Source: Agathobacter sp.
GTDB taxonomy: Bacteria > Bacillota > Clostridia > Lachnospirales > Lachnospiraceae
DNA: 64,000 nucleotides
Reading direction: 5' to 3'
Assembly (NCBI GenBank): GCA_022769125.1
Contig: JALEKN010000029.1
Span: 1 to 64,000 of the forward strand
Shown here: piece by piece, positions 1 through 64,000 of the stretch
Numbering within the stretch: the first letter of the stretch is position 1
Layout of the letters: the number at the start of each line of letters is the position of its first letter
The notes under the pieces: model-generated
Database searches by the model: none
What the model saw: the letters and a program-made list of their open reading frames with translations, nothing else
Told to the model about the DNA's origin: nothing
Made by a program: the position numbers and the translations under genes

Positions 1-655
1 CGCTCATTCCACGTGATGCAACAAGAGCCTTAATGATATAGTCACGGTTAAGCAGAGCCTTCGCTCTTGTCTGAACCCAGTTGCGACCGGATAATTCTTC
101 AAACTTGGCAATGAAATCCTGCAGCTTTCCTTCGTTATCGAGTGTACGTTCCAGATCTGCTACCCAAGGAGATGTCCCGCAATAACCGACGGACTCATTG
201 AACGCCCTGAGCATGATGTCCATGATGGCTTGTGTACGGCTCTTGGAATCAGACTTTGCTTTACTATCGATATTGAAAAGTACTACCTTATTCTTTGCCT
301 TTGCACAGGTCTTCAGGTCGGCCAGTACCATCTGGTCTTTAATCTTGTCATTAAAATATTCAACGGCAGGCTGGCCAGCTACTTCCTCATTTTCCAGAAT
401 GTATCCGAGGATCTTCAAGAAGTGAGATTTACCGGATCCAAAGAAGCCTGTAATCCACACACCAATTTTTTCTGTCGGGTGATTGATAGACTCTCTATAC
501 CGTCTGAAGAAAGTACGCATGCTCTTGGTTATTTCATCTGTGCAAACGTACTCCTCAAGCTCCTGCCACTTTTGCTCTTCATCTTCATTACCAATTGTGA
601 CGACGCCCTGGATGGACCTGGAAATATCCTTCTTAAACAGATCTTTAATAATCAT
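1..655 (-). CDS. brxC: BREX ATP-binding protein BrxC, 5' part only
   Basis: The N-terminal ~218 residues of a protein that runs off the left edge. BrxC is the large P-loop ATPase of BREX phage-defence systems. A Walker A motif, GFFGSGKSH, is visible near residues 70-78, after an N-terminus beginning MIIKDLFKKDISRSIQG. The ATG at 655 overlaps the last 11 bases of brxB (ATGATTATTAA), so the two are translationally coupled. Order brxA-brxB-brxC matches the start of type 1 BREX operons. The family call rests on this order and on the N-terminal sequence pattern. The rest of the gene and any pglX, pglZ or brxL lie outside the window. Confidence 0.88.
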   Translation of the reverse strand, partial: MIIKDLFKKDISRSIQGVVTIGNEDEEQKWQELEEYVCTDEITKSMRTFFRRYRESINHPTEKIGVWITGFFGSGKSHFLKILGYILENEEVAGQPAVEYFNDKIKDQMVLADLKTCAKAKNKVVLFNIDSKAKSDSKSRTQAIMDIMLRAFNESVGYCGTSPWVADLERTLDNEGKLQDFIAKFEELSGRNWVQTRAKALLNRDYIIKALVASRGMS

Positions 656-1265
656 TTGCAGCTGTTCTCCTTTCAACCAGTGGGAAGGCCCGGTAGTAAT
701 TGTCGTCATCGAGTCTTTCAAAAAGCTTCAGTGTCATTTTTTCTTTTATCTCGTATCTACCCGGATACATCATAACAACTGGATTTCTCCGGAAGATGCT
801 CTGCAGATTGTTCAGGATCGTGTGGCTTCTGATTACCGGGAAGGCTTTGCCAACGCCTGTGATCAGCACAATGCTCTTTCCGTCATCCGCCACACCTTCC
901 TTGAATTTATCGAGGAAGGCATTCTCTTCTTCCTCAACAGACAGAAGCGGCTGAAATACCTCTCGCAGGAGCAGATCCTTGTCGTATTCCGTCTCCATTC
1001 GGAGCACATCATCCATGTATCCTTCAGATTCAATAATGTCCAGCATCATTTCGTAGAGATCGAACTCAACGATCGCCGGATTCCGGTCCTTCAGCTTCTT
1101 TACTTCCTTGCGTACCAGAAGCTCATCTTTTGGAGCGTAGTCAAAGATGTAAAACCTGAGGTCATTTGCCGTACCGTATTTTGTCAGTGCATCCACACTG
1201 ATCATCCTGTCTTCCAGGTCGATGAACCTTTCGTTTAATGATCTTTCCGCCATATCAGTCACCAC
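645..1265 (-). CDS. brxB: BREX protein BrxB (DUF1788)
   Basis: 206 residues, a normal length for DUF1788/BrxB. Recognisable features are the N-terminal block ERFIDLEDRM, the central FDLYEMMLDIIE and the C-terminal IVLITGVGKAFPVIRSHTIL followed by VVMMYPGRY, typical of the family. BrxB is an essential but poorly understood BREX component. It lies between brxA, whose 3' end it overlaps by 11 bp, and brxC, which starts inside its last codons. The first codons read MVTDMAERS; the ATG at 1253 (MAERS) is an alternative start. Function is assigned from family and operon position. Confidence 0.88.
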   Translation of the reverse strand: MVTDMAERSLNERFIDLEDRMISVDALTKYGTANDLRFYIFDYAPKDELLVRKEVKKLKDRNPAIVEFDLYEMMLDIIESEGYMDDVLRMETEYDKDLLLREVFQPLLSVEEEENAFLDKFKEGVADDGKSIVLITGVGKAFPVIRSHTILNNLQSIFRRNPVVMMYPGRYEIKEKMTLKLFERLDDDNYYRAFPLVERRTAANDY

Positions 1266-1860
1266 CTAACATTGCTTTCAGATAATCCTTGTCGCCGATT
1301 AACTCGATATGTTCTTCAACTGCTGGATGGATCATCACACGGTTCACGATGATATTTTTCTTCTCCCTCCTGCCAAATCCAGAATCCACCAGGATATTTC
1401 GATATCCCTTCGTAAGGCAATCCAGTGTGAACTTTCCCCATTTAGCAACAATTAGATCAGTCTGCTTTTTACTTGCGAAGAACTCATCGAAGTCGTCCAT
1501 AGATAAGTATTTTCTGTTTTCGCTCATAAGAGCGTCTCTGTACTTTTCAAAGAGGAAATCGAAGAACAATGAATCAGTTTTAGCAATGGCGTAAACAAGA
1601 ATAAATTTTGATGTGGCAACATCAGCGTTATAGAACTGGTTGAGGAGGAATTCATCCAGCGCACATAAACGGTTGTAGAGAACATTTGTGATCTCGCGTC
1701 TACGCTCCAGGGATTCAACCTCTATGAAATTCTCATCAAAGCAACGGTGATAAATCTCATCTCGATCAAGCCCATCCAGCATCAGCTTTGCGATCTTCTT
1801 CGCGATAGGATACTTGAACGGAGTTTTCTTGATGGCTGATGAGTAGGGTTTTCTATTCAT
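1255..1860 (-). CDS. brxA: BREX protein BrxA (DUF1819)
   Basis: 201 residues, the usual size for DUF1819/BrxA, a small helical, DNA-binding BREX component. The N-terminus carries a basic stretch (KPYSSAIKKTPF) followed by a helical domain rich in leucine and aspartate. It is the first gene of the operon, preceded by AAGGAG at good spacing and by a strong promoter at 1931-1959. Its 3' end overlaps brxB by 11 bp. Together with brxB and brxC it identifies the locus as BREX. No separate regulator gene is present between brxA and the housekeeping gene on its right. Confidence 0.88.
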   Translation of the reverse strand: MNRKPYSSAIKKTPFKYPIAKKIAKLMLDGLDRDEIYHRCFDENFIEVESLERRREITNVLYNRLCALDEFLLNQFYNADVATSKFILVYAIAKTDSLFFDFLFEKYRDALMSENRKYLSMDDFDEFFASKKQTDLIVAKWGKFTLDCLTKGYRNILVDSGFGRREKKNIIVNRVMIHPAVEEHIELIGDKDYLKAMLGGD

Positions 1861-1887
1861 TAGCGCAATTCTCCTTAATATATATGA

Positions 1888-1903
1888 AGGGCATAGATGC
1901 CCT
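1888..1903. promoter_or_regulatory. Palindrome in the BREX leader (operator or hairpin)
   Basis: AGGGCAT-AG-ATGCCCT: two perfect 7-bp arms with a 2-bp centre, between the BREX -10 box and the brxA ribosome binding site. A 2-nt loop is too tight for a stable RNA hairpin with all seven pairs, which makes a protein-binding operator at least as likely. The cognate regulator is not visible in the window. Confidence 0.4.
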
Positions 1904-1930
1904 CAATTTTAGTTTTCCGATTATAAGAAA

Positions 1931-1959
1931 ATATTATCAGAAAATTAATGGCGAGTCAA
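1931..1959 (-). promoter_or_regulatory. Sigma-A-type promoter of the BREX operon
   Basis: On the minus strand TTGACT (1954-1959) and TAATAT (1931-1936) are separated by exactly 17 bp, close to consensus. It lies about 70 bp upstream of brxA with no other gene between. Confidence 0.75.
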
Positions 1960-1960
1960 C

Positions 1961-2093
1961 AAAAAGCGTTCCTTTTGAAATGCAGTTTGTGCGTTTTTGA
2001 AAAATCCCGTTTTCAAGTCGTTATCATTTCTAAGGTCTCAGCCACCTAAAATCGCCAAATCAGTAGTTATAAGGTCTCACCAGCTGTCGGAGC
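1961..2093. other. Non-coding spacer between BREX and rlmCD
   Basis: No plausible ORF. It contains two copies of the 10-mer TAAGGTCTCA (2031-2040 and 2070-2079) about 40 bp apart. On the minus strand these read TGAGACCTTA beside GGTGGC-like sequence, reminiscent of the repeated ends of some insertion sequences. No transposase or paired terminal repeat is present, so this is at most a scar. Confidence 0.35.
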
Positions 2094-2162
2094 AAAAAAA
2101 TAAGGGATTCCTGGTCTCCCGTCACGCCGATTTGCTCGGGTGCGGAATTGCAAGAATCCCTT
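2094..2162 (-). terminator. Terminator after rlmCD with an unusually long apical part
   Basis: On the minus strand AAGGGATTC (2154-2162) pairs perfectly with GAATCCCTT (2102-2110), followed by ATTTTTTT. The ~43-nt apical segment contains a CCCG/CGGG pair and so may fold further. It lies just after the rlmCD stop codon and separates that gene from BREX. Confidence 0.7.
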
Positions 2163-2188
2163 GATTTAGCGCCTTTTCAGGCCAATTT

Positions 2189-3628
2189 TCAATTATGTCT
2201 TTCCATCAGTACAACGGTCTCGACGTGCACCGTCATCCCGAATTGGTCCACCCCGCGGATCTTCTGTATCTCATACCCTCCGTCGCACAGAATCCTCAGG
2301 TCACGGGCGAGAGTCGCCGAATCGCAGCTTACATAAACGATACGTTCCGGCTGCATCTTAAGCATCGTGTCCAGACAATCGGCATCACAGCCCTTCCGTG
2401 GCGGATCTACCACGATAACATCCGGATGGCGCATCTCGGAAGCTGCATCCTGTTTCGCATAAAACGTCGGAAGCACTTCCTCTGCTTTTCCGACAAAAAA
2501 CTCGGCGTTATCGATGCCGTTTCTTGCTGCATTCGCTTTTGCATCCTCGATTGCCTGCGGGATAATTTCCACGCCACAGACCTTCTTTGCGCTTCCCGCC
2601 AAAAAGAGCGAGATTGTTCCAATGCCGCAGTACAGATCCCACACGGTCTCCTGCCCTGTTAGTCCGGCATACTCCAATGCAAGGCTGTACAGTTTCTCGG
2701 TCTGTACCGGATTCACCTGATAGAAAGATAACGGTGAAATATGAAACGTCAGTGCTTTCCCCGTAAATGGATAGCCCTCTGCCTGCATATTACGCACATG
2801 GATCGTATCGGAGATCGTGTCACTGCCCCAGATCGTGTGTATCTCTTTACCCATGATAACGTTAGTCTTTTCCCGATTGAGGCTGATGGAAATGCTGGTC
2901 ATATTCTCAATCTGAGTCAGCTTCTCTAAAAGCTTGTTCTGCTGTGGAAGGCGGTACTTATCGGTGTTTACGATCAGACATACCATGATCTCCTTGCTGG
3001 TAAAGCCCTTTCGGATCAGCACATGGCGCACAAGACCTTTTCCGGTTGTCTCATCATAAGCCGGAATTCGATTCTCCTTCATGTATGCCAGAACTGCCTC
3101 CAGAATTTCTTTATTCTCACCAGCGCCGAGTGCACAATCCGTATTCGCAATAATAGAATGTGTTCTGCCCGCATAGAAACCGGTAATAGGATTTCCTTCT
3201 TTATCCACGCCAACCGGATACTGTGCCTTATTGCGGTAATGCCATGGCTCATCCATTCCCACAATTGGCTCCATGTGTGCATCTACATACTGCGCGTCAA
3301 AGCCTCCCAGACGGATGAGATTGTTACGGATCTTGCTCTCCTTGAACTCAAGCTGCTTTTCATAGCGTAACGCCTGCAGCTGGCAGCCCCCGCATTGCCT
3401 GTAAAAATCACACTTTGGTTTGGTGCGGTAGGCAGATTCCTTTACCAATTTCTCCAGCCTTGCATATGCATAGTGCTTTTTCGCCTTCATGATCTTTACT
3501 TCCGCAACATCCCCGATCACCGTGTCCTTCACAAAAAGTGCAAAGCCATCGACCTTTCCAATGCCTTCTCCCTCATTGCTCATGTCCACGATTTCAACTG
3601 TCAGACGGTCATTTTTCTGAAATTCCAT
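2189..3628 (-). CDS. rlmCD: 23S rRNA (uracil-5-)-methyltransferase, RlmCD/RumA family
   Basis: 479 residues from the ATG at 3628, chosen because GGAAGG lies just upstream; the frame stays open further upstream. These enzymes use S-adenosylmethionine to make 5-methyluridine in 23S rRNA. An N-terminal TRAM domain (about residues 1-60) is followed by the iron-sulphur cysteine cluster around CDFYRQCGGCQ. The C-terminal Rossmann methyltransferase shows WDLYCGIGTISL, the VDPPRKGC motif and the catalytic-cysteine region VYVSCDSATLARDL. The firmicute enzyme often modifies two sites (RlmCD); specificity cannot be read here. It is the last gene of the htrA-like/yhaM/rlmCD run. Confidence 0.9.
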   Translation of the reverse strand: MEFQKNDRLTVEIVDMSNEGEGIGKVDGFALFVKDTVIGDVAEVKIMKAKKHYAYARLEKLVKESAYRTKPKCDFYRQCGGCQLQALRYEKQLEFKESKIRNNLIRLGGFDAQYVDAHMEPIVGMDEPWHYRNKAQYPVGVDKEGNPITGFYAGRTHSIIANTDCALGAGENKEILEAVLAYMKENRIPAYDETTGKGLVRHVLIRKGFTSKEIMVCLIVNTDKYRLPQQNKLLEKLTQIENMTSISISLNREKTNVIMGKEIHTIWGSDTISDTIHVRNMQAEGYPFTGKALTFHISPLSFYQVNPVQTEKLYSLALEYAGLTGQETVWDLYCGIGTISLFLAGSAKKVCGVEIIPQAIEDAKANAARNGIDNAEFFVGKAEEVLPTFYAKQDAASEMRHPDVIVVDPPRKGCDADCLDTMLKMQPERIVYVSCDSATLARDLRILCDGGYEIQKIRGVDQFGMTVHVETVVLMERHN

Positions 3629-3708
3629 AGTTCTTCCTTCCAAAATATAAAGTGAAAAAAGTGGAAAAGGAACTGACACCTCTTCCACTCTTCCTATCGT
3701 TATATGAT

Positions 3709-4653
3709 TTAGTCGCTGGTGCGGCGGATGTTTGTCTCGAGGAGGCGGTTAAAGCCCTGCCACTCCATGCTCTTATCCGGAACGTTCGTCAAAAGTTCCT
3801 TGAATGTCTCCATCTTTGCGTCAATATTGTCCGCAAAGCTAAGAGCAAGTGCTTCGACAAGCGCCGGTTTCTTCGGTGAACCATACTCTAACTCTCCGTG
3901 ATGAGAAAGAATACAGTGTTTTAGTTCATTGCCGAGCACAACCGGGAATCCGTCGATTTTACGGATCTCCTCGCCTACCCACTCTGCTCCGATCATGATA
4001 TGCCCGAGAAGCTGTCCCTCATCGGTGTAATCGTTCTCCGGGAACACAGACAATTCACGCAACTTACCTACATCGTGGAAAATTGCCGCTGTAATCAGAA
4101 GATCACGATTTAAGAACGGATAATTTATTGAAAAATAGTCACAATTCTTTGCAACACTCAATGTATGCTCCAAAAGTCCTCCGACAAAACCATGATGCAC
4201 ACTCTTTGCTGCAGAATGGAACTTAAAACGTGCCGCAAAATCCTTGTCATCGAAAAAGTTATGTAACAGAGTGCTAAGATATGGATTCTTGACAGTTCCT
4301 ATCATGCTCATAAGCTCTGCATACATTCCGTCAATGTCCTTGCTGCTGACCGGTAGATAATCCTTCGGATCATACTCTCCTTCTCCCACCTTGCGCAGAC
4401 GCTTGATGGAAAGCTGCAGATTTCCCTGAAAGCTTGTAATATCTCCGGTTATAGCCACATAGTCGAGAGTGTCAAATTCCTCAATTCCTACGGAACCCGG
4501 ATCCCAGATCTTGGCGTCAATCGTGCCTGTCTTGTCCTGTAAGATAACATTGTCGTACGGTTTGCCGGATTTGGTCAGCGCCGACTGTTTGTATTTGCAC
4601 AGATAAACCTCGCTGATACGTTCTCCTTCACGGAGTGATTCAATATACTTCAT
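3709..4653 (-). CDS. yhaM: 3'-5' exoribonuclease YhaM
   Basis: 314 residues, the normal YhaM length, starting at the ATG at 4653, which has GGAGGAATT directly in front. An N-terminal OB-fold nucleic-acid-binding domain (about residues 10-100) precedes an HD-type metal-dependent phosphohydrolase domain. In that domain a His at VHHGFVGGLLEHT and the HD pair in IFHDVGKL (about residue 193) are clear. YhaM trims 3' ends of RNA and contributes to mRNA turnover. The start codon lies just after the stop of the HtrA-like gene (4665), and rlmCD follows, so the three are probably co-transcribed. Confidence 0.9.
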   Translation of the reverse strand: MKYIESLREGERISEVYLCKYKQSALTKSGKPYDNVILQDKTGTIDAKIWDPGSVGIEEFDTLDYVAITGDITSFQGNLQLSIKRLRKVGEGEYDPKDYLPVSSKDIDGMYAELMSMIGTVKNPYLSTLLHNFFDDKDFAARFKFHSAAKSVHHGFVGGLLEHTLSVAKNCDYFSINYPFLNRDLLITAAIFHDVGKLRELSVFPENDYTDEGQLLGHIMIGAEWVGEEIRKIDGFPVVLGNELKHCILSHHGELEYGSPKKPALVEALALSFADNIDAKMETFKELLTNVPDKSMEWQGFNRLLETNIRRTSD

Positions 4654-4664
4654 AATTCCTCCAT

Positions 4665-6077
4665 CTATTGCAATGTGCCAACTGTCACTTCGCATGTGAT
4701 CGTTGCGTAATCGCTGGCACCTTTGCGTTTTATTTCTATGTCCACGGTATTTTCCGGCTTAAGTTCGAGCAAAGCACTCGAATACGCCGCATCCGAACTT
4801 ACCTTCTGCCCGTTGATGCTGGTAATCACATCGCCGCTCTGAATGCCGGCACTCATCGCCGGTGAATCCATGACAACCTCCTTGACATACACGCCCTTTG
4901 GAATACCATAGGTTCCTTCAATCTTACTGGTGACCGTTGATACCTTCATTCCCAGATACGGAATATCCTCGCCTGCACACAGCTTCTCAATCACCGGCCA
5001 AAGCTCCTGCGCACAGATAGCGGTAAGCGTATTTTCTGCCCTTGAAGCACTGTAATCCTGCATCACGATTCCGATGATCTCTCCATCAACATTGATAAGA
5101 ACCCCGCTTCCGTCCTTATCAGCCACAATATCGGTGGTATAAACCGTATAATTGGAGTCCTCCACGCTGATCGTATTATTCGTGGATGTAATGTTCCCGG
5201 TCAGAATGGAATAGTTCGTGCCAAGCGGACTTCCAAGCGCAATTGCGATCATGCCTCCATGTACCATCATCGCACTGCTGATGGTGGCCACCGCTTTCGG
5301 TTCGCCAACCTCCGACTTATTAACGGAAAGAACTGCAAGTCCGGTGTTTTTATCTTCCTTCTTAAGCGCAGCATCACAGACCGCCTCGTCCCAAAAAGTC
5401 ACGCTGATTCTGGATGCATCCTTTATCACTTTACGCTCCGTGAGGATGAGATATTCCTCATCATTCTCCATAATGATTACTCCGGAGCCGGAATCCTCTG
5501 CCTCATAGGAATTGTTAAAAAGATCCTTGTCGCTTCTGACGCTTGTGATTGTCACAACAGATGCATTTGCCTGTGTTCCAATCCCGTACAGTTCCTCCTG
5601 CAGCTTCTGATATGCTTCAAGCGTCAATACTGTATCCGGCAATTCTGTTTTGGAATCGCTGTCCTGTCCATCCAAATCCGCACCATCCGGATTCCCATCA
5701 TCCGCATTTTTATCATCTGCCTGCCCGTCATCCTGCGGCTTGCTGTCTGCCGGCAGCTCCTGCTCTGTAGACGTCTCTCCGGTCTCTGTTGAAGCAGTCT
5801 CGCTCTCGGTTGAAAGCACCGGTGAACCTATTTCTGTACTATCATCCTCCTGTGAGGCCGTCTCACTCTGCTGTGTATCCTTCGCATACAGCCCTTCCGT
5901 ATATGTGTGAAGGCGCGGAAGCAGAAGTGCAAAGACCAGACATGCCATTCCCGCAAACATCATGCCACACAATGCGGAGACAAGAAGGCGCACGAATGCC
6001 CTTTTCTTGCTGATCGGTTTTTCTTTTATTTTTTCCCGGACAAATGGCTGGTTCTTCTGTAACTGATTATCTTCCAT
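4665..6077 (-). CDS. Membrane-anchored HtrA-like protein with PDZ domain, probably a pseudoprotease
   Basis: 470 residues. A basic N-terminus and one membrane segment (about 30-53) precede a long Ser/Thr/Asp/Glu-rich linker (about 62-150), a trypsin-like S1C domain (about 165-365) and a C-terminal PDZ domain (about 375-465, with GVYVKEVVMDSPAMSAGIQ). The architecture is that of HtrA/DegP quality-control proteases. However, the usual catalytic His motif (NNHV) reads LTERKV near residue 213, the TDLAVL aspartate position reads TGLAVL near 242, and the GNSGGPL serine motif reads DGSGVL near 322. The structural motif GSPLGTNYSILTG is kept. It is most simply read as an inactive, peptide-binding HtrA. 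First gene of the yhaM/rlmCD operon. Confidence 0.8.
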   Translation of the reverse strand: MEDNQLQKNQPFVREKIKEKPISKKRAFVRLLVSALCGMMFAGMACLVFALLLPRLHTYTEGLYAKDTQQSETASQEDDSTEIGSPVLSTESETASTETGETSTEQELPADSKPQDDGQADDKNADDGNPDGADLDGQDSDSKTELPDTVLTLEAYQKLQEELYGIGTQANASVVTITSVRSDKDLFNNSYEAEDSGSGVIIMENDEEYLILTERKVIKDASRISVTFWDEAVCDAALKKEDKNTGLAVLSVNKSEVGEPKAVATISSAMMVHGGMIAIALGSPLGTNYSILTGNITSTNNTISVEDSNYTVYTTDIVADKDGSGVLINVDGEIIGIVMQDYSASRAENTLTAICAQELWPVIEKLCAGEDIPYLGMKVSTVTSKIEGTYGIPKGVYVKEVVMDSPAMSAGIQSGDVITSINGQKVSSDAAYSSALLELKPENTVDIEIKRKGASDYATITCEVTVGTLQ

Positions 6078-6138
6078 TCATACCCCTCATCATAAACTGT
6101 CGTACATATACTGTTTGTGCAAAAGTCCAACAAATTAT

Positions 6139-6167
6139 ATTATATGCGCAAATATCACCTCTTGCAA
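6139..6167 (-). promoter_or_regulatory. Promoter of the htrA-like/yhaM/rlmCD operon
   Basis: Minus strand TTGCAA (6162-6167), 17 bp, TATAAT (6139-6144), about 60 bp upstream of the HtrA-like start. It lies close to the divergent mutS2 promoter. Confidence 0.65.
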
Positions 6168-6178
6168 CTTTTTTTAGT

Positions 6179-6206
6179 TTGCTTACCGCACAGGATAGGT
6201 TATAAT
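6179..6206 (+). promoter_or_regulatory. Promoter of mutS2 and the two-component genes
   Basis: TTGCTT (6179-6184), 16 bp, TATAAT (6201-6206), 41 bp upstream of the mutS2 ATG. Its -35 box is 11 bp from the -35 box of the divergent promoter. Confidence 0.65.
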
Positions 6207-6247
6207 AGAAGCCACAAGATCCTTGCTAAATCTAAAAGGAGAGCACT

Positions 6248-8629
6248 ATGAATCAAAAAGTATTACAGACCTTGGAATATAATAAAATTTTGGAGCGTCT
6301 GGCAGCATATGCGTCCTGCGAGGACACAAAAAAACGCTGCCTGTCCCTGGCTCCGGTTACTGATATTGATAAGATTAACGAGCTTCAGCAGACAACTACA
6401 GACGCACTTACCCGCCTGTATAGAAGCAGCGGCATTTCATTCGCAGGCATCCACAATATTAACGCATCCCTAAAGCGGCTCGATATCGGCAGTTCTCTAA
6501 ACACTGTTGAACTGCTCCGCATCTGCTCGCTCCTTGAAGTTGCAAAACGTGCCAAGGCATTTGGCAGAGCCGCCCGCGAAGATGAAGCTGCCGACTCCCT
6601 TACACCTTTATTTGAGCAGATTGAACCATTGTCGCCGCTTCACGAAGAGATACGACGCTGCATCCTCGGTGAGGATGAGATTGCAGATGACGCAAGTCCG
6701 GCACTTTTTAAAATCCGTAAGTCCATCCATGGAATGAGCGACCGGATCCATGCACAACTGACTTCTCTTATGAATAATACGACCACCAGAAGCTATCTGC
6801 AGGATGCCGTTGTCACCATGCGTGACGGCAGATACTGTCTCCCCGTGAAAGCAGAGGCAAAGGCATCGATTCCCGGGATGGTACATGACCAATCCTCATC
6901 CGGCTCCACACTCTTCATCGAGCCTATGGCGGTTGTTAATCTCAACAACGAGCTGCGTGAGCTTTATTTGAAAGAACAGGAAGAGATCAATGTGATCCTG
7001 ATGGACCTTTCCAATCAGGTAGCCGGTTATCAAATGGCAATCCAACAGGATTTTGAGATTCTCGCGGAATTGGATTTCATCTTTGCCAAGGCAAATCTGG
7101 CAAAAAGCTATGACGGCGTCGCACCGGTCTTTAACGAGCGCGGGTACATACGCATCCGCAAGGGGCGCCACCCACTCCTTGATTCAAAGAAAGTTGTTCC
7201 GATCGATGTTGAAATCGGAAACACTTATAAACAGCTTATCGTGACCGGTCCCAATACCGGAGGTAAGACCGTTTCCTTAAAGACGGTCGGACTGCTCTCC
7301 CTCATGGGACAGTCCGGACTTCACATTCCTGCCGGAGATCGTTCTGAGCTTGCCGTTTTCGAGGAAATTTTTGCGGATATCGGAGACGAACAGAGTATTG
7401 AACAAAGTCTCAGTACTTTCTCCTCCCATATGGCCAACATCATCCGCATCTTAGAGAAGGCCAACGATCGAAGCCTTGTCCTGTTTGATGAACTTTGTGC
7501 CGGAACCGACCCAACAGAAGGTGCCGCACTTGCGATTTCAATTCTTCATAAGCTTAACCAGTATGGCTCCATTGTCATGGCTACTACCCATTACAGTGAG
7601 TTGAAGGTCTATGCCCTTACCTCTGCCGGCGTTGAAAATGCCTGTTGCGAGTTTGATGTAGAAACTTTAAGCCCTACGTATCGTCTTCTGATCGGTATCC
7701 CCGGAAAGAGCAATGCGTTTGCGATTTCCTCCAAGCTCGGACTTCCCGATAACATCATAGACGATGCCCGCGACCGCATTGGCCAGAAGGATGCCCAATT
7801 TGAAGATCTGCTGGCAAGTCTTGAAAGCAGCCGGCAGACCATTGAGAAAGAGCAGCTCGAGATCAATCAATATAAGGACGAAATTGAGAACCTAAAGAAA
7901 AAGCTGGAAGAAAAGCACGAACGTCTTGACCAGAGCAAAGACAAAATTCTACGCGATGCAAACGAGGAGGCATACCGTATCTTAAAAGAAGCAAAAGACC
8001 TCGCAGACGAGACGATCCGCAACTTTAACAAATACGGGCAGGGCTCTGCTCCGATGAGCCAGATGGAGAAGGAACGAACCAAGGTGCGGGACAAGATGTC
8101 CGAAAAGGAAAAACGTCTTTCCGGTATCAAAAAACAGGAAACGCAAAATCACCCGATTCCTAAAAATCTCCGCATCGGCGATACCGTCAAGGTTCTCTCC
8201 ATGAACCTCAAGGGAACCGTCCATACCCTTCCAAATGCAAAAGGTGATCTCTATGTGCAGATGGGTATTCTCCGTTCCCTTGTCAACATCAAAGATCTGG
8301 TTGTCATTGATGAGGATGCACTTTCCCCATCTAAAAAGTATGGTGGAAGCGCCGGAAGCAAAATCAAGATGAGTAAATCCGCTTCCGTATCCACCGAGAT
8401 CAACCTGATCGGCCTGAATACGGATGAAGCGATTGCACGGCTTGATAAGTATCTCGATGATGCTTATATTGCGCATATTCCAACTGTCCGTATTGTTCAC
8501 GGAAAGGGAACCGGCGCACTTCGTACCGCTGTCCACAATCACTTAAAACGCTTAAAATACGTCAAGAGTTTCCAGCTTGCAGAATTTGGCGAGGGGGATG
8601 CCGGCGTTACAATTGCTAAGTTTGAATAA
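6248..8629 (+). CDS. mutS2: MutS2 family ATPase/endonuclease
   Basis: 793 residues, the expected length. After an N-terminal core/lever region (about 1-300) comes the MutS ATPase with Walker A GPNTGGKTV (about 334-342) and Walker B LVLFDELCAGTDPTEGA. A charged coiled coil (about 515-630), a KOW-like segment and a C-terminal Smr domain (about 715-793, with VRIVHGKGTGALR) follow. MutS2 proteins lack the mismatch-reading domain of MutS. They are known to suppress recombination and, in Bacillus, to act on collided ribosomes through the Smr domain. AAAGGAG precedes the ATG. The response regulator starts 12 bp after the stop. Confidence 0.95.
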   Translation: MNQKVLQTLEYNKILERLAAYASCEDTKKRCLSLAPVTDIDKINELQQTTTDALTRLYRSSGISFAGIHNINASLKRLDIGSSLNTVELLRICSLLEVAKRAKAFGRAAREDEAADSLTPLFEQIEPLSPLHEEIRRCILGEDEIADDASPALFKIRKSIHGMSDRIHAQLTSLMNNTTTRSYLQDAVVTMRDGRYCLPVKAEAKASIPGMVHDQSSSGSTLFIEPMAVVNLNNELRELYLKEQEEINVILMDLSNQVAGYQMAIQQDFEILAELDFIFAKANLAKSYDGVAPVFNERGYIRIRKGRHPLLDSKKVVPIDVEIGNTYKQLIVTGPNTGGKTVSLKTVGLLSLMGQSGLHIPAGDRSELAVFEEIFADIGDEQSIEQSLSTFSSHMANIIRILEKANDRSLVLFDELCAGTDPTEGAALAISILHKLNQYGSIVMATTHYSELKVYALTSAGVENACCEFDVETLSPTYRLLIGIPGKSNAFAISSKLGLPDNIIDDARDRIGQKDAQFEDLLASLESSRQTIEKEQLEINQYKDEIENLKKKLEEKHERLDQSKDKILRDANEEAYRILKEAKDLADETIRNFNKYGQGSAPMSQMEKERTKVRDKMSEKEKRLSGIKKQETQNHPIPKNLRIGDTVKVLSMNLKGTVHTLPNAKGDLYVQMGILRSLVNIKDLVVIDEDALSPSKKYGGSAGSKIKMSKSASVSTEINLIGLNTDEAIARLDKYLDDAYIAHIPTVRIVHGKGTGALRTAVHNHLKRLKYVKSFQLAEFGEGDAGVTIAKFE

Positions 8630-8641
8630 AAAGGAGGAGCT

Positions 8642-9346
8642 ATGGTAGCAAAGCAAAAAATACTTATCGTAGACGATGACAATAACATCGCTGAGCTGAT
8701 CTCTCTTTACCTGACCAAAGAATGTTACGATACCCGGATTGTAAACGATGGCGAGGAGGCTCTGATCGCATTCGAGCAGTACAACCCCAATCTCATTCTC
8801 CTGGATCTGATGCTCCCGGGAATCGACGGCTATCAGGTCTGCCGTGAAGTACGGGCAAAAGCAAATGTGCCAATCATCATGCTGTCCGCAAAAGGTGAGA
8901 TATTTGACAAAGTACTTGGACTTGAGCTCGGTGCCGATGACTACATTCTCAAGCCGTTTGACTCCAAGGAACTTGTTGCACGCGTGAAGGCGGTACTTCG
9001 CCGTTACCAGCCGATTGCAAAAACCGAGCCTGCCGTTGTGGAGATCAAATGTGTAGAATATCCGGGACTTACGGTCAACCTCTCCAACTACTCTGTCATC
9101 TATCAGGGGCATCCTGTGGATATGCCCCCAAAGGAACTAGAACTTTTATATTTTCTGGCATCCTCGCCTAATCAGGTATTCACGCGCGAGCAGCTTCTGG
9201 ATAACATCTGGGGATATGAATACATTGGAGACACAAGAACCGTTGATGTCCATGTGAAACGGCTCCGTGAAAAGATCAGAGGAACAGATTCATGGCAGCT
9301 TTCAACCGTGTGGGGCATCGGTTACAAATTTGAGGTGAAGGAATAG
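8642..9346 (+). CDS. OmpR/PhoB-family response regulator
   Basis: 234 residues. The receiver domain (1-120) has the acidic pocket VDDDNN, the phospho-acceptor Asp55 in LILLDLMLPG, Ser82 and Lys104 (ILKPFD). The C-terminal winged-helix DNA-binding domain (about 130-232) ends with TVDVHVKRLREKIR and TVWGIGYKFEV. AGGAGG precedes the ATG. The histidine kinase starts 3 bp after the stop, so the two form a cognate pair. The signal is unknown; placement after mutS2 gives no clear hint. Confidence 0.93.
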   Translation: MVAKQKILIVDDDNNIAELISLYLTKECYDTRIVNDGEEALIAFEQYNPNLILLDLMLPGIDGYQVCREVRAKANVPIIMLSAKGEIFDKVLGLELGADDYILKPFDSKELVARVKAVLRRYQPIAKTEPAVVEIKCVEYPGLTVNLSNYSVIYQGHPVDMPPKELELLYFLASSPNQVFTREQLLDNIWGYEYIGDTRTVDVHVKRLREKIRGTDSWQLSTVWGIGYKFEVKE

Positions 9347-9349
9347 CAC

Positions 9350-10798
9350 ATGAAACGAAGGCTTTACCTTAAGTTGCTTCTCAGTTACATTCTGTTCTTT
9401 ATCCTGGCTCTATTGATTGTCAATACGTTTACCCACAAACAGACCGTCAACTATCTGGAAAAGACAGAGGCAGCACGGCTCTACCGTGAAGCGAACTTGA
9501 TATCTGTCAACTATGCCACCAATTATTACCGCAATGCAAACTCACTAGGGAGCATACAGACAGAGCTGGAAACACTTTCCTCGTATCTGTCCTCAGATAT
9601 CTGGATGGTAAGTTCCGGCGGCATCCTGCTTCTCGACTCCTCCGATTCCACGGTTGCCAAAAATGTTGCCAGTGCTGATCTAACACTTCCGCTGCAATTC
9701 ATTGAAGGCTTCGATATCGGTGATTTTGGAAACAAATATTACAAAACCGGCACATTCTATGACAGCTACACGGAGGATGTCCTGACCGTATTTGCTCCCA
9801 TCACAATCGGCTTCGAGCAGCGGGGATACATCCTGATCCATGAGAAGCTTTCCCAGATAACGGGAACAGCCAACGGTTTCATCAACCTGACATTTTCGAC
9901 TATGGGGCTTGTTTTCCTTTGTTCTTTTGTCATTCTGCTTATTTTTACCTTCGTCATCTACATGCCGATCCGGAAAATCACAGAGACCGCGGATCATTAC
10001 GCCAAGGGAGAGTTTGATGAAGTGATACAGGTTCATTCCAATGATGAGATTGGCCACCTTGCAGACACCCTCAATTTTATGGCAAAGGAACTGGGGGCGC
10101 ATGAGGAAGACCAGCGAAAGTTTGTCTCTAATGTGTCGCATGACTTCCGTTCTCCGCTCACTTCCATAAAGGGATATGTGGAGGCAATGATTGATGGAAC
10201 GATTCCGGTCGAGATGCAGGGCAAATACTTAAATATCATCCTCTCTGAGACAGAACGGCTGAACAAGCTCACCCAAAGCTTATTGGATCTCAATCGTTTC
10301 GGGCAGCATGGCATGATGCTTGATATGGCAGACTTTGACATCAATAACCTGATCCGTTCCACGCTGCTTGCATTTGAGGGGCGGTGCAATGAAAAAGGAA
10401 TCAGTTTTGATCTTGTATTGACCGGTGATGAACTTCTGGTCCGTGCCGATATGAGTAAGATCCAGCAGGTACTTCACAATCTGATTGACAATGCCGTCAA
10501 GTTCTCGCATCACAACTCATCCATCACAATTGAAACTCGTATCAAGAACGAGAAAGTGCTTGTTTCAATCAAGGATTCCGGAATCGGCATCCCTGCGGAT
10601 AGTGTTAAGAAGATATGGGACCGTTTCTACAAAACGGATCTCTCCCGTGGGAAGGATAAAAGGGGAACCGGACTTGGGCTGTCCATCGTGAAAGAGATTA
10701 TGCAGGCACATCAGGAAAACATCAATGTCATAAGCACAGAGGGAGTCGGAACAGAATTCATCTTTACCCTTCCCCGCTCTCCAAAAGATAACAATTAA
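9350..10798 (+). CDS. Membrane sensor histidine kinase
   Basis: 482 residues. Two membrane segments (about 8-27 and 187-206) flank an extracytoplasmic sensing domain of about 150 residues. A HAMP linker (about 205-257) and a HisKA domain with the phospho-acceptor His264 in NVSHDFRSPLTSI follow. The HATPase domain has LHNLIDNAVKFS (N box), IKDSGIGIP (G1) and GTGLGLSIVKEI (G2). It pairs with the response regulator just upstream. The sensing domain resembles those of other Clostridia PhoR/VicK-like kinases, but no ligand can be inferred. Confidence 0.93.
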   Translation: MKRRLYLKLLLSYILFFILALLIVNTFTHKQTVNYLEKTEAARLYREANLISVNYATNYYRNANSLGSIQTELETLSSYLSSDIWMVSSGGILLLDSSDSTVAKNVASADLTLPLQFIEGFDIGDFGNKYYKTGTFYDSYTEDVLTVFAPITIGFEQRGYILIHEKLSQITGTANGFINLTFSTMGLVFLCSFVILLIFTFVIYMPIRKITETADHYAKGEFDEVIQVHSNDEIGHLADTLNFMAKELGAHEEDQRKFVSNVSHDFRSPLTSIKGYVEAMIDGTIPVEMQGKYLNIILSETERLNKLTQSLLDLNRFGQHGMMLDMADFDINNLIRSTLLAFEGRCNEKGISFDLVLTGDELLVRADMSKIQQVLHNLIDNAVKFSHHNSSITIETRIKNEKVLVSIKDSGIGIPADSVKKIWDRFYKTDLSRGKDKRGTGLGLSIVKEIMQAHQENINVISTEGVGTEFIFTLPRSPKDNN

Positions 10799-10852
10799 AA
10801 AAAATCCGCCTGACCGGAGCTTTGCAGAGCTTCCGGCAGGCGGATTTTTTTG
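10797..10852. terminator. Bidirectional rho-independent terminator
   Basis: A-run, AATCCGCCTG ... CAGGCGGATT, T-run: a strong stem with flanking A and T tracts. It serves the two-component operon (plus strand) and the chemoreceptor gene (minus strand), whose stop codons converge here. Confidence 0.9.
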
Positions 10853-10869
10853 TGAGAATATGTTTTGTT

Positions 10870-12567
10870 TTAGAAGCGGAATTTGCCGGTCTGCTCCTTA
10901 AGCATTACGCTAAGGCTTCCTAATGCGGCAGTTTCTTCCTTACACTTATCAATACTTCCGGTAAGTGAGTTCATGGTAGCGCTTGTCTCCTGTGTAGAAG
11001 CGGCATTCTCTTCCGCAATTGCAGACAACTGTTCGATCACACTGCTGACATCAACATTCAGGTTGCTGATTCGACCGGTCTGTTCAAAGATGTCCTTAGA
11101 TGCATTTGATACATCGCTGATCTCATCCTGAAGGCTTGTAAATGATCTCTTTGTCTCATCCAGCTTATTGTGCTGGAGCGTTGACGCATTATTAAGTTCG
11201 CTCATCTTCTGAACGCTGTCTGTAGAGTTTGTCATAAGCTCTACTGCAATTGCATCAATCTCAGATGCTCTCTTGGCAGAATCCTCCGCAAGCTTGCGGA
11301 TTTCTTCCGCAACAACAGCAAATCCTCGTCCGGAATCTCCGGCTCTGGCAGCCTCGATACTTGCATTTAGGGACAACAGGTTGGTCTGGCTTGCGATATC
11401 CTGAATCAGTGCAACCGCTTCCTTGATCTTCTCTGATGAATGATTGGTCATGGTGGTCTGCTCCATGACTGCCTTGATGTTACCGGTCGTCTTGTTATTG
11501 ATCTCGGTCAACTCGGCAAGCATCGTTGCGGACTGAGTTGCAAGCTCATTCATCTTCTTAATGGACTCTTCCAATACGCCAACGGCATTATTGTTTGTCT
11601 CAATAGCTGTACCGATATTCATAACATGCTCGCCCGCAGAAGTTGTCTCCTGCGCCTGTGAAGTACTTCCAAGAGCAATCTCTTCCACGGCTGTATTCAC
11701 ATTTGTGATGCTCTCGATAATTCCACCAAACTCCTTCTCAAATGCCTGGTTGCTGACTGCCAGCTGTTCACCCTGATTCTGGATTGTTGAAATAATAGTA
11801 CTCAGCTGCTTATGTAAATTGTCGATTGCACGGCTGATCAGCCCGATTTCATCCTTACGGAGATTCAGTTTTGCCTGCTTCTCATTCTTTGTAAAATCAA
11901 GTCCCGCTACCTTGTTGACAATCTGGGTAAGCTCTGTAAGCGGTTTGACCATTCTTCCAACGATAATCACACCGATGATGAGCAAGATAATAAATACCGC
12001 AACCGCACTTCCGATTGCACTTATTGCCATCTGATTGACAGGAGCAAACGCATCACTTTCATCCGCTGAGATTACAAGAATAAAGCTGGATGCCGTGTCC
12101 ACATAAAATGCCGCATATTTATTGACGCCCTTAAATTCATATGTAACACACGCCGGTTCATCCTTGATGCCATTCTGCAAGTCCTGCACGATACCGGTGA
12201 CAACCGCATTCTCAACTGGCTTTCCGATCTTGTCCGCTGTCGGATGGTACAGCATGATTCCGTCTGCAGATACCAGATACAGGTAGCTGGTATCCATTCC
12301 ATGGATTTTTACCTCTGCGAACGTATCCTTTAATGCATCAACGCTTGCAAGAAGGTCTGTTCCCTCCAGCTGGATCGTCTTTTCCAGAAGCTGTCCGTAT
12401 GCCTTTGCCTCTGACAGCATATAGTGCTGTGTCACAGAGCTTATGTTTTCCCTTGTCTTGGGAATTGAGAACATAAGACTGCTGCCGGTGATGCAGATCA
12501 TTGCCACCGCCAGAAGTATCAGAATCTTTGTCCTCATAGAATCCTTACGCTTAATTTTATCACTCAT
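10870..12567 (-). CDS. Methyl-accepting chemotaxis protein
   Basis: 565 residues from the ATG at 12567, which has AGGAGGGG in front. Two membrane segments (about 13-33 and 180-203) enclose a periplasmic-type single Cache-like domain ([21 protein letters not shown] is typical). A HAMP domain and a long methyl-accepting coiled coil follow. The signalling hairpin tip reads [20 protein letters not shown] followed by [15 protein letters not shown]. It transmits ligand binding to the CheA/CheW flagellar pathway. A sigma-28-like promoter lies upstream, consistent with flagellar regulation. The ligand is not known. Confidence 0.94.
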
Positions 12568-12626
12568 GATATCCCCTCCTAAAACTTTTTTATGCGCCAT
12601 AAAATTCGGCTTATATTATAGATATA

Positions 12627-12652
12627 TTATCGGATAATTTCTATCTTTTTTA
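12627..12652 (-). promoter_or_regulatory. Sigma-28 (SigD/FliA)-like promoter of the chemoreceptor gene
   Basis: Minus strand TAAA (12649-12652), 14 bp, TCCGATAA (12627-12634). The flagellar sigma consensus is TAAA-N15-GCCGATAA, so 7 of 8 bases of the -10 element and all of the -35 match, with a spacer one base short. It lies 59 bp upstream of the start codon. Confidence 0.65.
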
Positions 12653-12698
12653 CACCACTTTTTATGTTTTTTTACATTATTTTCTGGCGTTTTTGTAA

Positions 12699-13934
12699 TT
12701 ATTCAGCCTTGTTCCATATGTTTCCATTTGCATCCACTACCGTCTGATTGTACGATCCGTCCAGATATTCCTGTGCACGGGCATTATCATCCTCCGTAAA
12801 ACTTCCTTCCCATAGTGTAAAAACAAATGTATAACCATCCTGTGTGGCTGCCTTAAGGTAGATTTTTATAGAATTTCCTTCAACTGCCGGACTCAAAAAA
12901 TGAATGTCGTGTTCCCCTCCAAGTCCGGAAACGCTGACCTCCTGTAGTGCCACATCCGTCTGCGATGCATCCGGCAGATCCGGCAGATTCTCTTCTTCCT
13001 GCTGCGCAGCTTCTGTTGCAGCTGCTGTCCCGGTGTCATCCGCGGTCTGCTCTTTTGAGTCTGCACCTGCATCATCAGCCTGCGGGTTGATCACCTGGTC
13101 TGCAGTTTGTTCCTCTTCCGCATCTATATTTTCATCCCCGGCATCATTTGGACTGTCTTCTCCCGAAGCGTCAATATCTGCTTCGGTCTGCAGTTGTGTT
13201 TCCGCCTCAGCCTGCACTTTGGCTCCACCGGTCTCGCGGATCAGATCATAATCATATACGTTCTCGCCATTTACTTCCGCCACAAGCGAAAAGCTTGTGA
13301 AATCGAACATATTGTGTCCATCTAGTTCATAGGATACCTGTCCGTCAAACTCCAACGTCCCGTCTTTATAGCTGTCACTTGCATTTGCCAATCCACCGGA
13401 AAGCGTTGTGGCAAGCTGTGTCGGAAAGCCGACATAATTGTGAAGCACCTCTGTGCTCCGCTTTTCCCCGTTTGTAAACAAAACAGTGACATTTCCATCA
13501 TAATTGTTCTTTAGTGAAAGGGTTGCTTCCCCCTTATAGACAAGCCCCTGCAGCTCCAGATTGTAAGCACGTGTGCCAAAATAAATACTGGTCTGGGTGG
13601 CCTCCGTATACTCCTTCGGAAGAATGGTAATATCAACATCATAGGTCTGTTCTTGCAGATTGACAGAAGACACTTGTATTGAATAATCCTCGATCAGGCT
13701 TGATTCCTCCTCTAGGGTTGTCTCAATATTTTCCTCCATGGTGTGCAGATCCGACTGAATCATTGCTGTGGAGTCCTGCAGATAGGACAATTGGGATGCT
13801 ACCTCGTTCAGCTTTGACTGCACCTGTCCGGTTTTTCTTATGGATAAAATAAGAAGAGAGATTGCCGCACCGCACAGTACAAGCAATAGTCCTCTTACAA
13901 TCCTTTTTGCTAGTTCATTCATACGATTCGACAA
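12699..13934 (-). CDS. Membrane-anchored coiled-coil protein of unknown function
   Basis: About 411 residues. A single N-terminal membrane anchor (about 11-29) is followed by a short predicted coiled coil (about 35-80). A beta-rich domain (about 85-230), an acidic Ala/Glu/Asp/Gln-rich linker (about 240-325) and a C-terminal beta-rich domain come next. No known family was recognised. The TTG at 13934 has a close GGAGA, and the ATG at 13922 (MNELAKR) is an alternative start. It lies between aspS and the chemoreceptor on the same strand. The likely location is the outer face of the membrane. Confidence 0.75.
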   Translation of the reverse strand: MSNRMNELAKRIVRGLLLVLCGAAISLLILSIRKTGQVQSKLNEVASQLSYLQDSTAMIQSDLHTMEENIETTLEEESSLIEDYSIQVSSVNLQEQTYDVDITILPKEYTEATQTSIYFGTRAYNLELQGLVYKGEATLSLKNNYDGNVTVLFTNGEKRSTEVLHNYVGFPTQLATTLSGGLANASDSYKDGTLEFDGQVSYELDGHNMFDFTSFSLVAEVNGENVYDYDLIRETGGAKVQAEAETQLQTEADIDASGEDSPNDAGDENIDAEEEQTADQVINPQADDAGADSKEQTADDTGTAAATEAAQQEEENLPDLPDASQTDVALQEVSVSGLGGEHDIHFLSPAVEGNSIKIYLKAATQDGYTFVFTLWEGSFTEDDNARAQEYLDGSYNQTVVDANGNIWNKAE

Positions 13935-13969
13935 TCTCTCCTGAAATTTACAATATCAATCCCTGATAT

Positions 13970-15730
13970 TTATTCCTCCGGCATAACGATCGCAATGTGG
14001 ACATCATCCAGCTGCTTCTTGTCTACGGTCGCCGGTGCTCCCATCATAACGTCCATTGCGTTCTTGTTCATTGGGAACGGAATGATCTCACGGATGCTTT
14101 CCTCTCCGCAGATCAGCATGATCATACGGTCAACTCCCGGAGCGATTCCAGCGTGTGGCGGTGCTCCGTAGCAGAATGCATTGTACATTGCCGGGAACTT
14201 CGCCTTAACATCGTCCTCGCCAAGACCAACCAGCTCAAATGCCTTGATCATAATTTCCGGATCATGGTTACGGACTGCACCGGAAGAAAGCTCTACACCG
14301 TTACATACGAGGTCGTACTGATATGCAAGGATGGAAAGCGGATCCCGATTGCAAAGTGCATCCATGCCGCCCTGTGGCATAGAGAACGGGTTGTGGCAGA
14401 ACTCCAGCTCGCCGGATTCCTCTCCGATCTCATACATTGGGAAATCAACGATCCAGCAGAACTCATAGGTATTCTGCTTCATATGCTTTTCACTTGCTGC
14501 TCCGAGTAACTTACGAAGCACTCCGGCAGTCTTCTGTGCTGCGAGGAGCTTGCCTGCAGTCAGTCCTACAAAATCACCCGGCTTCAATCCCAATGCTTCG
14601 ATGACAGCTTCCTTGCGCTCCTGAAGGAACTTGGAGATTCCTCCGACAAGTTCACCGTTCTCGTCAAGCTTGAACCAATATGCCTTGTTTGCGGTTGCAA
14701 TCTCGACGTCTGCACAGATCTTGTCGATCACCTTTCTGGTTGCGGTAAATCCATCGACAACAACTGCCTTTACGACATTGCCCTCAAATGGGCCGAATCC
14801 ACAATCTGCCATAACATCGGTTGCATCGGTAAGAACAAGGTCAATTCTAAGATCCGGCTTATCGCTTCCGTATTTATCCATCGCCTCAAGATATGGAATG
14901 CGGACGAACGGAGCCTTGGATGCATTGGTGTATACACCATACTTTTCAAATACAGGAGGAAGAACCTCCTCGATAACAGAGAATACATCTTCCTGTGAAG
15001 CAAATGCCATCTCCATATCAAGCTGATAGAACTCTCCCGGTGAGCGGTCTGCTCTTGCATCCTCATCACGGAAGCACGGAGCAATCTGGAAATAACGGTC
15101 AAAACCGGAAGCCATCAGAATCTGCTTAAACTGCTGCGGTGCCTGTGGAAGCGCATAGAACTTGCCCGGATGGTTTCTTGCCGGAACAAGATAATCTCTT
15201 GCCCCCTCCGGTGAGGAACAGGTCAGGATCGGAGTTGTGATCTCCAGGAATCCAAGATCTGTCATCTTGTTTCTAAGTTCTGCAACGATCTTGCTTCTAA
15301 GCACGATCTTGCTCTTTACTGCCGGATTTCTCAGATCCAGGTAACGATATTTCAGACGGGTATTCTCATCTGCGTCCTTGGACTGGTTAATCTCAAACGG
15401 AAGTGCGTTGTAGATGCACTTGCTTAAAATCTCGATGTTCTCCGGTACAACCTCTATCTCTCCGGTCGGAAGATCTGCATTCTTGCTGGAACGCTCTCTT
15501 ACTGTTCCGGTTACGGAGATCGTGCTCTCCTTGTTGATTCCATCAATAATCGCCATCATGTCTTCTGTCTCGATAACGACCTGTGTGGTTCCGTAAAAAT
15601 CTCTTAAGATCAGAAATCCGAGATTCTTACTTACTTTTCGAATATTCTCAAACCATCCGACAAGTGTAACCTGCTTTCCCGCATCGCTAAGGCGAAGCTC
15701 ATTACAGTTGTGTGTTCTCGACTGTGTCAT
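13970..15730 (-). CDS. aspS: Aspartyl-tRNA synthetase
   Basis: 586 residues from the ATG at 15730 (MTQSRTHNC), with GAGGAG upstream. This bacterial-type class II enzyme charges tRNA-Asp. The N-terminal OB-fold anticodon-binding domain includes VTLVGWFENIRK and GFLILRDFYG. The catalytic core has motif 2, YFQIAPCFRDEDARADR, and motif 3, GIAPGVDRMIMLI. A GAD insert domain lies between. The length fits the ~590-residue bacterial enzyme with GAD and C-terminal extension. hisS lies 81 bp upstream on the same strand, the common hisS-aspS pairing. Confidence 0.96.
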   Translation of the reverse strand: MTQSRTHNCNELRLSDAGKQVTLVGWFENIRKVSKNLGFLILRDFYGTTQVVIETEDMMAIIDGINKESTISVTGTVRERSSKNADLPTGEIEVVPENIEILSKCIYNALPFEINQSKDADENTRLKYRYLDLRNPAVKSKIVLRSKIVAELRNKMTDLGFLEITTPILTCSSPEGARDYLVPARNHPGKFYALPQAPQQFKQILMASGFDRYFQIAPCFRDEDARADRSPGEFYQLDMEMAFASQEDVFSVIEEVLPPVFEKYGVYTNASKAPFVRIPYLEAMDKYGSDKPDLRIDLVLTDATDVMADCGFGPFEGNVVKAVVVDGFTATRKVIDKICADVEIATANKAYWFKLDENGELVGGISKFLQERKEAVIEALGLKPGDFVGLTAGKLLAAQKTAGVLRKLLGAASEKHMKQNTYEFCWIVDFPMYEIGEESGELEFCHNPFSMPQGGMDALCNRDPLSILAYQYDLVCNGVELSSGAVRNHDPEIMIKAFELVGLGEDDVKAKFPAMYNAFCYGAPPHAGIAPGVDRMIMLICGEESIREIIPFPMNKNAMDVMMGAPATVDKKQLDDVHIAIVMPEE

Positions 15731-15811
15731 TTTATTTTCTCCTCTTTTATCTTTTCTATTGCAAAAAGTCTGCCGCATATATAAAGGATGTCCCCTTACT
15801 GCATGTCTGAC

Positions 15812-17071
15812 TTAATTGTTGAAAAATTCAACAAACTCCTCATAACCCTGAGCCTGAAGCTGTTCCTTCTGGAACTTCTTGTTCTTGTTCATGCGGACAA
15901 CTAAAACAGTCTGTCCGTTTGCTCTGGCATCTCCTGCCTGCTTCATGACATCCACAAGCTTATCCGCCGGATACTTCTTCTCCACAAGATAAGCAACCTT
16001 CTTCGGTTTCTCCGGGATCTGGAAGCCGCTCTCCATCAAAAGAAGGACGATACGCTCAAATCCGATGGAATATCCGCACGCCGGTACATCATTGCCGGTG
16101 AATTTGCCGACCATCTTGTCATAGCGTCCGCCACCGCCGCAGGCTGCACCAAGCTCCGGCATTGCAATTTCAAAAATTGTTCCGGTATAATAGCTCATTC
16201 CGCGCACAAGCGTCGGATCAAAGACCAATTCAAACTCTGCAGCCTTTGTCGCGTTGACTGCTGCCGCGATCTCCTTTAAGCTATCTGCGACCTCCGCTTC
16301 GAGATAATCTCCAAGCTTCTGTGTCAGGATATCAACACCTTCCGCGACATCCTTCTTCCCTGCTAAAAGGGCAAACAGATCCAGGTATTTCTGGATGGAC
16401 TCCTGCGCAAAGCCGTTGTCTGCAAGCTCCGCTGCAACGCCCTCTGTACCAATCTTGTCCATCTTATCAAGGGTGATGAACACGCTGTCATAATCCGCCT
16501 CATCAAAGCCGCTGTAGGCAGCCATCGCTTTTAAAATGCGGCGCTCGTTGATACGGATCTCAAAATTCTTAAATCCAAGGCGGCCAATCGTTGTTGTCGT
16601 TGCGGTGATCAGTTCGATCTCTGCAAGGTTGCTCGGCTCTCCAAGGATGTCAATATCGCATTGGGTAAACTGACGGTAACGGCCTCTCTGCGGTCTGTCA
16701 GCTCTCCATACATTTCCGATCTGAAGTGCCTTAAACGGGCTTGGCAGATCGTTTGCGTTGTTGGAATAAAAGCGGGTAAGCGGAACGGTAAGGTCATAAC
16801 GCATACCAAAATCAACCACATCCGCCTCTTCTTTTGCCTGTTCTAAATTAAGTTTCTCGCCTCTCTTTAACACCTTAAAGATCAGCTTTTCATTCTCTCC
16901 GCCCTGCTTGTTGGAGAGGTTTGCAATGTTCTCCATGCAAGGTGTCTCGATCGGGGTAAACCCGAAGCTTCTATATGTCTCCTTGATCACACTCGTTACA
17001 TAATCGCGGATTTCCATCTCTGCCGGTAAAATATCCTTCATGCCGTTCACCGGCTTTTTACTTAATGCCAT
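15812..17071 (-). CDS. hisS: Histidyl-tRNA synthetase
   Basis: 419 residues from the ATG at 17071, which has GGAGGAATT directly upstream. Class II synthetase charging tRNA-His. Visible signatures are motif 1 near GMKDILPAEM, motif 2 around IGNVWRADRPQRGRYRQFTQ, the histidine-binding loop LVRGMSYYTGTIFE and motif 3 ACGYSIGFERIVLLL. A C-terminal anticodon-binding domain (about 325-419) follows. No T-box fold is visible in the short leader (17072-17179), so it is probably transcribed with upstream genes or from an unregulated promoter. Confidence 0.96.
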   Translation of the reverse strand: MALSKKPVNGMKDILPAEMEIRDYVTSVIKETYRSFGFTPIETPCMENIANLSNKQGGENEKLIFKVLKRGEKLNLEQAKEEADVVDFGMRYDLTVPLTRFYSNNANDLPSPFKALQIGNVWRADRPQRGRYRQFTQCDIDILGEPSNLAEIELITATTTTIGRLGFKNFEIRINERRILKAMAAYSGFDEADYDSVFITLDKMDKIGTEGVAAELADNGFAQESIQKYLDLFALLAGKKDVAEGVDILTQKLGDYLEAEVADSLKEIAAAVNATKAAEFELVFDPTLVRGMSYYTGTIFEIAMPELGAACGGGGRYDKMVGKFTGNDVPACGYSIGFERIVLLLMESGFQIPEKPKKVAYLVEKKYPADKLVDVMKQAGDARANGQTVLVVRMNKNKKFQKEQLQAQGYEEFVEFFNN

Positions 17072-17179
17072 GGTAATTCCTCCTGTACTCATCCATTGTA
17101 TTTTTCGAGGTTTCAGTTGTCAATCCTAAATATGTTACTGCTCGCATCTGGATCACGTTCTTACGCAGTAATCTGACTA

Positions 17180-17740
17180 TCATTTGCCCGCCATACATGT
17201 CTTGCACTTGCTGTATCCATCCGCAAGCAGTTCATCTAACGTCTTGTCGGTAGTCTTGACATTATCGCTTGAAGTATCCGCATACCGGCAATCAGCCAGA
17301 TGGATTTTCTTCGTGGAAGTATTGATCACATAAGAGTCCGTCATTCCATTGTCTGCTGCCGCATTATCCGCACCAATTACGCCTTCGCTCTCCACAGTCT
17401 GCGCACTTTGTCCGATTCCAAGTGTGTCGGAGATTTTCGTCCAGTTTTTGCTTACGATAAATCCGACTGCGATCAGTACGATCAGGATAGTAAGAATCGT
17501 GGAAAGTGTGTTCTTACTCTTTGATTTCTTACGGCTCGTTTTCTTTTTACCGATACTGTTTAATGATTTGGTATAGGAAATCCCGGTTCCCGGAAGCGAT
17601 GCCCTTACCCGCGCACCGGATCTGGTGTTAAAGGATGCACCTACATGCTTTCCTCCAACCGATACGCCAGCGCTTTTCTTTCCGATATTCAACTTAACTC
17701 CATCTGCAACTTTTACACTTTTACGAAAGTTTAACCCCAT
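17180..17740 (-). CDS. DUF4236 membrane protein with C-terminal Ada-like Cys/His motif
   Basis: 186 residues. The N-terminal ~55 residues match the DUF4236 pattern (GLNFRKSVKVADGVKLNIGK, GVSVGGKHVGASF, LPGTGISY). A lysine-rich stretch and one membrane segment (about 79-97) follow. The C-terminal ~45 residues (YVINTSTKKIHLADCRYA ... CKTC) resemble the small metal-binding motif seen in Ada-type and other envelope proteins, with one His and three Cys. Its biochemical role is unknown. It starts 11 bp after the hemZ stop and probably belongs to that operon. Confidence 0.8.
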   Translation of the reverse strand: MGLNFRKSVKVADGVKLNIGKKSAGVSVGGKHVGASFNTRSGARVRASLPGTGISYTKSLNSIGKKKTSRKKSKSKNTLSTILTILIVLIAVGFIVSKNWTKISDTLGIGQSAQTVESEGVIGADNAAADNGMTDSYVINTSTKKIHLADCRYADTSSDNVKTTDKTLDELLADGYSKCKTCMAGK

Positions 17741-17751
17741 ATCATTCCCCT

Positions 17752-19305
17752 TTACATATTTGCAAACAATCTGTTCTTACGTGCGATCATCTCATCCACA
17801 CGCTCCAGATAATTCTTCACATCCTTGACATTCTCCACCCGCTCAATCCGGTGACTTCCATCCGGATTCTTCTCCGCAAAAACACGTTTGGTCGTCGAGC
17901 CGGCTCCACACGCCACGATGGTCTGTTTCTCCTCCATAATAAGGATATTATACACACCCGCCTTGCCCGGTTCGGCATATCCGACATTTTCCATATTGCC
18001 TGCCATGCCCTTCTGACGATACAGGTAATACGGAGTAAGCCCCATCTTGCGGCAATACGCTTCGCACAGCTCCATATGCTCCTGCGTATTGACCATCTGC
18101 ATATCCTGATAGCGTTCCTTAAAAATCGTAAGTCTGGCAGCCCGCTTGATTGCAAGCGAATGCACCGTCAGGTTGTCCGGATGAAGCGCTTCTATCACTT
18201 CCATCGTATGCCGTACATCCGAGATATCCTCATCCGGCAGCCCGATGATCAGATCCATATTGATGTTGTCAAAGCCCAGCTCCCTCGCAAGCTTAAAGCT
18301 CTCAATCGTCTGCTCCACGGTGTGATGCCGCCCAATCAGATCGAGTGTCTCCTGCTTCATGGTCTGCGGGTTGACAGATATTCTGCTGATTCCATTCTTG
18401 CGCAATACCTGTAATTTTTCTTTGGTTATGGAATCCGGTCGTCCCGCCTCCACCGTAAATTCCACACAATGGGAAAGATCAAAGCTGCATTTGATCTTGC
18501 GGATCAAACGATCGAGCTGATATGGCTCCAATGTCGTCGGTGTTCCGCCTCCTATGTATATGGAATTGAGCTTTTTATGATAAAACCTCTGTGCGGTAAA
18601 ATCAATTTCCTTTTCCAACGCGTCCAGATAAGCATCCACCTGATTTCTCCAGGCAGACAGCGGGTAGGATGTAAACGAACAATATAAACACGTACTCGGG
18701 CAGAATGGTATTCCGATGTACAGACTGTATCCGTTTTCGTAATCGATCCTCTCCAAGAGTTTTCGCTCCCGCTTGGCAATCTCAATGGCGAGTGCAATCT
18801 TCTCTTCCGTTGCGAAGTAGGTCTGCCTCATGTAATCTGCGATTTCTGTCTCGCTCTTGCCTTCCTCGAGCAGCTTCATCGGGATTTTTGTCGGGCGTAT
18901 TCCGGTTAAAGTTCCCCACGGAAGCGTCTGCCCGGATGCCTGTGCCAGCAGCTCGTACAGTGCCTGTTTGAGCTGGTTCTTTTCAACCGCCCGCTCTGAA
19001 AAATCACCTGCTATCTGTTTTCTAATTTCATTTGCATTCGCCCTGTCTTTCCATAAAAGGGCGATCGTCCTCTCCTGCTCCTCTTCTGTATCCGGATAGG
19101 TAACAGCAAGAAGATATTCTGCCTCCTCAATTTTGCCATCAAGCTCTGGTCCTGCCTCGTGATGCGTGCATGCAAGATTCGCCTTTGAGGTATCGGCCTC
19201 AGCAGATGTGTAATACATCTGAACTTCTTCTTTCGGATAAAAAGCCTTTGTCAGAGAATGCACATCATATTCAAATTCCGGCTTATTAAATAATACAATA
19301 ATCAT
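17752..19305 (-). CDS. hemZ: HemZ-type coproporphyrinogen dehydrogenase, radical SAM
   Basis: 517 residues. An N-terminal extension of about 160 residues, typical of HemZ rather than HemN/HemW, precedes the radical SAM core with CPSTCLYCSF (CX3CX2C, the 4Fe-4S ligands). The glycine-rich YIGGGTPTTL and HemN-like NMDLIIGLPDE and DNLTVHSLAIKRA segments follow. The family is annotated as oxygen-independent coproporphyrinogen oxidase, but direct activity of HemZ is less certain than for HemN. Its start overlaps the preceding metallo-hydrolase by 4 bp (ATGA). Confidence 0.88.
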   Translation of the reverse strand: MIIVLFNKPEFEYDVHSLTKAFYPKEEVQMYYTSAEADTSKANLACTHHEAGPELDGKIEEAEYLLAVTYPDTEEEQERTIALLWKDRANANEIRKQIAGDFSERAVEKNQLKQALYELLAQASGQTLPWGTLTGIRPTKIPMKLLEEGKSETEIADYMRQTYFATEEKIALAIEIAKRERKLLERIDYENGYSLYIGIPFCPSTCLYCSFTSYPLSAWRNQVDAYLDALEKEIDFTAQRFYHKKLNSIYIGGGTPTTLEPYQLDRLIRKIKCSFDLSHCVEFTVEAGRPDSITKEKLQVLRKNGISRISVNPQTMKQETLDLIGRHHTVEQTIESFKLARELGFDNINMDLIIGLPDEDISDVRHTMEVIEALHPDNLTVHSLAIKRAARLTIFKERYQDMQMVNTQEHMELCEAYCRKMGLTPYYLYRQKGMAGNMENVGYAEPGKAGVYNILIMEEKQTIVACGAGSTTKRVFAEKNPDGSHRIERVENVKDVKNYLERVDEMIARKNRLFANM

Positions 19306-19931
19306 AGATATGGGTTATACATCCTCTCTGTTTCTATGGTCGTAACGTCACCATGCCCCGGGTATACCACAGTCTTATCCGGAAGCGGCATGAGCTTTTC
19401 CTGAATGGAACGCACGATCTGTGACATACTTCCTCCCTCAAAATCCGTTCTTCCCACGGACATTTGAAACAGGGTATCTCCGGAAAAGACAACATCCTCA
19501 TATGGAAAATAGTAGCAGCATCCGCCTTTGGTGTGTCCCGGTGTAAAAAGCACCCGGATATGGAATCCTGCAAGATCCAATTCCTGCTCATCCTTTACAA
19601 ACAGATCTGCCCGATAGGTCTCCTTCTTTCCGACCATCCAGCTTGCATTAAGCTTATCGCTCTCCAGCGTCTCCTTCTCCGCTTCATGGGCATAAACCGG
19701 TGCATTACAGAGCTCGGAGAGTTCTCCGGCGCCGCCCGCGTGGTCAAAATGTCCATGTGTAAGCAAAATTGCCACCACAGTAAGTTCCTGCGCCTTAATT
19801 TGCTGCATAAGCCTTGCGGCTTCCTCGCCTGGGTCAATGACCAATACTTCCCTGGTCTCTTTATTAATTGCAAAATAGCAGTTTGTCTGCACCGGTCCAA
19901 CCATATAATGTGCAATCTGTAACTTTCCCAT
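19302..19931 (-). CDS. MBL-fold metallo-hydrolase (glyoxalase II-like)
   Basis: 209 residues, the size of the small YcbL/YqgX-type hydrolases. The metal-binding motif THGHFDHAGG (HxHxDH), the FTPGHTKGGCCYY histidine, the FSGDTLF aspartate and the final YPGHGDVTTI histidine are all present, so a two-metal active site is expected. Glyoxalase II-like thioester hydrolysis is the nearest guess; the true substrate is unknown. It follows rel by 14 bp and overlaps hemZ by 4 bp. This rel-MBL-hemZ order is seen in other Clostridia. Confidence 0.88.
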   Translation of the reverse strand: MGKLQIAHYMVGPVQTNCYFAINKETREVLVIDPGEEAARLMQQIKAQELTVVAILLTHGHFDHAGGAGELSELCNAPVYAHEAEKETLESDKLNASWMVGKKETYRADLFVKDEQELDLAGFHIRVLFTPGHTKGGCCYYFPYEDVVFSGDTLFQMSVGRTDFEGGSMSQIVRSIQEKLMPLPDKTVVYPGHGDVTTIETERMYNPYL

Positions 19932-19945
19932 CCTATTGCCTTTCT

Positions 19946-22285
19946 TTAGCCTGTTGTACGCTCAATATCGATCACGCTGTCGACCTGGCGGATTTTCTCA
20001 ACAAGGCTGTTTAGTTCGCTTCTTCCCTTCGTATTGAAGGATACCTCGATTGTGGCGATTCCCTGCTTACTGGTTCTGGAATTGATTCCGTTGATATTGA
20101 TGTCACGCTCGGTAAATATTCTTGTAATGTCTACCAAAAGGCCGCTTCTGTCATGGCAGAATATCTTGATCTCGCCAAGGTACTCACCAAGCGTCTCATT
20201 CTCAGCACCAGCCTGCCACTCTGCCTCGATCAGCCGTGCCTTCTCCATCTCGGAGAGATTAATGATATTGATACAGTCCGTCCGATGAATGGAAACGCCC
20301 CTTCCTCTTGTCACAAAGCCAACGATCTCATCTCCCGGAACAGGACGGCAGCATTTTGAGAAATGTACCGCAACATCATACAGGCCTTTCACAACGATTC
20401 CGCTCTTGGACTTCTTTGCCGCCTCGACAGGCTTCGTCTCTCCAACTGTTGCAAGTACTTCCTCATCGGTAAGAGGAATCACATGATCCTTGCGGTATTC
20501 CTCGTACATGCGGTTTACGACCTGGCTTTCCTTCAAGCCTCCATGCCCGATAGTTGCCAGACAGGAATTCCAATCATGGAATCCATACTTGCGGATAATC
20601 TTCTCCTGATATTCCGGCTTGTTGAAATCCGGAAGGTTCATCCCCTTTGATTTTGCATATGCAAGCAACAGATCCTTGCCATGCTGGATATTTTCATCCT
20701 TAAGTTCACTTCTGAACCATTGGTTGATCTTCGTCTTCGCCTGCGTACTCTTTACGATATTTAACCAATCACGGCTCGGTCCCCTGGAATTTTGCGAAGT
20801 GATGATCTCAATACGATCCCCATTGTGGATCACATAATCAATCGGAACCAGTTTACCGTTTACCTTTGCCCCGACCATCTTATTGCCGACTGCAGAATGA
20901 ATGCTGTAGGCAAAATCGATCGGTGTAGAGCCGTTCGGAAGATTCTTGACATCCCCGGATGGTGTAAAACAGAATACATTGTCAGAGAACAGGTCAAGAT
21001 CGCTCTTAAGCAGGCTCATAAACTCACGGTTATCCGACATGTCCTGCTGCCATTCAAGGATCTGGCGCAGCCAGCTTAACTTTTCTTCCTCTGTTACAGT
21101 TGTATTTGTCGCATTGCCGTTGTTGGTCTCCTTGTACTTCCAATGTGCTGCAATACCATACTCTGCGGTACGGTGCATCTCATAGGTACGGATCTGGATC
21201 TCGAACGGCTGACCGCTCGGTCCGATCAGTGTTGTATGAAGAGACTGGTACATATTAGGCTTCGGCATTGCAATATAATCCTTAAAGCGGCCCGGAATCG
21301 GCTTATATTTCTCATGCATGATTCCTAGAACGGTGTAACAGTCCTTAACCGTCTCCACAATGATTCGGATTGCAAACAGGTCATAAATCTGATCAATGGT
21401 CTTATTCTGGTTCACCATCTTCTTATATATGCTGAAAAAGTGCTTTGCACGGCCGGATATATCTGCCTTAATACCGGCTTCCTCCACCTGCGCCCGAACC
21501 TCCTTTACAAGGCTTTGCACGTACTCTTCCCTTACGTCCTTGCGAAGTGCCACCTTCTCAACCAGATCATAGTAGGCTTCCGGCTCAAGATATTTGAGTG
21601 CCAGATCGTCCAGCTCGATCTTGATCTTGCTGATACCAAGGCGCTGTGCAATCGGACAGTAAATCTCCTGTGTCTCACGTGCAATACGGATCTGTGCCTC
21701 CCTTGACTGATATTTAAGGGTTCGCATATTATGCAGACGGTCAGCCAGCTTGATCATAATGACACGGATATCTTTTGCCATCGCAAGAAACATCTTGCGA
21801 AGGTTCTCTGCCTGCATTTCTAGCCGGGCAGCATTTTTCTCCTTGGGGTCAATATTACCATCTGTCAGATGCAGATGCTGCAGCTTGGTCACTCCATCCA
21901 CTAAAAGCAGAACCTCTTCCCCGAACTCCGCGCGAAGTTCCATCTCTGTCATGATGGTATCTTCCAGAATATCATGGAGAAGTCCGGCGATAATGGTCTC
22001 CTTATCCAGCTCCAGTTCTGCAAGAATGATAGCAACACAAAGAGGGTGGATAATATATGCTTCACCGGATTTACGCACCTGTCCCTTATGTGCATTATAT
22101 GCTGTGGTATACGCCTTCTCAATCAGCGAGATATCTGTAGACGGATGATACTTGCGAATGCTTGCGATCAGCTCCTCATACAGATCCTCCGGCTTGGAAA
22201 ACTCTTTCGGTTGTTTTAGACTGCTGTTGCTCGAGTGAAATTCTTCCTCTAAGCGCTCCAGTTCTTCTGACGAAATGTCTGCCAT
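19946..22285 (-). CDS. relA: Bifunctional (p)ppGpp synthetase/hydrolase Rel
   Basis: About 779 residues from the ATG at 22285, preceded by AGGTG; a GTG at 22294 is also possible. The N-terminal HD hydrolase domain has GLLHDILEDT (about residue 107), so degradation is expected. The synthetase domain has YKPIPGRFKDYIAMPKPN and HRTAEYGIAAHWKYKE. TGS (about 415-475), zinc-finger/CC (FSKCCRPVPGDEIVGFVTRG) and a C-terminal ACT domain (about 705-779) complete the long Rel form that senses starved ribosomes. It is the first gene of the rel-MBL-hemZ-DUF4236 run. Confidence 0.95.
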   Translation of the reverse strand: MADISSEELERLEEEFHSSNSSLKQPKEFSKPEDLYEELIASIRKYHPSTDISLIEKAYTTAYNAHKGQVRKSGEAYIIHPLCVAIILAELELDKETIIAGLLHDILEDTIMTEMELRAEFGEEVLLLVDGVTKLQHLHLTDGNIDPKEKNAARLEMQAENLRKMFLAMAKDIRVIMIKLADRLHNMRTLKYQSREAQIRIARETQEIYCPIAQRLGISKIKIELDDLALKYLEPEAYYDLVEKVALRKDVREEYVQSLVKEVRAQVEEAGIKADISGRAKHFFSIYKKMVNQNKTIDQIYDLFAIRIIVETVKDCYTVLGIMHEKYKPIPGRFKDYIAMPKPNMYQSLHTTLIGPSGQPFEIQIRTYEMHRTAEYGIAAHWKYKETNNGNATNTTVTEEEKLSWLRQILEWQQDMSDNREFMSLLKSDLDLFSDNVFCFTPSGDVKNLPNGSTPIDFAYSIHSAVGNKMVGAKVNGKLVPIDYVIHNGDRIEIITSQNSRGPSRDWLNIVKSTQAKTKINQWFRSELKDENIQHGKDLLLAYAKSKGMNLPDFNKPEYQEKIIRKYGFHDWNSCLATIGHGGLKESQVVNRMYEEYRKDHVIPLTDEEVLATVGETKPVEAAKKSKSGIVVKGLYDVAVHFSKCCRPVPGDEIVGFVTRGRGVSIHRTDCINIINLSEMEKARLIEAEWQAGAENETLGEYLGEIKIFCHDRSGLLVDITRIFTERDININGINSRTSKQGIATIEVSFNTKGRSELNSLVEKIRQVDSVIDIERTTG

Positions 22286-22349
22286 ATCACTCACCTGCCC
22301 CTACATGTCTGTGCCACATGCACGATTCTTTCGTAAAAATAAAAACCAT

Positions 22350-22378
22350 ATATAATCCCCTATTATATGGGATTTTTG
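22350..22378 (-). terminator. Terminator after the GNAT gene
   Basis: Minus strand AATCCC (22369-22374) and GGGATT (22354-22359) form a 6-bp stem with a 9-nt loop just before the rel leader. The stem is short and the T-run is weak, so this call is tentative. Confidence 0.4.
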
Positions 22379-22380
22379 CT

Positions 22381-23256
22381 CTAAAAGCAATATATGTATC
22401 GCTCCATTTCCTGTCCATGTTCCATCATTTTTTCTAAAAATGTGAATCCAAGCCTGATGGCAAGTTTCCTGGATGCGTGGTTGTCCTTATGAATCAGGCA
22501 GTTGATGGCAGGAAAGTCAAGATTGTCCCTTGCATATTCTATGATTGCACGGCAGATTTCTGTCGCATATCCCTTGTTCTGTTCATCCGGCGCTATGAGG
22601 TAACCCATTTCCAGTTCAAACTGGCCGTGATACTCTCTGTGCTCAAGTCCTGCACGGCCGATCACACGGTCATCTCCGTTTGTACAGACCAGCCACATAC
22701 CATATCCATAGTATCGATACATATGTTCAATATATGCACGCTGATAGTCTTCCTCTTCTTTGCGCTCATACAGTCCCTCCATATATCTGGTCACGCCGGG
22801 CTTTTCATAGAGCAAAAACAGATCGTCGAGATCCGCAAGCGTCAGTTCCCGCAGGTGACACCGCTTGGTACGCAGAATCTCCCACGGGAGATTGTGTGAC
22901 CGCTCATAGCATTTCAGAAAGAAATCATAATCAACCTCTGCAAATCCCTCCACCACGATCCACGCGTCCTCAAAGAATACCCCACCCTGTGCTTCTGCCG
23001 CCGGAGCGTATGGAAGTGCGGCTATCCCAAGGTGCCTTGCAAGTTTCCACTCCGATCTTGTTGTTACAATAATAAGCAGATTTTCCGGGGCTGTACTGTG
23101 TCTGGCGCAGGTCTCCTTAATTATCTGTTCGGAAAGTGCACCGCTCCAGGTGCCACAGGAAATTCCCCGCTGCACAGCCTCGTCCTTCTCCCAGCTATGT
23201 AATTGTCCTTCCTTCGCAAGTGCTTTTTCTTCGTATAATAGCAGATTCCACTTCAT
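22381..23256 (-). CDS. GNAT acetyltransferase with N-terminal HAD-like domain
   Basis: 291 residues. The C-terminal ~170 residues form a RimJ/RimL-type N-acetyltransferase: LRELTLADLDDLFLLY, DRVIGRAGLE, the acetyl-CoA loop region DEQNKGYATEICRAIIEYA and the final NHASRKLAIRLGF. The first ~120 residues (LLIIVTTRSEWKLARHLGIAALPY, then VVEGFAEVDYDFF) look like a degenerate HAD-type phosphatase-like fold seen fused to GNAT domains in some Lachnospiraceae. The acceptor substrate is unknown. It stands alone between the cyclophilin terminator and rel. Confidence 0.82.
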   Translation of the reverse strand: MKWNLLLYEEKALAKEGQLHSWEKDEAVQRGISCGTWSGALSEQIIKETCARHSTAPENLLIIVTTRSEWKLARHLGIAALPYAPAAEAQGGVFFEDAWIVVEGFAEVDYDFFLKCYERSHNLPWEILRTKRCHLRELTLADLDDLFLLYEKPGVTRYMEGLYERKEEEDYQRAYIEHMYRYYGYGMWLVCTNGDDRVIGRAGLEHREYHGQFELEMGYLIAPDEQNKGYATEICRAIIEYARDNLDFPAINCLIHKDNHASRKLAIRLGFTFLEKMMEHGQEMERYIYCF

Positions 23257-23332
23257 GTATAATATTCCTGCTTTCTCCTGCTGTTACAGGCTCACCCGGT
23301 CCGTCTTCCTCTTTCTTTTCCATAAGGCGCAA

Positions 23333-23358
23333 AAGAGTTCCGACGAATCGGAACTCTT
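23333..23358 (-). terminator. Terminator after the cyclophilin gene
   Basis: An 11-bp perfect stem, AAGAGTTCCGA ... TCGGAACTCTT, with a 4-nt loop and a short T-run on the minus strand, 13 bp after the cyclophilin stop codon. Confidence 0.75.
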
Positions 23359-23371
23359 CTTAACTGTCTGT

Positions 23372-23893
23372 TTATCTCTTTTCCGGCTCCGGATATTCCA
23401 CTCCGAAGGTCTCAACCGTCACTGTCTTCATAACCTGGTCCGCAAGTGGACGATCCCTGTAATCCGTTGGCTCCTCAGCAATACGGTTTACAACATCCAT
23501 GCCCTCTGTAATCTTGCCAAACGCTGCATACTCCCCATCAAGATGTGGAGCAGCCTGATGCATGATAAAGAACTGGCTGCCTGCAGAATCCGGGATCATG
23601 GTACGTGCCATGGAAAGTACACCCGGTGTATGCTTTAAGTCATTCTTAAACCCGTTATGGGAAAATTCTCCCTTGATCTCGTAGCCCGGTCCACCTGCTC
23701 CGGTTCCCTCCGGATCTCCACCCTGCAGCATAAAACCGCGGATTACGCGGTGGAAGATTACTCCGTCATAGAAGCCCTTATTGATCAGGCTGATAAAATT
23801 ATTGACGGTATTCGGTGCGATCTCCGGATAAAGTTCTGCCTTCATCACATCACCGTTCTCCATTGTAATTGTAACAATTGGATTCTGTGCCAT
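23372..23893 (-). CDS. Cyclophilin-type peptidyl-prolyl isomerase
   Basis: 173 residues, a single cyclophilin domain without signal peptide, so cytoplasmic. It has the family signatures FHRVIRGFMLQGGDPEGTG and GSQFFIMHQAAPHLDGEYAAFG. The catalytic Arg is in FHRV. It catalyses cis-trans isomerisation of X-Pro bonds and assists folding. It lies downstream of murF with an 86-bp gap and has its own terminator on the left. Confidence 0.94.
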   Translation of the reverse strand: MAQNPIVTITMENGDVMKAELYPEIAPNTVNNFISLINKGFYDGVIFHRVIRGFMLQGGDPEGTGAGGPGYEIKGEFSHNGFKNDLKHTPGVLSMARTMIPDSAGSQFFIMHQAAPHLDGEYAAFGKITEGMDVVNRIAEEPTDYRDRPLADQVMKTVTVETFGVEYPEPEKR

Positions 23894-23979
23894 ATTATAT
23901 TCCTCGTCTTTCTTCGTTATTCAGTCATTTGCGGCTGTATTCTTTATGCCAGCCGCTCATATTGCTATTGTATGGGAAA

Positions 23980-25434
23980 CTACTGCATTTGTAAAGCTGA
24001 AACCACTTTGGGGAATTCCATAAAGTGAGACGCTTTAACCAAAACCGTATCCCCCTCTTTCACATAGTCAAGCAGTTTCCCTGTCATATCTTCCCGCGTC
24101 TTGAAATAGAAAATCTCGCATTCCGGATTAGCAGATTCCGCTGCCTTTTTATATTCCTCTGCCAATTCTCCCGCGCAGAAAAGTGTATGGATTTTCTGCT
24201 CTCCAACACACCTGCCCACTTCGTAGTGCAATGCACGCTCATCCTCACCGAGTTCTCCCATATCACCAAGCACCGCAATACTGCGCCCCTTTGCATGTGC
24301 AAGCACCTCGATGGAAGCCTTCATGGAAACCGGATTTGCATTATAGCAGTCATCAATGATGATCATTCCGTTATGGCGGATAAAATTTGTTCTTCCTGCA
24401 ATGGTCTTTGCCTCAGCAACTCCCCTTGCAATCTCCTCCAGGGAAAGACCGAGTGTAATGCCAACGGCTGTCGCCGCAAGCGCATTGTATACATTGTGTT
24501 CCCCCGGTATCGAAATCTCTGCTGCAAAACTTCCGGAAGGTGTACAGATGATTGCCTTCATACCCTCGAACCCGAGATTTTCTACATTTCTGGCATATAC
24601 CTGTGGATTTTTTTCATAAGAGCCGGGTTCTGACTGCCTCATGTTCTCTGGGATGCCATAGAATAACGGGCGCTTGCCGCATACCTTCTGCAGTGTGCAG
24701 AGCTTGTCATCATCTCCGTTTAGGATTGCCGTTCCACCCTCTCTCATATGAGCAAAGCATTCCGTTTTTGCCTTTAAAATGCCGTCCCTTGTCTTTAGGT
24801 TTTCCAGATGACACCAGCCAATATTCGTCATGACACAGATATCCGGCTTTGCAATAGCCGCCAGACGGTCCATCTCGCCAAAATCTGAAATTCCCATCTC
24901 AAGAACAGCAATCTGATGTTCTTTGCGGATTCTAAAAATCGTAAGAGGCACTCCGATCTCATTATTGAAATTGCCATCCGTCTTAAGAACCGAATATTTC
25001 TGTGATAAGACAGAAGCAATCATCTCCTTCGTGCTGGTCTTGCCAACACTTCCGATTACCCCGACAACCGGAATGTCCAGCGCACTGCGATAAAACGCAG
25101 CTATTTGCTTAATTGCTTCCAGGGTAGACGGAACCTGTATATATGTGCAGCCGTCCATCTGCGGTACATCCTCACAGAGGACTGCCATGGCCCCCTGTTC
25201 GATTACTGCCGGAATGAAACGATGCCCATCCACACGCTCACCCTTGATTGCTACAAAAAGATTTCCCGGGCTAATCTGCCTGCTATCCGTAACAATTCCC
25301 GTTACTTCTTTCTGCAAGAGTTCCTGGGGACCATGAAAGACTCCTTCACAGGCGTTGGTGATGCTTTCCAACGTCATATGAGGCATCGTTTTATTTTGTT
25401 GTGCACTATGCGTATCCTGTATATTCTGTTCCAT
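23980..25434 (-). CDS. murF: UDP-MurNAc-tripeptide-D-alanyl-D-alanine ligase
   Basis: 484 residues from the ATG at 25434 (MEQNIQDTH), preceded by AGGGG; MTLESITN further in is where homology begins. MurF adds D-Ala-D-Ala to the cytoplasmic peptidoglycan precursor using ATP. The Mur ligase P-loop GSVGKTSTKEMI, the HLENLKTRDGILKAKTECF segment and the C-terminal IIDDCYNANPVSMKASIEVL block are clear. It sits 10 bp after ddl, whose product makes the D-Ala-D-Ala substrate, so the two steps are co-expressed. Confidence 0.95.
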   Translation of the reverse strand: MEQNIQDTHSAQQNKTMPHMTLESITNACEGVFHGPQELLQKEVTGIVTDSRQISPGNLFVAIKGERVDGHRFIPAVIEQGAMAVLCEDVPQMDGCTYIQVPSTLEAIKQIAAFYRSALDIPVVGVIGSVGKTSTKEMIASVLSQKYSVLKTDGNFNNEIGVPLTIFRIRKEHQIAVLEMGISDFGEMDRLAAIAKPDICVMTNIGWCHLENLKTRDGILKAKTECFAHMREGGTAILNGDDDKLCTLQKVCGKRPLFYGIPENMRQSEPGSYEKNPQVYARNVENLGFEGMKAIICTPSGSFAAEISIPGEHNVYNALAATAVGITLGLSLEEIARGVAEAKTIAGRTNFIRHNGMIIIDDCYNANPVSMKASIEVLAHAKGRSIAVLGDMGELGEDERALHYEVGRCVGEQKIHTLFCAGELAEEYKKAAESANPECEIFYFKTREDMTGKLLDYVKEGDTVLVKASHFMEFPKVVSALQMQ

Positions 25435-25444
25435 CCATATACCC

Positions 25445-26497
25445 CTAATTATATTTTCTAAGAGAAATCTCAATCAGCTTCTCACACAGCTGGTTGAAAT
25501 TCATCCCAATCACCTGTGCTTCCTGCGGAAGGAGGCTCGTCGGAGTCATACCCGGAAGAGTATTTGTCTCAAGACAATAAATGCCATCCTCTTCATTCCA
25601 AAGGAAATCACATCTGGAATAGGTGTCAAGGCCAATCACGCGGGCAACCTCCTCCGCATAATGCTGCATATTTGCGGTGACATCTGCCGGAATATCCGCC
25701 GGACAAGTCTCAACGGCACTTCCTGCCTTATATTTGTTCTTGTAATCATAGAATCCCTCGATTGGAGCAATCTCGATAACCGGAAGGGCTTTTCCCTCCA
25801 TCACACCAACAGAAAACTCTCTTCCCTTTACGTACTCTTCAATAATCAGTTCATTTTCCCAATGGAACGCTTCCTCCAATGCCTCCGTAAATTCCTTCGG
25901 ATCATTTACGATGGTAACCCCGATGCTTGAGCCGCCACAGCATGGCTTTACAACGCATGGCAGCTTTAGAGGAAGCTTTGTAATATCATCCTCTCTTGTC
26001 TCTCTTGTCATAGAGATTCCCATTGGTGTAGGAATCTTATTTGCCATGAAAAACTGCTTTGCCATTCCCTTATTCATCGCAATGGCACTGCTTAGATAAT
26101 CGCTTCCTGTATAGCGTACTCCAAGCAGATCAAATGCCGCCTGCAGCTTGCCGTTCTCTCCATTCTCTCCATGAAGTGCCATGAAAACAATGTCTGCCAT
26201 CTGGCACATACGGATTACATTCGGTCCAAAGAAGCAGTCAGACTGATCCTTTCTGGATGCTTTTACCTTCTTAAGATCCGGCGCAATCTCCGGGATATTA
26301 TCCACTTTTATGCTGATTTCATCGGCTTTGTCAAAAATGCCTGTCAGATCTGTCTCTTCGTCCTTGTAACCCATGAATACATCCAGCAGGATTACCTTAT
26401 GTCCATTCTCCTTTAGTGCCTTAGCCACCATACTTCCCGTCTTAAAAGAAACATCTCTTTCTGTGCTGAGGCCTCCTGCCAATACTACAATATTCAT
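25445..26497 (-). CDS. ddl: D-alanine-D-alanine ligase
   Basis: 350 residues from the ATG at 26497 (MNIVVLAGG), with AGAGGA upstream. An ATP-grasp enzyme joining two D-alanines for peptidoglycan. Signatures are LAGGLSTERDVS at the N-terminus, ALHGENGENGKLQAAFDLLG, LPCVVKPCCGGSSIGVTIV and the metal-binding ETNTLPGMTPTSLLP near the C-terminus. The central region has an insertion (about 60-85) compared with E. coli DdlB, common in Clostridia enzymes. Upstream of murF. Confidence 0.95.
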   Translation of the reverse strand: MNIVVLAGGLSTERDVSFKTGSMVAKALKENGHKVILLDVFMGYKDEETDLTGIFDKADEISIKVDNIPEIAPDLKKVKASRKDQSDCFFGPNVIRMCQMADIVFMALHGENGENGKLQAAFDLLGVRYTGSDYLSSAIAMNKGMAKQFFMANKIPTPMGISMTRETREDDITKLPLKLPCVVKPCCGGSSIGVTIVNDPKEFTEALEEAFHWENELIIEEYVKGREFSVGVMEGKALPVIEIAPIEGFYDYKNKYKAGSAVETCPADIPADVTANMQHYAEEVARVIGLDTYSRCDFLWNEEDGIYCLETNTLPGMTPTSLLPQEAQVIGMNFNQLCEKLIEISLRKYN

Positions 26498-26569
26498 ACT
26501 TGTATCCTCTTTTCTTTTCCAATTGTAACTGTTCAGTACCTGACCAATTACTACCAATTTGCATTATCC

Positions 26570-26598
26570 ATTATACTAAAACTTTTTCCCGCGCAAAA
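26570..26598 (-). promoter_or_regulatory. Promoter of ddl-murF
   Basis: Minus strand TTTTGC (26593-26598), 17 bp, TATAAT (26570-26575), about 75 bp upstream of ddl. The -10 is perfect and the -35 weak. Confidence 0.5.
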
Positions 26599-26641
26599 CA
26601 AGTATTGCCTGTTTTTTGCGCATTATTTGTAAAAGAAAAAG

Positions 26642-26682
26642 CATTATTTGAAAAGAAACGGTCACGGAATCATCCGTGACCG
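26642..26682 (-). terminator. Terminator after the small orphan gene
   Basis: Perfect 9-bp stem CGGTCACGG/CCGTGACCG (26659-26682) with a 6-nt loop, followed on the minus strand by a T-rich tract. It separates the 93-residue gene from ddl. Confidence 0.75.
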
Positions 26683-26772
26683 CATAACCGGGGTTTCATT
26701 ATTCTCTTTTGTATTTTTGTAGTGGCTGCCGCCACCGGTTCATTTCCCTTAGATAGTTCTTTTAATAATGTT

Positions 26773-27054
26773 CTATTCTGCCGCCCTGCGGGCACAGCTG
26801 AGCGCCTGTACCATGCGTGTGAATACAACCCTTCCGATGTAATCCTTGCTGCCAAGGCTTCCACCATATGAATAGATCTTCTCTTCCAGCATATCCAGAT
26901 TCTTCCAATCTGCCAGCATTGCTATCTCCCATAAGAGGGACAGCCGCTCCTGTGGAATCTGGTCTGCCAGATATGACAGGACATATTCCCATTCCCCATT
27001 TGCGATATGTTCATCTATCATCTGTTTATCATTTTCTTTTTTAGTCTTTTCCAT
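26773..27054 (-). CDS. Small protein of unknown function, 93 residues
   Basis: A short acidic protein beginning MEKTKKENDKQ with a strong AAGGAG in front of the ATG. The remainder is helical (WEYVLSYLADQIPQERLSLLWEIAMLADWKNLDMLEEKI), ending GRVVFTRMVQALSCARRAAE. No membrane segment or known domain was recognised. The good ribosome binding site and the terminator downstream support a real gene. It follows the glycosidase-like gene by 135 bp. Confidence 0.6.
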   Translation of the reverse strand: MEKTKKENDKQMIDEHIANGEWEYVLSYLADQIPQERLSLLWEIAMLADWKNLDMLEEKIYSYGGSLGSKDYIGRVVFTRMVQALSCARRAAE

Positions 27055-27139
27055 TTCTCCTTCTTTTCATAAAAACCCCCGGTGGCAAAAGCCCCATTTT
27101 CTTCTGCCTTTTCAAGAATATCATCTACATACATAGGCA

Positions 27140-27163
27140 AACAAGACGCGTTTCGCGTTTGTT
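27140..27163. terminator. Hairpin after the phosphodiester-glycosidase-like gene
   Basis: AACAA(G)ACGCG pairs with CGCGTTTGTT, with one bulged base and a 3-nt loop. It lies 27 bp after the stop codon at 27190. There is no clear T-run on the minus strand, so it may be a weak terminator or an mRNA-stabilising hairpin. Confidence 0.35.
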
Positions 27164-27189
27164 CCATTCTCTGCCCCGGGAATATATTA

Positions 27190-28455
27190 CTAATAAGAAG
27201 TTGTGCCTGCCACTTCAGGATCCGTAGGTTTTCTCACGATAAGCGCATCCGGCATATATCGTCCGTTTCCAGCTTTGCTGGAGGATTTGGTGATCTGCTC
27301 GCCCTTGTACCACATAACAGCCGAACTTCCACCATCCATATTTGCGCCCTGATATGCACCATACCGGAGCATGATGTCCGCACATTCAGCAACCGTACAG
27401 CCAAGGCTGTAGCCCACCTGACGGCCATCCACGATCAGCATTAAGAAGTCTCCGCTTTCCGTCTGCCCGATGGTGGTTCGCGGCTGGATTCCCATACCAA
27501 AGCTTCCGGTAATTGATATTTCTCCATTTACAATAAGCGCCGGGAAAAATTCCACAGCCCAGCGGTACTCTGTAATATCTTCCTCGTAGTAGTTGGAAAT
27601 GTAAAGCCGGTCATCATTCTTGAAGCCAAACATCTTCCATGTATCACCCTTTGGCTTTCCGTATTCCACACCATCAAGCACCAGGCAGCCCTTGATCTCA
27701 CCACCTGCGCCGTGTCCCTCCGGGTCCTTGAACCCACTGGCATTTATAACCAGCAGAGCATCCGTGCGCTCCCCATAAGATTCTGCAAGTTCGCCAAAAC
27801 TGCCGAGTGACTTGGACTCTACCAGATCAACCTGGGCAGGGTTCTTTACGATTGCCATTTTTCCGACATAGCCATCTCCGCTGACACCAACGATCAGCAG
27901 ATTGTTCGCAACGTCCGCCACAAGAAGCTTGTCTCCCTTTGCCGTCTGAAGCCCTAGTGTATTATCCATATCTTCAATCAGAAGGGAATCATACCCATTC
28001 TCCGTCAGATACGGGCGCGCATCCAGATATGCGTGCACGGACTCCGAATCCAATTCCCAATACTGTTCAAAGAAAGCTGTCTTGCTATCCGTCTCCTCTT
28101 CCGTATTGCCGGTAACATCCTGCCAGTCACTGTTTAAGTCTTCCTGCTGCTCGAGGTCTGCCATTTTCTGGTCTACAACCTTATCCACAACGCTCTTCGG
28201 GAAAAATGCCTCCGCCAGCCACTGGTGACTATGTGTGCTCATGGCAGTTTCAATATAAAGTGTTCTCCATTTTGCGATAAATGGAATACCTGAAAATGCA
28301 ACGATCAGATAAAGGATTGCAACGATTGCTCCCGCCGATACAGACCGTAGCAATGGTTTCCTCCATTTCCGATACCATCTCTTAAATCCTTTCTTTTTCT
28401 TTCGCGTCTGGTTCTCGGTATTTATCTTCTTATTTTCGTTTGTTTCTCCACTCAT
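27190..28455 (-). CDS. Membrane-anchored phosphodiester glycosidase-like protein (NAGPA/DUF2233)
   Basis: 421 residues from the ATG at 28455 (MSGETNENK), preceded by GGGAG. A basic cytoplasmic head and one membrane segment (about 38-58) are followed by a variable region and a C-terminal NAGPA domain (about 220-415). Key segments are ALLVINASGF, GDFLMLIVDGRQVGYSLGCT, LRYGAYQGANMDGGSSAVMW and RYMPDALIVR. Family members act on N-acetylglucosamine-1-phosphodiesters, suggesting work on cell-wall or capsule sugars outside the membrane. Follows the SGNH esterase gene by 42 bp. Confidence 0.85.
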   Translation of the reverse strand: MSGETNENKKINTENQTRKKKKGFKRWYRKWRKPLLRSVSAGAIVAILYLIVAFSGIPFIAKWRTLYIETAMSTHSHQWLAEAFFPKSVVDKVVDQKMADLEQQEDLNSDWQDVTGNTEEETDSKTAFFEQYWELDSESVHAYLDARPYLTENGYDSLLIEDMDNTLGLQTAKGDKLLVADVANNLLIVGVSGDGYVGKMAIVKNPAQVDLVESKSLGSFGELAESYGERTDALLVINASGFKDPEGHGAGGEIKGCLVLDGVEYGKPKGDTWKMFGFKNDDRLYISNYYEEDITEYRWAVEFFPALIVNGEISITGSFGMGIQPRTTIGQTESGDFLMLIVDGRQVGYSLGCTVAECADIMLRYGAYQGANMDGGSSAVMWYKGEQITKSSSKAGNGRYMPDALIVRKPTDPEVAGTTSY

Positions 28456-28497
28456 TATACTACTCCCAAGTGTTATATATTCGTACAAGCCTGCGCT

Positions 28498-29562
28498 CTA
28501 CTCCATGTGCGCATTCTCTTCAATGAATGCACATAAACGCTTCGCAAGCTTTTCATGCGTAATCGCACTCGGATGGCAGTCCGTTCCCATGCCATCTCTC
28601 TCATCCTGGAACGGTGTATCCAGAAAACAGATGTCCTGATCGCCCTCCGCTCTCAGCTGGTTCACCGTCTCTGCCAGTGTTTTGTTCAGCCGCTGATCCA
28701 TTATTCCGAGCACGCAGACGATCGGGGTATGCGGATGATTTTCTCTTAGCTTATGTACAAAGTTAATATAGCCCCTGTGGAACATTTCATTGCGTTCCGG
28801 GATCTCACGCGCATAGCTGCAGTCATTTGTTCCCAGGTGGATCACAATGATATCCGGGCGTTTCCTCGGATTCCACATCGTAAAATCCGCAGTCTTTCCC
28901 AATCTGGTCTCGAGTTCAAGATCCGCATATGGATAAAGCTGTGGCATAAGCGGCTTTTCAAGGCGCGGCTCATTTACCGTTTCCTCTACATAATGGGAAA
29001 TAATGCCATTTCCACTCCAGCTTACTAGTTCAAAATCCATTCCAAGTGTTCTTGCCGTCAGGCAGGCATATGCATTCCACGGATTCTCCTGTGCCGTCGT
29101 GAAGACATCTTTATCCAGAACCCCCTCGATTCCATACCCGCAGGTAATAGAATCGCCAATGAATTCAATCAGCCGGTCCTTACTCTTCGGGCACGGCATA
29201 ATCTCTCCGTCTTCGATTTCTATAGTCGTGATTGCGACCATGCCGAACGCATTCTCCGAATACTTCATAATCCGCACATTTGCGGCCTCTGCTGCATCTG
29301 ATATAAATATTTCATACCTATGGAGACCCTTTTGCAGCGGGAAACGATGCACCGGAACATCTGCCCCGTTTACGAATACTGCTACCCACGCCTTTAAGGT
29401 CTCATCCTCTGCAAAATCATCGGATTCTATCTGCGCAGTTATCTTCCTTCCACAGAATGCAAACTCTACATAGGAAGCAGAAAAGGCCAGACAGAGTCTG
29501 CCATCCTGCCATGTATACCTTCCACCGATCCGATAATTCTTTTCATCTGCCAAAACATTCAT
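28498..29562 (-). CDS. SGNH/GDSL esterase, carbohydrate esterase family 2-like
   Basis: 354 residues with no signal peptide. The N-terminal ~120 residues form a beta-sandwich (TWQDGRLCLAFSASYVEF, VHRFPLQKGLHRYEIF). The C-terminal SGNH hydrolase has the nucleophile in IEFIGDSITCGYG, GTNDCSY with the oxyanion Asn, and the catalytic pair in DCHPSAITHEKLA. This two-domain layout is that of CE2 acetyl-xylan/glucomannan esterases. Without a signal it probably removes acetyl groups from imported oligosaccharides. Between map and the NAGPA-like gene on the same strand. Confidence 0.88.
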   Translation of the reverse strand: MNVLADEKNYRIGGRYTWQDGRLCLAFSASYVEFAFCGRKITAQIESDDFAEDETLKAWVAVFVNGADVPVHRFPLQKGLHRYEIFISDAAEAANVRIMKYSENAFGMVAITTIEIEDGEIMPCPKSKDRLIEFIGDSITCGYGIEGVLDKDVFTTAQENPWNAYACLTARTLGMDFELVSWSGNGIISHYVEETVNEPRLEKPLMPQLYPYADLELETRLGKTADFTMWNPRKRPDIIVIHLGTNDCSYAREIPERNEMFHRGYINFVHKLRENHPHTPIVCVLGIMDQRLNKTLAETVNQLRAEGDQDICFLDTPFQDERDGMGTDCHPSAITHEKLAKRLCAFIEENAHME

Positions 29563-29580
29563 TACGCTATCCCCTGTGCT

Positions 29581-30456
29581 CTACCAACTGATAACCTCAT
29601 AACCAACCTCTGTCACAAGAACCTGAATCTCCCATTGCGCGGAAGGTTTACGATCCTCCGTATATACTTCCCAGCCGTTGGCATCATCAATAAAAATATC
29701 TGCTTTTCCCATATTTACCATCGGTTCAATGGTAAACATCATACCCGGCACCATCAAAATGTCCGTGCCGCGCTTCGTGTTATATCCAACCCACGGTTCC
29801 TCATGAAATTCAAGTCCGACACCATGTCCGCCAATTTCCCGTACAACCGTATAGCCATTCTCAAAGGCGTGATCATGCACCACCTGTCCCATATCTCCCA
29901 GATACCCCCACGGCTTTACCTGAGCCAGACCAAGTTCTACGCATTCCTTGGTAACCTGAACCAGCTTTTTCTTTTCCGGGCTTACCTCACCAATGCAGAA
30001 CATACGGGATGAATCGGAAAAATAACCATTTAAAATAGTGGAGCAATCAACATTTATGATATCCCCATCTTTTAAAATCACCTTTTCTGAAGGAAATCCG
30101 TGACATACCTGATCATTGACGGATGTGCATACGCTGTATGGGTACCCCTCATAGTTGAGCGGTGCCGGGATTCCTCCCATCTGCGTTGTCATGTCGTATA
30201 CAATCTTATCGATTTCTGCCGTACTCATTCCGGCATGAATATGTTCTTCAATATAGTCAAGCACCGCAACATTGATTTTGGCGCTTTCCTTAATTCCTGC
30301 GATCTGGTCCGGTGTTTTGATCATATCATGTGTCGGAACTTTATGTCCTAGCGCTGCCGCCTGAGCGATTTTTTCATCAAATGCGGCATGACATGCCTTG
30401 TATTTACGTCCGCTTCCACACCAACACGGATCATTTCTTCCGATTTTTACTGCCAT
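29581..30456 (-). CDS. map: Type I methionine aminopeptidase with N-terminal SEC-C zinc motif
   Basis: 291 residues from the ATG at 30456 (MAVKIGRND). The first ~25 residues are a SEC-C zinc-binding motif (DPCWCGSGRKYKACH), a fusion common in Clostridia. The catalytic domain carries the five metal ligands of the family: Asp in INVDCSTILNGYFSDSSRMF (two), His in IGGHGVGLEFHEEP, Glu in FTIEPMVNMG and Glu in WEIQVLVTE. It removes the initiator Met from new proteins. It is 18 bp upstream of the CE2-like gene and overlapped by the 3' end of the SurA-N-like gene. Confidence 0.93.
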   Translation of the reverse strand: MAVKIGRNDPCWCGSGRKYKACHAAFDEKIAQAAALGHKVPTHDMIKTPDQIAGIKESAKINVAVLDYIEEHIHAGMSTAEIDKIVYDMTTQMGGIPAPLNYEGYPYSVCTSVNDQVCHGFPSEKVILKDGDIINVDCSTILNGYFSDSSRMFCIGEVSPEKKKLVQVTKECVELGLAQVKPWGYLGDMGQVVHDHAFENGYTVVREIGGHGVGLEFHEEPWVGYNTKRGTDILMVPGMMFTIEPMVNMGKADIFIDDANGWEVYTEDRKPSAQWEIQVLVTEVGYEVISW

Positions 30457-30485
30457 TTTTCTTGTCTTCTTTCTTTTTCTGGTTC

Positions 30486-31178
30486 TCATTTTTCCCAATG
30501 TATCAGGGTAACATTGCCAAAATCAACCCTGCCCCACACATCCTCTTCAATCGTGTAGTCCTGCTTTTTTAAAAACTGCTGATACGCATCTGCGGTAAAG
30601 CCAAAGTCCTCCTCGTCCATGCCCTGCGTGATCGCATAGATATACTGCATTTTCTGGGCATATGCTATCTTGCGCATCGTCTGTGCAACATCATCCCGGT
30701 CGACTCCCAACCTCTCTGCCTTGCCGTAATCCACAAGCTCCGTCCAATATTCCCGGATTTTCTCACTCAGGGTATCTTCTTCCTTCCGGCTTAAGTTTAC
30801 GCCTTCTTCTACCGCCAGCTGATAGAACAGTTCGTCATGCAGTGCCATCTGAATTGCCGCATTGCGCGCTGCAGTCCGGATGTAGGTATTGTTTGCATGC
30901 AGATTCCAATAAATATTCGTATCCTTCGGATTGTATATATACGCCTGCCGCTCCACCTCATCCTCTTCATACGCCACATAAAAAGCAAGCTGGCGTAGTG
31001 TGAGCGTACTTCCATTTACTTCTGCAGCCACCTGCTCCAAGGAATCTGCATAGACAAGCATCGTCTTTCCCTGTCCCTTCTGATAGCTGCGGATCCCCAT
31101 CACTGCCAGAGCAACCAGCAGGACAGCCGTAATACACCACTTCTTTACCGGAAGTTTCTGTCTCTTTGCTACTGACAA
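30486..31178 (-). CDS. Membrane-anchored SurA-N-like protein without a parvulin domain
   Basis: 230 residues with a TTG start at 31178. One N-terminal membrane anchor (about 13-30), then VYADSLEQVAAEVNGSTLTLRQLAFYVAYEE, which resembles the N-terminal chaperone segment of SurA/PrsA-type foldases. A helical domain follows. The protein ends near residue 230 with no room for a parvulin PPIase domain. It could be a chaperone or a peptidyl-prolyl-isomerase relative. The 3' end lies 29 bp upstream of the map start and the 5' end overlaps yqeY by 10 bp. Confidence 0.7.
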   Translation of the reverse strand: MSVAKRQKLPVKKWCITAVLLVALAVMGIRSYQKGQGKTMLVYADSLEQVAAEVNGSTLTLRQLAFYVAYEEDEVERQAYIYNPKDTNIYWNLHANNTYIRTAARNAAIQMALHDELFYQLAVEEGVNLSRKEEDTLSEKIREYWTELVDYGKAERLGVDRDDVAQTMRKIAYAQKMQYIYAITQGMDEEDFGFTADAYQQFLKKQDYTIEEDVWGRVDFGNVTLIHWEK

Positions 31179-31606
31179 AGCTTTGCTACCACCTGATTGA
31201 TAACTTTGCCGTCTGCCTTGCCTTTAAGCTCCGACATGACAGCTTTCATAATAGCACCTTTATTCTTTGTTGCAAGCACATCTGCGAATTTCTCAGAAAT
31301 GACCGCGGTCACTTCCTCCTCACTCATCATGGATGGGGCATACTCTTCAAAAATCGCGTATCTTGTACGGTACTGCTCGAGCAGATCCTCCCTGCTCTCC
31401 GGGCAGCTGTCAATCTGCTCCTTAACTGATTTCATTTCCTTTAAGATAACGCGGTTGACGAGTTCCTCCGGGATATCATCACGGCATCCCTCATCAATTG
31501 CCACCTTCTTGACTGCAGATACCAGCGATGAAATTGCATCTTTGCGTACCTTATCTCTCGCCTTCATTGCTGCAATCATATCTTTTTGTAATTGTTCCAT
31601 CTGCAT
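31169..31606 (-). CDS. yqeY: GatB/YqeY domain protein
   Basis: 145 residues from the ATG at 31606 (MQMEQLQKDMIAAMKARDK), with GGAGGAA upstream. YqeY proteins share the C-terminal helical domain of the GatB subunit of tRNA-dependent amidotransferase. Family hallmarks are KDAISSLVSAVKKVAID and MKAVMSELKGKADGKVINQVVAKLC. The function is not well established; a role in binding tRNA is assumed from the domain. Between the NlpC/P60 gene and the SurA-N-like gene, and overlapping the latter. Confidence 0.92.
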   Translation of the reverse strand: MQMEQLQKDMIAAMKARDKVRKDAISSLVSAVKKVAIDEGCRDDIPEELVNRVILKEMKSVKEQIDSCPESREDLLEQYRTRYAIFEEYAPSMMSEEEVTAVISEKFADVLATKNKGAIMKAVMSELKGKADGKVINQVVAKLCQ

Positions 31607-31666
31607 TGTTTTTTCCTCCGATTTCATTTATTCATACCGGCTGTCGATCCGCAGCTTCCACGGATA

Positions 31667-32992
31667 CTATACCAGTCTTCTGATTGCTGTAATCTTGTGG
31701 CAGTTGACAGAGCGGGTATTGGTAATACCGGCCTTTGTAGACTGTGCCTCTACGATTTTTCCACCACCCATATAGATTGCCACATGTCCGTCATACACAA
31801 CAACATCTCCCGGCTGCATATTGTTATAGGATACCGGTTGTCCGGATGTCTTAAATGACTGGGAATAACGCGGTGTGCTGATTCCAAAATGCTCATAGAT
31901 CAAGTGTACAAATCCGGAGCAGTCTGCTCCCTTTGTCAGGCTGTTGCCCCCCCAACGATACGGGTTGCCGACAAACTGCTGCGCATAAGCCACCACATCA
32001 TCCCCGGACACGTTCGTTGCCGGCTCCGGATTATAGGAATCATCGGTAAGGTATGCCGCCGATCCGAGCGAATTTGCCTGTCCGGTTCCACCACCCTCAT
32101 AGGTTGCGGCATCCTGTCTCGCAGCTGCCGCCTCAAGCTGGCGGATAATTTCTTCTTCCTTGGAAATGGTTGATTTGTATTGATCACGCATTTCCTCAAG
32201 CGATGCAAGCTGTGTTGCATAGGTTCTCTTTTGATCTTTGATGTCGGAGATCATTGCGGCAAGTTCATCCTCATCCGCCTGCAAAGATGCAAGCTGTGAC
32301 TCAAGACTGCTCTGCTTCTCCTCAGCCTCCCCTTGCAATGCAACAAGTTCTGACATCTCCTGCGCAAGCTGTGTGTTTAAGTCTTCGACTGCCTGCAAAC
32401 TTGTCTGGTACTTGTCCATCAGTTTGCGATCAGATGCATACACATCTGCAATGTATTCCACCCTTGTAAGCATATCGGCCAGCCCATCGGCCTCAAGGAT
32501 TGCCGACCAGAAAGACTCCTGCTGTTTATTCTCATACATAAACTGGATACGGAGCTTCATGGCCTCATATTCCTCGTCGAGTGTATCCTGCGCCACCACA
32601 AGATCCGCTGCCGCCTGCTCGATCTCAGCCTGCTTGTCCTCAATCTGACCGCAAAGATCCTCCAGTTCTTTCTTCGTTGTATTCAGTTCATCATTGGTTG
32701 CATCAATCTTCTGCTCGAGTTTTCTTCTTTTGCTCTGCGCCTCGGAAAGCTGGTCATCAAGATTTCCCTGCGCATCCTTTACGTCATCAATCTGATCGTT
32801 GGTATCATTTAGATTGCTCTGCGCCTCATCTCTCTTCTGCTCATGTTCGGCAGTTGCCCAAACCTTAACAGAACCATTTAAAAATTTCGGCAGCCATCCG
32901 ATTGCCGGTGTGCTGACTGCCATTGCCAGAATAACCGTCGCACAGACTGCTTTCGTTCTGAAATTGTTGCTGTTCCGAAATGAATGCATCAT
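31667..32992 (-). CDS. Secreted NlpC/P60 peptidoglycan hydrolase with coiled-coil
   Basis: 441 residues. A signal peptide (about 14-30) is followed by a long coiled coil (about 48-290, rich in Gln, Glu, Leu and Lys). A short Gly/Ser linker and a C-terminal NlpC/P60 domain (about 325-441) come next. The catalytic Cys is in GADCSGFVHLIYEHFG, and the His in DGHVAIYMGGGKIVEAQS. Such proteins (like Bacillus CwlO/LytE relatives) cleave the D-Glu-DAP stem-peptide bond. The coiled coil is typical of the FtsEX-regulated type, but no ftsE or ftsX is in the window. AGAGGTG precedes the start. Confidence 0.92.
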   Translation of the reverse strand: MMHSFRNSNNFRTKAVCATVILAMAVSTPAIGWLPKFLNGSVKVWATAEHEQKRDEAQSNLNDTNDQIDDVKDAQGNLDDQLSEAQSKRRKLEQKIDATNDELNTTKKELEDLCGQIEDKQAEIEQAAADLVVAQDTLDEEYEAMKLRIQFMYENKQQESFWSAILEADGLADMLTRVEYIADVYASDRKLMDKYQTSLQAVEDLNTQLAQEMSELVALQGEAEEKQSSLESQLASLQADEDELAAMISDIKDQKRTYATQLASLEEMRDQYKSTISKEEEIIRQLEAAAARQDAATYEGGGTGQANSLGSAAYLTDDSYNPEPATNVSGDDVVAYAQQFVGNPYRWGGNSLTKGADCSGFVHLIYEHFGISTPRYSQSFKTSGQPVSYNNMQPGDVVVYDGHVAIYMGGGKIVEAQSTKAGITNTRSVNCHKITAIRRLV

Positions 32993-33116
32993 ATTTTAAT
33001 CACCTCTTAAAAAAAGTACATATTTCGCCTTATACTTTTTCTATTGTGACACAATTGTTCCAATTTTTCCACCTATTTTTTTTGGCAATGCATGGAAATC
33101 TTTCTTCTGCCTGTAT

Positions 33117-33152
33117 AAAAAACTGCGTAGCAGCCAATTGACTGCTACGCAC
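33117..33152 (-). terminator. Terminator after the SPOCS/LysM gene
   Basis: Perfect 10-bp stem TGCGTAGCAG/CTGCTACGCA with an 8-nt loop, followed on the minus strand by GTTTTTT. The rest of 32993-33201 holds only the leader of the NlpC/P60 gene. Confidence 0.85.
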
Positions 33153-33201
33153 AAGAGTCCGGATTTTCGTGCCGGCTCATTTTGTCCGGAGGCTCATCCC
33201 A

Positions 33202-34767
33202 TCACACGCTTATCTTTTTTACGATTATCAATTTCGTTCCCGGGCGCACATTCGCAAGCTTTAAGTTATTGGTCGATGCTATTTCATCCATTGTCGTATG
33301 ATAGCGTTTTGCAATATCCCACAGCTCCTCTTTCTCCTGCACAATATAACCGACAAGTCCCGGCTGCGCAGCCAATTCTTCCATATCGAGCGGCTGGGCT
33401 TCGATTGCGGCAATCTTTTCAAAGCAATTTTCTGAAAATGCAAGTACCGCAATACGGAATGCAGTCTTTACTTCAAACTCGCTGCTGTCAAGCAGATTGA
33501 CTGTAACCATGTCAATATTTGCCGCATAGTCAAACCACGTATCCTTCTGCATTCCAGTGACTTCTACGAGCTGTTCAAATGGCAGCATTACCTGTGTATG
33601 CGCAACCGGGAAATTATCTTCAGCCGTAAGATAAAGAATATGTACAGTGACAATTCCTTCAAACAATATCCCATTTTCTTCCGCAGTCGCGCGGTCAATC
33701 GTTACTTTTGCGGTGCACGAACAGATCTGCAGGATTTTTTCCTGATTAGACTCCATGGATACCATATCGGCAAGCCTCACCTTCGCCTCATTTTTCATCT
33801 GGAAGCACATGGAAGCGCATTTCTCCTTTTTAAGTATCAGCTGTTCTTTCAATGAATACGCGTCCATCAACACCGGAATCTTCTTCTCGCTCCAGATTTT
33901 GTAATCTACTGCAAAGGACACGTCAACTCCAATAATGCGCATCTCGCCATCATAATCATTTCTCGGCTCGACCTCCACACTCTCCGGGCGTATTTTTACC
34001 CAAAGGATCTGTGCCGGTTCGTCGCCCAGACTGGCTCCCTCAACGTCGCTTGAAAAGGGCAATACCGTCTCCATCCATTGTATCTGTTCTTCCTCATCCG
34101 CAGCATAGAGTACACTTGCATACACGTCTCCTTGTATATGAAGTTTTCCATTTTGCAGACTGCTCTCGGTTCCTCTCAACCGCACATCGCTCCACAGTAT
34201 CCGGTTGATGTTCGGTTTCGCGGACGGAAGTGTAATTTCGTTATGAAAGCGGATAATATCCCGCTCTGCTGCCACGGCGCTAAGGAGCTCCCGCTCCGCA
34301 ACCTTTTGCTGACATCCCGCCGCATCCTCCAATCCCCCCGAGATTTTCTCCTCTATCTGGTCTTCCACAATCGCTTTTAAGTTAGCAACTGCACGAACCG
34401 AAAGCTTCCTTGAATTGATAATTCCGACCGAAAGATCTTCCAATTCTCCGCTCACGCGGATCGGGTCCATCTCCTGCGCCCCTTCCATGACCAGCTTCTC
34501 CTGGAATGGAATGGCCCCACTTAATACTTCCAGTTTGTGATTATCGTCGTCACTCCGGTACAATACACAAAACTCAAGTTTGCCATTGATCCACAGCGAC
34601 TGATTTGTAAGCTTTGTCTCTTCAAATACGATTGTCCCATCGGTATGTATGATTTTAATAACATCCGGCTTATTATCCTTTACGATGTAATCATCATCCA
34701 GCGTGATCTGGGAAAATGCCCTGTTTTTTTCTCTTGTCTGCTTTATCATACGGCTATCTAATTCCAA
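33202..34767 (-). CDS. SPOCS (DUF3794) and LysM domain protein, spore envelope
   Basis: 521 residues. Three SPOCS/DUF3794-like beta-rich segments (about 30-150, 175-300 and 330-440) precede a C-terminal LysM domain (about 473-518, VGYIVQEKEELWDIAKRYHT, with NVRPGTKLIIV). Proteins of this layout occur in spore-forming Clostridia and resemble the SpoVID/SafA-type morphogenetic proteins that bind spore cortex. The TTG at 34767 has GGAGGG 7 bp upstream. The first Met codon is residue 7. The leader can fold into a hairpin whose 3' arm contains the GGAGGG. Confidence 0.85.
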   Translation of the reverse strand: MELDSRMIKQTREKNRAFSQITLDDDYIVKDNKPDVIKIIHTDGTIVFEETKLTNQSLWINGKLEFCVLYRSDDDNHKLEVLSGAIPFQEKLVMEGAQEMDPIRVSGELEDLSVGIINSRKLSVRAVANLKAIVEDQIEEKISGGLEDAAGCQQKVAERELLSAVAAERDIIRFHNEITLPSAKPNINRILWSDVRLRGTESSLQNGKLHIQGDVYASVLYAADEEEQIQWMETVLPFSSDVEGASLGDEPAQILWVKIRPESVEVEPRNDYDGEMRIIGVDVSFAVDYKIWSEKKIPVLMDAYSLKEQLILKKEKCASMCFQMKNEAKVRLADMVSMESNQEKILQICSCTAKVTIDRATAEENGILFEGIVTVHILYLTAEDNFPVAHTQVMLPFEQLVEVTGMQKDTWFDYAANIDMVTVNLLDSSEFEVKTAFRIAVLAFSENCFEKIAAIEAQPLDMEELAAQPGLVGYIVQEKEELWDIAKRYHTTMDEIASTNNLKLANVRPGTKLIIVKKISV

Positions 34768-34768
34768 A

Positions 34769-34823
34769 AAAATCCCTCCGCTTCGAACTTTGTATAAATA
34801 CTTATTCGAAACAAAGGGATTTT
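34769..34823 (-). promoter_or_regulatory. Hairpin sequestering the SPOCS gene's ribosome binding site
   Basis: Minus strand AAAATCCCT (34815-34823) pairs with AGGGATTTT (34769-34777), with an inner TTCGAA/TTCGAA stem. The 3' arm includes most of the GGAGGG Shine-Dalgarno (34773-34779), and the following T-run leads into the TTG start. It also looks like the terminator of veg. Its dual role is inferred. Confidence 0.5.
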
Positions 34824-34842
34824 ATTCGTTCTGCGTAAAATA

Positions 34843-35088
34843 TCAGCACAATTTCATGCGAATATCTTTTGTGATAACATCGGTATAAGAAAAAGAAAGT
34901 AACTGTGGAGGGTTCTCATCTCTCTCGTCGTCAACCAAGACCGTAAATACACTTGGATACGCTTTCTGGATAACACCTTCCTGAATGTCGACTTTGTTAC
35001 GGCCACGATCCAACTGAATAACGACTCTGCTTCCGCATTGCTGACGTATGGACGAGCGAACCTTATTAAGGATTGACTGTTGTTCCAT
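34843..35088 (-). CDS. veg: Veg family protein
   Basis: 81 residues from the ATG at 35088 (MEQQSILNKVRSSI), preceded by AAAGGAGG. Pattern RSSIRQQCGSRVVIQLDRGR and VIQKAYPSVFTVLVDD are characteristic of Veg, a small cytoplasmic protein of Firmicutes. In Bacillus it is linked to biofilm-matrix gene expression and spore germination timing; its molecular mechanism is unknown. It has its own clear promoter and is probably monocistronic or weakly read through into the SPOCS gene. Confidence 0.92.
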   Translation of the reverse strand: MEQQSILNKVRSSIRQQCGSRVVIQLDRGRNKVDIQEGVIQKAYPSVFTVLVDDERDENPPQLLSFSYTDVITKDIRMKLC

Positions 35089-35146
35089 AACTACCTCCTT
35101 TATTTTGCGCATTGTTTTGCATCACAATACCACATATTGTGTTTTT

Positions 35147-35175
35147 AGTATAGCAAAGTGTTAAAGTTTTGACAA
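35147..35175 (-). promoter_or_regulatory. Promoter of veg
   Basis: Minus strand TTGTCA (35170-35175), 17 bp, TATACT (35147-35152), about 60 bp upstream of veg. Strong match to the vegetative consensus, fitting the high expression of veg in Bacillus. Confidence 0.7.
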
Positions 35176-35193
35176 TAGGGCAAAAGTACCTGT

Positions 35194-35613
35194 TTATTCG
35201 AAGACGACCGGAAGATCAATTGCTTCCAATTTGACTACAATATAAGGAAAACTCTCTGCCTGACTTACGTCCTCCCCATCCTGCGGCCCGTACAATTCCG
35301 TCTTGAAGCAGACCGCATTTTCTGTCAGATACAAATTTTTTACCTGGATGCTGTATCCGTTTGTCGGCTGTTTCCCATATCCATTTGCAATATATGTATA
35401 TCCTCCGTCCGTATAGGTCAGTTTAAAACACTCCCCCTTTTTCTGCTCGATTTCCTGTAACAGTATCTCCGGGATATCTGCTTCCTTCTGCACTGTAAAA
35501 CTTAAATCCTTGATCTTATCCGTCTTCGTAGTGGTAAATGCACAGCCGCCTGCCGCAAGGCACATTGTAAGCGCCAGCATTCCGGCCATGATCTGCTTAA
35601 ACCGCTTGTTCAC
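35194..35613 (-). CDS. PrcB-like lipoprotein
   Basis: 139 residues with a GTG start (35613) and GGGAG upstream. The signal peptide ends in the lipobox LAAGGC, so the mature protein is anchored at about Cys24. The rest resembles the PrcB C-terminal domain: VKNLYLTENAVCFKTELYGP and PYIVVKLEAIDLPVVFE. In treponemes PrcB is part of a protease complex; here no protease partner is adjacent. Isolated between veg and plsC. Confidence 0.75.
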   Translation of the reverse strand: MNKRFKQIMAGMLALTMCLAAGGCAFTTTKTDKIKDLSFTVQKEADIPEILLQEIEQKKGECFKLTYTDGGYTYIANGYGKQPTNGYSIQVKNLYLTENAVCFKTELYGPQDGEDVSQAESFPYIVVKLEAIDLPVVFE

Positions 35614-35672
35614 ATGCTGCTCCCGACATCTTCTTTCTACCTATTCTATTCGGCTACTGCTTATCCTAGAAC

Positions 35673-35715
35673 AAAGAGCCACCTTGTGGCTCTTTGCGTG
35701 CCCGTGCGGGCACGC
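35673..35715. repeat. Two adjacent perfect hairpins
   Basis: AAAGAGCCAC/GTGGCTCTTT (35673-35695, loop CTT) is directly followed by GCGTGCCCG/CGGGCACGC (35696-35715, loop TG). There is no T-run, so this does not look like an ordinary terminator. It lies between the plsC terminator and the PrcB-like gene and may be a repetitive extragenic element. Confidence 0.5.
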
Positions 35716-35792
35716 AAGTGCATTTTCAGCTCCACGCAGGTCGCATCCCTGCGGAACATTTTGCCTTATAAGTGAAAAATTTCCTATAAGTA

Positions 35793-35815
35793 AAACAGCC
35801 CGGAAACTCCGGGCT
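35793..35815 (-). terminator. Terminator after plsC
   Basis: AGCCCGG/CCGGGCT stem (35797-35815) followed on the minus strand by GTTTT, 11 bp after the plsC stop. Confidence 0.75.
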
Positions 35816-35826
35816 GGTCATTTGTT

Positions 35827-36576
35827 TTATGCTGTTGTTCTTTGTCTCAATTCGTCCGCAAGCATCTGTCCGATCACCTTCTGACAGTATGCTCCCGGAT
35901 GTTTCTTATCCTCCGGGCTTAATTCATTCAGCAGGATCGGTGCCCCATAAGTTATGGTAACCTTCTGCTTGTGAACCCACGGCAAGTGGTTTTCAAAGAT
36001 CTCGTCTGTGCCAATGATCGCCATCGGGATGATCTTGCAGCCGGTACGCTGTGCGATCTTAAAGCTTCCATCCTTAAACGGAAGTAAAGATTCCGGATGC
36101 TCTCGATCCTTGTTGCGCGTTCCCTCCGGGAAGATACAGATAGATATACCGGACTTGACGTACTCGATTGCCTGCAGGATCACGCCTAGGCTCTGCTTAA
36201 TATCCGAGCGGTCTATGAACAGACAGTTGATCCGCTTCATAAACATTGGAAGAATCGGAACCTTTTTGAGGCTGTCCTTCGCAATATATCCGGTCAATCC
36301 CGGACATAAGGAATAAGTCGTGACTGCATCAAAAATGCCTCTGTGGTTACCAATATAGAGTACGGCTTCATCCTTCGGTACGTTCTCAAAGCCTTTTACC
36401 TCAAGCTTCGTACCGGATATCCACATCACGCAGCGGAATGCCCACTGCACAAACCGCAGGGTCATAAAATCCGCATGTTTCTTGTTGAATTTACCAATGA
36501 TCCACTCCACTCCCAGAACAATTGATCCGAGAATGAGATAGAAAAATACAAATATCACTGCAAGTATCGAGCGCAT
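35827..36576 (-). CDS. plsC: 1-acyl-sn-glycerol-3-phosphate acyltransferase
   Basis: 249 residues. Acylates lysophosphatidic acid to phosphatidic acid in membrane lipid synthesis. An N-terminal membrane segment (about 3-23) is followed by the catalytic NHX4D motif in YIGNHRGIFDA and the substrate-binding FPEGTRNKD. GSFKIAQRTGCKIIPMAIIG is also typical. AGGAGG precedes the ATG. The gene follows the second chemoreceptor by 33 bp with no terminator visible between them, so it may be read through from the starch operon. Confidence 0.93.
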   Translation of the reverse strand: MRSILAVIFVFFYLILGSIVLGVEWIIGKFNKKHADFMTLRFVQWAFRCVMWISGTKLEVKGFENVPKDEAVLYIGNHRGIFDAVTTYSLCPGLTGYIAKDSLKKVPILPMFMKRINCLFIDRSDIKQSLGVILQAIEYVKSGISICIFPEGTRNKDREHPESLLPFKDGSFKIAQRTGCKIIPMAIIGTDEIFENHLPWVHKQKVTITYGAPILLNELSPEDKKHPGAYCQKVIGQMLADELRQRTTA

Positions 36577-36609
36577 TGCGATACCTCCTGTCAGATATAG
36601 AATTGCCGG

Positions 36610-38799
36610 CTATACCTGGAATGTTCCAAGAATCTCAACCAATCGGTCAGAACGGCTCTGCAGTCTTGTAGCTGCCTCCTCAAGATCTTTGGTTACGTTA
36701 AGCTGGGTTCCTGCCGTATCATGTACAGAGGACGAGCATGCCGCGGTCTCCGCAGAAACAGTGGAAATGCTCTCGATTGCCTGCAGAGTCTCGTTGCGGG
36801 ATGTATTCATTTCCTCCACAGTGCTGCTGATCGTTCCGAGTGCCTGCAGCAGGGAAGCAACCTGCTGATTGATCAGCTTGAAGGAATCCGAGGTATCCTC
36901 AACTGCACCTGTCTGGGATGCAACGATGTTCTTCGCCTGTCTTGCAATGTCTGCAACTTCCTTTGTCTTGCCTGCGATCTCCGTAACAATCGTAGAGATC
37001 TTGCCTGCCGAAGTCTGGCATTGATCGGATAGCTTACGGATTTCCTCCGCTACAACGGAGAATCCTCTTCCCGCCTCGCCAGCTCTTGCCGCCTCGATAG
37101 ACGCATTCAAAGATAGCAGATTTGTCTGTTCTGCAATATCGTTGATTTCTTTGATGATCTTGTTGATGGTATTTGATTTCTCTTCAAGTTCTTCGATCGC
37201 GTCAATCACATTCTGCGTGATCGCAGTTGTGGAGTTCGCACTCTCTGTCAGTTCCTGAACAGCTGACATTCCCTGCGTGATTGTTTCCCCTGCGGATGCA
37301 GAGAGCTTTCCGATCTCATCCGCGTTGACGCTCACATCGCTGATCTTGCCTGAAAGTGAATCCATCTGGTTCAGGCAATCCTCAGAGCCCGTATCAAGCT
37401 TATTCACACCAACTTCCAATTCGGATACCACATTCTGGATATCACTGGATGTCTCCATAAAGGTTCCTGAAACCTGATTTACATAGGAAGCAGCCTCATT
37501 GAGCTGTCCGCTTACTTCGTTTACATGTACGATCAATTCCTTAACGTGGTCAACCGTCTCATTGACACCGTCACACAGCAAACCAAATTCGTCCTTGCGC
37601 TTTCCCGTCAGATGAACCGTAAGATTTCCCTTGGAAACCTTGCGCAGCTGCCGGAGAATATATTGGATCGTTCCTGACATGCTACGTGCGATCACGGTGC
37701 CGAGGAGCATTGCGATCAGTGCTACAACAACGGAAAGAATAATGGAAATCTTTTTAATGAATGCCGTCTGTGCCAGAAGAGTAGCTTCCGGAACCAAAGT
37801 GCACACCATAATATTTCCAAAGTCAAGCTTACTGTAAACAAACTGATATAAGGTGCCGTTAATCGTGACTTCATCGCTTCCGCTGTTCTCGACTGATTCC
37901 AGCGCTGCGGCATAAACGTCTGTTCCATATACAAGCGGCGTATCAAAGGCAAGATCCGCATTGGAATAGAATTCTTCTCCGTCAGCGGTAACCATGACCA
38001 CATATCCACCCTCACCCGGATCAATAGACTGCATTGCATCCCTGACAAATCCGGAATCCAGATTGATAATCATGATTGCTTTAAGATTATTGCTCAGTTT
38101 CTTTACAAGGCGGAGCGCATAGCTGCCTGTATCCATGCCTACTGCCTCATCCGTTTCACTGCTCACGCCAAAGTAATGCCACTCATGCTCATCATCAATT
38201 ACGGTTTTTCCCTGTTCCGTTGCAATATAGTTCGAATACGCATCCGCATCCATCTTGGTCGAGTTACTCTTTATTGTCTTTCCTTCGTCAGCTAAGAAGA
38301 AAACAGAACGAAGCCTTGAATCCAGCGTGATCTTATTCTGGATGTCTCTTGTGTAACTTACGTTCGTTGTCACATCCTTGTTCGGATCAGCAGCTTTGCT
38401 GAAATATGCATTCAGTGAATCATCTATCAGATATGACTTGAAATCGGATTTCTCGCTGTTTACAGCAAGATTCATATAAAGCTCAAGCATATTGGTACTC
38501 TGCTGGGTAGATTCCTTGTAGCTTTGCACAATCGCATTGGACGCAACTTTATAAGAAACCGTTCCGAGAACAACAATACCGATGACCGGGACTAAAAATG
38601 CGGTGATCAGCCGGAACTGGATGCTCCGGAAAAATTTAACCTCTTTTTTCTCCGTCTTTTCCTGCTTCTGCGGCTTCTCCTTTTTCGAAAGCTTTTCCTT
38701 CTTTGGAGCCTTCTCCTTCTTCGGCATCTTTTCCTTTTTCAACAATGGTTCTCTCTTCTGTGTCTTTTCTGCTTTTAGTTCTTTGCCCCTCTTCGCCAT
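36610..38799 (-). CDS. Methyl-accepting chemotaxis protein with Lys/Glu repeat head
   Basis: 729 residues. The cytoplasmic head (about 1-55) consists of six-residue KKEK-type repeats ([24 protein letters not shown]). Then come a membrane segment (about 65-85), a large extracytoplasmic dCache-like sensing domain (about 90-350), a second membrane segment (about 355-375), HAMP and the methyl-accepting coiled coil. The signalling tip reads [20 protein letters not shown] then [14 protein letters not shown]. It starts 18 bp after the alpha-amylase stop with GGGGG in front, so it is likely co-transcribed with that gene. A starch- or sugar-related ligand is possible. Confidence 0.92.
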
Positions 38800-38817
38800 T
38801 GTGCCTTATCCCCCTTG

Positions 38818-40503
38818 CTATTTTAAAATACAGATGGAACCAGCCGGCATCTCCAATGTATTGCCGTCCAATGTCACCTCAGCTCCGGTTACCGACATAT
38901 ATCCCCGAATATTCATGCCTGCAAGATCCGTGTCTGTCAGATCGACCGTTACAGCATCTTCAAGAGATGTATTATACACGATTCCGATTGTGCTTCCATC
39001 ATATGTTTTTGTAATCGCAGCCTGACTGCTATTACATAATGAACTGACTTTCTCGATCGTGCCTCTTGCAATCTCCGGGTTCTCATTGCGGATGCGTAGC
39101 CCTCTCTTGTAGAAGTTCAAAAGAGAAGTTGCATCCTGTTCCTGTTCGTCCACGCCTTTGCTCACGGACTGGAAGCTCTTGTCTGACCCCTGTGGTCCGG
39201 CTGTCATTCCGGTATCATCCGTCAAGGACCATACCATAGGAAGACGCTTATTCTCATCCTTCTGTCCGGTGCTCTGCATGCCAATCTCTTCCCCATAATA
39301 TACAAATGGGTTGCCACTCATTGTAAGAAGCAGACCTGCTGCCAGCTTAAGTTTGCTGTTGTCCCCCGGCAGGCTGTTTGCCACACGCACCTGATCGTGA
39401 TTGCTTAAAAATGGTGCGTCAATGTAATCCGGGTTCTTCTGTGAATATGTATTTTGATAACTGATCATCGCATCCACAAATTTGGATGCGTTCTTTCCGC
39501 TTCTTGCAGCTTTAATGATCGGTCCCTCTGCTCCGCATGCTGCAAAATTGAACATACTTGGCGTCAGACTGCCATAGTAATCTGCAATCGTCGTCTGCGC
39601 TGCCCATACCTCGGAAACCATATAAAAGTCCGGGTTCTTCGTCAGGCAGTAATTATAGAACCAATTCAGGACTTCATTGTTGAAGTCCGTATCATCCTCC
39701 TCATAGTGGAGGGCTGCATCCATACGGAATCCGTCAACGCCAAGACCAATCCAGAAATCAGCAATCTTCTCAAACTCGGCGCGAAGTGCCTCACTCTCCA
39801 GATTCAGATCCGGCATAATATAATCAAACTGTCCCTCATAGTACCAGTCTGTACCCGATACCTGCCGGTAGCCGTCCATTCCCACTTTTGAGAAATGATA
39901 ATAATCAACATACGGACATACAGATGCGTCCGGTTCTTCATCCTCTCCGAGCGTCTTTAAATAAGAGCACGCCTCTAGAAACCATGGGTTCTGTGAAGAT
40001 GAATGATTCATTACAAAGTCTATTATAACACGAATTCCTCTGTTGTGGGCTTCATTTATCAAATTTTTAAAATCATCGATCGTCCCATATTGTGGGTCGG
40101 TATCGCAATAGTCTACAACGTCATATTTATGATAGGTAGTAGACGGCATAATCGGCATGAGCCATATTCCATTAAAACCCATATCCTTGATATAGTCAAG
40201 CTTTTCCGTCACTCCGTTAAAATCGCCGATTCCATCTCCGTCGCTGTCGCAGAAAGAATATACAAAAATCTCATAGTAGTTGCGATAGTTGTCATCGATA
40301 ATGTTTAATTCCTGCTCATACTGATAGCCGTCCGTTGCGGTTGTCTGCTCTGTATCCTCTGTCACCTGTGAGCTTTCGGTTGTCTGCTCACTTTCTGACT
40401 GCGGTGTGCCATTACCCGGCGCATTCTGCCCATTGCCGCATCCACCGAGCAATGATGCAACAAGTCCTATAATCAAAATACTGCTTAAAAATTTCTTCTT
40501 CAT
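38818..40503 (-). CDS. Lipoprotein alpha-amylase (GH13)
   Basis: 561 residues from the ATG at 40503 (MKKKFLSS), which has GGAGAAG upstream. The signal peptide ends in lipobox LLGGCG, so the enzyme is tethered outside the membrane. After a Thr/Ser/Glu-rich linker (about 25-60) comes the GH13 barrel. DFVMNHSS, the nucleophile region GFRMDAAL, the acid/base MVSEVWAA and the transition-state Asp in SNHDQVR form the four conserved regions. A C-terminal beta domain (about 470-561) follows. It cuts starch or maltodextrin at the surface. A terminator-like hairpin separates it from malG. Confidence 0.93.
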   Translation of the reverse strand: MKKKFLSSILIIGLVASLLGGCGNGQNAPGNGTPQSESEQTTESSQVTEDTEQTTATDGYQYEQELNIIDDNYRNYYEIFVYSFCDSDGDGIGDFNGVTEKLDYIKDMGFNGIWLMPIMPSTTYHKYDVVDYCDTDPQYGTIDDFKNLINEAHNRGIRVIIDFVMNHSSSQNPWFLEACSYLKTLGEDEEPDASVCPYVDYYHFSKVGMDGYRQVSGTDWYYEGQFDYIMPDLNLESEALRAEFEKIADFWIGLGVDGFRMDAALHYEEDDTDFNNEVLNWFYNYCLTKNPDFYMVSEVWAAQTTIADYYGSLTPSMFNFAACGAEGPIIKAARSGKNASKFVDAMISYQNTYSQKNPDYIDAPFLSNHDQVRVANSLPGDNSKLKLAAGLLLTMSGNPFVYYGEEIGMQSTGQKDENKRLPMVWSLTDDTGMTAGPQGSDKSFQSVSKGVDEQEQDATSLLNFYKRGLRIRNENPEIARGTIEKVSSLCNSSQAAITKTYDGSTIGIVYNTSLEDAVTVDLTDTDLAGMNIRGYMSVTGAEVTLDGNTLEMPAGSICILK

Positions 40504-40522
40504 ATTGTCTTCTCCATAAAGC

Positions 40523-40553
40523 CAAAAATCGGCAGCCAATTCTGACTGCCGAT
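40523..40553 (-). terminator. Attenuator-like terminator between malG and the amylase gene
   Basis: Minus strand ATCGGCAG/CTGCCGAT (8-bp stem, 40528-40553) followed by TTTTT, lying between the malG stop and the amylase start. It may reduce read-through from the transport genes. Confidence 0.7.
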
Positions 40554-40566
40554 CCATGTTCTGTGA

Positions 40567-41451
40567 TTAGCCTTTTACAGCTCCTCCGGTTACACCTTCT
40601 ACATAGTACTTCTGCAAGCACATGAAAAGAATGGTTACAGGAATTGCAACAAGTACACCGCCTGCACAGAAGTGCGTGTAGTTTGCAGCAAGACTGGAAG
40701 CTGTTCCAATCATGTTCTGTAAACCAACGGCAACGTTCATTCCGTCTCCGGTGTTGTGCGCAATGTAGTTTGCAAACATGAAGTCTCCCCATGGTGCCAT
40801 AAAAGCGGTAAGCACGGTATAAATGATAATCGGCTTTGCCATCGGAAGTGTAATCTTAAAGAGAACCTGTGCTCTCGTAGCTCCATCAACGCGGGCTGCC
40901 TCATCCAGAGACTTCGGAATGGTATCGAAGAATCCCTTGGATACGTAATAACCCATTGCAGAGCTTGCGGTATATACGAGGATCAAGCCCGGTACAGATC
41001 CTGCTCCTGTAAGTCCGAAGCCTGTCAATACCTTGTACATGATGATCATTCCGAGGAATCCAGGGAACATTCCAAGTACAAGCATGAAGTTCATCAAAAA
41101 CTTACGTCCTGCAAATCTCATTCGGGAAAGCGTATAACTCATGCAAAGAACCATGATAGTCTGGATCACTGCAGTAAATACTGCAATGATAAAGGTATTT
41201 AAGTACCATCTCTTGAAGTTATACTGTGTATTGGTAAACAACCATTTGTAGTTATCCAATCCGAACTGTTTCGGGATAACGTAACCTACCTGCATCGTAG
41301 TCTCGCAACGGAAGGACTCCATAACGATGAGTATGAATGGGGTAAGCCAGATAATAGCCATAACGATCAGAACGACATATACGATGATATTGCTGGTCGT
41401 CTGCTTTGCTTTTAAGCTCTTGTATTTTTTATCGGAAGTTTTCTGACTCAT
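40567..41451 (-). CDS. malG: Maltodextrin ABC transporter permease, MalG type
   Basis: 294 residues with six predicted membrane segments. The EAA loop that docks the ATPase is visible as DEAARVDGATRAQVLFKITLPMAKPI (PKSLDEAARVDGA). Family MalG/ThuG of carbohydrate ABC importers. The start shares its first A with the malF stop (TAATG), so the two permeases are translationally coupled. The ATPase partner is not encoded in this window. Confidence 0.93.
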   Translation of the reverse strand: MSQKTSDKKYKSLKAKQTTSNIIVYVVLIVMAIIWLTPFILIVMESFRCETTMQVGYVIPKQFGLDNYKWLFTNTQYNFKRWYLNTFIIAVFTAVIQTIMVLCMSYTLSRMRFAGRKFLMNFMLVLGMFPGFLGMIIMYKVLTGFGLTGAGSVPGLILVYTASSAMGYYVSKGFFDTIPKSLDEAARVDGATRAQVLFKITLPMAKPIIIYTVLTAFMAPWGDFMFANYIAHNTGDGMNVAVGLQNMIGTASSLAANYTHFCAGGVLVAIPVTILFMCLQKYYVEGVTGGAVKG

Positions 41452-42971
41452 TACTGGAAATCCTCCTCATTCTTATTTGATGGCAATATGTTGTAAACAA
41501 TTACCGACAATGTAGCTACTACCACGAAGATCATGATTCCGACAACGGATGCCAGCTTGTAATTGCTTTCCGTTCCTGTCGTAATCTTGAACAACCATGT
41601 GATAAGCAAATCGACATCGGAAGCCGATCCACCGGAGGTTGTGAGTGCCGGGTTTGCTTTTGCATCTCCCGCAAGAAGGTAGATAACATTGAAGTTGTTG
41701 ATATTGCCGATAAAGCTTGTCAGCAGGTACGGTCCTGTTACAAATAACATATATGGAAGTGTTATCTTAAAGAACTGCTGTACTGCGTTCGCGCCATCGA
41801 TTCGTGCTGACTCGTACAGGTCATCCGGGATATTCATAAGAATACCGGTACACATAAGCATCAGGTACGGGATACCGATCCAGATGTTGATCAAAATAAC
41901 AAGGATCCGCGCCGACATCGCATTACCCCAGAAATCATACGGGGCAGCCAAAATTCCCACTTTCATCAAAAACGCATTGATAAGTCCGCTCTTTGCAAAA
42001 AGCTTAGACATATAAAGTAAGGAAATAAACTGTGGAACAGCAATTGTAAGTACGAAGATTCCACGCCATAACTTCTTGAACTTGATACCCTTCTTATTAA
42101 TAAGAAGTGCAACAATGATTCCAAGGAAGTAGTTGGAGAAGGTTGCAAAGAACGCCCACACAAGTGTCCATCCGAGGATGTGCTTGAATGCATATCCAAG
42201 GTTACCTTCACCGGTGTTGAACAGTTCTGCGAAGTTCTGCCAGCCCACCCAGGTAAACAGATTGCTGTAACCATCATGTGCTCCATCATAGCTTGTAAAA
42301 GCTACCGCAATCATGAATACGATTGGGAGGATGGTAAAGCACGTGATACCAACGATTGGAAGTGCAAGAAGCGTCTTGTAGAATTTACCATCTACCAGCT
42401 CATGCATGTCATCCTTAAACTTCGGGATCTTCCTGCCCTCCGCTTTTAATATGTCGTTCTCTCTGCTTCCCTTAATGTTCTTTCTCCAGACAAACAGGAA
42501 CAGGAAGATAAACAACAGTGACAGTCCACCATACAGAAGAATCTGGAATGAATCATCATAGTGAACGGTTGTATATGCATCTAAAACAGCGTCGTATACT
42601 TCAACAGCAGCAGCGTCGCCTAAATTATCCAATTTCGATAACCACTTTACACCTGTGGTAGCGGTATATCCAACAAATACCACCTCAAAAGCCAGATAGC
42701 AAAGTCCACGCACGATCTGACCACAGGTCAGGTTTCCAAAGCCCATAATGATATAAGAGAGCTTTGTTCTCCAGGAGCCCTTAACAAAATCCAAAACAAG
42801 GTTCTTGGCTCCGTTTCCAATTCCAAAAACAATTGATTTTACAATCGAAACGATTGCTTTTCCGATCCGGGCAAAAAATCCGCCGAATGCGCAAAAGAAT
42901 TTCTTAATATTATATACAATTCTCTGGCCTGTGCTCAGGCCCTGATAATCAAGATAAGAGAGTTCTTTCAT
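41451..42971 (-). CDS. malF: Maltodextrin ABC transporter permease, MalF type
   Basis: 506 residues from the ATG at 42971 (MKELSYLDY); a TTG eight codons upstream lacks a good binding site. Longer than most Gram-positive MalF proteins: the first ~160 residues hold extra amphipathic and membrane segments. The core has six membrane segments and the EAA loop YESARIDGANAVQQFFKITLPY. It forms the import channel with MalG. The leader between malE and malF contains a 10-bp hairpin. Confidence 0.92.
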   Translation of the reverse strand: MKELSYLDYQGLSTGQRIVYNIKKFFCAFGGFFARIGKAIVSIVKSIVFGIGNGAKNLVLDFVKGSWRTKLSYIIMGFGNLTCGQIVRGLCYLAFEVVFVGYTATTGVKWLSKLDNLGDAAAVEVYDAVLDAYTTVHYDDSFQILLYGGLSLLFIFLFLFVWRKNIKGSRENDILKAEGRKIPKFKDDMHELVDGKFYKTLLALPIVGITCFTILPIVFMIAVAFTSYDGAHDGYSNLFTWVGWQNFAELFNTGEGNLGYAFKHILGWTLVWAFFATFSNYFLGIIVALLINKKGIKFKKLWRGIFVLTIAVPQFISLLYMSKLFAKSGLINAFLMKVGILAAPYDFWGNAMSARILVILINIWIGIPYLMLMCTGILMNIPDDLYESARIDGANAVQQFFKITLPYMLFVTGPYLLTSFIGNINNFNVIYLLAGDAKANPALTTSGGSASDVDLLITWLFKITTGTESNYKLASVVGIMIFVVVATLSVIVYNILPSNKNEEDFQ

Positions 42972-43000
42972 AGTATTACCCTTTTTAATTTTCAACAGGA

Positions 43001-43028
43001 GCTACCCCGGAATATTTTCCGGAATAGC
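43001..43028 (-). promoter_or_regulatory. Intercistronic hairpin between malE and malF
   Basis: GCTATTCCGG pairs with CCGGGGTAGC (10 bp with two G-U pairs) around an 8-nt loop. No T-run follows, so it is more likely an mRNA 3'-stabilising or processing element than a terminator. Confidence 0.5.
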
Positions 43029-43067
43029 CCCGATATTGATGACCTTTGTTTTCAGTTCCGAGTCGGA

Positions 43068-44687
43068 CTACTGTGCCTCTACTGTAAGAGTAGCGTTTGT
43101 TCCGTCGTATACTAAGGTTACAAGATATGTTCCGTCAGCATCGATTACAACGTTGTCGCCACCAGCAACTCCGTCAGCACCGAAGTTAACATCCCAGCTA
43201 AGTCCCTGACGAACCTTGAACTCATCTCCAGCCTTGAAATCAACTGTAGCAGTCCATGTTCCAGCCGGATCCTCAGTCATAGCTACATCAGTATCCCAGT
43301 TGTATCCACCGAAGGAACCGATCAGAGTAAATGCGTTCATAGTAGCCTCATCCATTGTGAACAGTCCATCGATAGAAGCCTTGTAAGAATCAAGACCAGC
43401 CTGAAGCTCTTCATCAGTTGTAGAATCTTCTGCTACGTTACCAAGTAACTTAGCGATATCCCACCAAGATCCGTGTATCTGTCCCTGTGGAGTAGCGAAC
43501 TCGTTCTGTGCTGCAAGTGCTGCAAGTGCCGGGTCAGCCTGTACTTCGTCAGACTGCTGAGCCTCAAGGTTAGATGGGCCCCATCCAACAAGCTCATATC
43601 TCTGAAGCTGGCACTCTGCGCTTGTAAGGTACTGAGCTAACTTGTGAAGAACTGCTGACTTAACAGCGTCATCCTGTGGCTTAACACCCATAAGCTTGCA
43701 TCCTGAGTAAGATCCCATATGATAGGTTGTTCCATCAACAGTGAAAGAAGGAAGGTCTGTTACAGCGTAGTTGTCACCAAGTGCTTCCTTAGCTGCGTTA
43801 ACTCCCCATGTACCAGTTACAACTACACCAGCTGGAACTGCTGCTGCGAACTGAGCTGCATCTGAAGAAGATACATACATGTCAGACTTAACCATCTGCT
43901 GCATTCCCTTTAATGCGATAAGACCGTTTGCTGAATCGAAATCATCATCAACTGATGTAAATGTTCCGTCCTCAGCCATTGTCCAATCAGAGTGGCATCC
44001 TGTTGCGAAGAAGAAAGAAGCAACATACCAAGCAGAGGTATCTGTTTCCATACAAATTGTTCTTCCAGCTGCTTCACAATCTGCAACGATTGCTGCAAGA
44101 TCATCAAGGCTGCTCTCCTGAACTACGCTCTTGTCGTAGAACATGAAGTAACCATTGTCAGAAGTAAGTGGATAGCAGTAAATGTCAGAACCAACAGTTG
44201 CTGCCTTTAAAGAAGTTGCATCGTTAGACTCGGTAACGATTGATGCTGCGTTTGTTCCAAGCTTTGTAAGTGCGCCAGCTTCAACAAGTCTGATCAACTG
44301 ATCCTGTGCGAAGCAGAAAAGGTCTGCACCACTTGCAACGTCTGTGATCATGTTAGATGCTGAGTTAGACTCGGTAACACCTTCAACAGTTGCGTTGATA
44401 ACGATTCCAGGGTTAGCTTCCTCAAATGCATCGATCTGCTGCTCTGTTAACTGAGCAACACCTTCAGACTCAGATACCCATACGGTAACATCATATGTTC
44501 CGGAAAGATCTGCCTCAGTAGCTGTTGGAGCCTCTGCGTCTGTGCTGTTGTCTGCAGGAGCATCGGTGCTTGCGCCGCTGTTATCTGCAGGAGTGTCATT
44601 GTTTGTTGTGCCGTTGTCAGAACCACAAGCTACCATAGATACGGTCATGGTTGCAACGAGCAAAGCTGATAATACTTTCTTTTTCAT
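43068..44687 (-). CDS. malE: Maltodextrin-binding lipoprotein with SusE/F-like C-terminal domain
   Basis: 539 residues. The signal peptide ends in lipobox VSMVAC (Cys21), followed by a Thr/Asp/Asn-rich linker and a family-1 extracellular binding domain (about 60-430: TYDVTVWVSESEGVAQLTEQ, PAGVVVTGTWG). The last ~95 residues (TLIGSFGGYNWDTDVAMT, GDEFKVRQGLSWDVNFGA, ADGTYLVTLVYD) resemble the starch-binding SusE/SusF domain of Bacteroides. This would give a binding protein with an added carbohydrate-binding module. GGAGAGG precedes the ATG. Encoded between malQ and malF. Confidence 0.9.
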   Translation of the reverse strand: MKKKVLSALLVATMTVSMVACGSDNGTTNNDTPADNSGASTDAPADNSTDAEAPTATEADLSGTYDVTVWVSESEGVAQLTEQQIDAFEEANPGIVINATVEGVTESNSASNMITDVASGADLFCFAQDQLIRLVEAGALTKLGTNAASIVTESNDATSLKAATVGSDIYCYPLTSDNGYFMFYDKSVVQESSLDDLAAIVADCEAAGRTICMETDTSAWYVASFFFATGCHSDWTMAEDGTFTSVDDDFDSANGLIALKGMQQMVKSDMYVSSSDAAQFAAAVPAGVVVTGTWGVNAAKEALGDNYAVTDLPSFTVDGTTYHMGSYSGCKLMGVKPQDDAVKSAVLHKLAQYLTSAECQLQRYELVGWGPSNLEAQQSDEVQADPALAALAAQNEFATPQGQIHGSWWDIAKLLGNVAEDSTTDEELQAGLDSYKASIDGLFTMDEATMNAFTLIGSFGGYNWDTDVAMTEDPAGTWTATVDFKAGDEFKVRQGLSWDVNFGADGVAGGDNVVIDADGTYLVTLVYDGTNATLTVEAQ

Positions 44688-44729
44688 CGTTTTCCTCTCC
44701 TTTTGATAATAAAAAGTATTTTATATAAA

Positions 44730-44742
44730 ATGCACTATGCAT
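44730..44742. promoter_or_regulatory. Small palindrome between malQ and malE
   Basis: ATGCA-CTA-TGCAT in the 73-bp gap between the two genes, beside an AT-rich stretch. It may be part of an operator or promoter of malE; evidence is limited to symmetry. Confidence 0.3.
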
Positions 44743-44760
44743 CCTATACCATAATGTGTG

Positions 44761-46257
44761 TTACCGACGGTAAACCGCGGCGAGATTTCTCAGCCATGTC
44801 CGCCTTGCTTCATCGAGTTGTTCTTCGTGAAGTCTCCAGCGCCAGTTTGAACCAACCGTTCCCGGTTCATTCATCCGCGCTTCATTTCCTAATTTAAGAA
44901 CGTCCTGCATCTGTATGATTGCCAGATCCGCTGTGCTCTGGTACGCAGCCCGGATAAGCGCATCCGGAATGTCTGCAACAGTATGTATGTTCAGATACTC
45001 ATACAAATATGCAAGTTCGTACTCATTCTTGTTGCGGAAATAACCCGCTATCGTTTCGTTGTCATGCGTTCCCGCGTACACAACCGTCTGATGTTCTGTA
45101 TAGTTGTGTGGAAGATGTTCGTTAAACGGATCTCCGTCAAACGCAAACATGAGGACCTTGGTTCCAAGCCAGCCGCTCTTCTTCAGCAGCTTCTTAGCTC
45201 CCGGCGTAAGTACCTTCCCGCCATAGTCATCCGCGATAACTACCGTATTGGAAAGTTCATCATTCAGGCAATCCGTAAACTTGCGTCCCGGTCCCTTGAA
45301 CCACTTTCCGGTTGTTGTGTCGTCTGTCAGATATGGCACGGAGTAGTTCTTAATAATTCCAAGGAAATGATCAATCCGGATGATATCAAACATCCGCTCC
45401 GCCATCCGTATCCGCTTCTTCCACCATGAGAAGCCGTCGGCTTCCATGTTTTTCCAATTATATAAAGGGTTTCCCCATATCTGTCCTGTTTCTGAAAACT
45501 TATCTGGAATTGCCGCTGCCACATATTCCGGCAGTCCGTTATCCTTCAAAAGGAAAAGCTCCGGATTCATCCAAGTGTCTGCACTGTCCAATCCTGCAAA
45601 GAATGCCACATCTCCAATGATCTTCACACCCTTGGAATTGGCGTATTCTCTAAGTCCATCCCACTGCTTGAAGAATTCGTATTGGCAAAATCCCCAAAAC
45701 CTGATGTTATTATACAACTCTTTTCGGCATTTTGCAAGCGCAACCGGTTGCTTTTTTTTAATTTCCTCGTTCCATTCTTGCCAAGGCCGGTTCTCATTTG
45801 CATTTTTGATTGCCATATACAGTGTATATCCGTCCAGCCAATCCCGATTTGCCTCGCAAAACTGCTCATAACCAGCGTCTAGTACGTCGAATCGCTCAAA
45901 TGCTTTTTGAAGGATCGCCATCCGGTTTTCAAAAAGTGTTGCGTAATCAACCGCACCATCATCAACGCCCCAATTATAGCATCGAATCTCTTCCTGTTTC
46001 AAAAGGCCATCTCTTACAAGAAAATCAAGATCTATCAGATACGGATTCCCGGCGAATGCGGAAAGTGACTGATATGGGCTGTCGCCAAAGCTCGTAGGCC
46101 CGAGTGGAAGTACCTGCCAATATCGCTGCTTTAAATCCACCAGCAAATCGACGAACCGATATGCTGCATCTCCCAATGTACCGATTCCATACGGAGATGG
46201 CAGACTTGAAATTGCAAGAAGTATTCCGGCCCCTCTTGTCAGCTCATTTGTTTCCAA
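44761..46257 (-). CDS. malQ: 4-alpha-glucanotransferase (GH77)
   Basis: 498 residues. Transfers glucan chains between maltodextrins in the cytoplasm. GH77 signatures are GILLAISSLPSPYGIGTLGD at the N-terminus, WQVLPLGPTSFGDSPYQSLS, KIIGDVAFFAGLDSAD, IRIDHFLGI, the catalytic-acid region VVIADDYGG and VVYAGTHDNETIAGYF. The length is normal. It is the first gene of the maltodextrin operon, with the LacI regulator divergent to it. Confidence 0.95.
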   Translation of the reverse strand: METNELTRGAGILLAISSLPSPYGIGTLGDAAYRFVDLLVDLKQRYWQVLPLGPTSFGDSPYQSLSAFAGNPYLIDLDFLVRDGLLKQEEIRCYNWGVDDGAVDYATLFENRMAILQKAFERFDVLDAGYEQFCEANRDWLDGYTLYMAIKNANENRPWQEWNEEIKKKQPVALAKCRKELYNNIRFWGFCQYEFFKQWDGLREYANSKGVKIIGDVAFFAGLDSADTWMNPELFLLKDNGLPEYVAAAIPDKFSETGQIWGNPLYNWKNMEADGFSWWKKRIRMAERMFDIIRIDHFLGIIKNYSVPYLTDDTTTGKWFKGPGRKFTDCLNDELSNTVVIADDYGGKVLTPGAKKLLKKSGWLGTKVLMFAFDGDPFNEHLPHNYTEHQTVVYAGTHDNETIAGYFRNKNEYELAYLYEYLNIHTVADIPDALIRAAYQSTADLAIIQMQDVLKLGNEARMNEPGTVGSNWRWRLHEEQLDEARRTWLRNLAAVYRR

Positions 46258-46310
46258 TGTTTTCCCCGCCTTGTTTGAAAAATTTTCGTGTTTTTTCGTA
46301 TCTGAGTATA

Positions 46311-46339
46311 ATTTTAGTTTGTAGGTGCTGCTTTGTCAA
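46311..46339 (-). promoter_or_regulatory. Promoter of the malQ operon, with possible operator
   Basis: Minus strand TTGACA (46334-46339), 17 bp, TAAAAT (46311-46316), 54 bp upstream of malQ. A short AACGTT palindrome (46338-46343) overlaps the -35. LacI-family operators typically have a central CG, so this is a candidate site, but the symmetry is short. Confidence 0.65.
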
Positions 46340-46454
46340 CGTTTTTCACATATCCAATTCCATTTTTGCCACTTTGTACGTTTTTTTAACTATGAATTTG
46401 TATATAATCACAATAAGTAATCGTGTAAGTTTCGAAAAAATTTTTACCGGCATA

Positions 46455-46483
46455 TTGATTCCCCTATTGTACTTTCGTATAAT
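46455..46483 (+). promoter_or_regulatory. Promoter of the lacI-type regulator
   Basis: TTGATT (46455-46460), 17 bp, TATAAT (46478-46483), 65 bp upstream of the regulator ATG. Divergent from the malQ promoter about 115 bp away. Confidence 0.7.
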
Positions 46484-46548
46484 AGCTAAGAATAGATACC
46501 TATAAAAATGATATTGTGCAAATGCATATATATAGAAAGGATTTTTCC

Positions 46549-47574
46549 ATGCCAACGATCAAAGATATTGCCAACCGGCTTGGCGTTTCCGTCAGCACCG
46601 TATCCAAAGGGCTTAACGGTGCAAGCGACATCAGTGACGAGCTTCGCCAGATGGTTTTAGACACGGCCATAGAGATGGGCTATAGCACAAAGCGTTCCCG
46701 CAAAGAAGAGAACCGGAAGCTCTGTCTCATGGTTGAAAATATGGACTATGAACATCCTGGTGAATTCGGATATGAATTGGTACTTGGGTTTAAGCAAAAT
46801 GCTTACCGCGCCAATTGGGATGTCACAGTTATTCCTATGAATCCAAGCTTCCAGATGGAAGAAAAGTATGACACTTACCTATTAAGAAACGGTTACTGTG
46901 GTGCCTTTCTTGCCGGGTTCGCGCTTCATGACGAATGGATGAAGCAGCTTGAGAATACAACAATGCCAACTGTTCTTCTGGATAATTTTATTCCGGAGAA
47001 TCCAAATGTCTGCTACGTCGGCACGGACAGCTATGAAGGCATCGAGCTTGCGGTCCGCCACCTATATACGCTCGGTCACAAAAAAATCGCTTTTTTGAAT
47101 GGTTCTCTTTACTCTCTGGTATCTGACCAGAGGCAGGAGGCGTTTGAAAATGCAATGGAGAAATTCGGGCTTTCCGTCAGCCGTGAGCTGATGGCTCGTG
47201 GCTACTATGTTTCCGACAGTGCCAAGTATCATGTACCGGGCTTTCTGGCTGCAGGCGCAACCGCAATCCTCTGTGGTAATGATCTGATTGCAAAGGGTGT
47301 TATCGAAGAATGCCAGGAACGTGGATTCCGCGTACCGGATGACATCAGTGTGATTGGCTTTGATGACATTCCGCTTGCCGCATCACTTAATCCGGCACTT
47401 ACAACCATCCGTCAGGAATTGAATGAGCTCGGGCGCTGCGCATATGTCATGCTCGAATCTCTGATCCGGCATATTCCGATCAGCAAAACCCTGATGCGCC
47501 CGCAGCTTATCGAGCGCGATTCAACTACACGTGTTCCGGTTTCCGCCGGGACCAAACATGGAGATTCTCTATGA
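46549..47574 (+). CDS. LacI-family transcriptional regulator
   Basis: 341 residues from the ATG at 46549, with AGAAAGGA upstream. The N-terminal helix-turn-helix reads PTIKDIANRLGVSVSTVSKG. The hinge helix and a periplasmic-binding-type effector domain follow (GHKKIAFLNG, AILCGNDLIAKGVIEE, VIGFDDIPLAASLNPALTT). It probably controls the divergent malQ operon in response to a maltodextrin. The last 4 bp (ATGA) overlap the lipoprotein gene. Confidence 0.93.
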   Translation: MPTIKDIANRLGVSVSTVSKGLNGASDISDELRQMVLDTAIEMGYSTKRSRKEENRKLCLMVENMDYEHPGEFGYELVLGFKQNAYRANWDVTVIPMNPSFQMEEKYDTYLLRNGYCGAFLAGFALHDEWMKQLENTTMPTVLLDNFIPENPNVCYVGTDSYEGIELAVRHLYTLGHKKIAFLNGSLYSLVSDQRQEAFENAMEKFGLSVSRELMARGYYVSDSAKYHVPGFLAAGATAILCGNDLIAKGVIEECQERGFRVPDDISVIGFDDIPLAASLNPALTTIRQELNELGRCAYVMLESLIRHIPISKTLMRPQLIERDSTTRVPVSAGTKHGDSL

Positions 47575-49481
47575 AGCACCGCCACTATAAATGGACAGTT
47601 CTGATTCTGTGTGTACTATTCCTCTGCAGTGCATGCAGCATATCAGATCTCTCCATTCTTTTTATGAGCAAATCGGAGCGTGACACCTATGTGCATGACA
47701 ATCCCCGTTTCTGGAACCAGACAACATCTGTGTTGGACTCGCCGAATCTTTTTACCTTGGAGAACGACTTTTTCTCCGGCAAGCCATACAACGACTTGTT
47801 TCGCTTCGGGGACAATCTTCTTCTTGCCGGCGAAGCAAGTTACCGCTCTGTAATTTCTGAGCGCTTTGGTGATGAAGAAGATGACTCCTACCAATATTCA
47901 TTCGAATTGTACAGTCCGTGGTACAACCGTATCACAGCAACGCTTCCTCACTCTGAAGTCTCCTGCACTTCCTATCAGGTATGCGGGGATACCCTTTTAC
48001 TGCTTGACTCCGTAAACGGGCAATTGCTTCTATATGATGCGGGCTTAAAGCCAGCGGGCAGCTATGACATTTCCTTTTATGAGGACATTGACGCACTCAC
48101 TTTTTATGCTTCCGGCATTGATAATACGTTTTACGTATATTCGGCAGACAATGAGATTTTGGAGTGTCTGCGCTTTTCCAATGGAGCCACTTCCCATACT
48201 GCGCTTTCCATTCCGTATTACGATCTTATTCCGCTATACAGCACCCCCTCTGCACATACACTTACATTTTCAGGAGTAGACGAATCTTCTCTTCAGGATG
48301 TAATTGTTGTTTATGATACAGAGTCCGAGGCTGTTGTCCGCTCATATGCAGCAGGCAATCTATCTGAAGTCGCAGCGGATGCCAATACCAACTTCTTTCC
48401 AGACGGGAATATCCTGCAGAGGAACTATACGCTTGACGATTCCTCATCTCATTATCTGGCAGATTTTATTTATTACGACGCAAGCGGTTGCGGAATCTCA
48501 TCCTGTTCCTATGATTGTGGCGATTACAGTTCCATAAAAGACTTTTATTATCTCGGCCGTGATCTCGGTTTCTTTGACGAACAGCAGCTAGGATTTTTGT
48601 TGGCATACAATTCCGATTGCCAGCCATTTCTCCTGGTATGGGATCTAAGCCAGACCCCTGTAGATATACAGCATCTTTCGATCGGCTCCAAGCAGGATGC
48701 AAAAGACAATTCCGAAATCGTATGGGGACAGCTTCTTGATCTGCGTGCACGCGCGGATGCATTAGAGCAGATCTATGATGTTCAGATATGTTTTGGTCCG
48801 GAAACACCGGATCAGCTCGGAATATACCAGCTTTCATGTGAGAATGACAGTGCCGTACTGACGAAGTGCTTAGATAAACTTTCCGCTTCGCTCAAATGCT
48901 ACCCTGCCAATTTCTTCTCCCAGCTCTGTATGGGTGAAAATACTGGCATCACATTTTATCTTGCCGGCAGCATTCATAGTGACACCGATGGCATGCTGAA
49001 TGAGCCTACCGGTTTTACCGACTCTGTTGATCAGCAGCTTGTCATGGTTTTAAGCACTCCTTATTGCTGGGATTGGGATTATACCATCAATCATGAGCTG
49101 TCGCATCTGATCGACCAAAGGCTGGAATATCGTTCCAATTACGTTGAAGATGCACTTTTTTCGGAGAGCAAATGGAGTTCCTTTAATCCGGATGGATGCG
49201 AATATCTAAACACCTACGATGGATATGAGGAAAGTGAAATGTACGAGCTGTATTCAGACTACTTTGCGGACGCTTACGGCCTGACCTTCGCTACCGAAGA
49301 CCGCGCAGAATTGTTCGGGCTGGCAATGGCAGACTATCTTGGAAGCTTTGATGAGGATGCATTCTTCAAAAAGGATTCCCCGACCGCTGCAAAGTTCCGC
49401 TACTACTGCGAATGTATCCGCGATGGCTTTGACACAACCGGCTGGGAGGATGTCATGCCGTGGGAAGTGATCGTGCAGTAA
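47571..49481 (+). CDS. Lipoprotein with HExxH motif, putative zinc metallopeptidase
   Basis: 636 residues. A signal peptide with lipobox LCSAC (about Cys22) is followed by a long beta-rich region (about 50-420) that could be a propeller. A C-terminal region contains HELSH (H508-H512, in TINHELSHLIDQRLE). About 47 residues on come MYELYSDYFADAYG, with Glu559 a candidate third zinc ligand. No named family was recognised. The ATG overlaps the regulator's stop by 4 bp, so its expression is tied to the starch regulator. It ends at a bidirectional terminator. Confidence 0.8.
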   Translation: MKHRHYKWTVLILCVLFLCSACSISDLSILFMSKSERDTYVHDNPRFWNQTTSVLDSPNLFTLENDFFSGKPYNDLFRFGDNLLLAGEASYRSVISERFGDEEDDSYQYSFELYSPWYNRITATLPHSEVSCTSYQVCGDTLLLLDSVNGQLLLYDAGLKPAGSYDISFYEDIDALTFYASGIDNTFYVYSADNEILECLRFSNGATSHTALSIPYYDLIPLYSTPSAHTLTFSGVDESSLQDVIVVYDTESEAVVRSYAAGNLSEVAADANTNFFPDGNILQRNYTLDDSSSHYLADFIYYDASGCGISSCSYDCGDYSSIKDFYYLGRDLGFFDEQQLGFLLAYNSDCQPFLLVWDLSQTPVDIQHLSIGSKQDAKDNSEIVWGQLLDLRARADALEQIYDVQICFGPETPDQLGIYQLSCENDSAVLTKCLDKLSASLKCYPANFFSQLCMGENTGITFYLAGSIHSDTDGMLNEPTGFTDSVDQQLVMVLSTPYCWDWDYTINHELSHLIDQRLEYRSNYVEDALFSESKWSSFNPDGCEYLNTYDGYEESEMYELYSDYFADAYGLTFATEDRAELFGLAMADYLGSFDEDAFFKKDSPTAAKFRYYCECIRDGFDTTGWEDVMPWEVIVQ

Positions 49482-49495
49482 TTCCTATAAACAAC

Positions 49496-49524
49496 AAAAA
49501 CCGGATCATACGATCCGGTTTTTT
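49496..49524. terminator. Bidirectional terminator (metallopeptidase gene / tRNA-Tyr)
   Basis: AACCGGATC/GATCCGGTT with a 4-nt loop, flanked by A-run and T-run. It lies just after the lipoprotein gene on the plus strand and just after the tRNA 3' end on the minus strand. Confidence 0.85.
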
Positions 49525-49526
49525 CA

Positions 49527-49608
49527 TGGGCAGAGGTGGATTCGAACCACCGAAGCAAATTGCAGCAGATTTACAGTCTGTCCCCTTTGGCCACTCGGGA
49601 ATCTGCCC
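49527..49608 (-). tRNA. tRNA-Tyr (anticodon GTA)
   Basis: The minus strand folds as a class II tRNA: acceptor GGGCAGA/TCTGCCC, D-loop with AGTGGCCAAAGGGG, anticodon arm with ACTGTAAATC (GTA at 49572-49574), a long variable arm (CTGCAATTTGCTTCGG region) and T-arm GGTGGTTCGAATCCACC. The long variable arm is expected of bacterial tRNA-Tyr. CCA is not encoded. Confidence 0.95.
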
Positions 49609-49640
49609 ATTTCGTCAAGGCATCGCCTTAACACTCTGAA

Positions 49641-49669
49641 AGTATACCATATTCACTTTATTTACACAA
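49641..49669 (-). promoter_or_regulatory. Promoter of tRNA-Tyr
   Basis: Minus strand TTGTGT (49664-49669), 17 bp, TATACT (49641-49646), about 33 bp before the mature tRNA 5' end. Confidence 0.65.
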
Positions 49670-49737
49670 GTCCTAATTCCACTCACTTTCATTCATTATC
49701 CCCATCAATTACAGAGGCATTTAAAGTCCAACCGCAA

Positions 49738-49870
49738 GGCATGTCAATCACCATCCCATCCCGCGCCGCACCCTCTCTCTTACCGGGAAAGCAATCCCAC
49801 AAAAATTGCAGAAATTCTTTCAACCATTCCCACGGTGATAAGGTTATGTCTTTTATTGGCTTTGACACTC
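49738..49870. repeat. Dispersed repeat, copy 1
   Basis: The core 49788-49870 aligns without gaps to 57932-58014, with about 10 mismatches in 83 positions by eye, eight of them transitions. Weaker similarity extends left to a CATG-CAATC motif near 49740. On the minus strand one shared frame would read SVKANxRHNxIT then VERISxIF, but in this copy it hits a stop soon after. It lies between tRNA-Tyr and the tandem array. Confidence 0.7.
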
Positions 49871-49925
49871 TTGCCCGAATGGCAGGAAGATGGAACAATT
49901 ATCCATCGTCGGAAAGCCACAAAAA

Positions 49926-50174
49926 GTGATGGCTAAGTGGGGAAATGTGCAATAGCCATCACATGAAAATCGCAAAAGGTGATGGCTAAGCAGGAAAATG
50001 TACAATAGCCATCACATGAAAATCGCACAAGGTGATGGCTAAGCGGGAAAATGTGCAATAGCCATCACACAAAAGACACAAAGAGTAATGGCTAAGCGGA
50101 AGAATGTGCAATAGCCATCACATAAGCTTCGTAAAGTGTGATGGGTAGGTAAGAATTTGTGTATTAACCATTAC
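49926..50174. repeat. Five-unit tandem array of hairpin-forming 53-bp repeats
   Basis: Units start at 49926, 49979, 50032, 50085 and 50138, exactly 53 bp apart. Each has 10-bp inverted arms, GTGATGGCTA and TAGCCATCAC, around a 17-nt centre (AGCGGGAAAATGTGCAA-like), then a 16-bp linker. Arms are perfect in units 1-3, carry one A/C change in unit 4 and are clearly diverged in unit 5, so the array decays left to right. Linkers of the first two units are nearly identical. There are no coding ORFs through it. Confidence 0.9.
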
Positions 50175-50415
50175 CAGAGCGCCATAATGCGTGGTAGGCT
50201 GACGAAAAAATAAACACTCCCAATCCTAGGAATGCCGTAAAGAACAGTGGAAAATGGGAAAATCGGAATTTCACGATTTTATGTGGTTCTTTTAACGTGG
50301 GTCAGGGCGCGCGGGACGGGCAGGGAGATTTCTGCTGCGATTTACGTTATGAATGTCCGAGAAAATGAGTATATGAAGTTATACAGATTCAATGGAATTA
50401 TATTGGGATAAAGTA
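50175..50415. other. Non-coding spacer downstream of the tandem array
   Basis: No convincing gene. A stretch around 50252-50300 (GAATTTCAC then GTGGTTCTTTT) weakly resembles 58106-58140 to the right of repeat copy 2, hinting that the two spacers derive from a longer shared element. Confidence 0.35.
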
Positions 50416-50444
50416 AAAAAGACAGCTTCGAACGCTGTCTTTTT
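50416..50444. terminator. Terminator downstream of ftsH
   Basis: AAAAAGACAGC/GCTGTCTTTTT with a 7-nt loop, symmetric enough to act in both directions. It lies about 220 bp after the ftsH stop. The intervening 50445-50667 is AT-rich with no well-supported gene. Confidence 0.8.
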
Positions 50445-50667
50445 AGGAGAAGGTATTTTTACTATGGGGTATAGCAAAAACTATATAATGTATTGGGGGG
50501 TTTTTACGGTTATTATAATAGCATGGACGTATCGAAAAGTGTGCACAAAGTTCACAAAAATTATAGGTGTATCTTGTACAGAATGTACAGTACCTTTTTC
50601 CCATTTTCAGAAGCTTCTGCAAAAACATGCACAAAAGATGCCCCCATATTTGTATCGATATTTGAAA

Positions 50668-52500
50668 TTAACTGTTTTCAGCCTCAAACAAGGCTTCAAA
50701 CTCATCGCGGGAAATCTTTTCTTTCTGCAGCAACAGCTCTGCGCATGCATCCAACACCCCGCGGTGCTCTAAAATCATACTCTTAGCCTTCTCATAGGCA
50801 TCATCGATCATATGCTTTACTTCCTCATCGATGCGTTCTGCCACAGCGTTGCTGTAACTCTTGGTATGTGCCAGATCTCTTCCGATAAACACTTCCTCAT
50901 CGTCATCATCATAGCAGATCAGGCCGATCTGATCGGACATTCCATACTTGGTTACCATACTGCGGGCGAGCTTTGTTGCCTGTTTGATATCCTGGGATGC
51001 TCCCGTCGTAATATCATCAAATACAAGTTCCTCCGCCACACGGCCACCAAGATCAACGATAATCTCCTGAAGCATACGACCCTTTGAGTTGAACATCTCG
51101 TCCTTCTCCGGAAGTGGCATAGTATAGCCTGCAGCACCGGTTCCGGTCGGGATGATAGATACCGTATATACCGGTCCGACGTCCGGAAGCAGATGAAAGA
51201 GGATCGCATGGCCAGCTTCGTGGAAAGCTGTGATACGTTTTTCTTTCTCACTGATAACACGGCTCTTCTTTTCCGCACCGATTCCAACTTTGACAAATGA
51301 TTTATTAATATCTGCCTGACAGATAAATGCCCGGTTCTCCTTTGCAGCAAGGATTGCCGCCTCATTCAGCAGGTTTTCAAGATCTGCTCCGGTAAATCCC
51401 GCTGTTGTCTGCGCGATCTGCTTTAAATCCACATCATCGCCAAGCGGCTTATTCTTTGCATGGACTGCAAGGATTTCCTCGCGTCCTGCCACATCCGGTC
51501 TTCCGACAACCACCTTACGGTCAAATCTGCCCGGTCTCATGATTGCAGGATCAAGAATATCGACACGGTTGGTCGCTGCCATGACGATAATGCCCTCATT
51601 GACACCAAATCCGTCCATCTCTACAAGCATCTGGTTCAAGGTCTGTACGCGCTCGTCATGTCCGCCGCCCATACCGGTTCCACGCCGTCTTGCAACTGCA
51701 TCAATCTCATCGATAAACACGATGCATGGGGCATTTTTCTTGGCATCCTCAAAGAGATCTCTCACACGGGATGCACCGACGCCGACAAACATTTCCACGA
51801 AATCAGATCCCGAAATGCTAAAGAACGGAACACCCGCTTCACCGGCAACCGCCTTGGCAAGAAGTGTCTTACCGGTTCCCGGAGGTCCTACAAGAAGCAC
51901 TCCTTTCGGGATTCTTGCGCCAAGCTGTGTATACTTGCGCGGTGCTTTCAAAAAGTCAACAATCTCCTCAAGTTCTTCCTTTTCTTCACGCAGCCCCGCA
52001 ACCTGGTCAAACTTAACATGATTATCTTCCTCTGTGGAAAGCTTTGCCCGGCTCTTTCCAAAATTCATCATCTTGCCGCCGCCGTTCTGTGCTGCGGCAT
52101 TGTTGTTCATGATCACAAACAAAATAAAAAATGCGCCAAATATAAGCAGATACGGAAGCAGCGTCATCACCCAGCTCTCTGCCGGTACATCCTGGCAGGT
52201 GTACTGCGTAAATTCATACTTATCCATAAGTGCCTGACACTCATTTACATCCGATGTATACAGGATATATTTCTGTCCATTGGTGTATACGATCTGCAGG
52301 CTTCCGGTCGGAATTTCCCGGTTCTGGACAACATTTACGGTAGCGATCTGTCCGTCTGCGAGTGCGCTCTCAAACTGGCTCTTTGTATATGATGCAGTCG
52401 ATGAATTATGCCCCATCATATACCAGATCAGGATAACTGCGAGAATCAGCATAATATAAACGCCAAATCCTCTGAATGTGCTGTTTTTTCTGGTATTCAA
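50668..52500 (-). CDS. ftsH: ATP-dependent zinc metalloprotease FtsH
   Basis: 610 residues with a TTG start (52500), AAGGAGAG 8 bp upstream. Two membrane segments (about 10-26 and 107-128) enclose the small extracytoplasmic domain. The AAA+ module has Walker A GPPGTGKT, Walker [12 protein letters not shown] and the second-region-of-homology RPGRFDR. The zinc protease has HEAGH and a downstream acidic ligand in [13 protein letters not shown]. It degrades damaged membrane proteins and short-lived regulators. It follows hpt by 11 bp, the classic tilS-hpt-ftsH order. Confidence 0.96.
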
Positions 52501-52511
52501 ACTATCTCTCC

Positions 52512-53054
52512 TTATTCTACGTCTTCTACGAATCCAATGTATGGAAGATTGCGGTAACGTTGGTCAAAATCCAATCCGTATCCCACAACAAACTTATCCG
52601 GAATTACAAAACCGGTATAATCACATACCACATCATTTACCACTCTGCGGTCAGGCTTGTCCAAAAGCGTACACAAGGTCAGGCTCTTTGGATTTCTGCT
52701 TTTAAAAAGCGGGATTAGTCTGCTTAAGGTATTACCGGAATCAATGATATCCTCTACAATAATAACATTCTCGCCCTCAATGGAATGGCTTAAATCAGTC
52801 TTGACATTTACCACCCCGGATGACTTCGTCGCTGAACCATAACTTGAAACAGACATAAAATCAATTGTCATCGGCAACTCAATGCGCTTTGCCAGCTCTG
52901 TGGTAAAAAAGATAGAGCCCTTTAAGATACATACCAGATATACGGACTGTCCCGCAAAACGCTTGGTAATATCTGCTCCGATCTCGGCAATTCTCTTATT
53001 CAGCTGTTCCTCTGTCAGGTAAACAGAGATTTTATGCTTTGTCGTGTAATCCAT
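52512..53054 (-). CDS. hpt: Hypoxanthine-guanine phosphoribosyltransferase
   Basis: 180 residues from the ATG at 53054 (MDYTTKHKI), with GGAGGAA 7 bp upstream. Salvages hypoxanthine and guanine to IMP and GMP. The PRPP-binding motif [16 protein letters not shown], the flexible loop [10 protein letters not shown] and the C-terminal [23 protein letters not shown] are typical. The 5' end lies inside the 3' end of tilS (23-bp overlap). Confidence 0.95.
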
Positions 53055-54489
53055 GAAAATTTCCTCCATTGTATTGTAATTCGAAAACCTGCGCCGTGTC
53101 CCTGCTTATCTTGTAATCTGCCCCGATGCGGCCGCCGATGATCCATGCGATCCTATGATCCTGTGCCAGCAGCAGAATATGATCCCTTTCTGATGCCGGA
53201 ATCTTCTCGTTGATCATATAATCACTCAGTTTTTTATGCTGTCCATCATCGTTTAAAACAAAATAGTCGCCATTTTGGCGCGTTCTCACGAAAAATCCAT
53301 CTTTAATTTTATCATAATCCAGCTGTTTCGTATATGGTTTTTTTTCAAATTCTTCTCCGCAGGCACTTCTGTCATATACACGCCCCCACAAGCTCTCTCC
53401 CTCCTCTGATTCCCAGAGGAGCACTGCCTCGCCGTTTTTGCGGCAGGAGGCAATCTGCTCTGCCGTCACCCAAAACGGAACGACTTTCTTTGCCCCGGTC
53501 AGGTCACGCCCGGTCATGCAAAGACGGCCATACTCCCTGTAGGCGGTCACTCCATATGGCAGATCCAGCCGCCTGCCGGACTGTAATTCCATGAGATGTT
53601 CCACTGCATCCACATGGACCGCCGCAATATCTTTTTGCTTTCCTGCCGACTCAAACAGCAACATACGGAGAACCTCCTGACGCAGTGCGGGGTGCAGTCC
53701 TGCCAGCTTTTCGCATTCCACCGCAAGTACACCTTCCTTCCGCCGCACATGGTCATGATAAAATTCCCCTGCCTGCTCCTGCATAAAGTCATAGGCTTCC
53801 CGCAGCCGCTGTGCACTCTCATTGATATGTGCAACCGCCTGCGGATTGATTCCGGCAAGCTTCGGCAAAATCGTGTTTCTGATTCGGTTGCGGGTATAAC
53901 TTTCATCCATATTCGTCCGGTCTGTGCGATATTTTTGTCCATACGCCGCAAGATATTGTTCAATCTCATTACGGCTTACGCAAAGCAGTGGACGGATATA
54001 GCAGACTCTCCCTGTATCCCGGACCGGAGCAATCCCACACATTCCTGCCAGGCCGCTTCCTCTCGCCATTTGAAACAATACTGTCTCCACATTATCCTCC
54101 ATATGGTGTGCAATGGCAATCCTAGTATGAAGTCCTGTCTTTTGGGCGCACAACTCCAATTGCTCATACCGCAGGATACGGGCAGCCTCCTCCATGCCGA
54201 TTCTATGCTGCAGCGCATACTCCGGCACATCTACCGTGCAGATGGTAAGCGGTATCTCAAGCCGGCTGCACAAATCCTGTACAAAAACGGCATCCTCCCT
54301 GCTGTCAGCTCCCCGTATTCCATGTTCCACATGTACTGCGGATACCGAGATTCCAAGCAGTGTCCTGCATGCATGCAGGATCAAAAGCAGACACACAGAA
54401 TCCGCACCACCGGAGCATGCCACAAGAATATGATCACCCTTCCCTGCCATGCTATTCCGGCGCATATATTCCATTATCTTTTGTTCCAT
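53032..54489 (-). CDS. tilS: tRNA(Ile)-lysidine synthase
   Basis: 485 residues. Modifies C34 of tRNA-Ile(CAU) to lysidine. The N-type ATP pyrophosphatase P-loop ACSGGADSVCLL is near residue 25, followed by HVEHGIRGADSREDAVFV, IAIAHHMEDNVETVLF and the C-terminal TilS domain (about 385-470). Preceded by spoIIE (3 bp between the stop and this start) and followed by hpt, the usual Firmicutes order. Confidence 0.94.
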   Translation of the reverse strand: MEQKIMEYMRRNSMAGKGDHILVACSGGADSVCLLLILHACRTLLGISVSAVHVEHGIRGADSREDAVFVQDLCSRLEIPLTICTVDVPEYALQHRIGMEEAARILRYEQLELCAQKTGLHTRIAIAHHMEDNVETVLFQMARGSGLAGMCGIAPVRDTGRVCYIRPLLCVSRNEIEQYLAAYGQKYRTDRTNMDESYTRNRIRNTILPKLAGINPQAVAHINESAQRLREAYDFMQEQAGEFYHDHVRRKEGVLAVECEKLAGLHPALRQEVLRMLLFESAGKQKDIAAVHVDAVEHLMELQSGRRLDLPYGVTAYREYGRLCMTGRDLTGAKKVVPFWVTAEQIASCRKNGEAVLLWESEEGESLWGRVYDRSACGEEFEKKPYTKQLDYDKIKDGFFVRTRQNGDYFVLNDDGQHKKLSDYMINEKIPASERDHILLLAQDHRIAWIIGGRIGADYKISRDTAQVFELQYNGGNFHGLHDKA

Positions 54490-54492
54490 TGT

Positions 54493-56367
54493 CTATTTCT
54501 CCCAAACTCCGGTCACAAGAATTGTCATATCATCCGGTGCCTGTCCTCCGGTAAATAACAATACATGTTCCAATACCCTCTGTGCAAGTGCACTAGCGTT
54601 ATCTGTCTGAATGTCACTTAGGATTTCCGCAAACTTCTGTTCCGGATTTTTTGTATGAAGGTATTCTAACACACCATCGGAAACCATGACAAGAAAATCC
54701 CCACTTTGCAATTGACGGCGGATGATTTCGGGCTTCAATTCCAGACTCGCCCCTGCCGGGAGCGAGCCCGAAGCAATGTACTCGACCTCCTCTCCCCTGC
54801 GTATAAAAGAGGCTGCTGCCCCGATCTTGTATAGCTCTAGTTCCCCACTATACAGATCTGTTTTTGCCAGATCAAGCGTAGAGTATGCATTGTCCTGCCC
54901 CTGCAGCACCATGGCGGAATTCATCATCCGAATAGCAATCTCTTCCCCGAATCCTGCCTCCATAAATTTTTGCAGCAGATCCACAACAAGTTCGCTTTCC
55001 TGGCTTGCCCGGCTTCCGGACCCCATGCCATCCGAGAGGCACACATAATGCCTGCCGTCCTCCATCGTAAACATTGTAAAATTATCTCCATTTACCGATG
55101 ATCCGTTTTTCTTTTTGGCGGCAATCCCAGCCATTGTATAAAACCGTGTGTCCTCATATACCGTAATCCATACAGGTTCTTGGGTCAAAAGTGATCTGGC
55201 TCCCTGCTCCAATCGAAGTGCCTGCCCCGTCGCCCTTTCCAACGCACGGACATAGTTTCTGGCAGGTATCCCGCCGCCCCATTTGCTCGCGACATTTGCC
55301 TCGATGTATCTCCGGTTCTGTGCATCCTCGTAAATGTGCACATCCTCCGCAATCAGTCCTCTCTCCTTTGTCTCGTAGGCGATCTTTGTAAGAAGAGTTC
55401 TGCTTTTGCCCGTGATATCCGGATCGGTTCTGTTCCATTCATTCATAAGTCCAGCAATTGCATCTAGTTGTCCGGCGATTGCAATTCTGTTTTCAATCAG
55501 CCGCCGATACCACGCCTGATTCAGCTCCATCCTGCCAAATGCGGCGATTGCCTCTTCCACCATACTTGAATATCGCGGGCATGTACTCAAATACGCTTTT
55601 TCCATGATCTCTTCACGCGGGTGATGTGCGATAACCGCCTGGAGCATCTGTCGGATACGCACCGACAGGTCCATCCGATGTTCGTTCCAGCATACAGCGC
55701 AGCCATCACAAGCCGCACACAGCTTTCCTGTAATCTCCTGTTCAAGCGCTCCGACATCCTCAGCGACCGATTTTTCCTTGATGCGATGCATGGATGTAAA
55801 TGCACTCGACAACCCATCCACTGCAGTTGCAAATGCTGCTACACGTTCCATTTTCCGCTCCTGCGGTGCAGGGCTTCGCTCCTCCTGCCGATGCAGCCTC
55901 TCCGCGCTTTTGATATATCCGGCAGTCATTTCCATACAATAATAGATAGCCATGGTCAGCCCTATGATCAGAACACCTTCGCTAAGTCCAAGCAGAAGCT
56001 GTCTCCCGTCATCCATCGCAAACACATTTCCCGATATGTTCATTACCGCTATGATCGCGCCCGCAATAAGTCCCGCCACTGCGCCGGAACATTTGCGGTT
56101 TGCCCATATATAAAACCGGATTGTTACCGCAATCGCCACGAGTGCAAAACCATATTTGACCATTGACGTCATCGACAGGAAATATCCCATGCCCGCAAGC
56201 AGCCCGACATATAATAAAAGTCCGCCTTCACCGCGCAGATAGTTTGCTGCAAAATACGCCGGGATTACCGGATAGTATCCCATAATACAGAGAATACTGC
56301 ATCCAAAACCGATTGCTCCCAAAATGATCTGTCTGATTCCCTTTTGTAACACATTTACTGATTCCAT
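54493..56367 (-). CDS. spoIIE: Stage II sporulation protein E (PP2C phosphatase)
   Basis: 624 residues from the ATG at 56367 (MESVNVLQ), preceded by GTGGAGGAAAAC. SpoIIE dephosphorylates SpoIIAA to activate sigma-F in the forespore. The N-terminal ~180 residues hold multiple membrane segments, fewer than in the ~830-residue Bacillus protein. A central regulatory region with a Cys-rich stretch (LCAACDGCAVC) precedes the PP2C domain (about 425-624): CLSDGMGSGSRAS, MVSDGVLEYL and APDDMTILV carry the metal-binding Asp residues. Confidence 0.93.
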   Translation of the reverse strand: MESVNVLQKGIRQIILGAIGFGCSILCIMGYYPVIPAYFAANYLRGEGGLLLYVGLLAGMGYFLSMTSMVKYGFALVAIAVTIRFYIWANRKCSGAVAGLIAGAIIAVMNISGNVFAMDDGRQLLLGLSEGVLIIGLTMAIYYCMEMTAGYIKSAERLHRQEERSPAPQERKMERVAAFATAVDGLSSAFTSMHRIKEKSVAEDVGALEQEITGKLCAACDGCAVCWNEHRMDLSVRIRQMLQAVIAHHPREEIMEKAYLSTCPRYSSMVEEAIAAFGRMELNQAWYRRLIENRIAIAGQLDAIAGLMNEWNRTDPDITGKSRTLLTKIAYETKERGLIAEDVHIYEDAQNRRYIEANVASKWGGGIPARNYVRALERATGQALRLEQGARSLLTQEPVWITVYEDTRFYTMAGIAAKKKNGSSVNGDNFTMFTMEDGRHYVCLSDGMGSGSRASQESELVVDLLQKFMEAGFGEEIAIRMMNSAMVLQGQDNAYSTLDLAKTDLYSGELELYKIGAAASFIRRGEEVEYIASGSLPAGASLELKPEIIRRQLQSGDFLVMVSDGVLEYLHTKNPEQKFAEILSDIQTDNASALAQRVLEHVLLFTGGQAPDDMTILVTGVWEK

Positions 56368-56414
56368 AGTTTTCCTCCACATCGATATTCTGCCGTCAAA
56401 CGGCAAGTGTCTCG

Positions 56415-56447
56415 ATTATACGAGGCCTTTTCAGAAATGTTTGTCAA
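56415..56447 (-). promoter_or_regulatory. spoIIE promoter, Spo0A-dependent type
   Basis: Minus strand TTGACA (56442-56447) and TATAAT (56415-56420) are both consensus, but the spacer is 21 bp. That is the hallmark of Spo0A-activated sigma-A promoters such as Bacillus spoIIG and spoIIE. The -35 lies in TTTGACAA, one mismatch from the 0A box TTCGACAA. Confidence 0.7.
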
Positions 56448-56510
56448 AACAATGTCTGCCCGCAAAAAAGTTTTCGCCATTCTCTCTCTTGACGTGCGAT
56501 TTGAAGGACA

Positions 56511-56547
56511 TAAAAACGGAGATTAAAGGCTTCCCTCTAATCTCCGT
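56511..56547 (-). terminator. Terminator overlapping the divIC stop codon
   Basis: ACGGAGATTA/TAATCTCCGT stem (56516-56547, 12-nt loop) then TTTTT on the minus strand. The 5' arm contains the last codons of divIC, and the TAA stop (56537-56539) is at the edge of the stem. It isolates spoIIE from the division genes. Confidence 0.8.
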
Positions 56548-56836
56548 CCGTTTCTTTAAATATAATCTGATTATCGTATGCAAGTCCAAGCTTACTCTTT
56601 GCCGTATCCTCGATATAATCATCGGACTTCATGTACTCTTCAAGGTCATCAATCTCGCTTGCGCGCTCCGTCTCTCCCTCGTACTGTGCCTGCAGCTCGT
56701 TCATCCTCTCGGTATAGGTATCATTCTTCTGCTTAACACGATATATCTGGACTGCCATAACCACCAGAAACAATAGTACAAATACGCCAATGCTTACGGT
56801 CCCGGCATTCGTTCTTTTCTTTTTTCTTCCAGCCAT
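56537..56836 (-). CDS. divIC: Septum formation initiator, DivIC/FtsB family
   Basis: 99 residues. A basic cytoplasmic start (MAGRKKKRTN), one membrane segment (about 14-32) and an outer coiled coil (about 33-70), then the conserved YIEDTAKSKLGLAYDNQIIFKE. Membrane partner of FtsL/DivIB in divisome assembly. It follows yabQ by 9 bp, matching the Bacillus yabP-yabQ-divIC order. Confidence 0.9.
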   Translation of the reverse strand: MAGRKKKRTNAGTVSIGVFVLLFLVVMAVQIYRVKQKNDTYTERMNELQAQYEGETERASEIDDLEEYMKSDDYIEDTAKSKLGLAYDNQIIFKETDGD

Positions 56837-56845
56837 GAAATCACC

Positions 56846-57226
56846 TCACTTAAAGCGTTTTTCTATCATGATTGTAACCGCTTTCCTAAGGTTTTTCAAT
56901 TGTTTTTTGCTCCGGTTTACCAGATACGAAATCCCCCTGACCAGCCACCTGCCGAGTAAAGCGTGATAGATTAAGGCTCCTGCCGCAATTCCACCAATGA
57001 TGTAGCCACGGATCCCTCCAGAATTTTCCTGATAAAAAAAGAGAAAGGTAACCACGCATGCTGCTGCCCAATACAAAAAATCCTCCAAAGATACCCATAT
57101 GATACCGCGGGGAATAATTCTTCTTACAATCCGAATCAGGTCGTACACGCCTGCCATTCCTGCACCGAGCCCCAGAGCTTTTGCCAATACACTAAGTTCC
57201 TCGAAAATTCCCTCACTGACTCCCAT
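56846..57226 (-). CDS. yabQ: Spore cortex biosynthesis protein YabQ
   Basis: 126 residues with about four membrane segments (GIFEELSVLAKALGLGAGMA, VSLEDFLYWAAACVVTFLFF and IIGGIAAGALIYHALLG regions). YabQ is needed for spore cortex assembly in Bacillus. The start shares one base with the yabP stop (TAATG). Located between yabP and divIC as in other sporeformers. Confidence 0.88.
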   Translation of the reverse strand: MGVSEGIFEELSVLAKALGLGAGMAGVYDLIRIVRRIIPRGIIWVSLEDFLYWAAACVVTFLFFYQENSGGIRGYIIGGIAAGALIYHALLGRWLVRGISYLVNRSKKQLKNLRKAVTIMIEKRFK

Positions 57227-57510
57227 TACTTAAAGAGCCTTCCAAAGACGCCTGCCGCCTTCTCGCCGGGCTTCGGCACATCCGAATATTCCAATGATAT
57301 AATCAGTCCTTCCATATCCACCTCTCCCTTTTCCAGATTGAGGCGGTTTACATGAAGGTCTTTCCCCTTTACGACGAGCATCCCCATTTCTGTCTCTAAA
57401 AGGATCTCTGATACATCAAAGGACAAGACATCCAGAATTCCTGTGAAGCTCCCATTCTTGCGATTTGTCAGGAGTGCTTTATGTGCTCCCTGTCTGGTAT
57501 TTTCTTCCAT
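57226..57510 (-). CDS. yabP: Sporulation protein YabP
   Basis: 94 residues from the ATG at 57510 (MEENTRQGAH). The YabP pattern LTNRKNGSFTGILDVLSFD, EILLETEMGMLVVKGKDLHV and LEKGEVDMEG is clear. It is a sporulation protein whose molecular role is unknown. Its AGGAGG lies in the 3' arm of a hairpin. It follows rqcP. Confidence 0.9.
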   Translation of the reverse strand: MEENTRQGAHKALLTNRKNGSFTGILDVLSFDVSEILLETEMGMLVVKGKDLHVNRLNLEKGEVDMEGLIISLEYSDVPKPGEKAAGVFGRLFK

Positions 57511-57517
57511 AAAATAA

Positions 57518-57549
57518 GACCTCCTATATAACCAATATATTAGGAGGTC
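57518..57549 (-). promoter_or_regulatory. Hairpin sequestering the yabP ribosome binding site
   Basis: Minus strand GACCTCCTA (57541-57549) pairs perfectly with TAGGAGGTC (57518-57526), with extra TATA pairs inside. The 3' arm holds the complete AGGAGG, followed by TTATTTT and the ATG. It resembles a terminator for rqcP that also masks the start of yabP. Confidence 0.6.
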
Positions 57550-57579
57550 CACTTCATTATTCCATTTTCGAGGACAACA

Positions 57580-57822
57580 TCAGGAAATATATTCAAACAG
57601 ATCCTTTGCCTCTTCCTTTTTGGTCGTGTCTGCAATATTAAGCACACGTACCTTAACCGATTTCTGACCAAAAAGTATCTCTATTTCATCCCCCACCTTT
57701 ACATTGGTGGATGCTTTTGCCGGCTTACCGTTTATCATAACGCGGCCTGCATCGCATGCTTCATTCGCAACAGTTCTTCGTTTGATCAGACGGGATACTT
57801 TTAAAAACTTATCAAGTCTCAT
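57580..57822 (-). CDS. rqcP: RqcP (YabO/HslR-type S4 RNA-binding protein)
   Basis: 80 residues, one S4 domain: MRLDKFLKVSRLIKRRTVAN, then GRVMINGKPAKASTNVKVGDEIEI. This Firmicutes protein binds 50S peptidyl-tRNA complexes and helps RqcH add C-terminal alanine tails. It has GAGGGG upstream and precedes yabP, the conserved Bacillus order. mutS2, which also acts on stalled ribosomes in Bacillus, is elsewhere in this window. Confidence 0.92.
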   Translation of the reverse strand: MRLDKFLKVSRLIKRRTVANEACDAGRVMINGKPAKASTNVKVGDEIEILFGQKSVKVRVLNIADTTKKEEAKDLFEYIS

Positions 57823-57888
57823 ACACTCTCATACTCCCCTCAAAATTTATAGCAAAAACCAGGCTCTTGTGAGCTGCCGCAGCAGCCT

Positions 57889-58014
57889 AGTTGACATGCA
57901 ATCCGTTTTTCCCCTCCCCACCCTTTAGAAAAAAGCAATTCCGCAAAAATTGTAGAAATTCTTTCAACTACTTCGGCGGTGATAGGGTTATGTCTTATAT
58001 TGGCTTTGACACTC
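57889..58014. repeat. Dispersed repeat, copy 2
   Basis: Partner of 49738-49870, with core 57932-58014. On the minus strand a 71-codon ORF (57840-58055) spans it with no stop, reading SVKANIRHNPIT and VERISTIF in the shared frame. The corresponding frame is broken in copy 1. It lies in the spacer between hup and rqcP, without the tandem array found at copy 1. Confidence 0.7.
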
Positions 58015-58213
58015 CACACTCGGCTGTTACACGGTAGACGGGCGGGAGTGTTCAAACCTATAGAAGACAGAACTCATAAATAAACCGCCGGAGCGGTTGG
58101 ATTAGAATTTCACAATTAACAGCGGTACTTTTTCCTAAAGGGAGGGAGGGGGTAAAGCGGATAGCTTATCGATTCGGATGTGAACGTGCTTCACAACCGT
58201 CTGCCACTTTCCA
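58015..58213. other. Non-coding spacer before the hup terminator
   Basis: No supported gene. Contains a small hairpin (AACCGC/GCGGTT near 58083-58098) and a segment near 58106 (GAATTTCAC) that weakly resembles 50252 in the other spacer. Confidence 0.35.
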
Positions 58214-58216
58214 ATA

Positions 58217-58249
58217 AAGAAAAAGGACTTGCCGATTGGACAAGTCCTT
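58217..58249 (-). terminator. Terminator after hup
   Basis: AAGGACTTG/CAAGTCCTT (58223-58249) with a 9-nt loop, then a T-run on the minus strand, 24 bp after the hup stop. Confidence 0.85.
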
Positions 58250-58273
58250 CTGATTCTTCAAATATCAATCAAA

Positions 58274-58546
58274 TTAGTTGATGGAATCCTTTAAAGCCTT
58301 ACCAGCCTTAAACTTAGGTGCCTTAGAAGCCGGAATAGTCATCTCTGCACCAGTCTGTGGGTTACGTCCGGTTCTAGCAGCTCTCTCAGATACTTCGAAT
58401 GTACCAAATCCAACTAATGTAACCTTCTCGCCCTTCTTTAATTCTTCTGCGATTACTTCAGTAAATGCCTTTACAGATGCTTCAGCGTCTTTTTTAGAAA
58501 GTTCAGCCTTCTCTGCAATTGCAGCAACTAATTCTGCTTTGTTCAT
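58274..58546 (-). CDS. hup: DNA-binding protein HU
   Basis: 90 residues from the ATG at 58546 ([10 protein letters not shown]), preceded by GAGGAGG; the in-frame upstream codons are leader. A histone-like dimeric protein that bends and compacts DNA. The beta-arm signature [20 protein letters not shown] and the C-terminal [13 protein letters not shown] are intact. It has its own promoter and terminator, so it is monocistronic. Confidence 0.96.
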
Positions 58547-58619
58547 GATAAAAAGTTCCTCCTCTGGATTCTTATATTCATAATAATTCGAGTCACGTCC
58601 CAAATTATTTACATCATTA

Positions 58620-58648
58620 TATATACTTGTTTTTTCCACATTTGTCAA
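58620..58648 (-). promoter_or_regulatory. Promoter of hup
   Basis: Minus strand TTGACA (58643-58648), 17 bp, TATATA (58620-58625), about 74 bp upstream of the ATG. Near consensus, as expected for an abundant protein. Confidence 0.7.
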
Positions 58649-58675
58649 GGAAAAACGCTAATTTCAGCATATTCG

Positions 58676-59875
58676 TCATAACCCGTTAATCAATTCTGTT
58701 AATGTTGACATATAATCTTTTAAGATATCCGCTTCGGAGATATTATCACTGCCAGATTCCGTTTGTGTCTCGGATTGTGTCTCTGTTTCTGCCTGCGTTC
58801 CGGCCTCCGGTTCTGCTTCACTTCCGGTTTCCGTCTCTGTATTTTCGTCCTGTTTTAGCGCAATCATAATCGTAGCTTCATCGGAATTGACAAAAAGGTA
58901 CTTTTTGACCTCGTCATATCCATTGCAAAGAGCTCTTAGACTGTGCTGCCCATATTGGAGTTCTACCGGTTCGCTGTAATCGATCTTCTCTCCATCCACT
59001 TCAAGGATTGCACCTTCAACGTCAAACACAAACTGAATGCTTCCGTATTTCGGTCCCTCCCCCTTGATGGTATCTAAGTCCAGCTCTGTTGTCTCGCCCC
59101 TCACAACCTCCACGTTGCAGCTTCCGCCCCAGCCATTGTTTGCGACAGTAAGCATATATTCACCCTCCGGAAGTTCAAGTTCCATCTCCGGAGTGATTTC
59201 CGCAAAAATATTTGTGTTAAGCTGTAGAAAGCTGCCCTCAAACAATTCTGTATTGGTGAGCTTTAAGTTTCCGTGTCCGGTTGTAATGCATACAGAAAGG
59301 ATATTTTTGTCCTGTCCGGTCACAGATAGTTTATCGTTTGTCGAAATAGAAGAAAGTGATACCTCGCTGTCGTCAGAAAACACTCTGGTATCATCGGTTA
59401 TCCTATAATTTGTATCGGCTATCCGAAAGATTCCCTTGCTTTCATCAACGGAGAACCTGACAATGTCGTCATAGATCCACACGTCATCTGCCGCAGCAAC
59501 TTCAGACAGCTTGCCATGGGCATCCGCATCCCCAATCGTGACTGCTTTGCCCGGGTAGAACTGAAAGACCGTGGATCTTTTGCCGTACTTATCCCGGAAT
59601 ACCGTATCAACCGCATAGGAAAACCGGTATTCTTTGCCATTGCGGTACCGGTAAAGCTGTATCGTCTCCTCCGGGGAATTGATTGCAGTAATCAGATACA
59701 GTTCCCTGTTTTCCTGTGCTTCTGTCATCTGGCCGCTTTCTTCATCTGCCGTGGCTGATGCATTGCCCATGTTCACCGGAATATCACTCTTTCCGGACAA
59801 GGAACATCCCCCTGACAGTATAAGCACCATCATCAGATATGTAGTTAAAAGTATTTTTCGGATTGTATATTTCAT
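58676..59875 (-). CDS. Lipoprotein with PEGA domain
   Basis: 399 residues. The signal peptide ends in lipobox ILSGGC (about Cys24). A beta-rich central part (about 55-275) of unknown fold leads to a PEGA-like domain (about 283-345: YGSIQFVFDVEGAILEVDGE, YGQHSLRALCNGYDEVKKYLFV). A Thr/Glu/Gln-rich low-complexity tract and a short hydrophobic end complete it. PEGA domains occur in surface and secreted proteins with protein- or glycan-binding roles. It lies 17 bp downstream of the CotS-family gene, so may share a transcript. Confidence 0.8.
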   Translation of the reverse strand: MKYTIRKILLTTYLMMVLILSGGCSLSGKSDIPVNMGNASATADEESGQMTEAQENRELYLITAINSPEETIQLYRYRNGKEYRFSYAVDTVFRDKYGKRSTVFQFYPGKAVTIGDADAHGKLSEVAAADDVWIYDDIVRFSVDESKGIFRIADTNYRITDDTRVFSDDSEVSLSSISTNDKLSVTGQDKNILSVCITTGHGNLKLTNTELFEGSFLQLNTNIFAEITPEMELELPEGEYMLTVANNGWGGSCNVEVVRGETTELDLDTIKGEGPKYGSIQFVFDVEGAILEVDGEKIDYSEPVELQYGQHSLRALCNGYDEVKKYLFVNSDEATIMIALKQDENTETETGSEAEPEAGTQAETETQSETQTESGSDNISEADILKDYMSTLTELINGL

Positions 59876-59892
59876 AACCTAAGTATACATGA

Positions 59893-60909
59893 TTAACCGA
59901 TAATTGAAAACAGATTTTCCAAAAAGAGCTCTCGCGCCTGTTCCTGTTCCATCATCCGGTCAAGTTTTTCAATATCTCTTTCTGACAGCCATGCCTTGTG
60001 GGAATTAAAGTAATGATTGGACAATTTCCAAAACTTCTCCGGAAACAGCAAAAGCACATACAACTGGCGATACGCATTGGCATCTAACGGATCTACGTCA
60101 TTGTATGCCTCAAGAAGCCGCTGCCCCAGCGCAAAGTTCCAATCATTCTTTTCCATCATCTTGCGCAGGAAGTTGCACAGATCCGCCATCGGAAAACTTA
60201 CGCTCATATTCTCGAAATTAATGATCTGCCAGCTGCTTGGCGTACAGATCACATTGTGCTGATTAAAATCGCCGTGGCACAGTCCACGCTGCTGCCACTT
60301 GGCTTCGCAGGCAGCAAGCATCGTAACCGACTTTTCTGCCTGTTCCATAAAATGTGGATAATTTTTCTGGAACTTCATTTCAAACTCATTCTTTTTCTTT
60401 CGGCTTTTAACGAAATTTTTTACCTTGATCAGTTCGTGGTAATGTTTTTCGTATAAAAAGCGAAGCGAATTTTTATCGCTGTCCGCAAACTCCGGAATTT
60501 CTACCGGACATTGTTCCAGACATCTGTGAAGCCGTGCCAATGCCTGCACCGCACAGACCATATCCGACATGTTTTTTGGATTGCACTCATCCCCCACAAT
60601 CAGGTCTTTCAACAAAAATTTTCCTCCGGCATCATCCTTTGCAAGTATTTCTCCCTCCTTCGTCCTGCAAAGCTGTTCCGCTGCAATTTTCTGCTCTTTT
60701 AAATATATAAGCACTTTATCCAGCATCCATGCCCGTTCCATGGAGCCCCGAAATGCTGTCAAAGCCTTCATTCCAAGACTCGTATCACATATATAAATGC
60801 CCCGGCCTTTTGTAATTCCATTTACTGTAAGTTCGTATTGTTCCAAAATTGTTTCCGGCTGACTATACAAATAACCCCCTCCATATGAAACCTCATGTCT
60901 GTTTATCAT
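59893..60909 (-). CDS. CotS-family spore coat kinase-like protein
   Basis: 338 residues with the fold of aminoglycoside/choline kinases. The catalytic-loop motif LCHGDFNQHNVIC and the metal-binding IINFENMSVSFPMADLCNFLRKMM (in place of the usual DFD) are visible. The N-terminal VNGITKGRGIYICDTSLGMKALT covers the ATP-binding lobe. Members of this family (CotS, YutH) sit in the spore coat of Bacillus. The IINFE in place of IDFD suggests reduced or unusual kinase activity. It overlaps cca by 4 bp. Confidence 0.85.
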   Translation of the reverse strand: MINRHEVSYGGGYLYSQPETILEQYELTVNGITKGRGIYICDTSLGMKALTAFRGSMERAWMLDKVLIYLKEQKIAAEQLCRTKEGEILAKDDAGGKFLLKDLIVGDECNPKNMSDMVCAVQALARLHRCLEQCPVEIPEFADSDKNSLRFLYEKHYHELIKVKNFVKSRKKKNEFEMKFQKNYPHFMEQAEKSVTMLAACEAKWQQRGLCHGDFNQHNVICTPSSWQIINFENMSVSFPMADLCNFLRKMMEKNDWNFALGQRLLEAYNDVDPLDANAYRQLYVLLLFPEKFWKLSNHYFNSHKAWLSERDIEKLDRMMEQEQARELFLENLFSIIG

Positions 60910-62246
60910 ATGAAAGGGGTCCTGATTTTATGTGCAAGTACCAATAAGTTTTCTTTTGTATTTTGTGTGGGATCATCCATCACAATCTCAAGCAATTCAT
61001 CAATGACAGCGCCTATCTGCGGGCCCGGCTTCATTCCCATTGCGATCAGATCTTTTCCGTTTACCGCAAGATCCTTTTTGGTCACGCAGTCACCCTGACT
61101 TAAAATCTGCTTATAGAGGGCCTCATAAGTGTCCACATATGCCAGCTTTTCTTCCCGCTCGTATAAACTCTGTGCCAGAATGTCTGCACGTTTGATTTCA
61201 AACAGCAGGGGCAGATTCTCTGTCCCGATCCGGTTCATTGCTCTTCTTACCGTCCGCTCTGACAGCTGTGGACGATCATCATGGTAACGGATCATCCGGC
61301 ATACCTGATCAATCGTTGCATTGTCATATTTGAGCCGATGCAGGATTTCCTCCGCCATCTTGGCTCCCACCTGCGGGTGTCCCTTGTAATGTGCATTCCC
61401 ATCGGCATCTATTGTCTCACATGCCGGTTTTGCAACATCATGCAGCAACATGGACAAGCGCAAAACCTTGTCTGCACGGATATTCATCAATGCATGGATG
61501 GTATGCTCCCCTACGGTATACATATGATGACGGCTGCGCTGTTCGCTCTGCATCATCACATCAAACTCCGGCAGAAATACATTGGTAAGTCCCAGCTCAT
61601 ATGCCATACGGATCTCCTGCGGATGTGCAGATACCAAAAGCTTGCCAAGTTCCATCTGTATCCGCTCTGCACTGACCTTTTCGATTGTTCCCGCAAGTGC
61701 ACGGATTGCCTGTCTTGTGCTTTCCTCCACAGTAAAGCCAAGCTGCGCCGCAAAACGCACTGCCCGGAGCATGCGAAGCGCATCCTCCGTAAAACGTTCC
61801 CTTGGATCACCCACACACCGGATGCAGCCTTCGTGAAGATCTTTTATCCCGTCAAAAGCATCCACAAGTCCATGTGTTTCGTTGTAAGCCATCGCATTGA
61901 TCGTAAAGTCTCTGCGCCGCAGGTCCTCATACAGGTCAGCCGTAAATGTAACTTCCTTCGGATGTCTGGCATCCTCATACTCTCCGTCAATACGGTAAGT
62001 GGTAACCTCATATGCGGTCCGTTCCATCATAATGGTTACAGTGCCATGTTCAATCCCGGTGTCGATCGTGTGCATAAAAAGCGCCTTTACCTGCTCCGGT
62101 TTTGCAGAGGTTGTAATGTCCCAATCCTGCGGTCTGCGTCCGAGCAGGCTGTCGCGCACACAGCCCCCCACCGCGTATGCCTCATAGCCATATTCCTCCA
62201 GCGTATGAATAATCTGTTGTACATGTAATGGCAAATTAATTCTCAT
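60906..62246 (-). CDS. cca: CCA tRNA nucleotidyltransferase
   Basis: 446 residues. Adds or repairs the 3'-CCA of tRNAs. The nucleotidyltransferase head has AYAVGGCVRDSLLGRRPQDWDITTSA and RRDFTINAMAYN; the RNA-binding neck EDALRMLRAVRFAAQLGF follows. A C-terminal HD domain (MLLHDVAKP, YKGHPQVGAKMAEEIL) is present. The tRNA-Tyr in this window does not encode CCA, so it needs this enzyme. The start overlaps the GGDEF gene by 4 bp (ATGA). Confidence 0.95.
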   Translation of the reverse strand: MRINLPLHVQQIIHTLEEYGYEAYAVGGCVRDSLLGRRPQDWDITTSAKPEQVKALFMHTIDTGIEHGTVTIMMERTAYEVTTYRIDGEYEDARHPKEVTFTADLYEDLRRRDFTINAMAYNETHGLVDAFDGIKDLHEGCIRCVGDPRERFTEDALRMLRAVRFAAQLGFTVEESTRQAIRALAGTIEKVSAERIQMELGKLLVSAHPQEIRMAYELGLTNVFLPEFDVMMQSEQRSRHHMYTVGEHTIHALMNIRADKVLRLSMLLHDVAKPACETIDADGNAHYKGHPQVGAKMAEEILHRLKYDNATIDQVCRMIRYHDDRPQLSERTVRRAMNRIGTENLPLLFEIKRADILAQSLYEREEKLAYVDTYEALYKQILSQGDCVTKKDLAVNGKDLIAMGMKPGPQIGAVIDELLEIVMDDPTQNTKENLLVLAHKIRTPFI

Positions 62247-64000
62247 AAAAATGCATAATGTCCTTTTTCTGCAGTCTTTACCGAATACAGCAGATCATCT
62301 GCCCGTTTGATAAGACTGTTGATTTCTTCCTCGGAATGAACATCCGGTGCAGAAGCAATACCGATAGAGCAAGTGATCTTTCGTCTCTCATCCACCGTGA
62401 TCGGATGACCCAGATAAGATTCAATCTGTTCCTTAAAGCCTTCCGTTGCATCTATCTTCTTGTAAATTTTCTTCGCGATATATTCCAATTCATGCGGATC
62501 ATCTGTGCCGAGGAAAATGATAAACTCATCCCCGCCATAGCGGCAGACAAATCCCTGATCCTTCGATACTTCCGTAAAGATCTTTGCCATTCCCTTAAGA
62601 ATAAGGTCTCCGATGTCATGACCATAGGTATCGTTATAATGCTTAAAGTTATCCAGATCAATAAACATAAGGCCGGTTCCCTGTGCTCCCGACTGCGCGA
62701 AATTGTGGATCTGCTCATACATTCCCGCCCGGTTATAGATACCGGTAAGCATGTCCGTGACAGCAGCAAGCTGCAGCTTGCGGTTCATCTCACGCACTTT
62801 CTGGTTTGCCTCCATCCGGTTGATGGAGTAATTAAGCTCGCGGAACAAAAGTTGATAAAGATTCAGGTCATCATCGCCGAGCATATACTTCTCTATAGAA
62901 GAATGCCAGTTTTCCTTCATACGCACATAAGCAATCAGAAGGCTGCACATTTCCCTGTTCTTATAAAATGGAACAGCAACAAATGAGCATACGTCATTCG
63001 CGTCAAAGTACGAGATCACATCCTGATGTTCGAAAAAGCTGTCGCTGATCTTGGATACCGCAAATCCCTGTGGAAATTCGCGCATTCCACGCTCGATCCC
63101 GGTAATTGTCTCCTCCGTCATCTCAACCTTTGTATCGTTATAGAGCACGCGTGGCTTACCACCCTCATACCAGATATACAGCACGCGGTCCGTGCTGAAA
63201 TGGTTGATAAAGGTGTGGATTGCATTGTCAACCATATCATTGATATCCATATCTGCCACATCGATCAGCTTCTGCCATGCGGAGATGAACTCCATCTGAC
63301 GCTTGTTGTTCTGGTAATCGTTTGCCAGCCCTTCCTGCTTGATAAGGGTTTCTACCTCTTCTTCCGGGATCCGGCATGGACCGCGGTCCTCGATCTGTAT
63401 CTCACCGAGCATATCCAGAGAAAAGCTGGTGCGCATCTGTTTATTCATTTCTTCATACTGCTGCAGGGAAGCCCGCTCCTTCTCATAAAGCTCTGTGCGC
63501 CCCATCTGTTCCAGCAGTACCATCTTTTTCTTGCGGTAGATGCGGTATATAAAGAACTGGTTACCTTCTGCTTTTTTCAGATATTCCTCTGCCTTCTCGT
63601 AGTTCTCAAACGCCGCATCATTGTCACCCGACATATATTTAAGCAGTGCCTGTGAAAACGTGTACAGGAACATATCGTCATCGCATTTTGCGTAGTCATG
63701 TATGATCTCGGAATTTTCGTTTTCTTTCTCTCTTGCGATGATGTAATTCAAAAACTGCCGGCAGGAAAAGAGATAGCGTTCGCAGTTGAACTGATCCATC
63801 TGCAAAATGCAGGAGAGCGCCAGCAGTGCGTATAGCTTGGAAAGATTGCACACCCTTAAACTATTTAAGTGCAGCTTCTCGATGACCTTCATAGAAAGCT
63901 GAAGATCCTTTTCCGCCTCAGCATACCTGTCCAACATAATATTGTTCAATGCACGGTTATAGTATACTTCCGCAATGTCCTGTGGAAGGCGCAGTTTATA
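62243..64000 (-). CDS. TPR/GGDEF diguanylate cyclase, N-terminus cut by window edge
   Basis: At least 585 residues are visible, and the frame stays open to 64000. The first ~200 visible residues are helical TPR-like (VYYNRALNNIMLDRYAEAEK, FENYEKAEEYLKKAEGN). A GAF-like region follows (about 220-390). The GGDEF domain near the end has LMFIDLDNFKHYNDTYGHDI and CRYGGDEFIIFLG, both intact. So it should make cyclic di-GMP. The true start is outside the window. It overlaps cca by 4 bp. Confidence 0.88.
   Translation of the reverse strand, partial: YKLRLPQDIAEVYYNRALNNIMLDRYAEAEKDLQLSMKVIEKLHLNSLRVCNLSKLYALLALSCILQMDQFNCERYLFSCRQFLNYIIAREKENENSEIIHDYAKCDDDMFLYTFSQALLKYMSGDNDAAFENYEKAEEYLKKAEGNQFFIYRIYRKKKMVLLEQMGRTELYEKERASLQQYEEMNKQMRTSFSLDMLGEIQIEDRGPCRIPEEEVETLIKQEGLANDYQNNKRQMEFISAWQKLIDVADMDINDMVDNAIHTFINHFSTDRVLYIWYEGGKPRVLYNDTKVEMTEETITGIERGMREFPQGFAVSKISDSFFEHQDVISYFDANDVCSFVAVPFYKNREMCSLLIAYVRMKENWHSSIEKYMLGDDDLNLYQLLFRELNYSINRMEANQKVREMNRKLQLAAVTDMLTGIYNRAGMYEQIHNFAQSGAQGTGLMFIDLDNFKHYNDTYGHDIGDLILKGMAKIFTEVSKDQGFVCRYGGDEFIIFLGTDDPHELEYIAKKIYKKIDATEGFKEQIESYLGHPITVDERRKITCSIGIASAPDVHSEEEINSLIKRADDLLYSVKTAEKGHYAFL

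Follow-up and report, generated by a model that had tools for sequence, protein, structure and literature searches.

The stretch of DNA analysed here (the window, 64,000 nucleotides of contig JALEKN010000029.1 from Agathobacter sp.) carries a tandem array at 49926-50174, in the interval between tRNA-Tyr and ftsH. The array is made of five units, each exactly 53 bp long, and every unit comprises a pair of inverted 10-bp arms (GTGATGGCTA / TAGCCATCAC), a 17-nt centre and a 16-nt linker. Tandem Repeats Finder reported a period of 53 over 49920-50123 (matches 86%, no indels, score 296), and arms with no more than one mismatch start at 49926, 49953, 49979, 50006, 50032, 50059, 50085, 50112, 50138 and 50165, so that arm-to-arm spacing alternates 27/26 at every step. 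The two methods together confirm the array as it was first described from the letters of the window. The exact degenerate arm pair occurs four times in the window and not at all in 100 mononucleotide-shuffled copies, and all nine exact half-sites of the 64 kb are located within the array. Identity to unit 1 falls steadily over units 1–5 (53, 48, 44, 41 and 31 of 53 positions), which bears out the left-to-right decay noted earlier. Beyond the five units, the array extends rightwards to about 50271 (by eye) and leftwards into a conserved module that begins at about 49869. Its parts are as follows.

49869..49925, plus strand: left module, with hairpin-forming TCTTGCCCGAATGGCAGGAAG, then ATGGAACAATTATCCATCG and the first linker (from the own-genome DNA search, the genus search and flank comparison)
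49926..49978, plus strand: unit 1, consisting of arm, 17-nt centre, arm and 16-nt linker
49979..50031, plus strand: unit 2
50032..50084, plus strand: unit 3
50085..50137, plus strand: unit 4, whose left arm GTAATGGCTA gives an A-C mispair with its partner arm
50138..50190, plus strand: unit 5, diverged, 31/53 identical to unit 1
50191..50243, plus strand: decayed sixth unit, with a linker part AGGAATGCCGTAAAG like the C42 linkers (from sequence and the C42 flank match; boundaries by eye)
50244..50271, plus strand: right end, a degenerate half-unit that ends GGAAAATGGGAAAATCGGAATT, like the right ends of other arrays (from flank comparison; boundaries by eye)

A coding repeat was ruled out by eye, given that both arms produce in-frame stop codons and that 53 is not a multiple of 3. 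Elsewhere in the window, a tandem repeat of period 18/36 was seen at 38655-38740. Downstream of ftsH, the minus strand at 50415-50530 looks like a small RNA, with a TATAAT-like box, a terminator-like end and highly conserved C-rich segments (CCCCCCAATACAT, ACCCCATA, ATACCTTCTCC) that could be read as anti-Shine-Dalgarno-like. Matches to this candidate were found in 64 of 80 ftsH loci (E up to 0.001), and 22 sequences, that of the window included, were aligned. Three copies are present in L047, and two stretches of the same-genus genome G015 (L178, L183) also match. The candidate had no Rfam match at gathering score, and a narrow literature search returned no match.

When the array DNA was used as query against the genome from which it comes (2.75 Mb in 68 contigs, 92.9% complete), further arrays were recovered on other contigs. 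There are 14 arrays in this genome, of 3–7 units each, with 73 units in all (one weaker). The arm-pair pattern, allowing two mismatches, matched 72 times genome-wide, compared to zero for a reversed-pattern control. All 72 matches fall inside arrays (65 in the 13 arrays first read and seven in C63, a fourteenth array found later through a sequence-only model of the unit), and no isolated arm pair was detected outside arrays in the genome at this threshold. The original prediction had also offered a recombination product next to tRNA-Tyr as an explanation. As stated, this is unsupported, because 13 sister arrays lie elsewhere; ARAGORN found two tRNAs in the loci of those 13, each more than 1 kb from the array, with L011, L014 and L020 covering <1 kb on one side of theirs. 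The adjacency of the window array to tRNA-Tyr is incidental.

Throughout the 13 arrays first read, successive arms point in opposite directions and lie 27/26 bp apart, with three departures (25, 25 and 19 bp), and the arms of C63 have the same 27/26 spacing. From one unit to the next, the step is 53 bp in 57 of 59 cases and 52 bp in the remaining two, a count that is biased upward because units were gathered by near-53 spacing and the script imposed 53 on the six steps of C63, in agreement with its arm positions. At 10.5–10.6 bp per turn, 26.5 bp amounts to 2.5 helical turns and 53 bp to five; this is arithmetic rather than a measurement, and shared descent could account for part of the constant period. 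Between arrays, identity is 0.86 and 0.88 for the two arms, 0.51 for the loop and 0.43 for the linker. Within arrays, it is 70% for loops and 62% for linkers, and hence the linkers, earlier called conserved, are only moderately so. Across the 73 units, neither arm varies at positions 2 and 5, and at each of positions 4, 6, 7 and 9 at least 72 of the units agree. Positions 3 and 8 are occupied almost exclusively by R and Y, respectively, in both arms when these are read in the same sense. Read as duplex DNA, the two arms spell a single degenerate site, GTRATGGYTR. The loop centre has a conserved A-tract.

To orient the arrays, we took as forward the strand with the consensus-like loop. By this measure, 11 of the 12 assessable arrays lie in sense orientation to the right-hand gene, the exception being the window array, which is antisense to ftsH. 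The count omits C1 (at a contig end) and C63 (ambiguous, 24.0 versus 20.7 bits), and the orientation of C67 was assigned by loop resemblance, as BLAST matches this array on both strands. A purine-rich stretch followed by ATG lies within ∼65 bp of the last arm in five of the 14 arrays (C27, C33, C54a, C54b and C63; by eye). Among the neighbouring genes are those for acetyltransferases, a methyltransferase, a MazG fragment, a lysine-decarboxylase-like (LOG-type) protein and CarD. The right-hand genes of C54a, C33 and C54b have no Pfam family match, and those of C25a and C2 were called from reading frames alone.

The original prediction raised the possibility of a multi-hairpin RNA, and the array strand, considered as RNA, does fold strongly (z −6.6), as do nine single units (−6.2 to −17.4 kcal/mol). 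A good fold of the strand, however, is what an inverted repeat would give anyway. We thus turned to arm covariation among the units of the genome itself, a check proposed together with that prediction. Pairs were counted over the 66 units then known, and an alignment of 64 of these (A4) omits the first unit of C33, which has a short linker, and the edge unit of C54b; both are in the pair count, and the seven units of C63 are in neither set. At position 3, the count is 39 G-C, 18 A-C, 6 G-U, 2 A-U and 1 other; at position 8, it is 33 C-G, 15 C-A, 8 U-A, 7 U-G and 3 other. Both sets of counts match those obtained by shuffling within arrays. Watson-Crick pairs at position 8 lean towards pairing when units are shuffled across arrays, with 0.064 of shuffles reaching the observed value, compared to 0.71 within arrays. 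In A4, shuffles reached the covariation score in 121 of 500 trials and the percentage paired in 154 of 500, and the covariation term of the consensus fold is 0. When one arm was slid against the other as a control, the true register paired 93% of cells versus 20–61%, as arm complementarity predicts, yet its covariation score (0.094) was smaller than that at slide −3 (0.103). The inner arm positions 2, 4–7 and 9 together contain a single G-U in A4. One compensated change was seen, at position 4 in the edge unit of C54b, where G-C replaces A-U (1 of 66 units; shuffle frequency 0.014).

Overall, the arms show no covariation: A-C mispairs outnumber G-U pairs and shuffles equal the data, with the one unit of C54b as the exception to the trend. 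A+-C wobble could soften the argument from mispairs, although it would leave the near-absence of wobble at the other inner arm positions unexplained. Given that both arms carry the same letters and the same degeneracy, recognition as a site in duplex DNA is the simplest explanation, and an RNA-hairpin role appears less likely than DNA sites. We therefore consider it unlikely that the units act as a transcribed multi-hairpin RNA, folding in an mRNA leader or trailer and there protecting, attenuating or exposing the message. The stable folding, the predominance of sense orientation, the nearby start codons at five arrays and the one compensated unit are all consistent with such a role. Against it stand the overall lack of covariation and the two variable pairs, which are more often mispaired than wobbled. 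Moreover, near-invariant arm letters demand sequence recognition, which a mere stem would not need, and loop and linker lengths barely vary, though an RNA would tolerate variation.

We also compared the sequences that flank the arrays. Five of the 14 (the window array, C42, C54a, C26b and C25a) are directly preceded by related copies of a left module that includes a short hairpin; the module follows the array in C26a, lies 0.6 kb to the right of C27 and was unrecognised at the other seven. The module also occurs alone, without arrays, in the same-genus genomes G034 and G079 (L141 1501-1563, L142 337-399 and L145 5488-5546), and it appears to constitute an independent, dispersed hairpin repeat. 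At the other side, eight arrays (the window array, C42, C54a, C33, C26a, C27, C26b and C25a) share a similar right end, judged by eye, which is a degenerate half-unit like ..AAATGGAAAAATYGGAANTT. By eye, a similar AAATYGGAATT recurs at several of the array ends, always in direct orientation.

The genome has 24 matches to the acetyltransferase family PF00583, and four of the 14 arrays have one within 1 kb, compared to 0.26 expected under simplified random placement; four were reached in 0.00005 of 20,000 draws. This enrichment is to be taken lightly, because the family was chosen post hoc and the placement ignores contig ends. Six of the 24 matches fall at 30–61 kb of a single contig that also has two arrays (G000:C25). 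At C27, a DUF1648 protein is encoded by a reading frame that extends into the array and ends inside it (L013 4875-5476), which suggests that an array may, in this case at least, have entered a gene; C27 itself, an acetyltransferase gene and a left module follow one another in a row.

These flanks bear on a second explanation, namely that the arms are transposase or recombinase sites and the array constitutes the functional part of a non-autonomous mobile element, moved in trans and perhaps carrying single genes as cargo. The left module and right end common to several arrays point in this direction, as do the occurrence of the left module alone in two relatives, the acetyltransferase genes, the DUF1648 frame that ends inside an array and the arrangement at C27. 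However, array ends showed neither terminal inverted repeats nor target duplications and no empty site was found at base level, the acetyltransferase test was picked post hoc, and the genome's single match to a Y1 transposase has no arm at ≤1 mismatch in the surrounding 3.3 kb (five single arms appear there at two mismatches). We regard this explanation as doubtful.

We then extended the search to other genomes, with one genome per species. The arm pair, at up to two mismatches, was found in none of 61 other same-genus genomes, and the reversed-pattern control gave one match each in five of the 61, which is the level of chance. The unit model gave one isolated weak match each in six of the 61 (E 0.005 to 0.042). 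At up to one mismatch, the arm pair was absent from 391 other genomes drawn evenly from the order, a few of them from the same genus, and the array DNA matched none of 59 other relatives. A stricter exact pattern had no match in GTDB genome contigs, where records of the own genome may be left out, and none was found in IMG/VR viral contigs, plasmids or phages. Among the genomes searched, the repeat family thus appears in one species only. Judged by FtsH, the close relatives that carry a name include Agathobacter and Roseburia along with other Lachnospiraceae. L047, which heads the list at 81%, shares the tRNA-Tyr/ftsH interval but has no array in it; the alignment there is too diverged to yield an empty site at base level. 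In sampled relatives, no synteny of array-flanking genes was found. The family is undescribed among the literature matches listed, the search having been a narrow one that cannot establish it as unpublished.

No array of this architecture but with different letters in its arms was found in 635 kb of loci from other genomes, the 80 ftsH loci included, or in two relatives (400 kb each, 800 kb) and three smaller stretches; the scan recovered nine of 13 own arrays with 9-letter arms and 10 of 12 tested with 8-letter arms, such that some arrays could be missed. Other tandem repeats came to light along the way. A hairpin-like repeat (period 37, 8.4 copies, CTCAACGGGAAAAACGCGAAGCATTTTTCCGAGTCTG) lies upstream of ftsH in a different genome (L064 2531-2846), a repeat of period 49 and three copies is positioned just before tRNA-Tyr in a Lachnospiraceae genome from goat colon (L080 7460-7610), and the same-genus genome G015 contains one of period 73 and 3.5 copies (L177 18-271), whose architecture differs from that of the 53-bp repeat.

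That the family is a passive relic, old repeats that are alike by recent descent alone and functionless now, is very unlikely: occurrence in a single species among the genomes searched, the rightward decay of the window copy and the reading frame that ends within one array would all fit, yet neutral decay would not hold arms at 86–88% while loops drop to 51%.

The explanation we favour, with about even confidence, is a dispersed modular element of the BOX/BIME kind that has arrays of putative duplex-DNA half-sites as its core. Among the possibilities raised by the original prediction, an array of protein-binding sites is the one that best accommodates the fixed letters, the fixed spacing, the degeneracy shared by both arms and the lack of overall covariation. 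The core is a tandem array of inverted pairs of the 10-bp site, alternating in direction at 27 bp across the loop and 26 bp across the linker (∼2.5 turns) and repeating at 53 bp (∼5 turns). A DNA-binding protein, probably dimeric or cooperative, would recognize these sites, and its binding, rather than RNA pairing, would preserve arms and spacing while loops drift. Because arrays are mostly in sense orientation ahead of a gene, their occupancy probably affects transcription of that adjacent downstream gene. Unit number is probably altered by slippage or unequal exchange, and the shared ends and scattered positions suggest mobility. The window array itself may be dead, given its antisense orientation to ftsH and the decay at one of its ends.

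A more specific version is speculative, and we think it improbable. Here, the family would be a helically phased operator array that has spread in one species before single genes, probably acquired ones, where the putative protein would bind many sites cooperatively and bridge or silence the arrays, making this a repeat-borne regulon and not a selfish hairpin. If true, scattered genes (acetyltransferases and the like) would be under one control.

Bacterial interspersed repeats with inverted arms are usually taken as RNA hairpins or as substrates of a transposase. In this family, the sequence evidence sets site recognition apart from pairing, in that letters are near-fixed and the helical spacing is fixed, with no overall compensation. 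It predicts a sequence-specific binder of duplex DNA with ∼146 half-sites (73 units) at 14 loci of one Lachnospiraceae-type genome, and it offers a case where a dispersed repeat may bring regulation to the genes beside it.

How does the family compare with known systems? At gathering score, Rfam recognized only tRNA in the window, and array matches in a permissive search were far below cut-offs. The regular period is reminiscent of CRISPR, which had been discounted at the outset and which we likewise reject: the intervening sequences, loops as well as linkers, are related within arrays (loops 70%), and no cas family was found in the 19 neighbour proteins scanned. MIRU repeats of mycobacteria are dispersed tandem repeats of ∼50 bp that lie between genes and are oriented with them. 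The present family resembles them as a dispersed tandem repeat of about that size, in an unrelated host, and MIRUs are not known to contain an inverted site pair.

BOX elements of Streptococcus pneumoniae are small dispersed repeats in which tandem middle units, variable in number, stand between a left and a right module; they are predicted to fold and likely affect genes co-transcribed with them, and the authors consider such repeats likely to be parasitic rather than host-serving (PMC3049150). Our family is similarly small, dispersed and predicted to fold, with a plan of left module, tandem units and right end at some of its loci. It differs in its 53-bp unit with a near-invariant inverted 10-bp site at fixed spacing, in lacking overall arm covariation and visible terminal inverted repeats, in its number (14 copies) and in that the left module adjoins arrays on the left at only five of 14 loci.

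REP sequences and BIMEs are characterized as regularly spaced alternating elements, tandemly repeated and mostly outside genes, and IHF and gyrase are among the proteins that BIMEs are reported to bind (PMC2817692, PMC3733652). Regular alternating spacing is found here as well, both in C63 and, with the three departures, in the other 13 arrays. In contrast to REP/BIME, the 10-bp element is itself no palindrome and bears no GTAG or CGTC tag. A palindromic unit with complementary changes was not seen, the single compensated unit excepted, nor was a RAYT flanked by repeats, the genome having one Y1_Tnp match. The family is accordingly not filed with either group, because these REP/BIME features are lacking and the BOX plan is seen with a left module in position at only five of 14 loci. 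In plan, its closest counterpart is BOX; in alternation, it is BIME.
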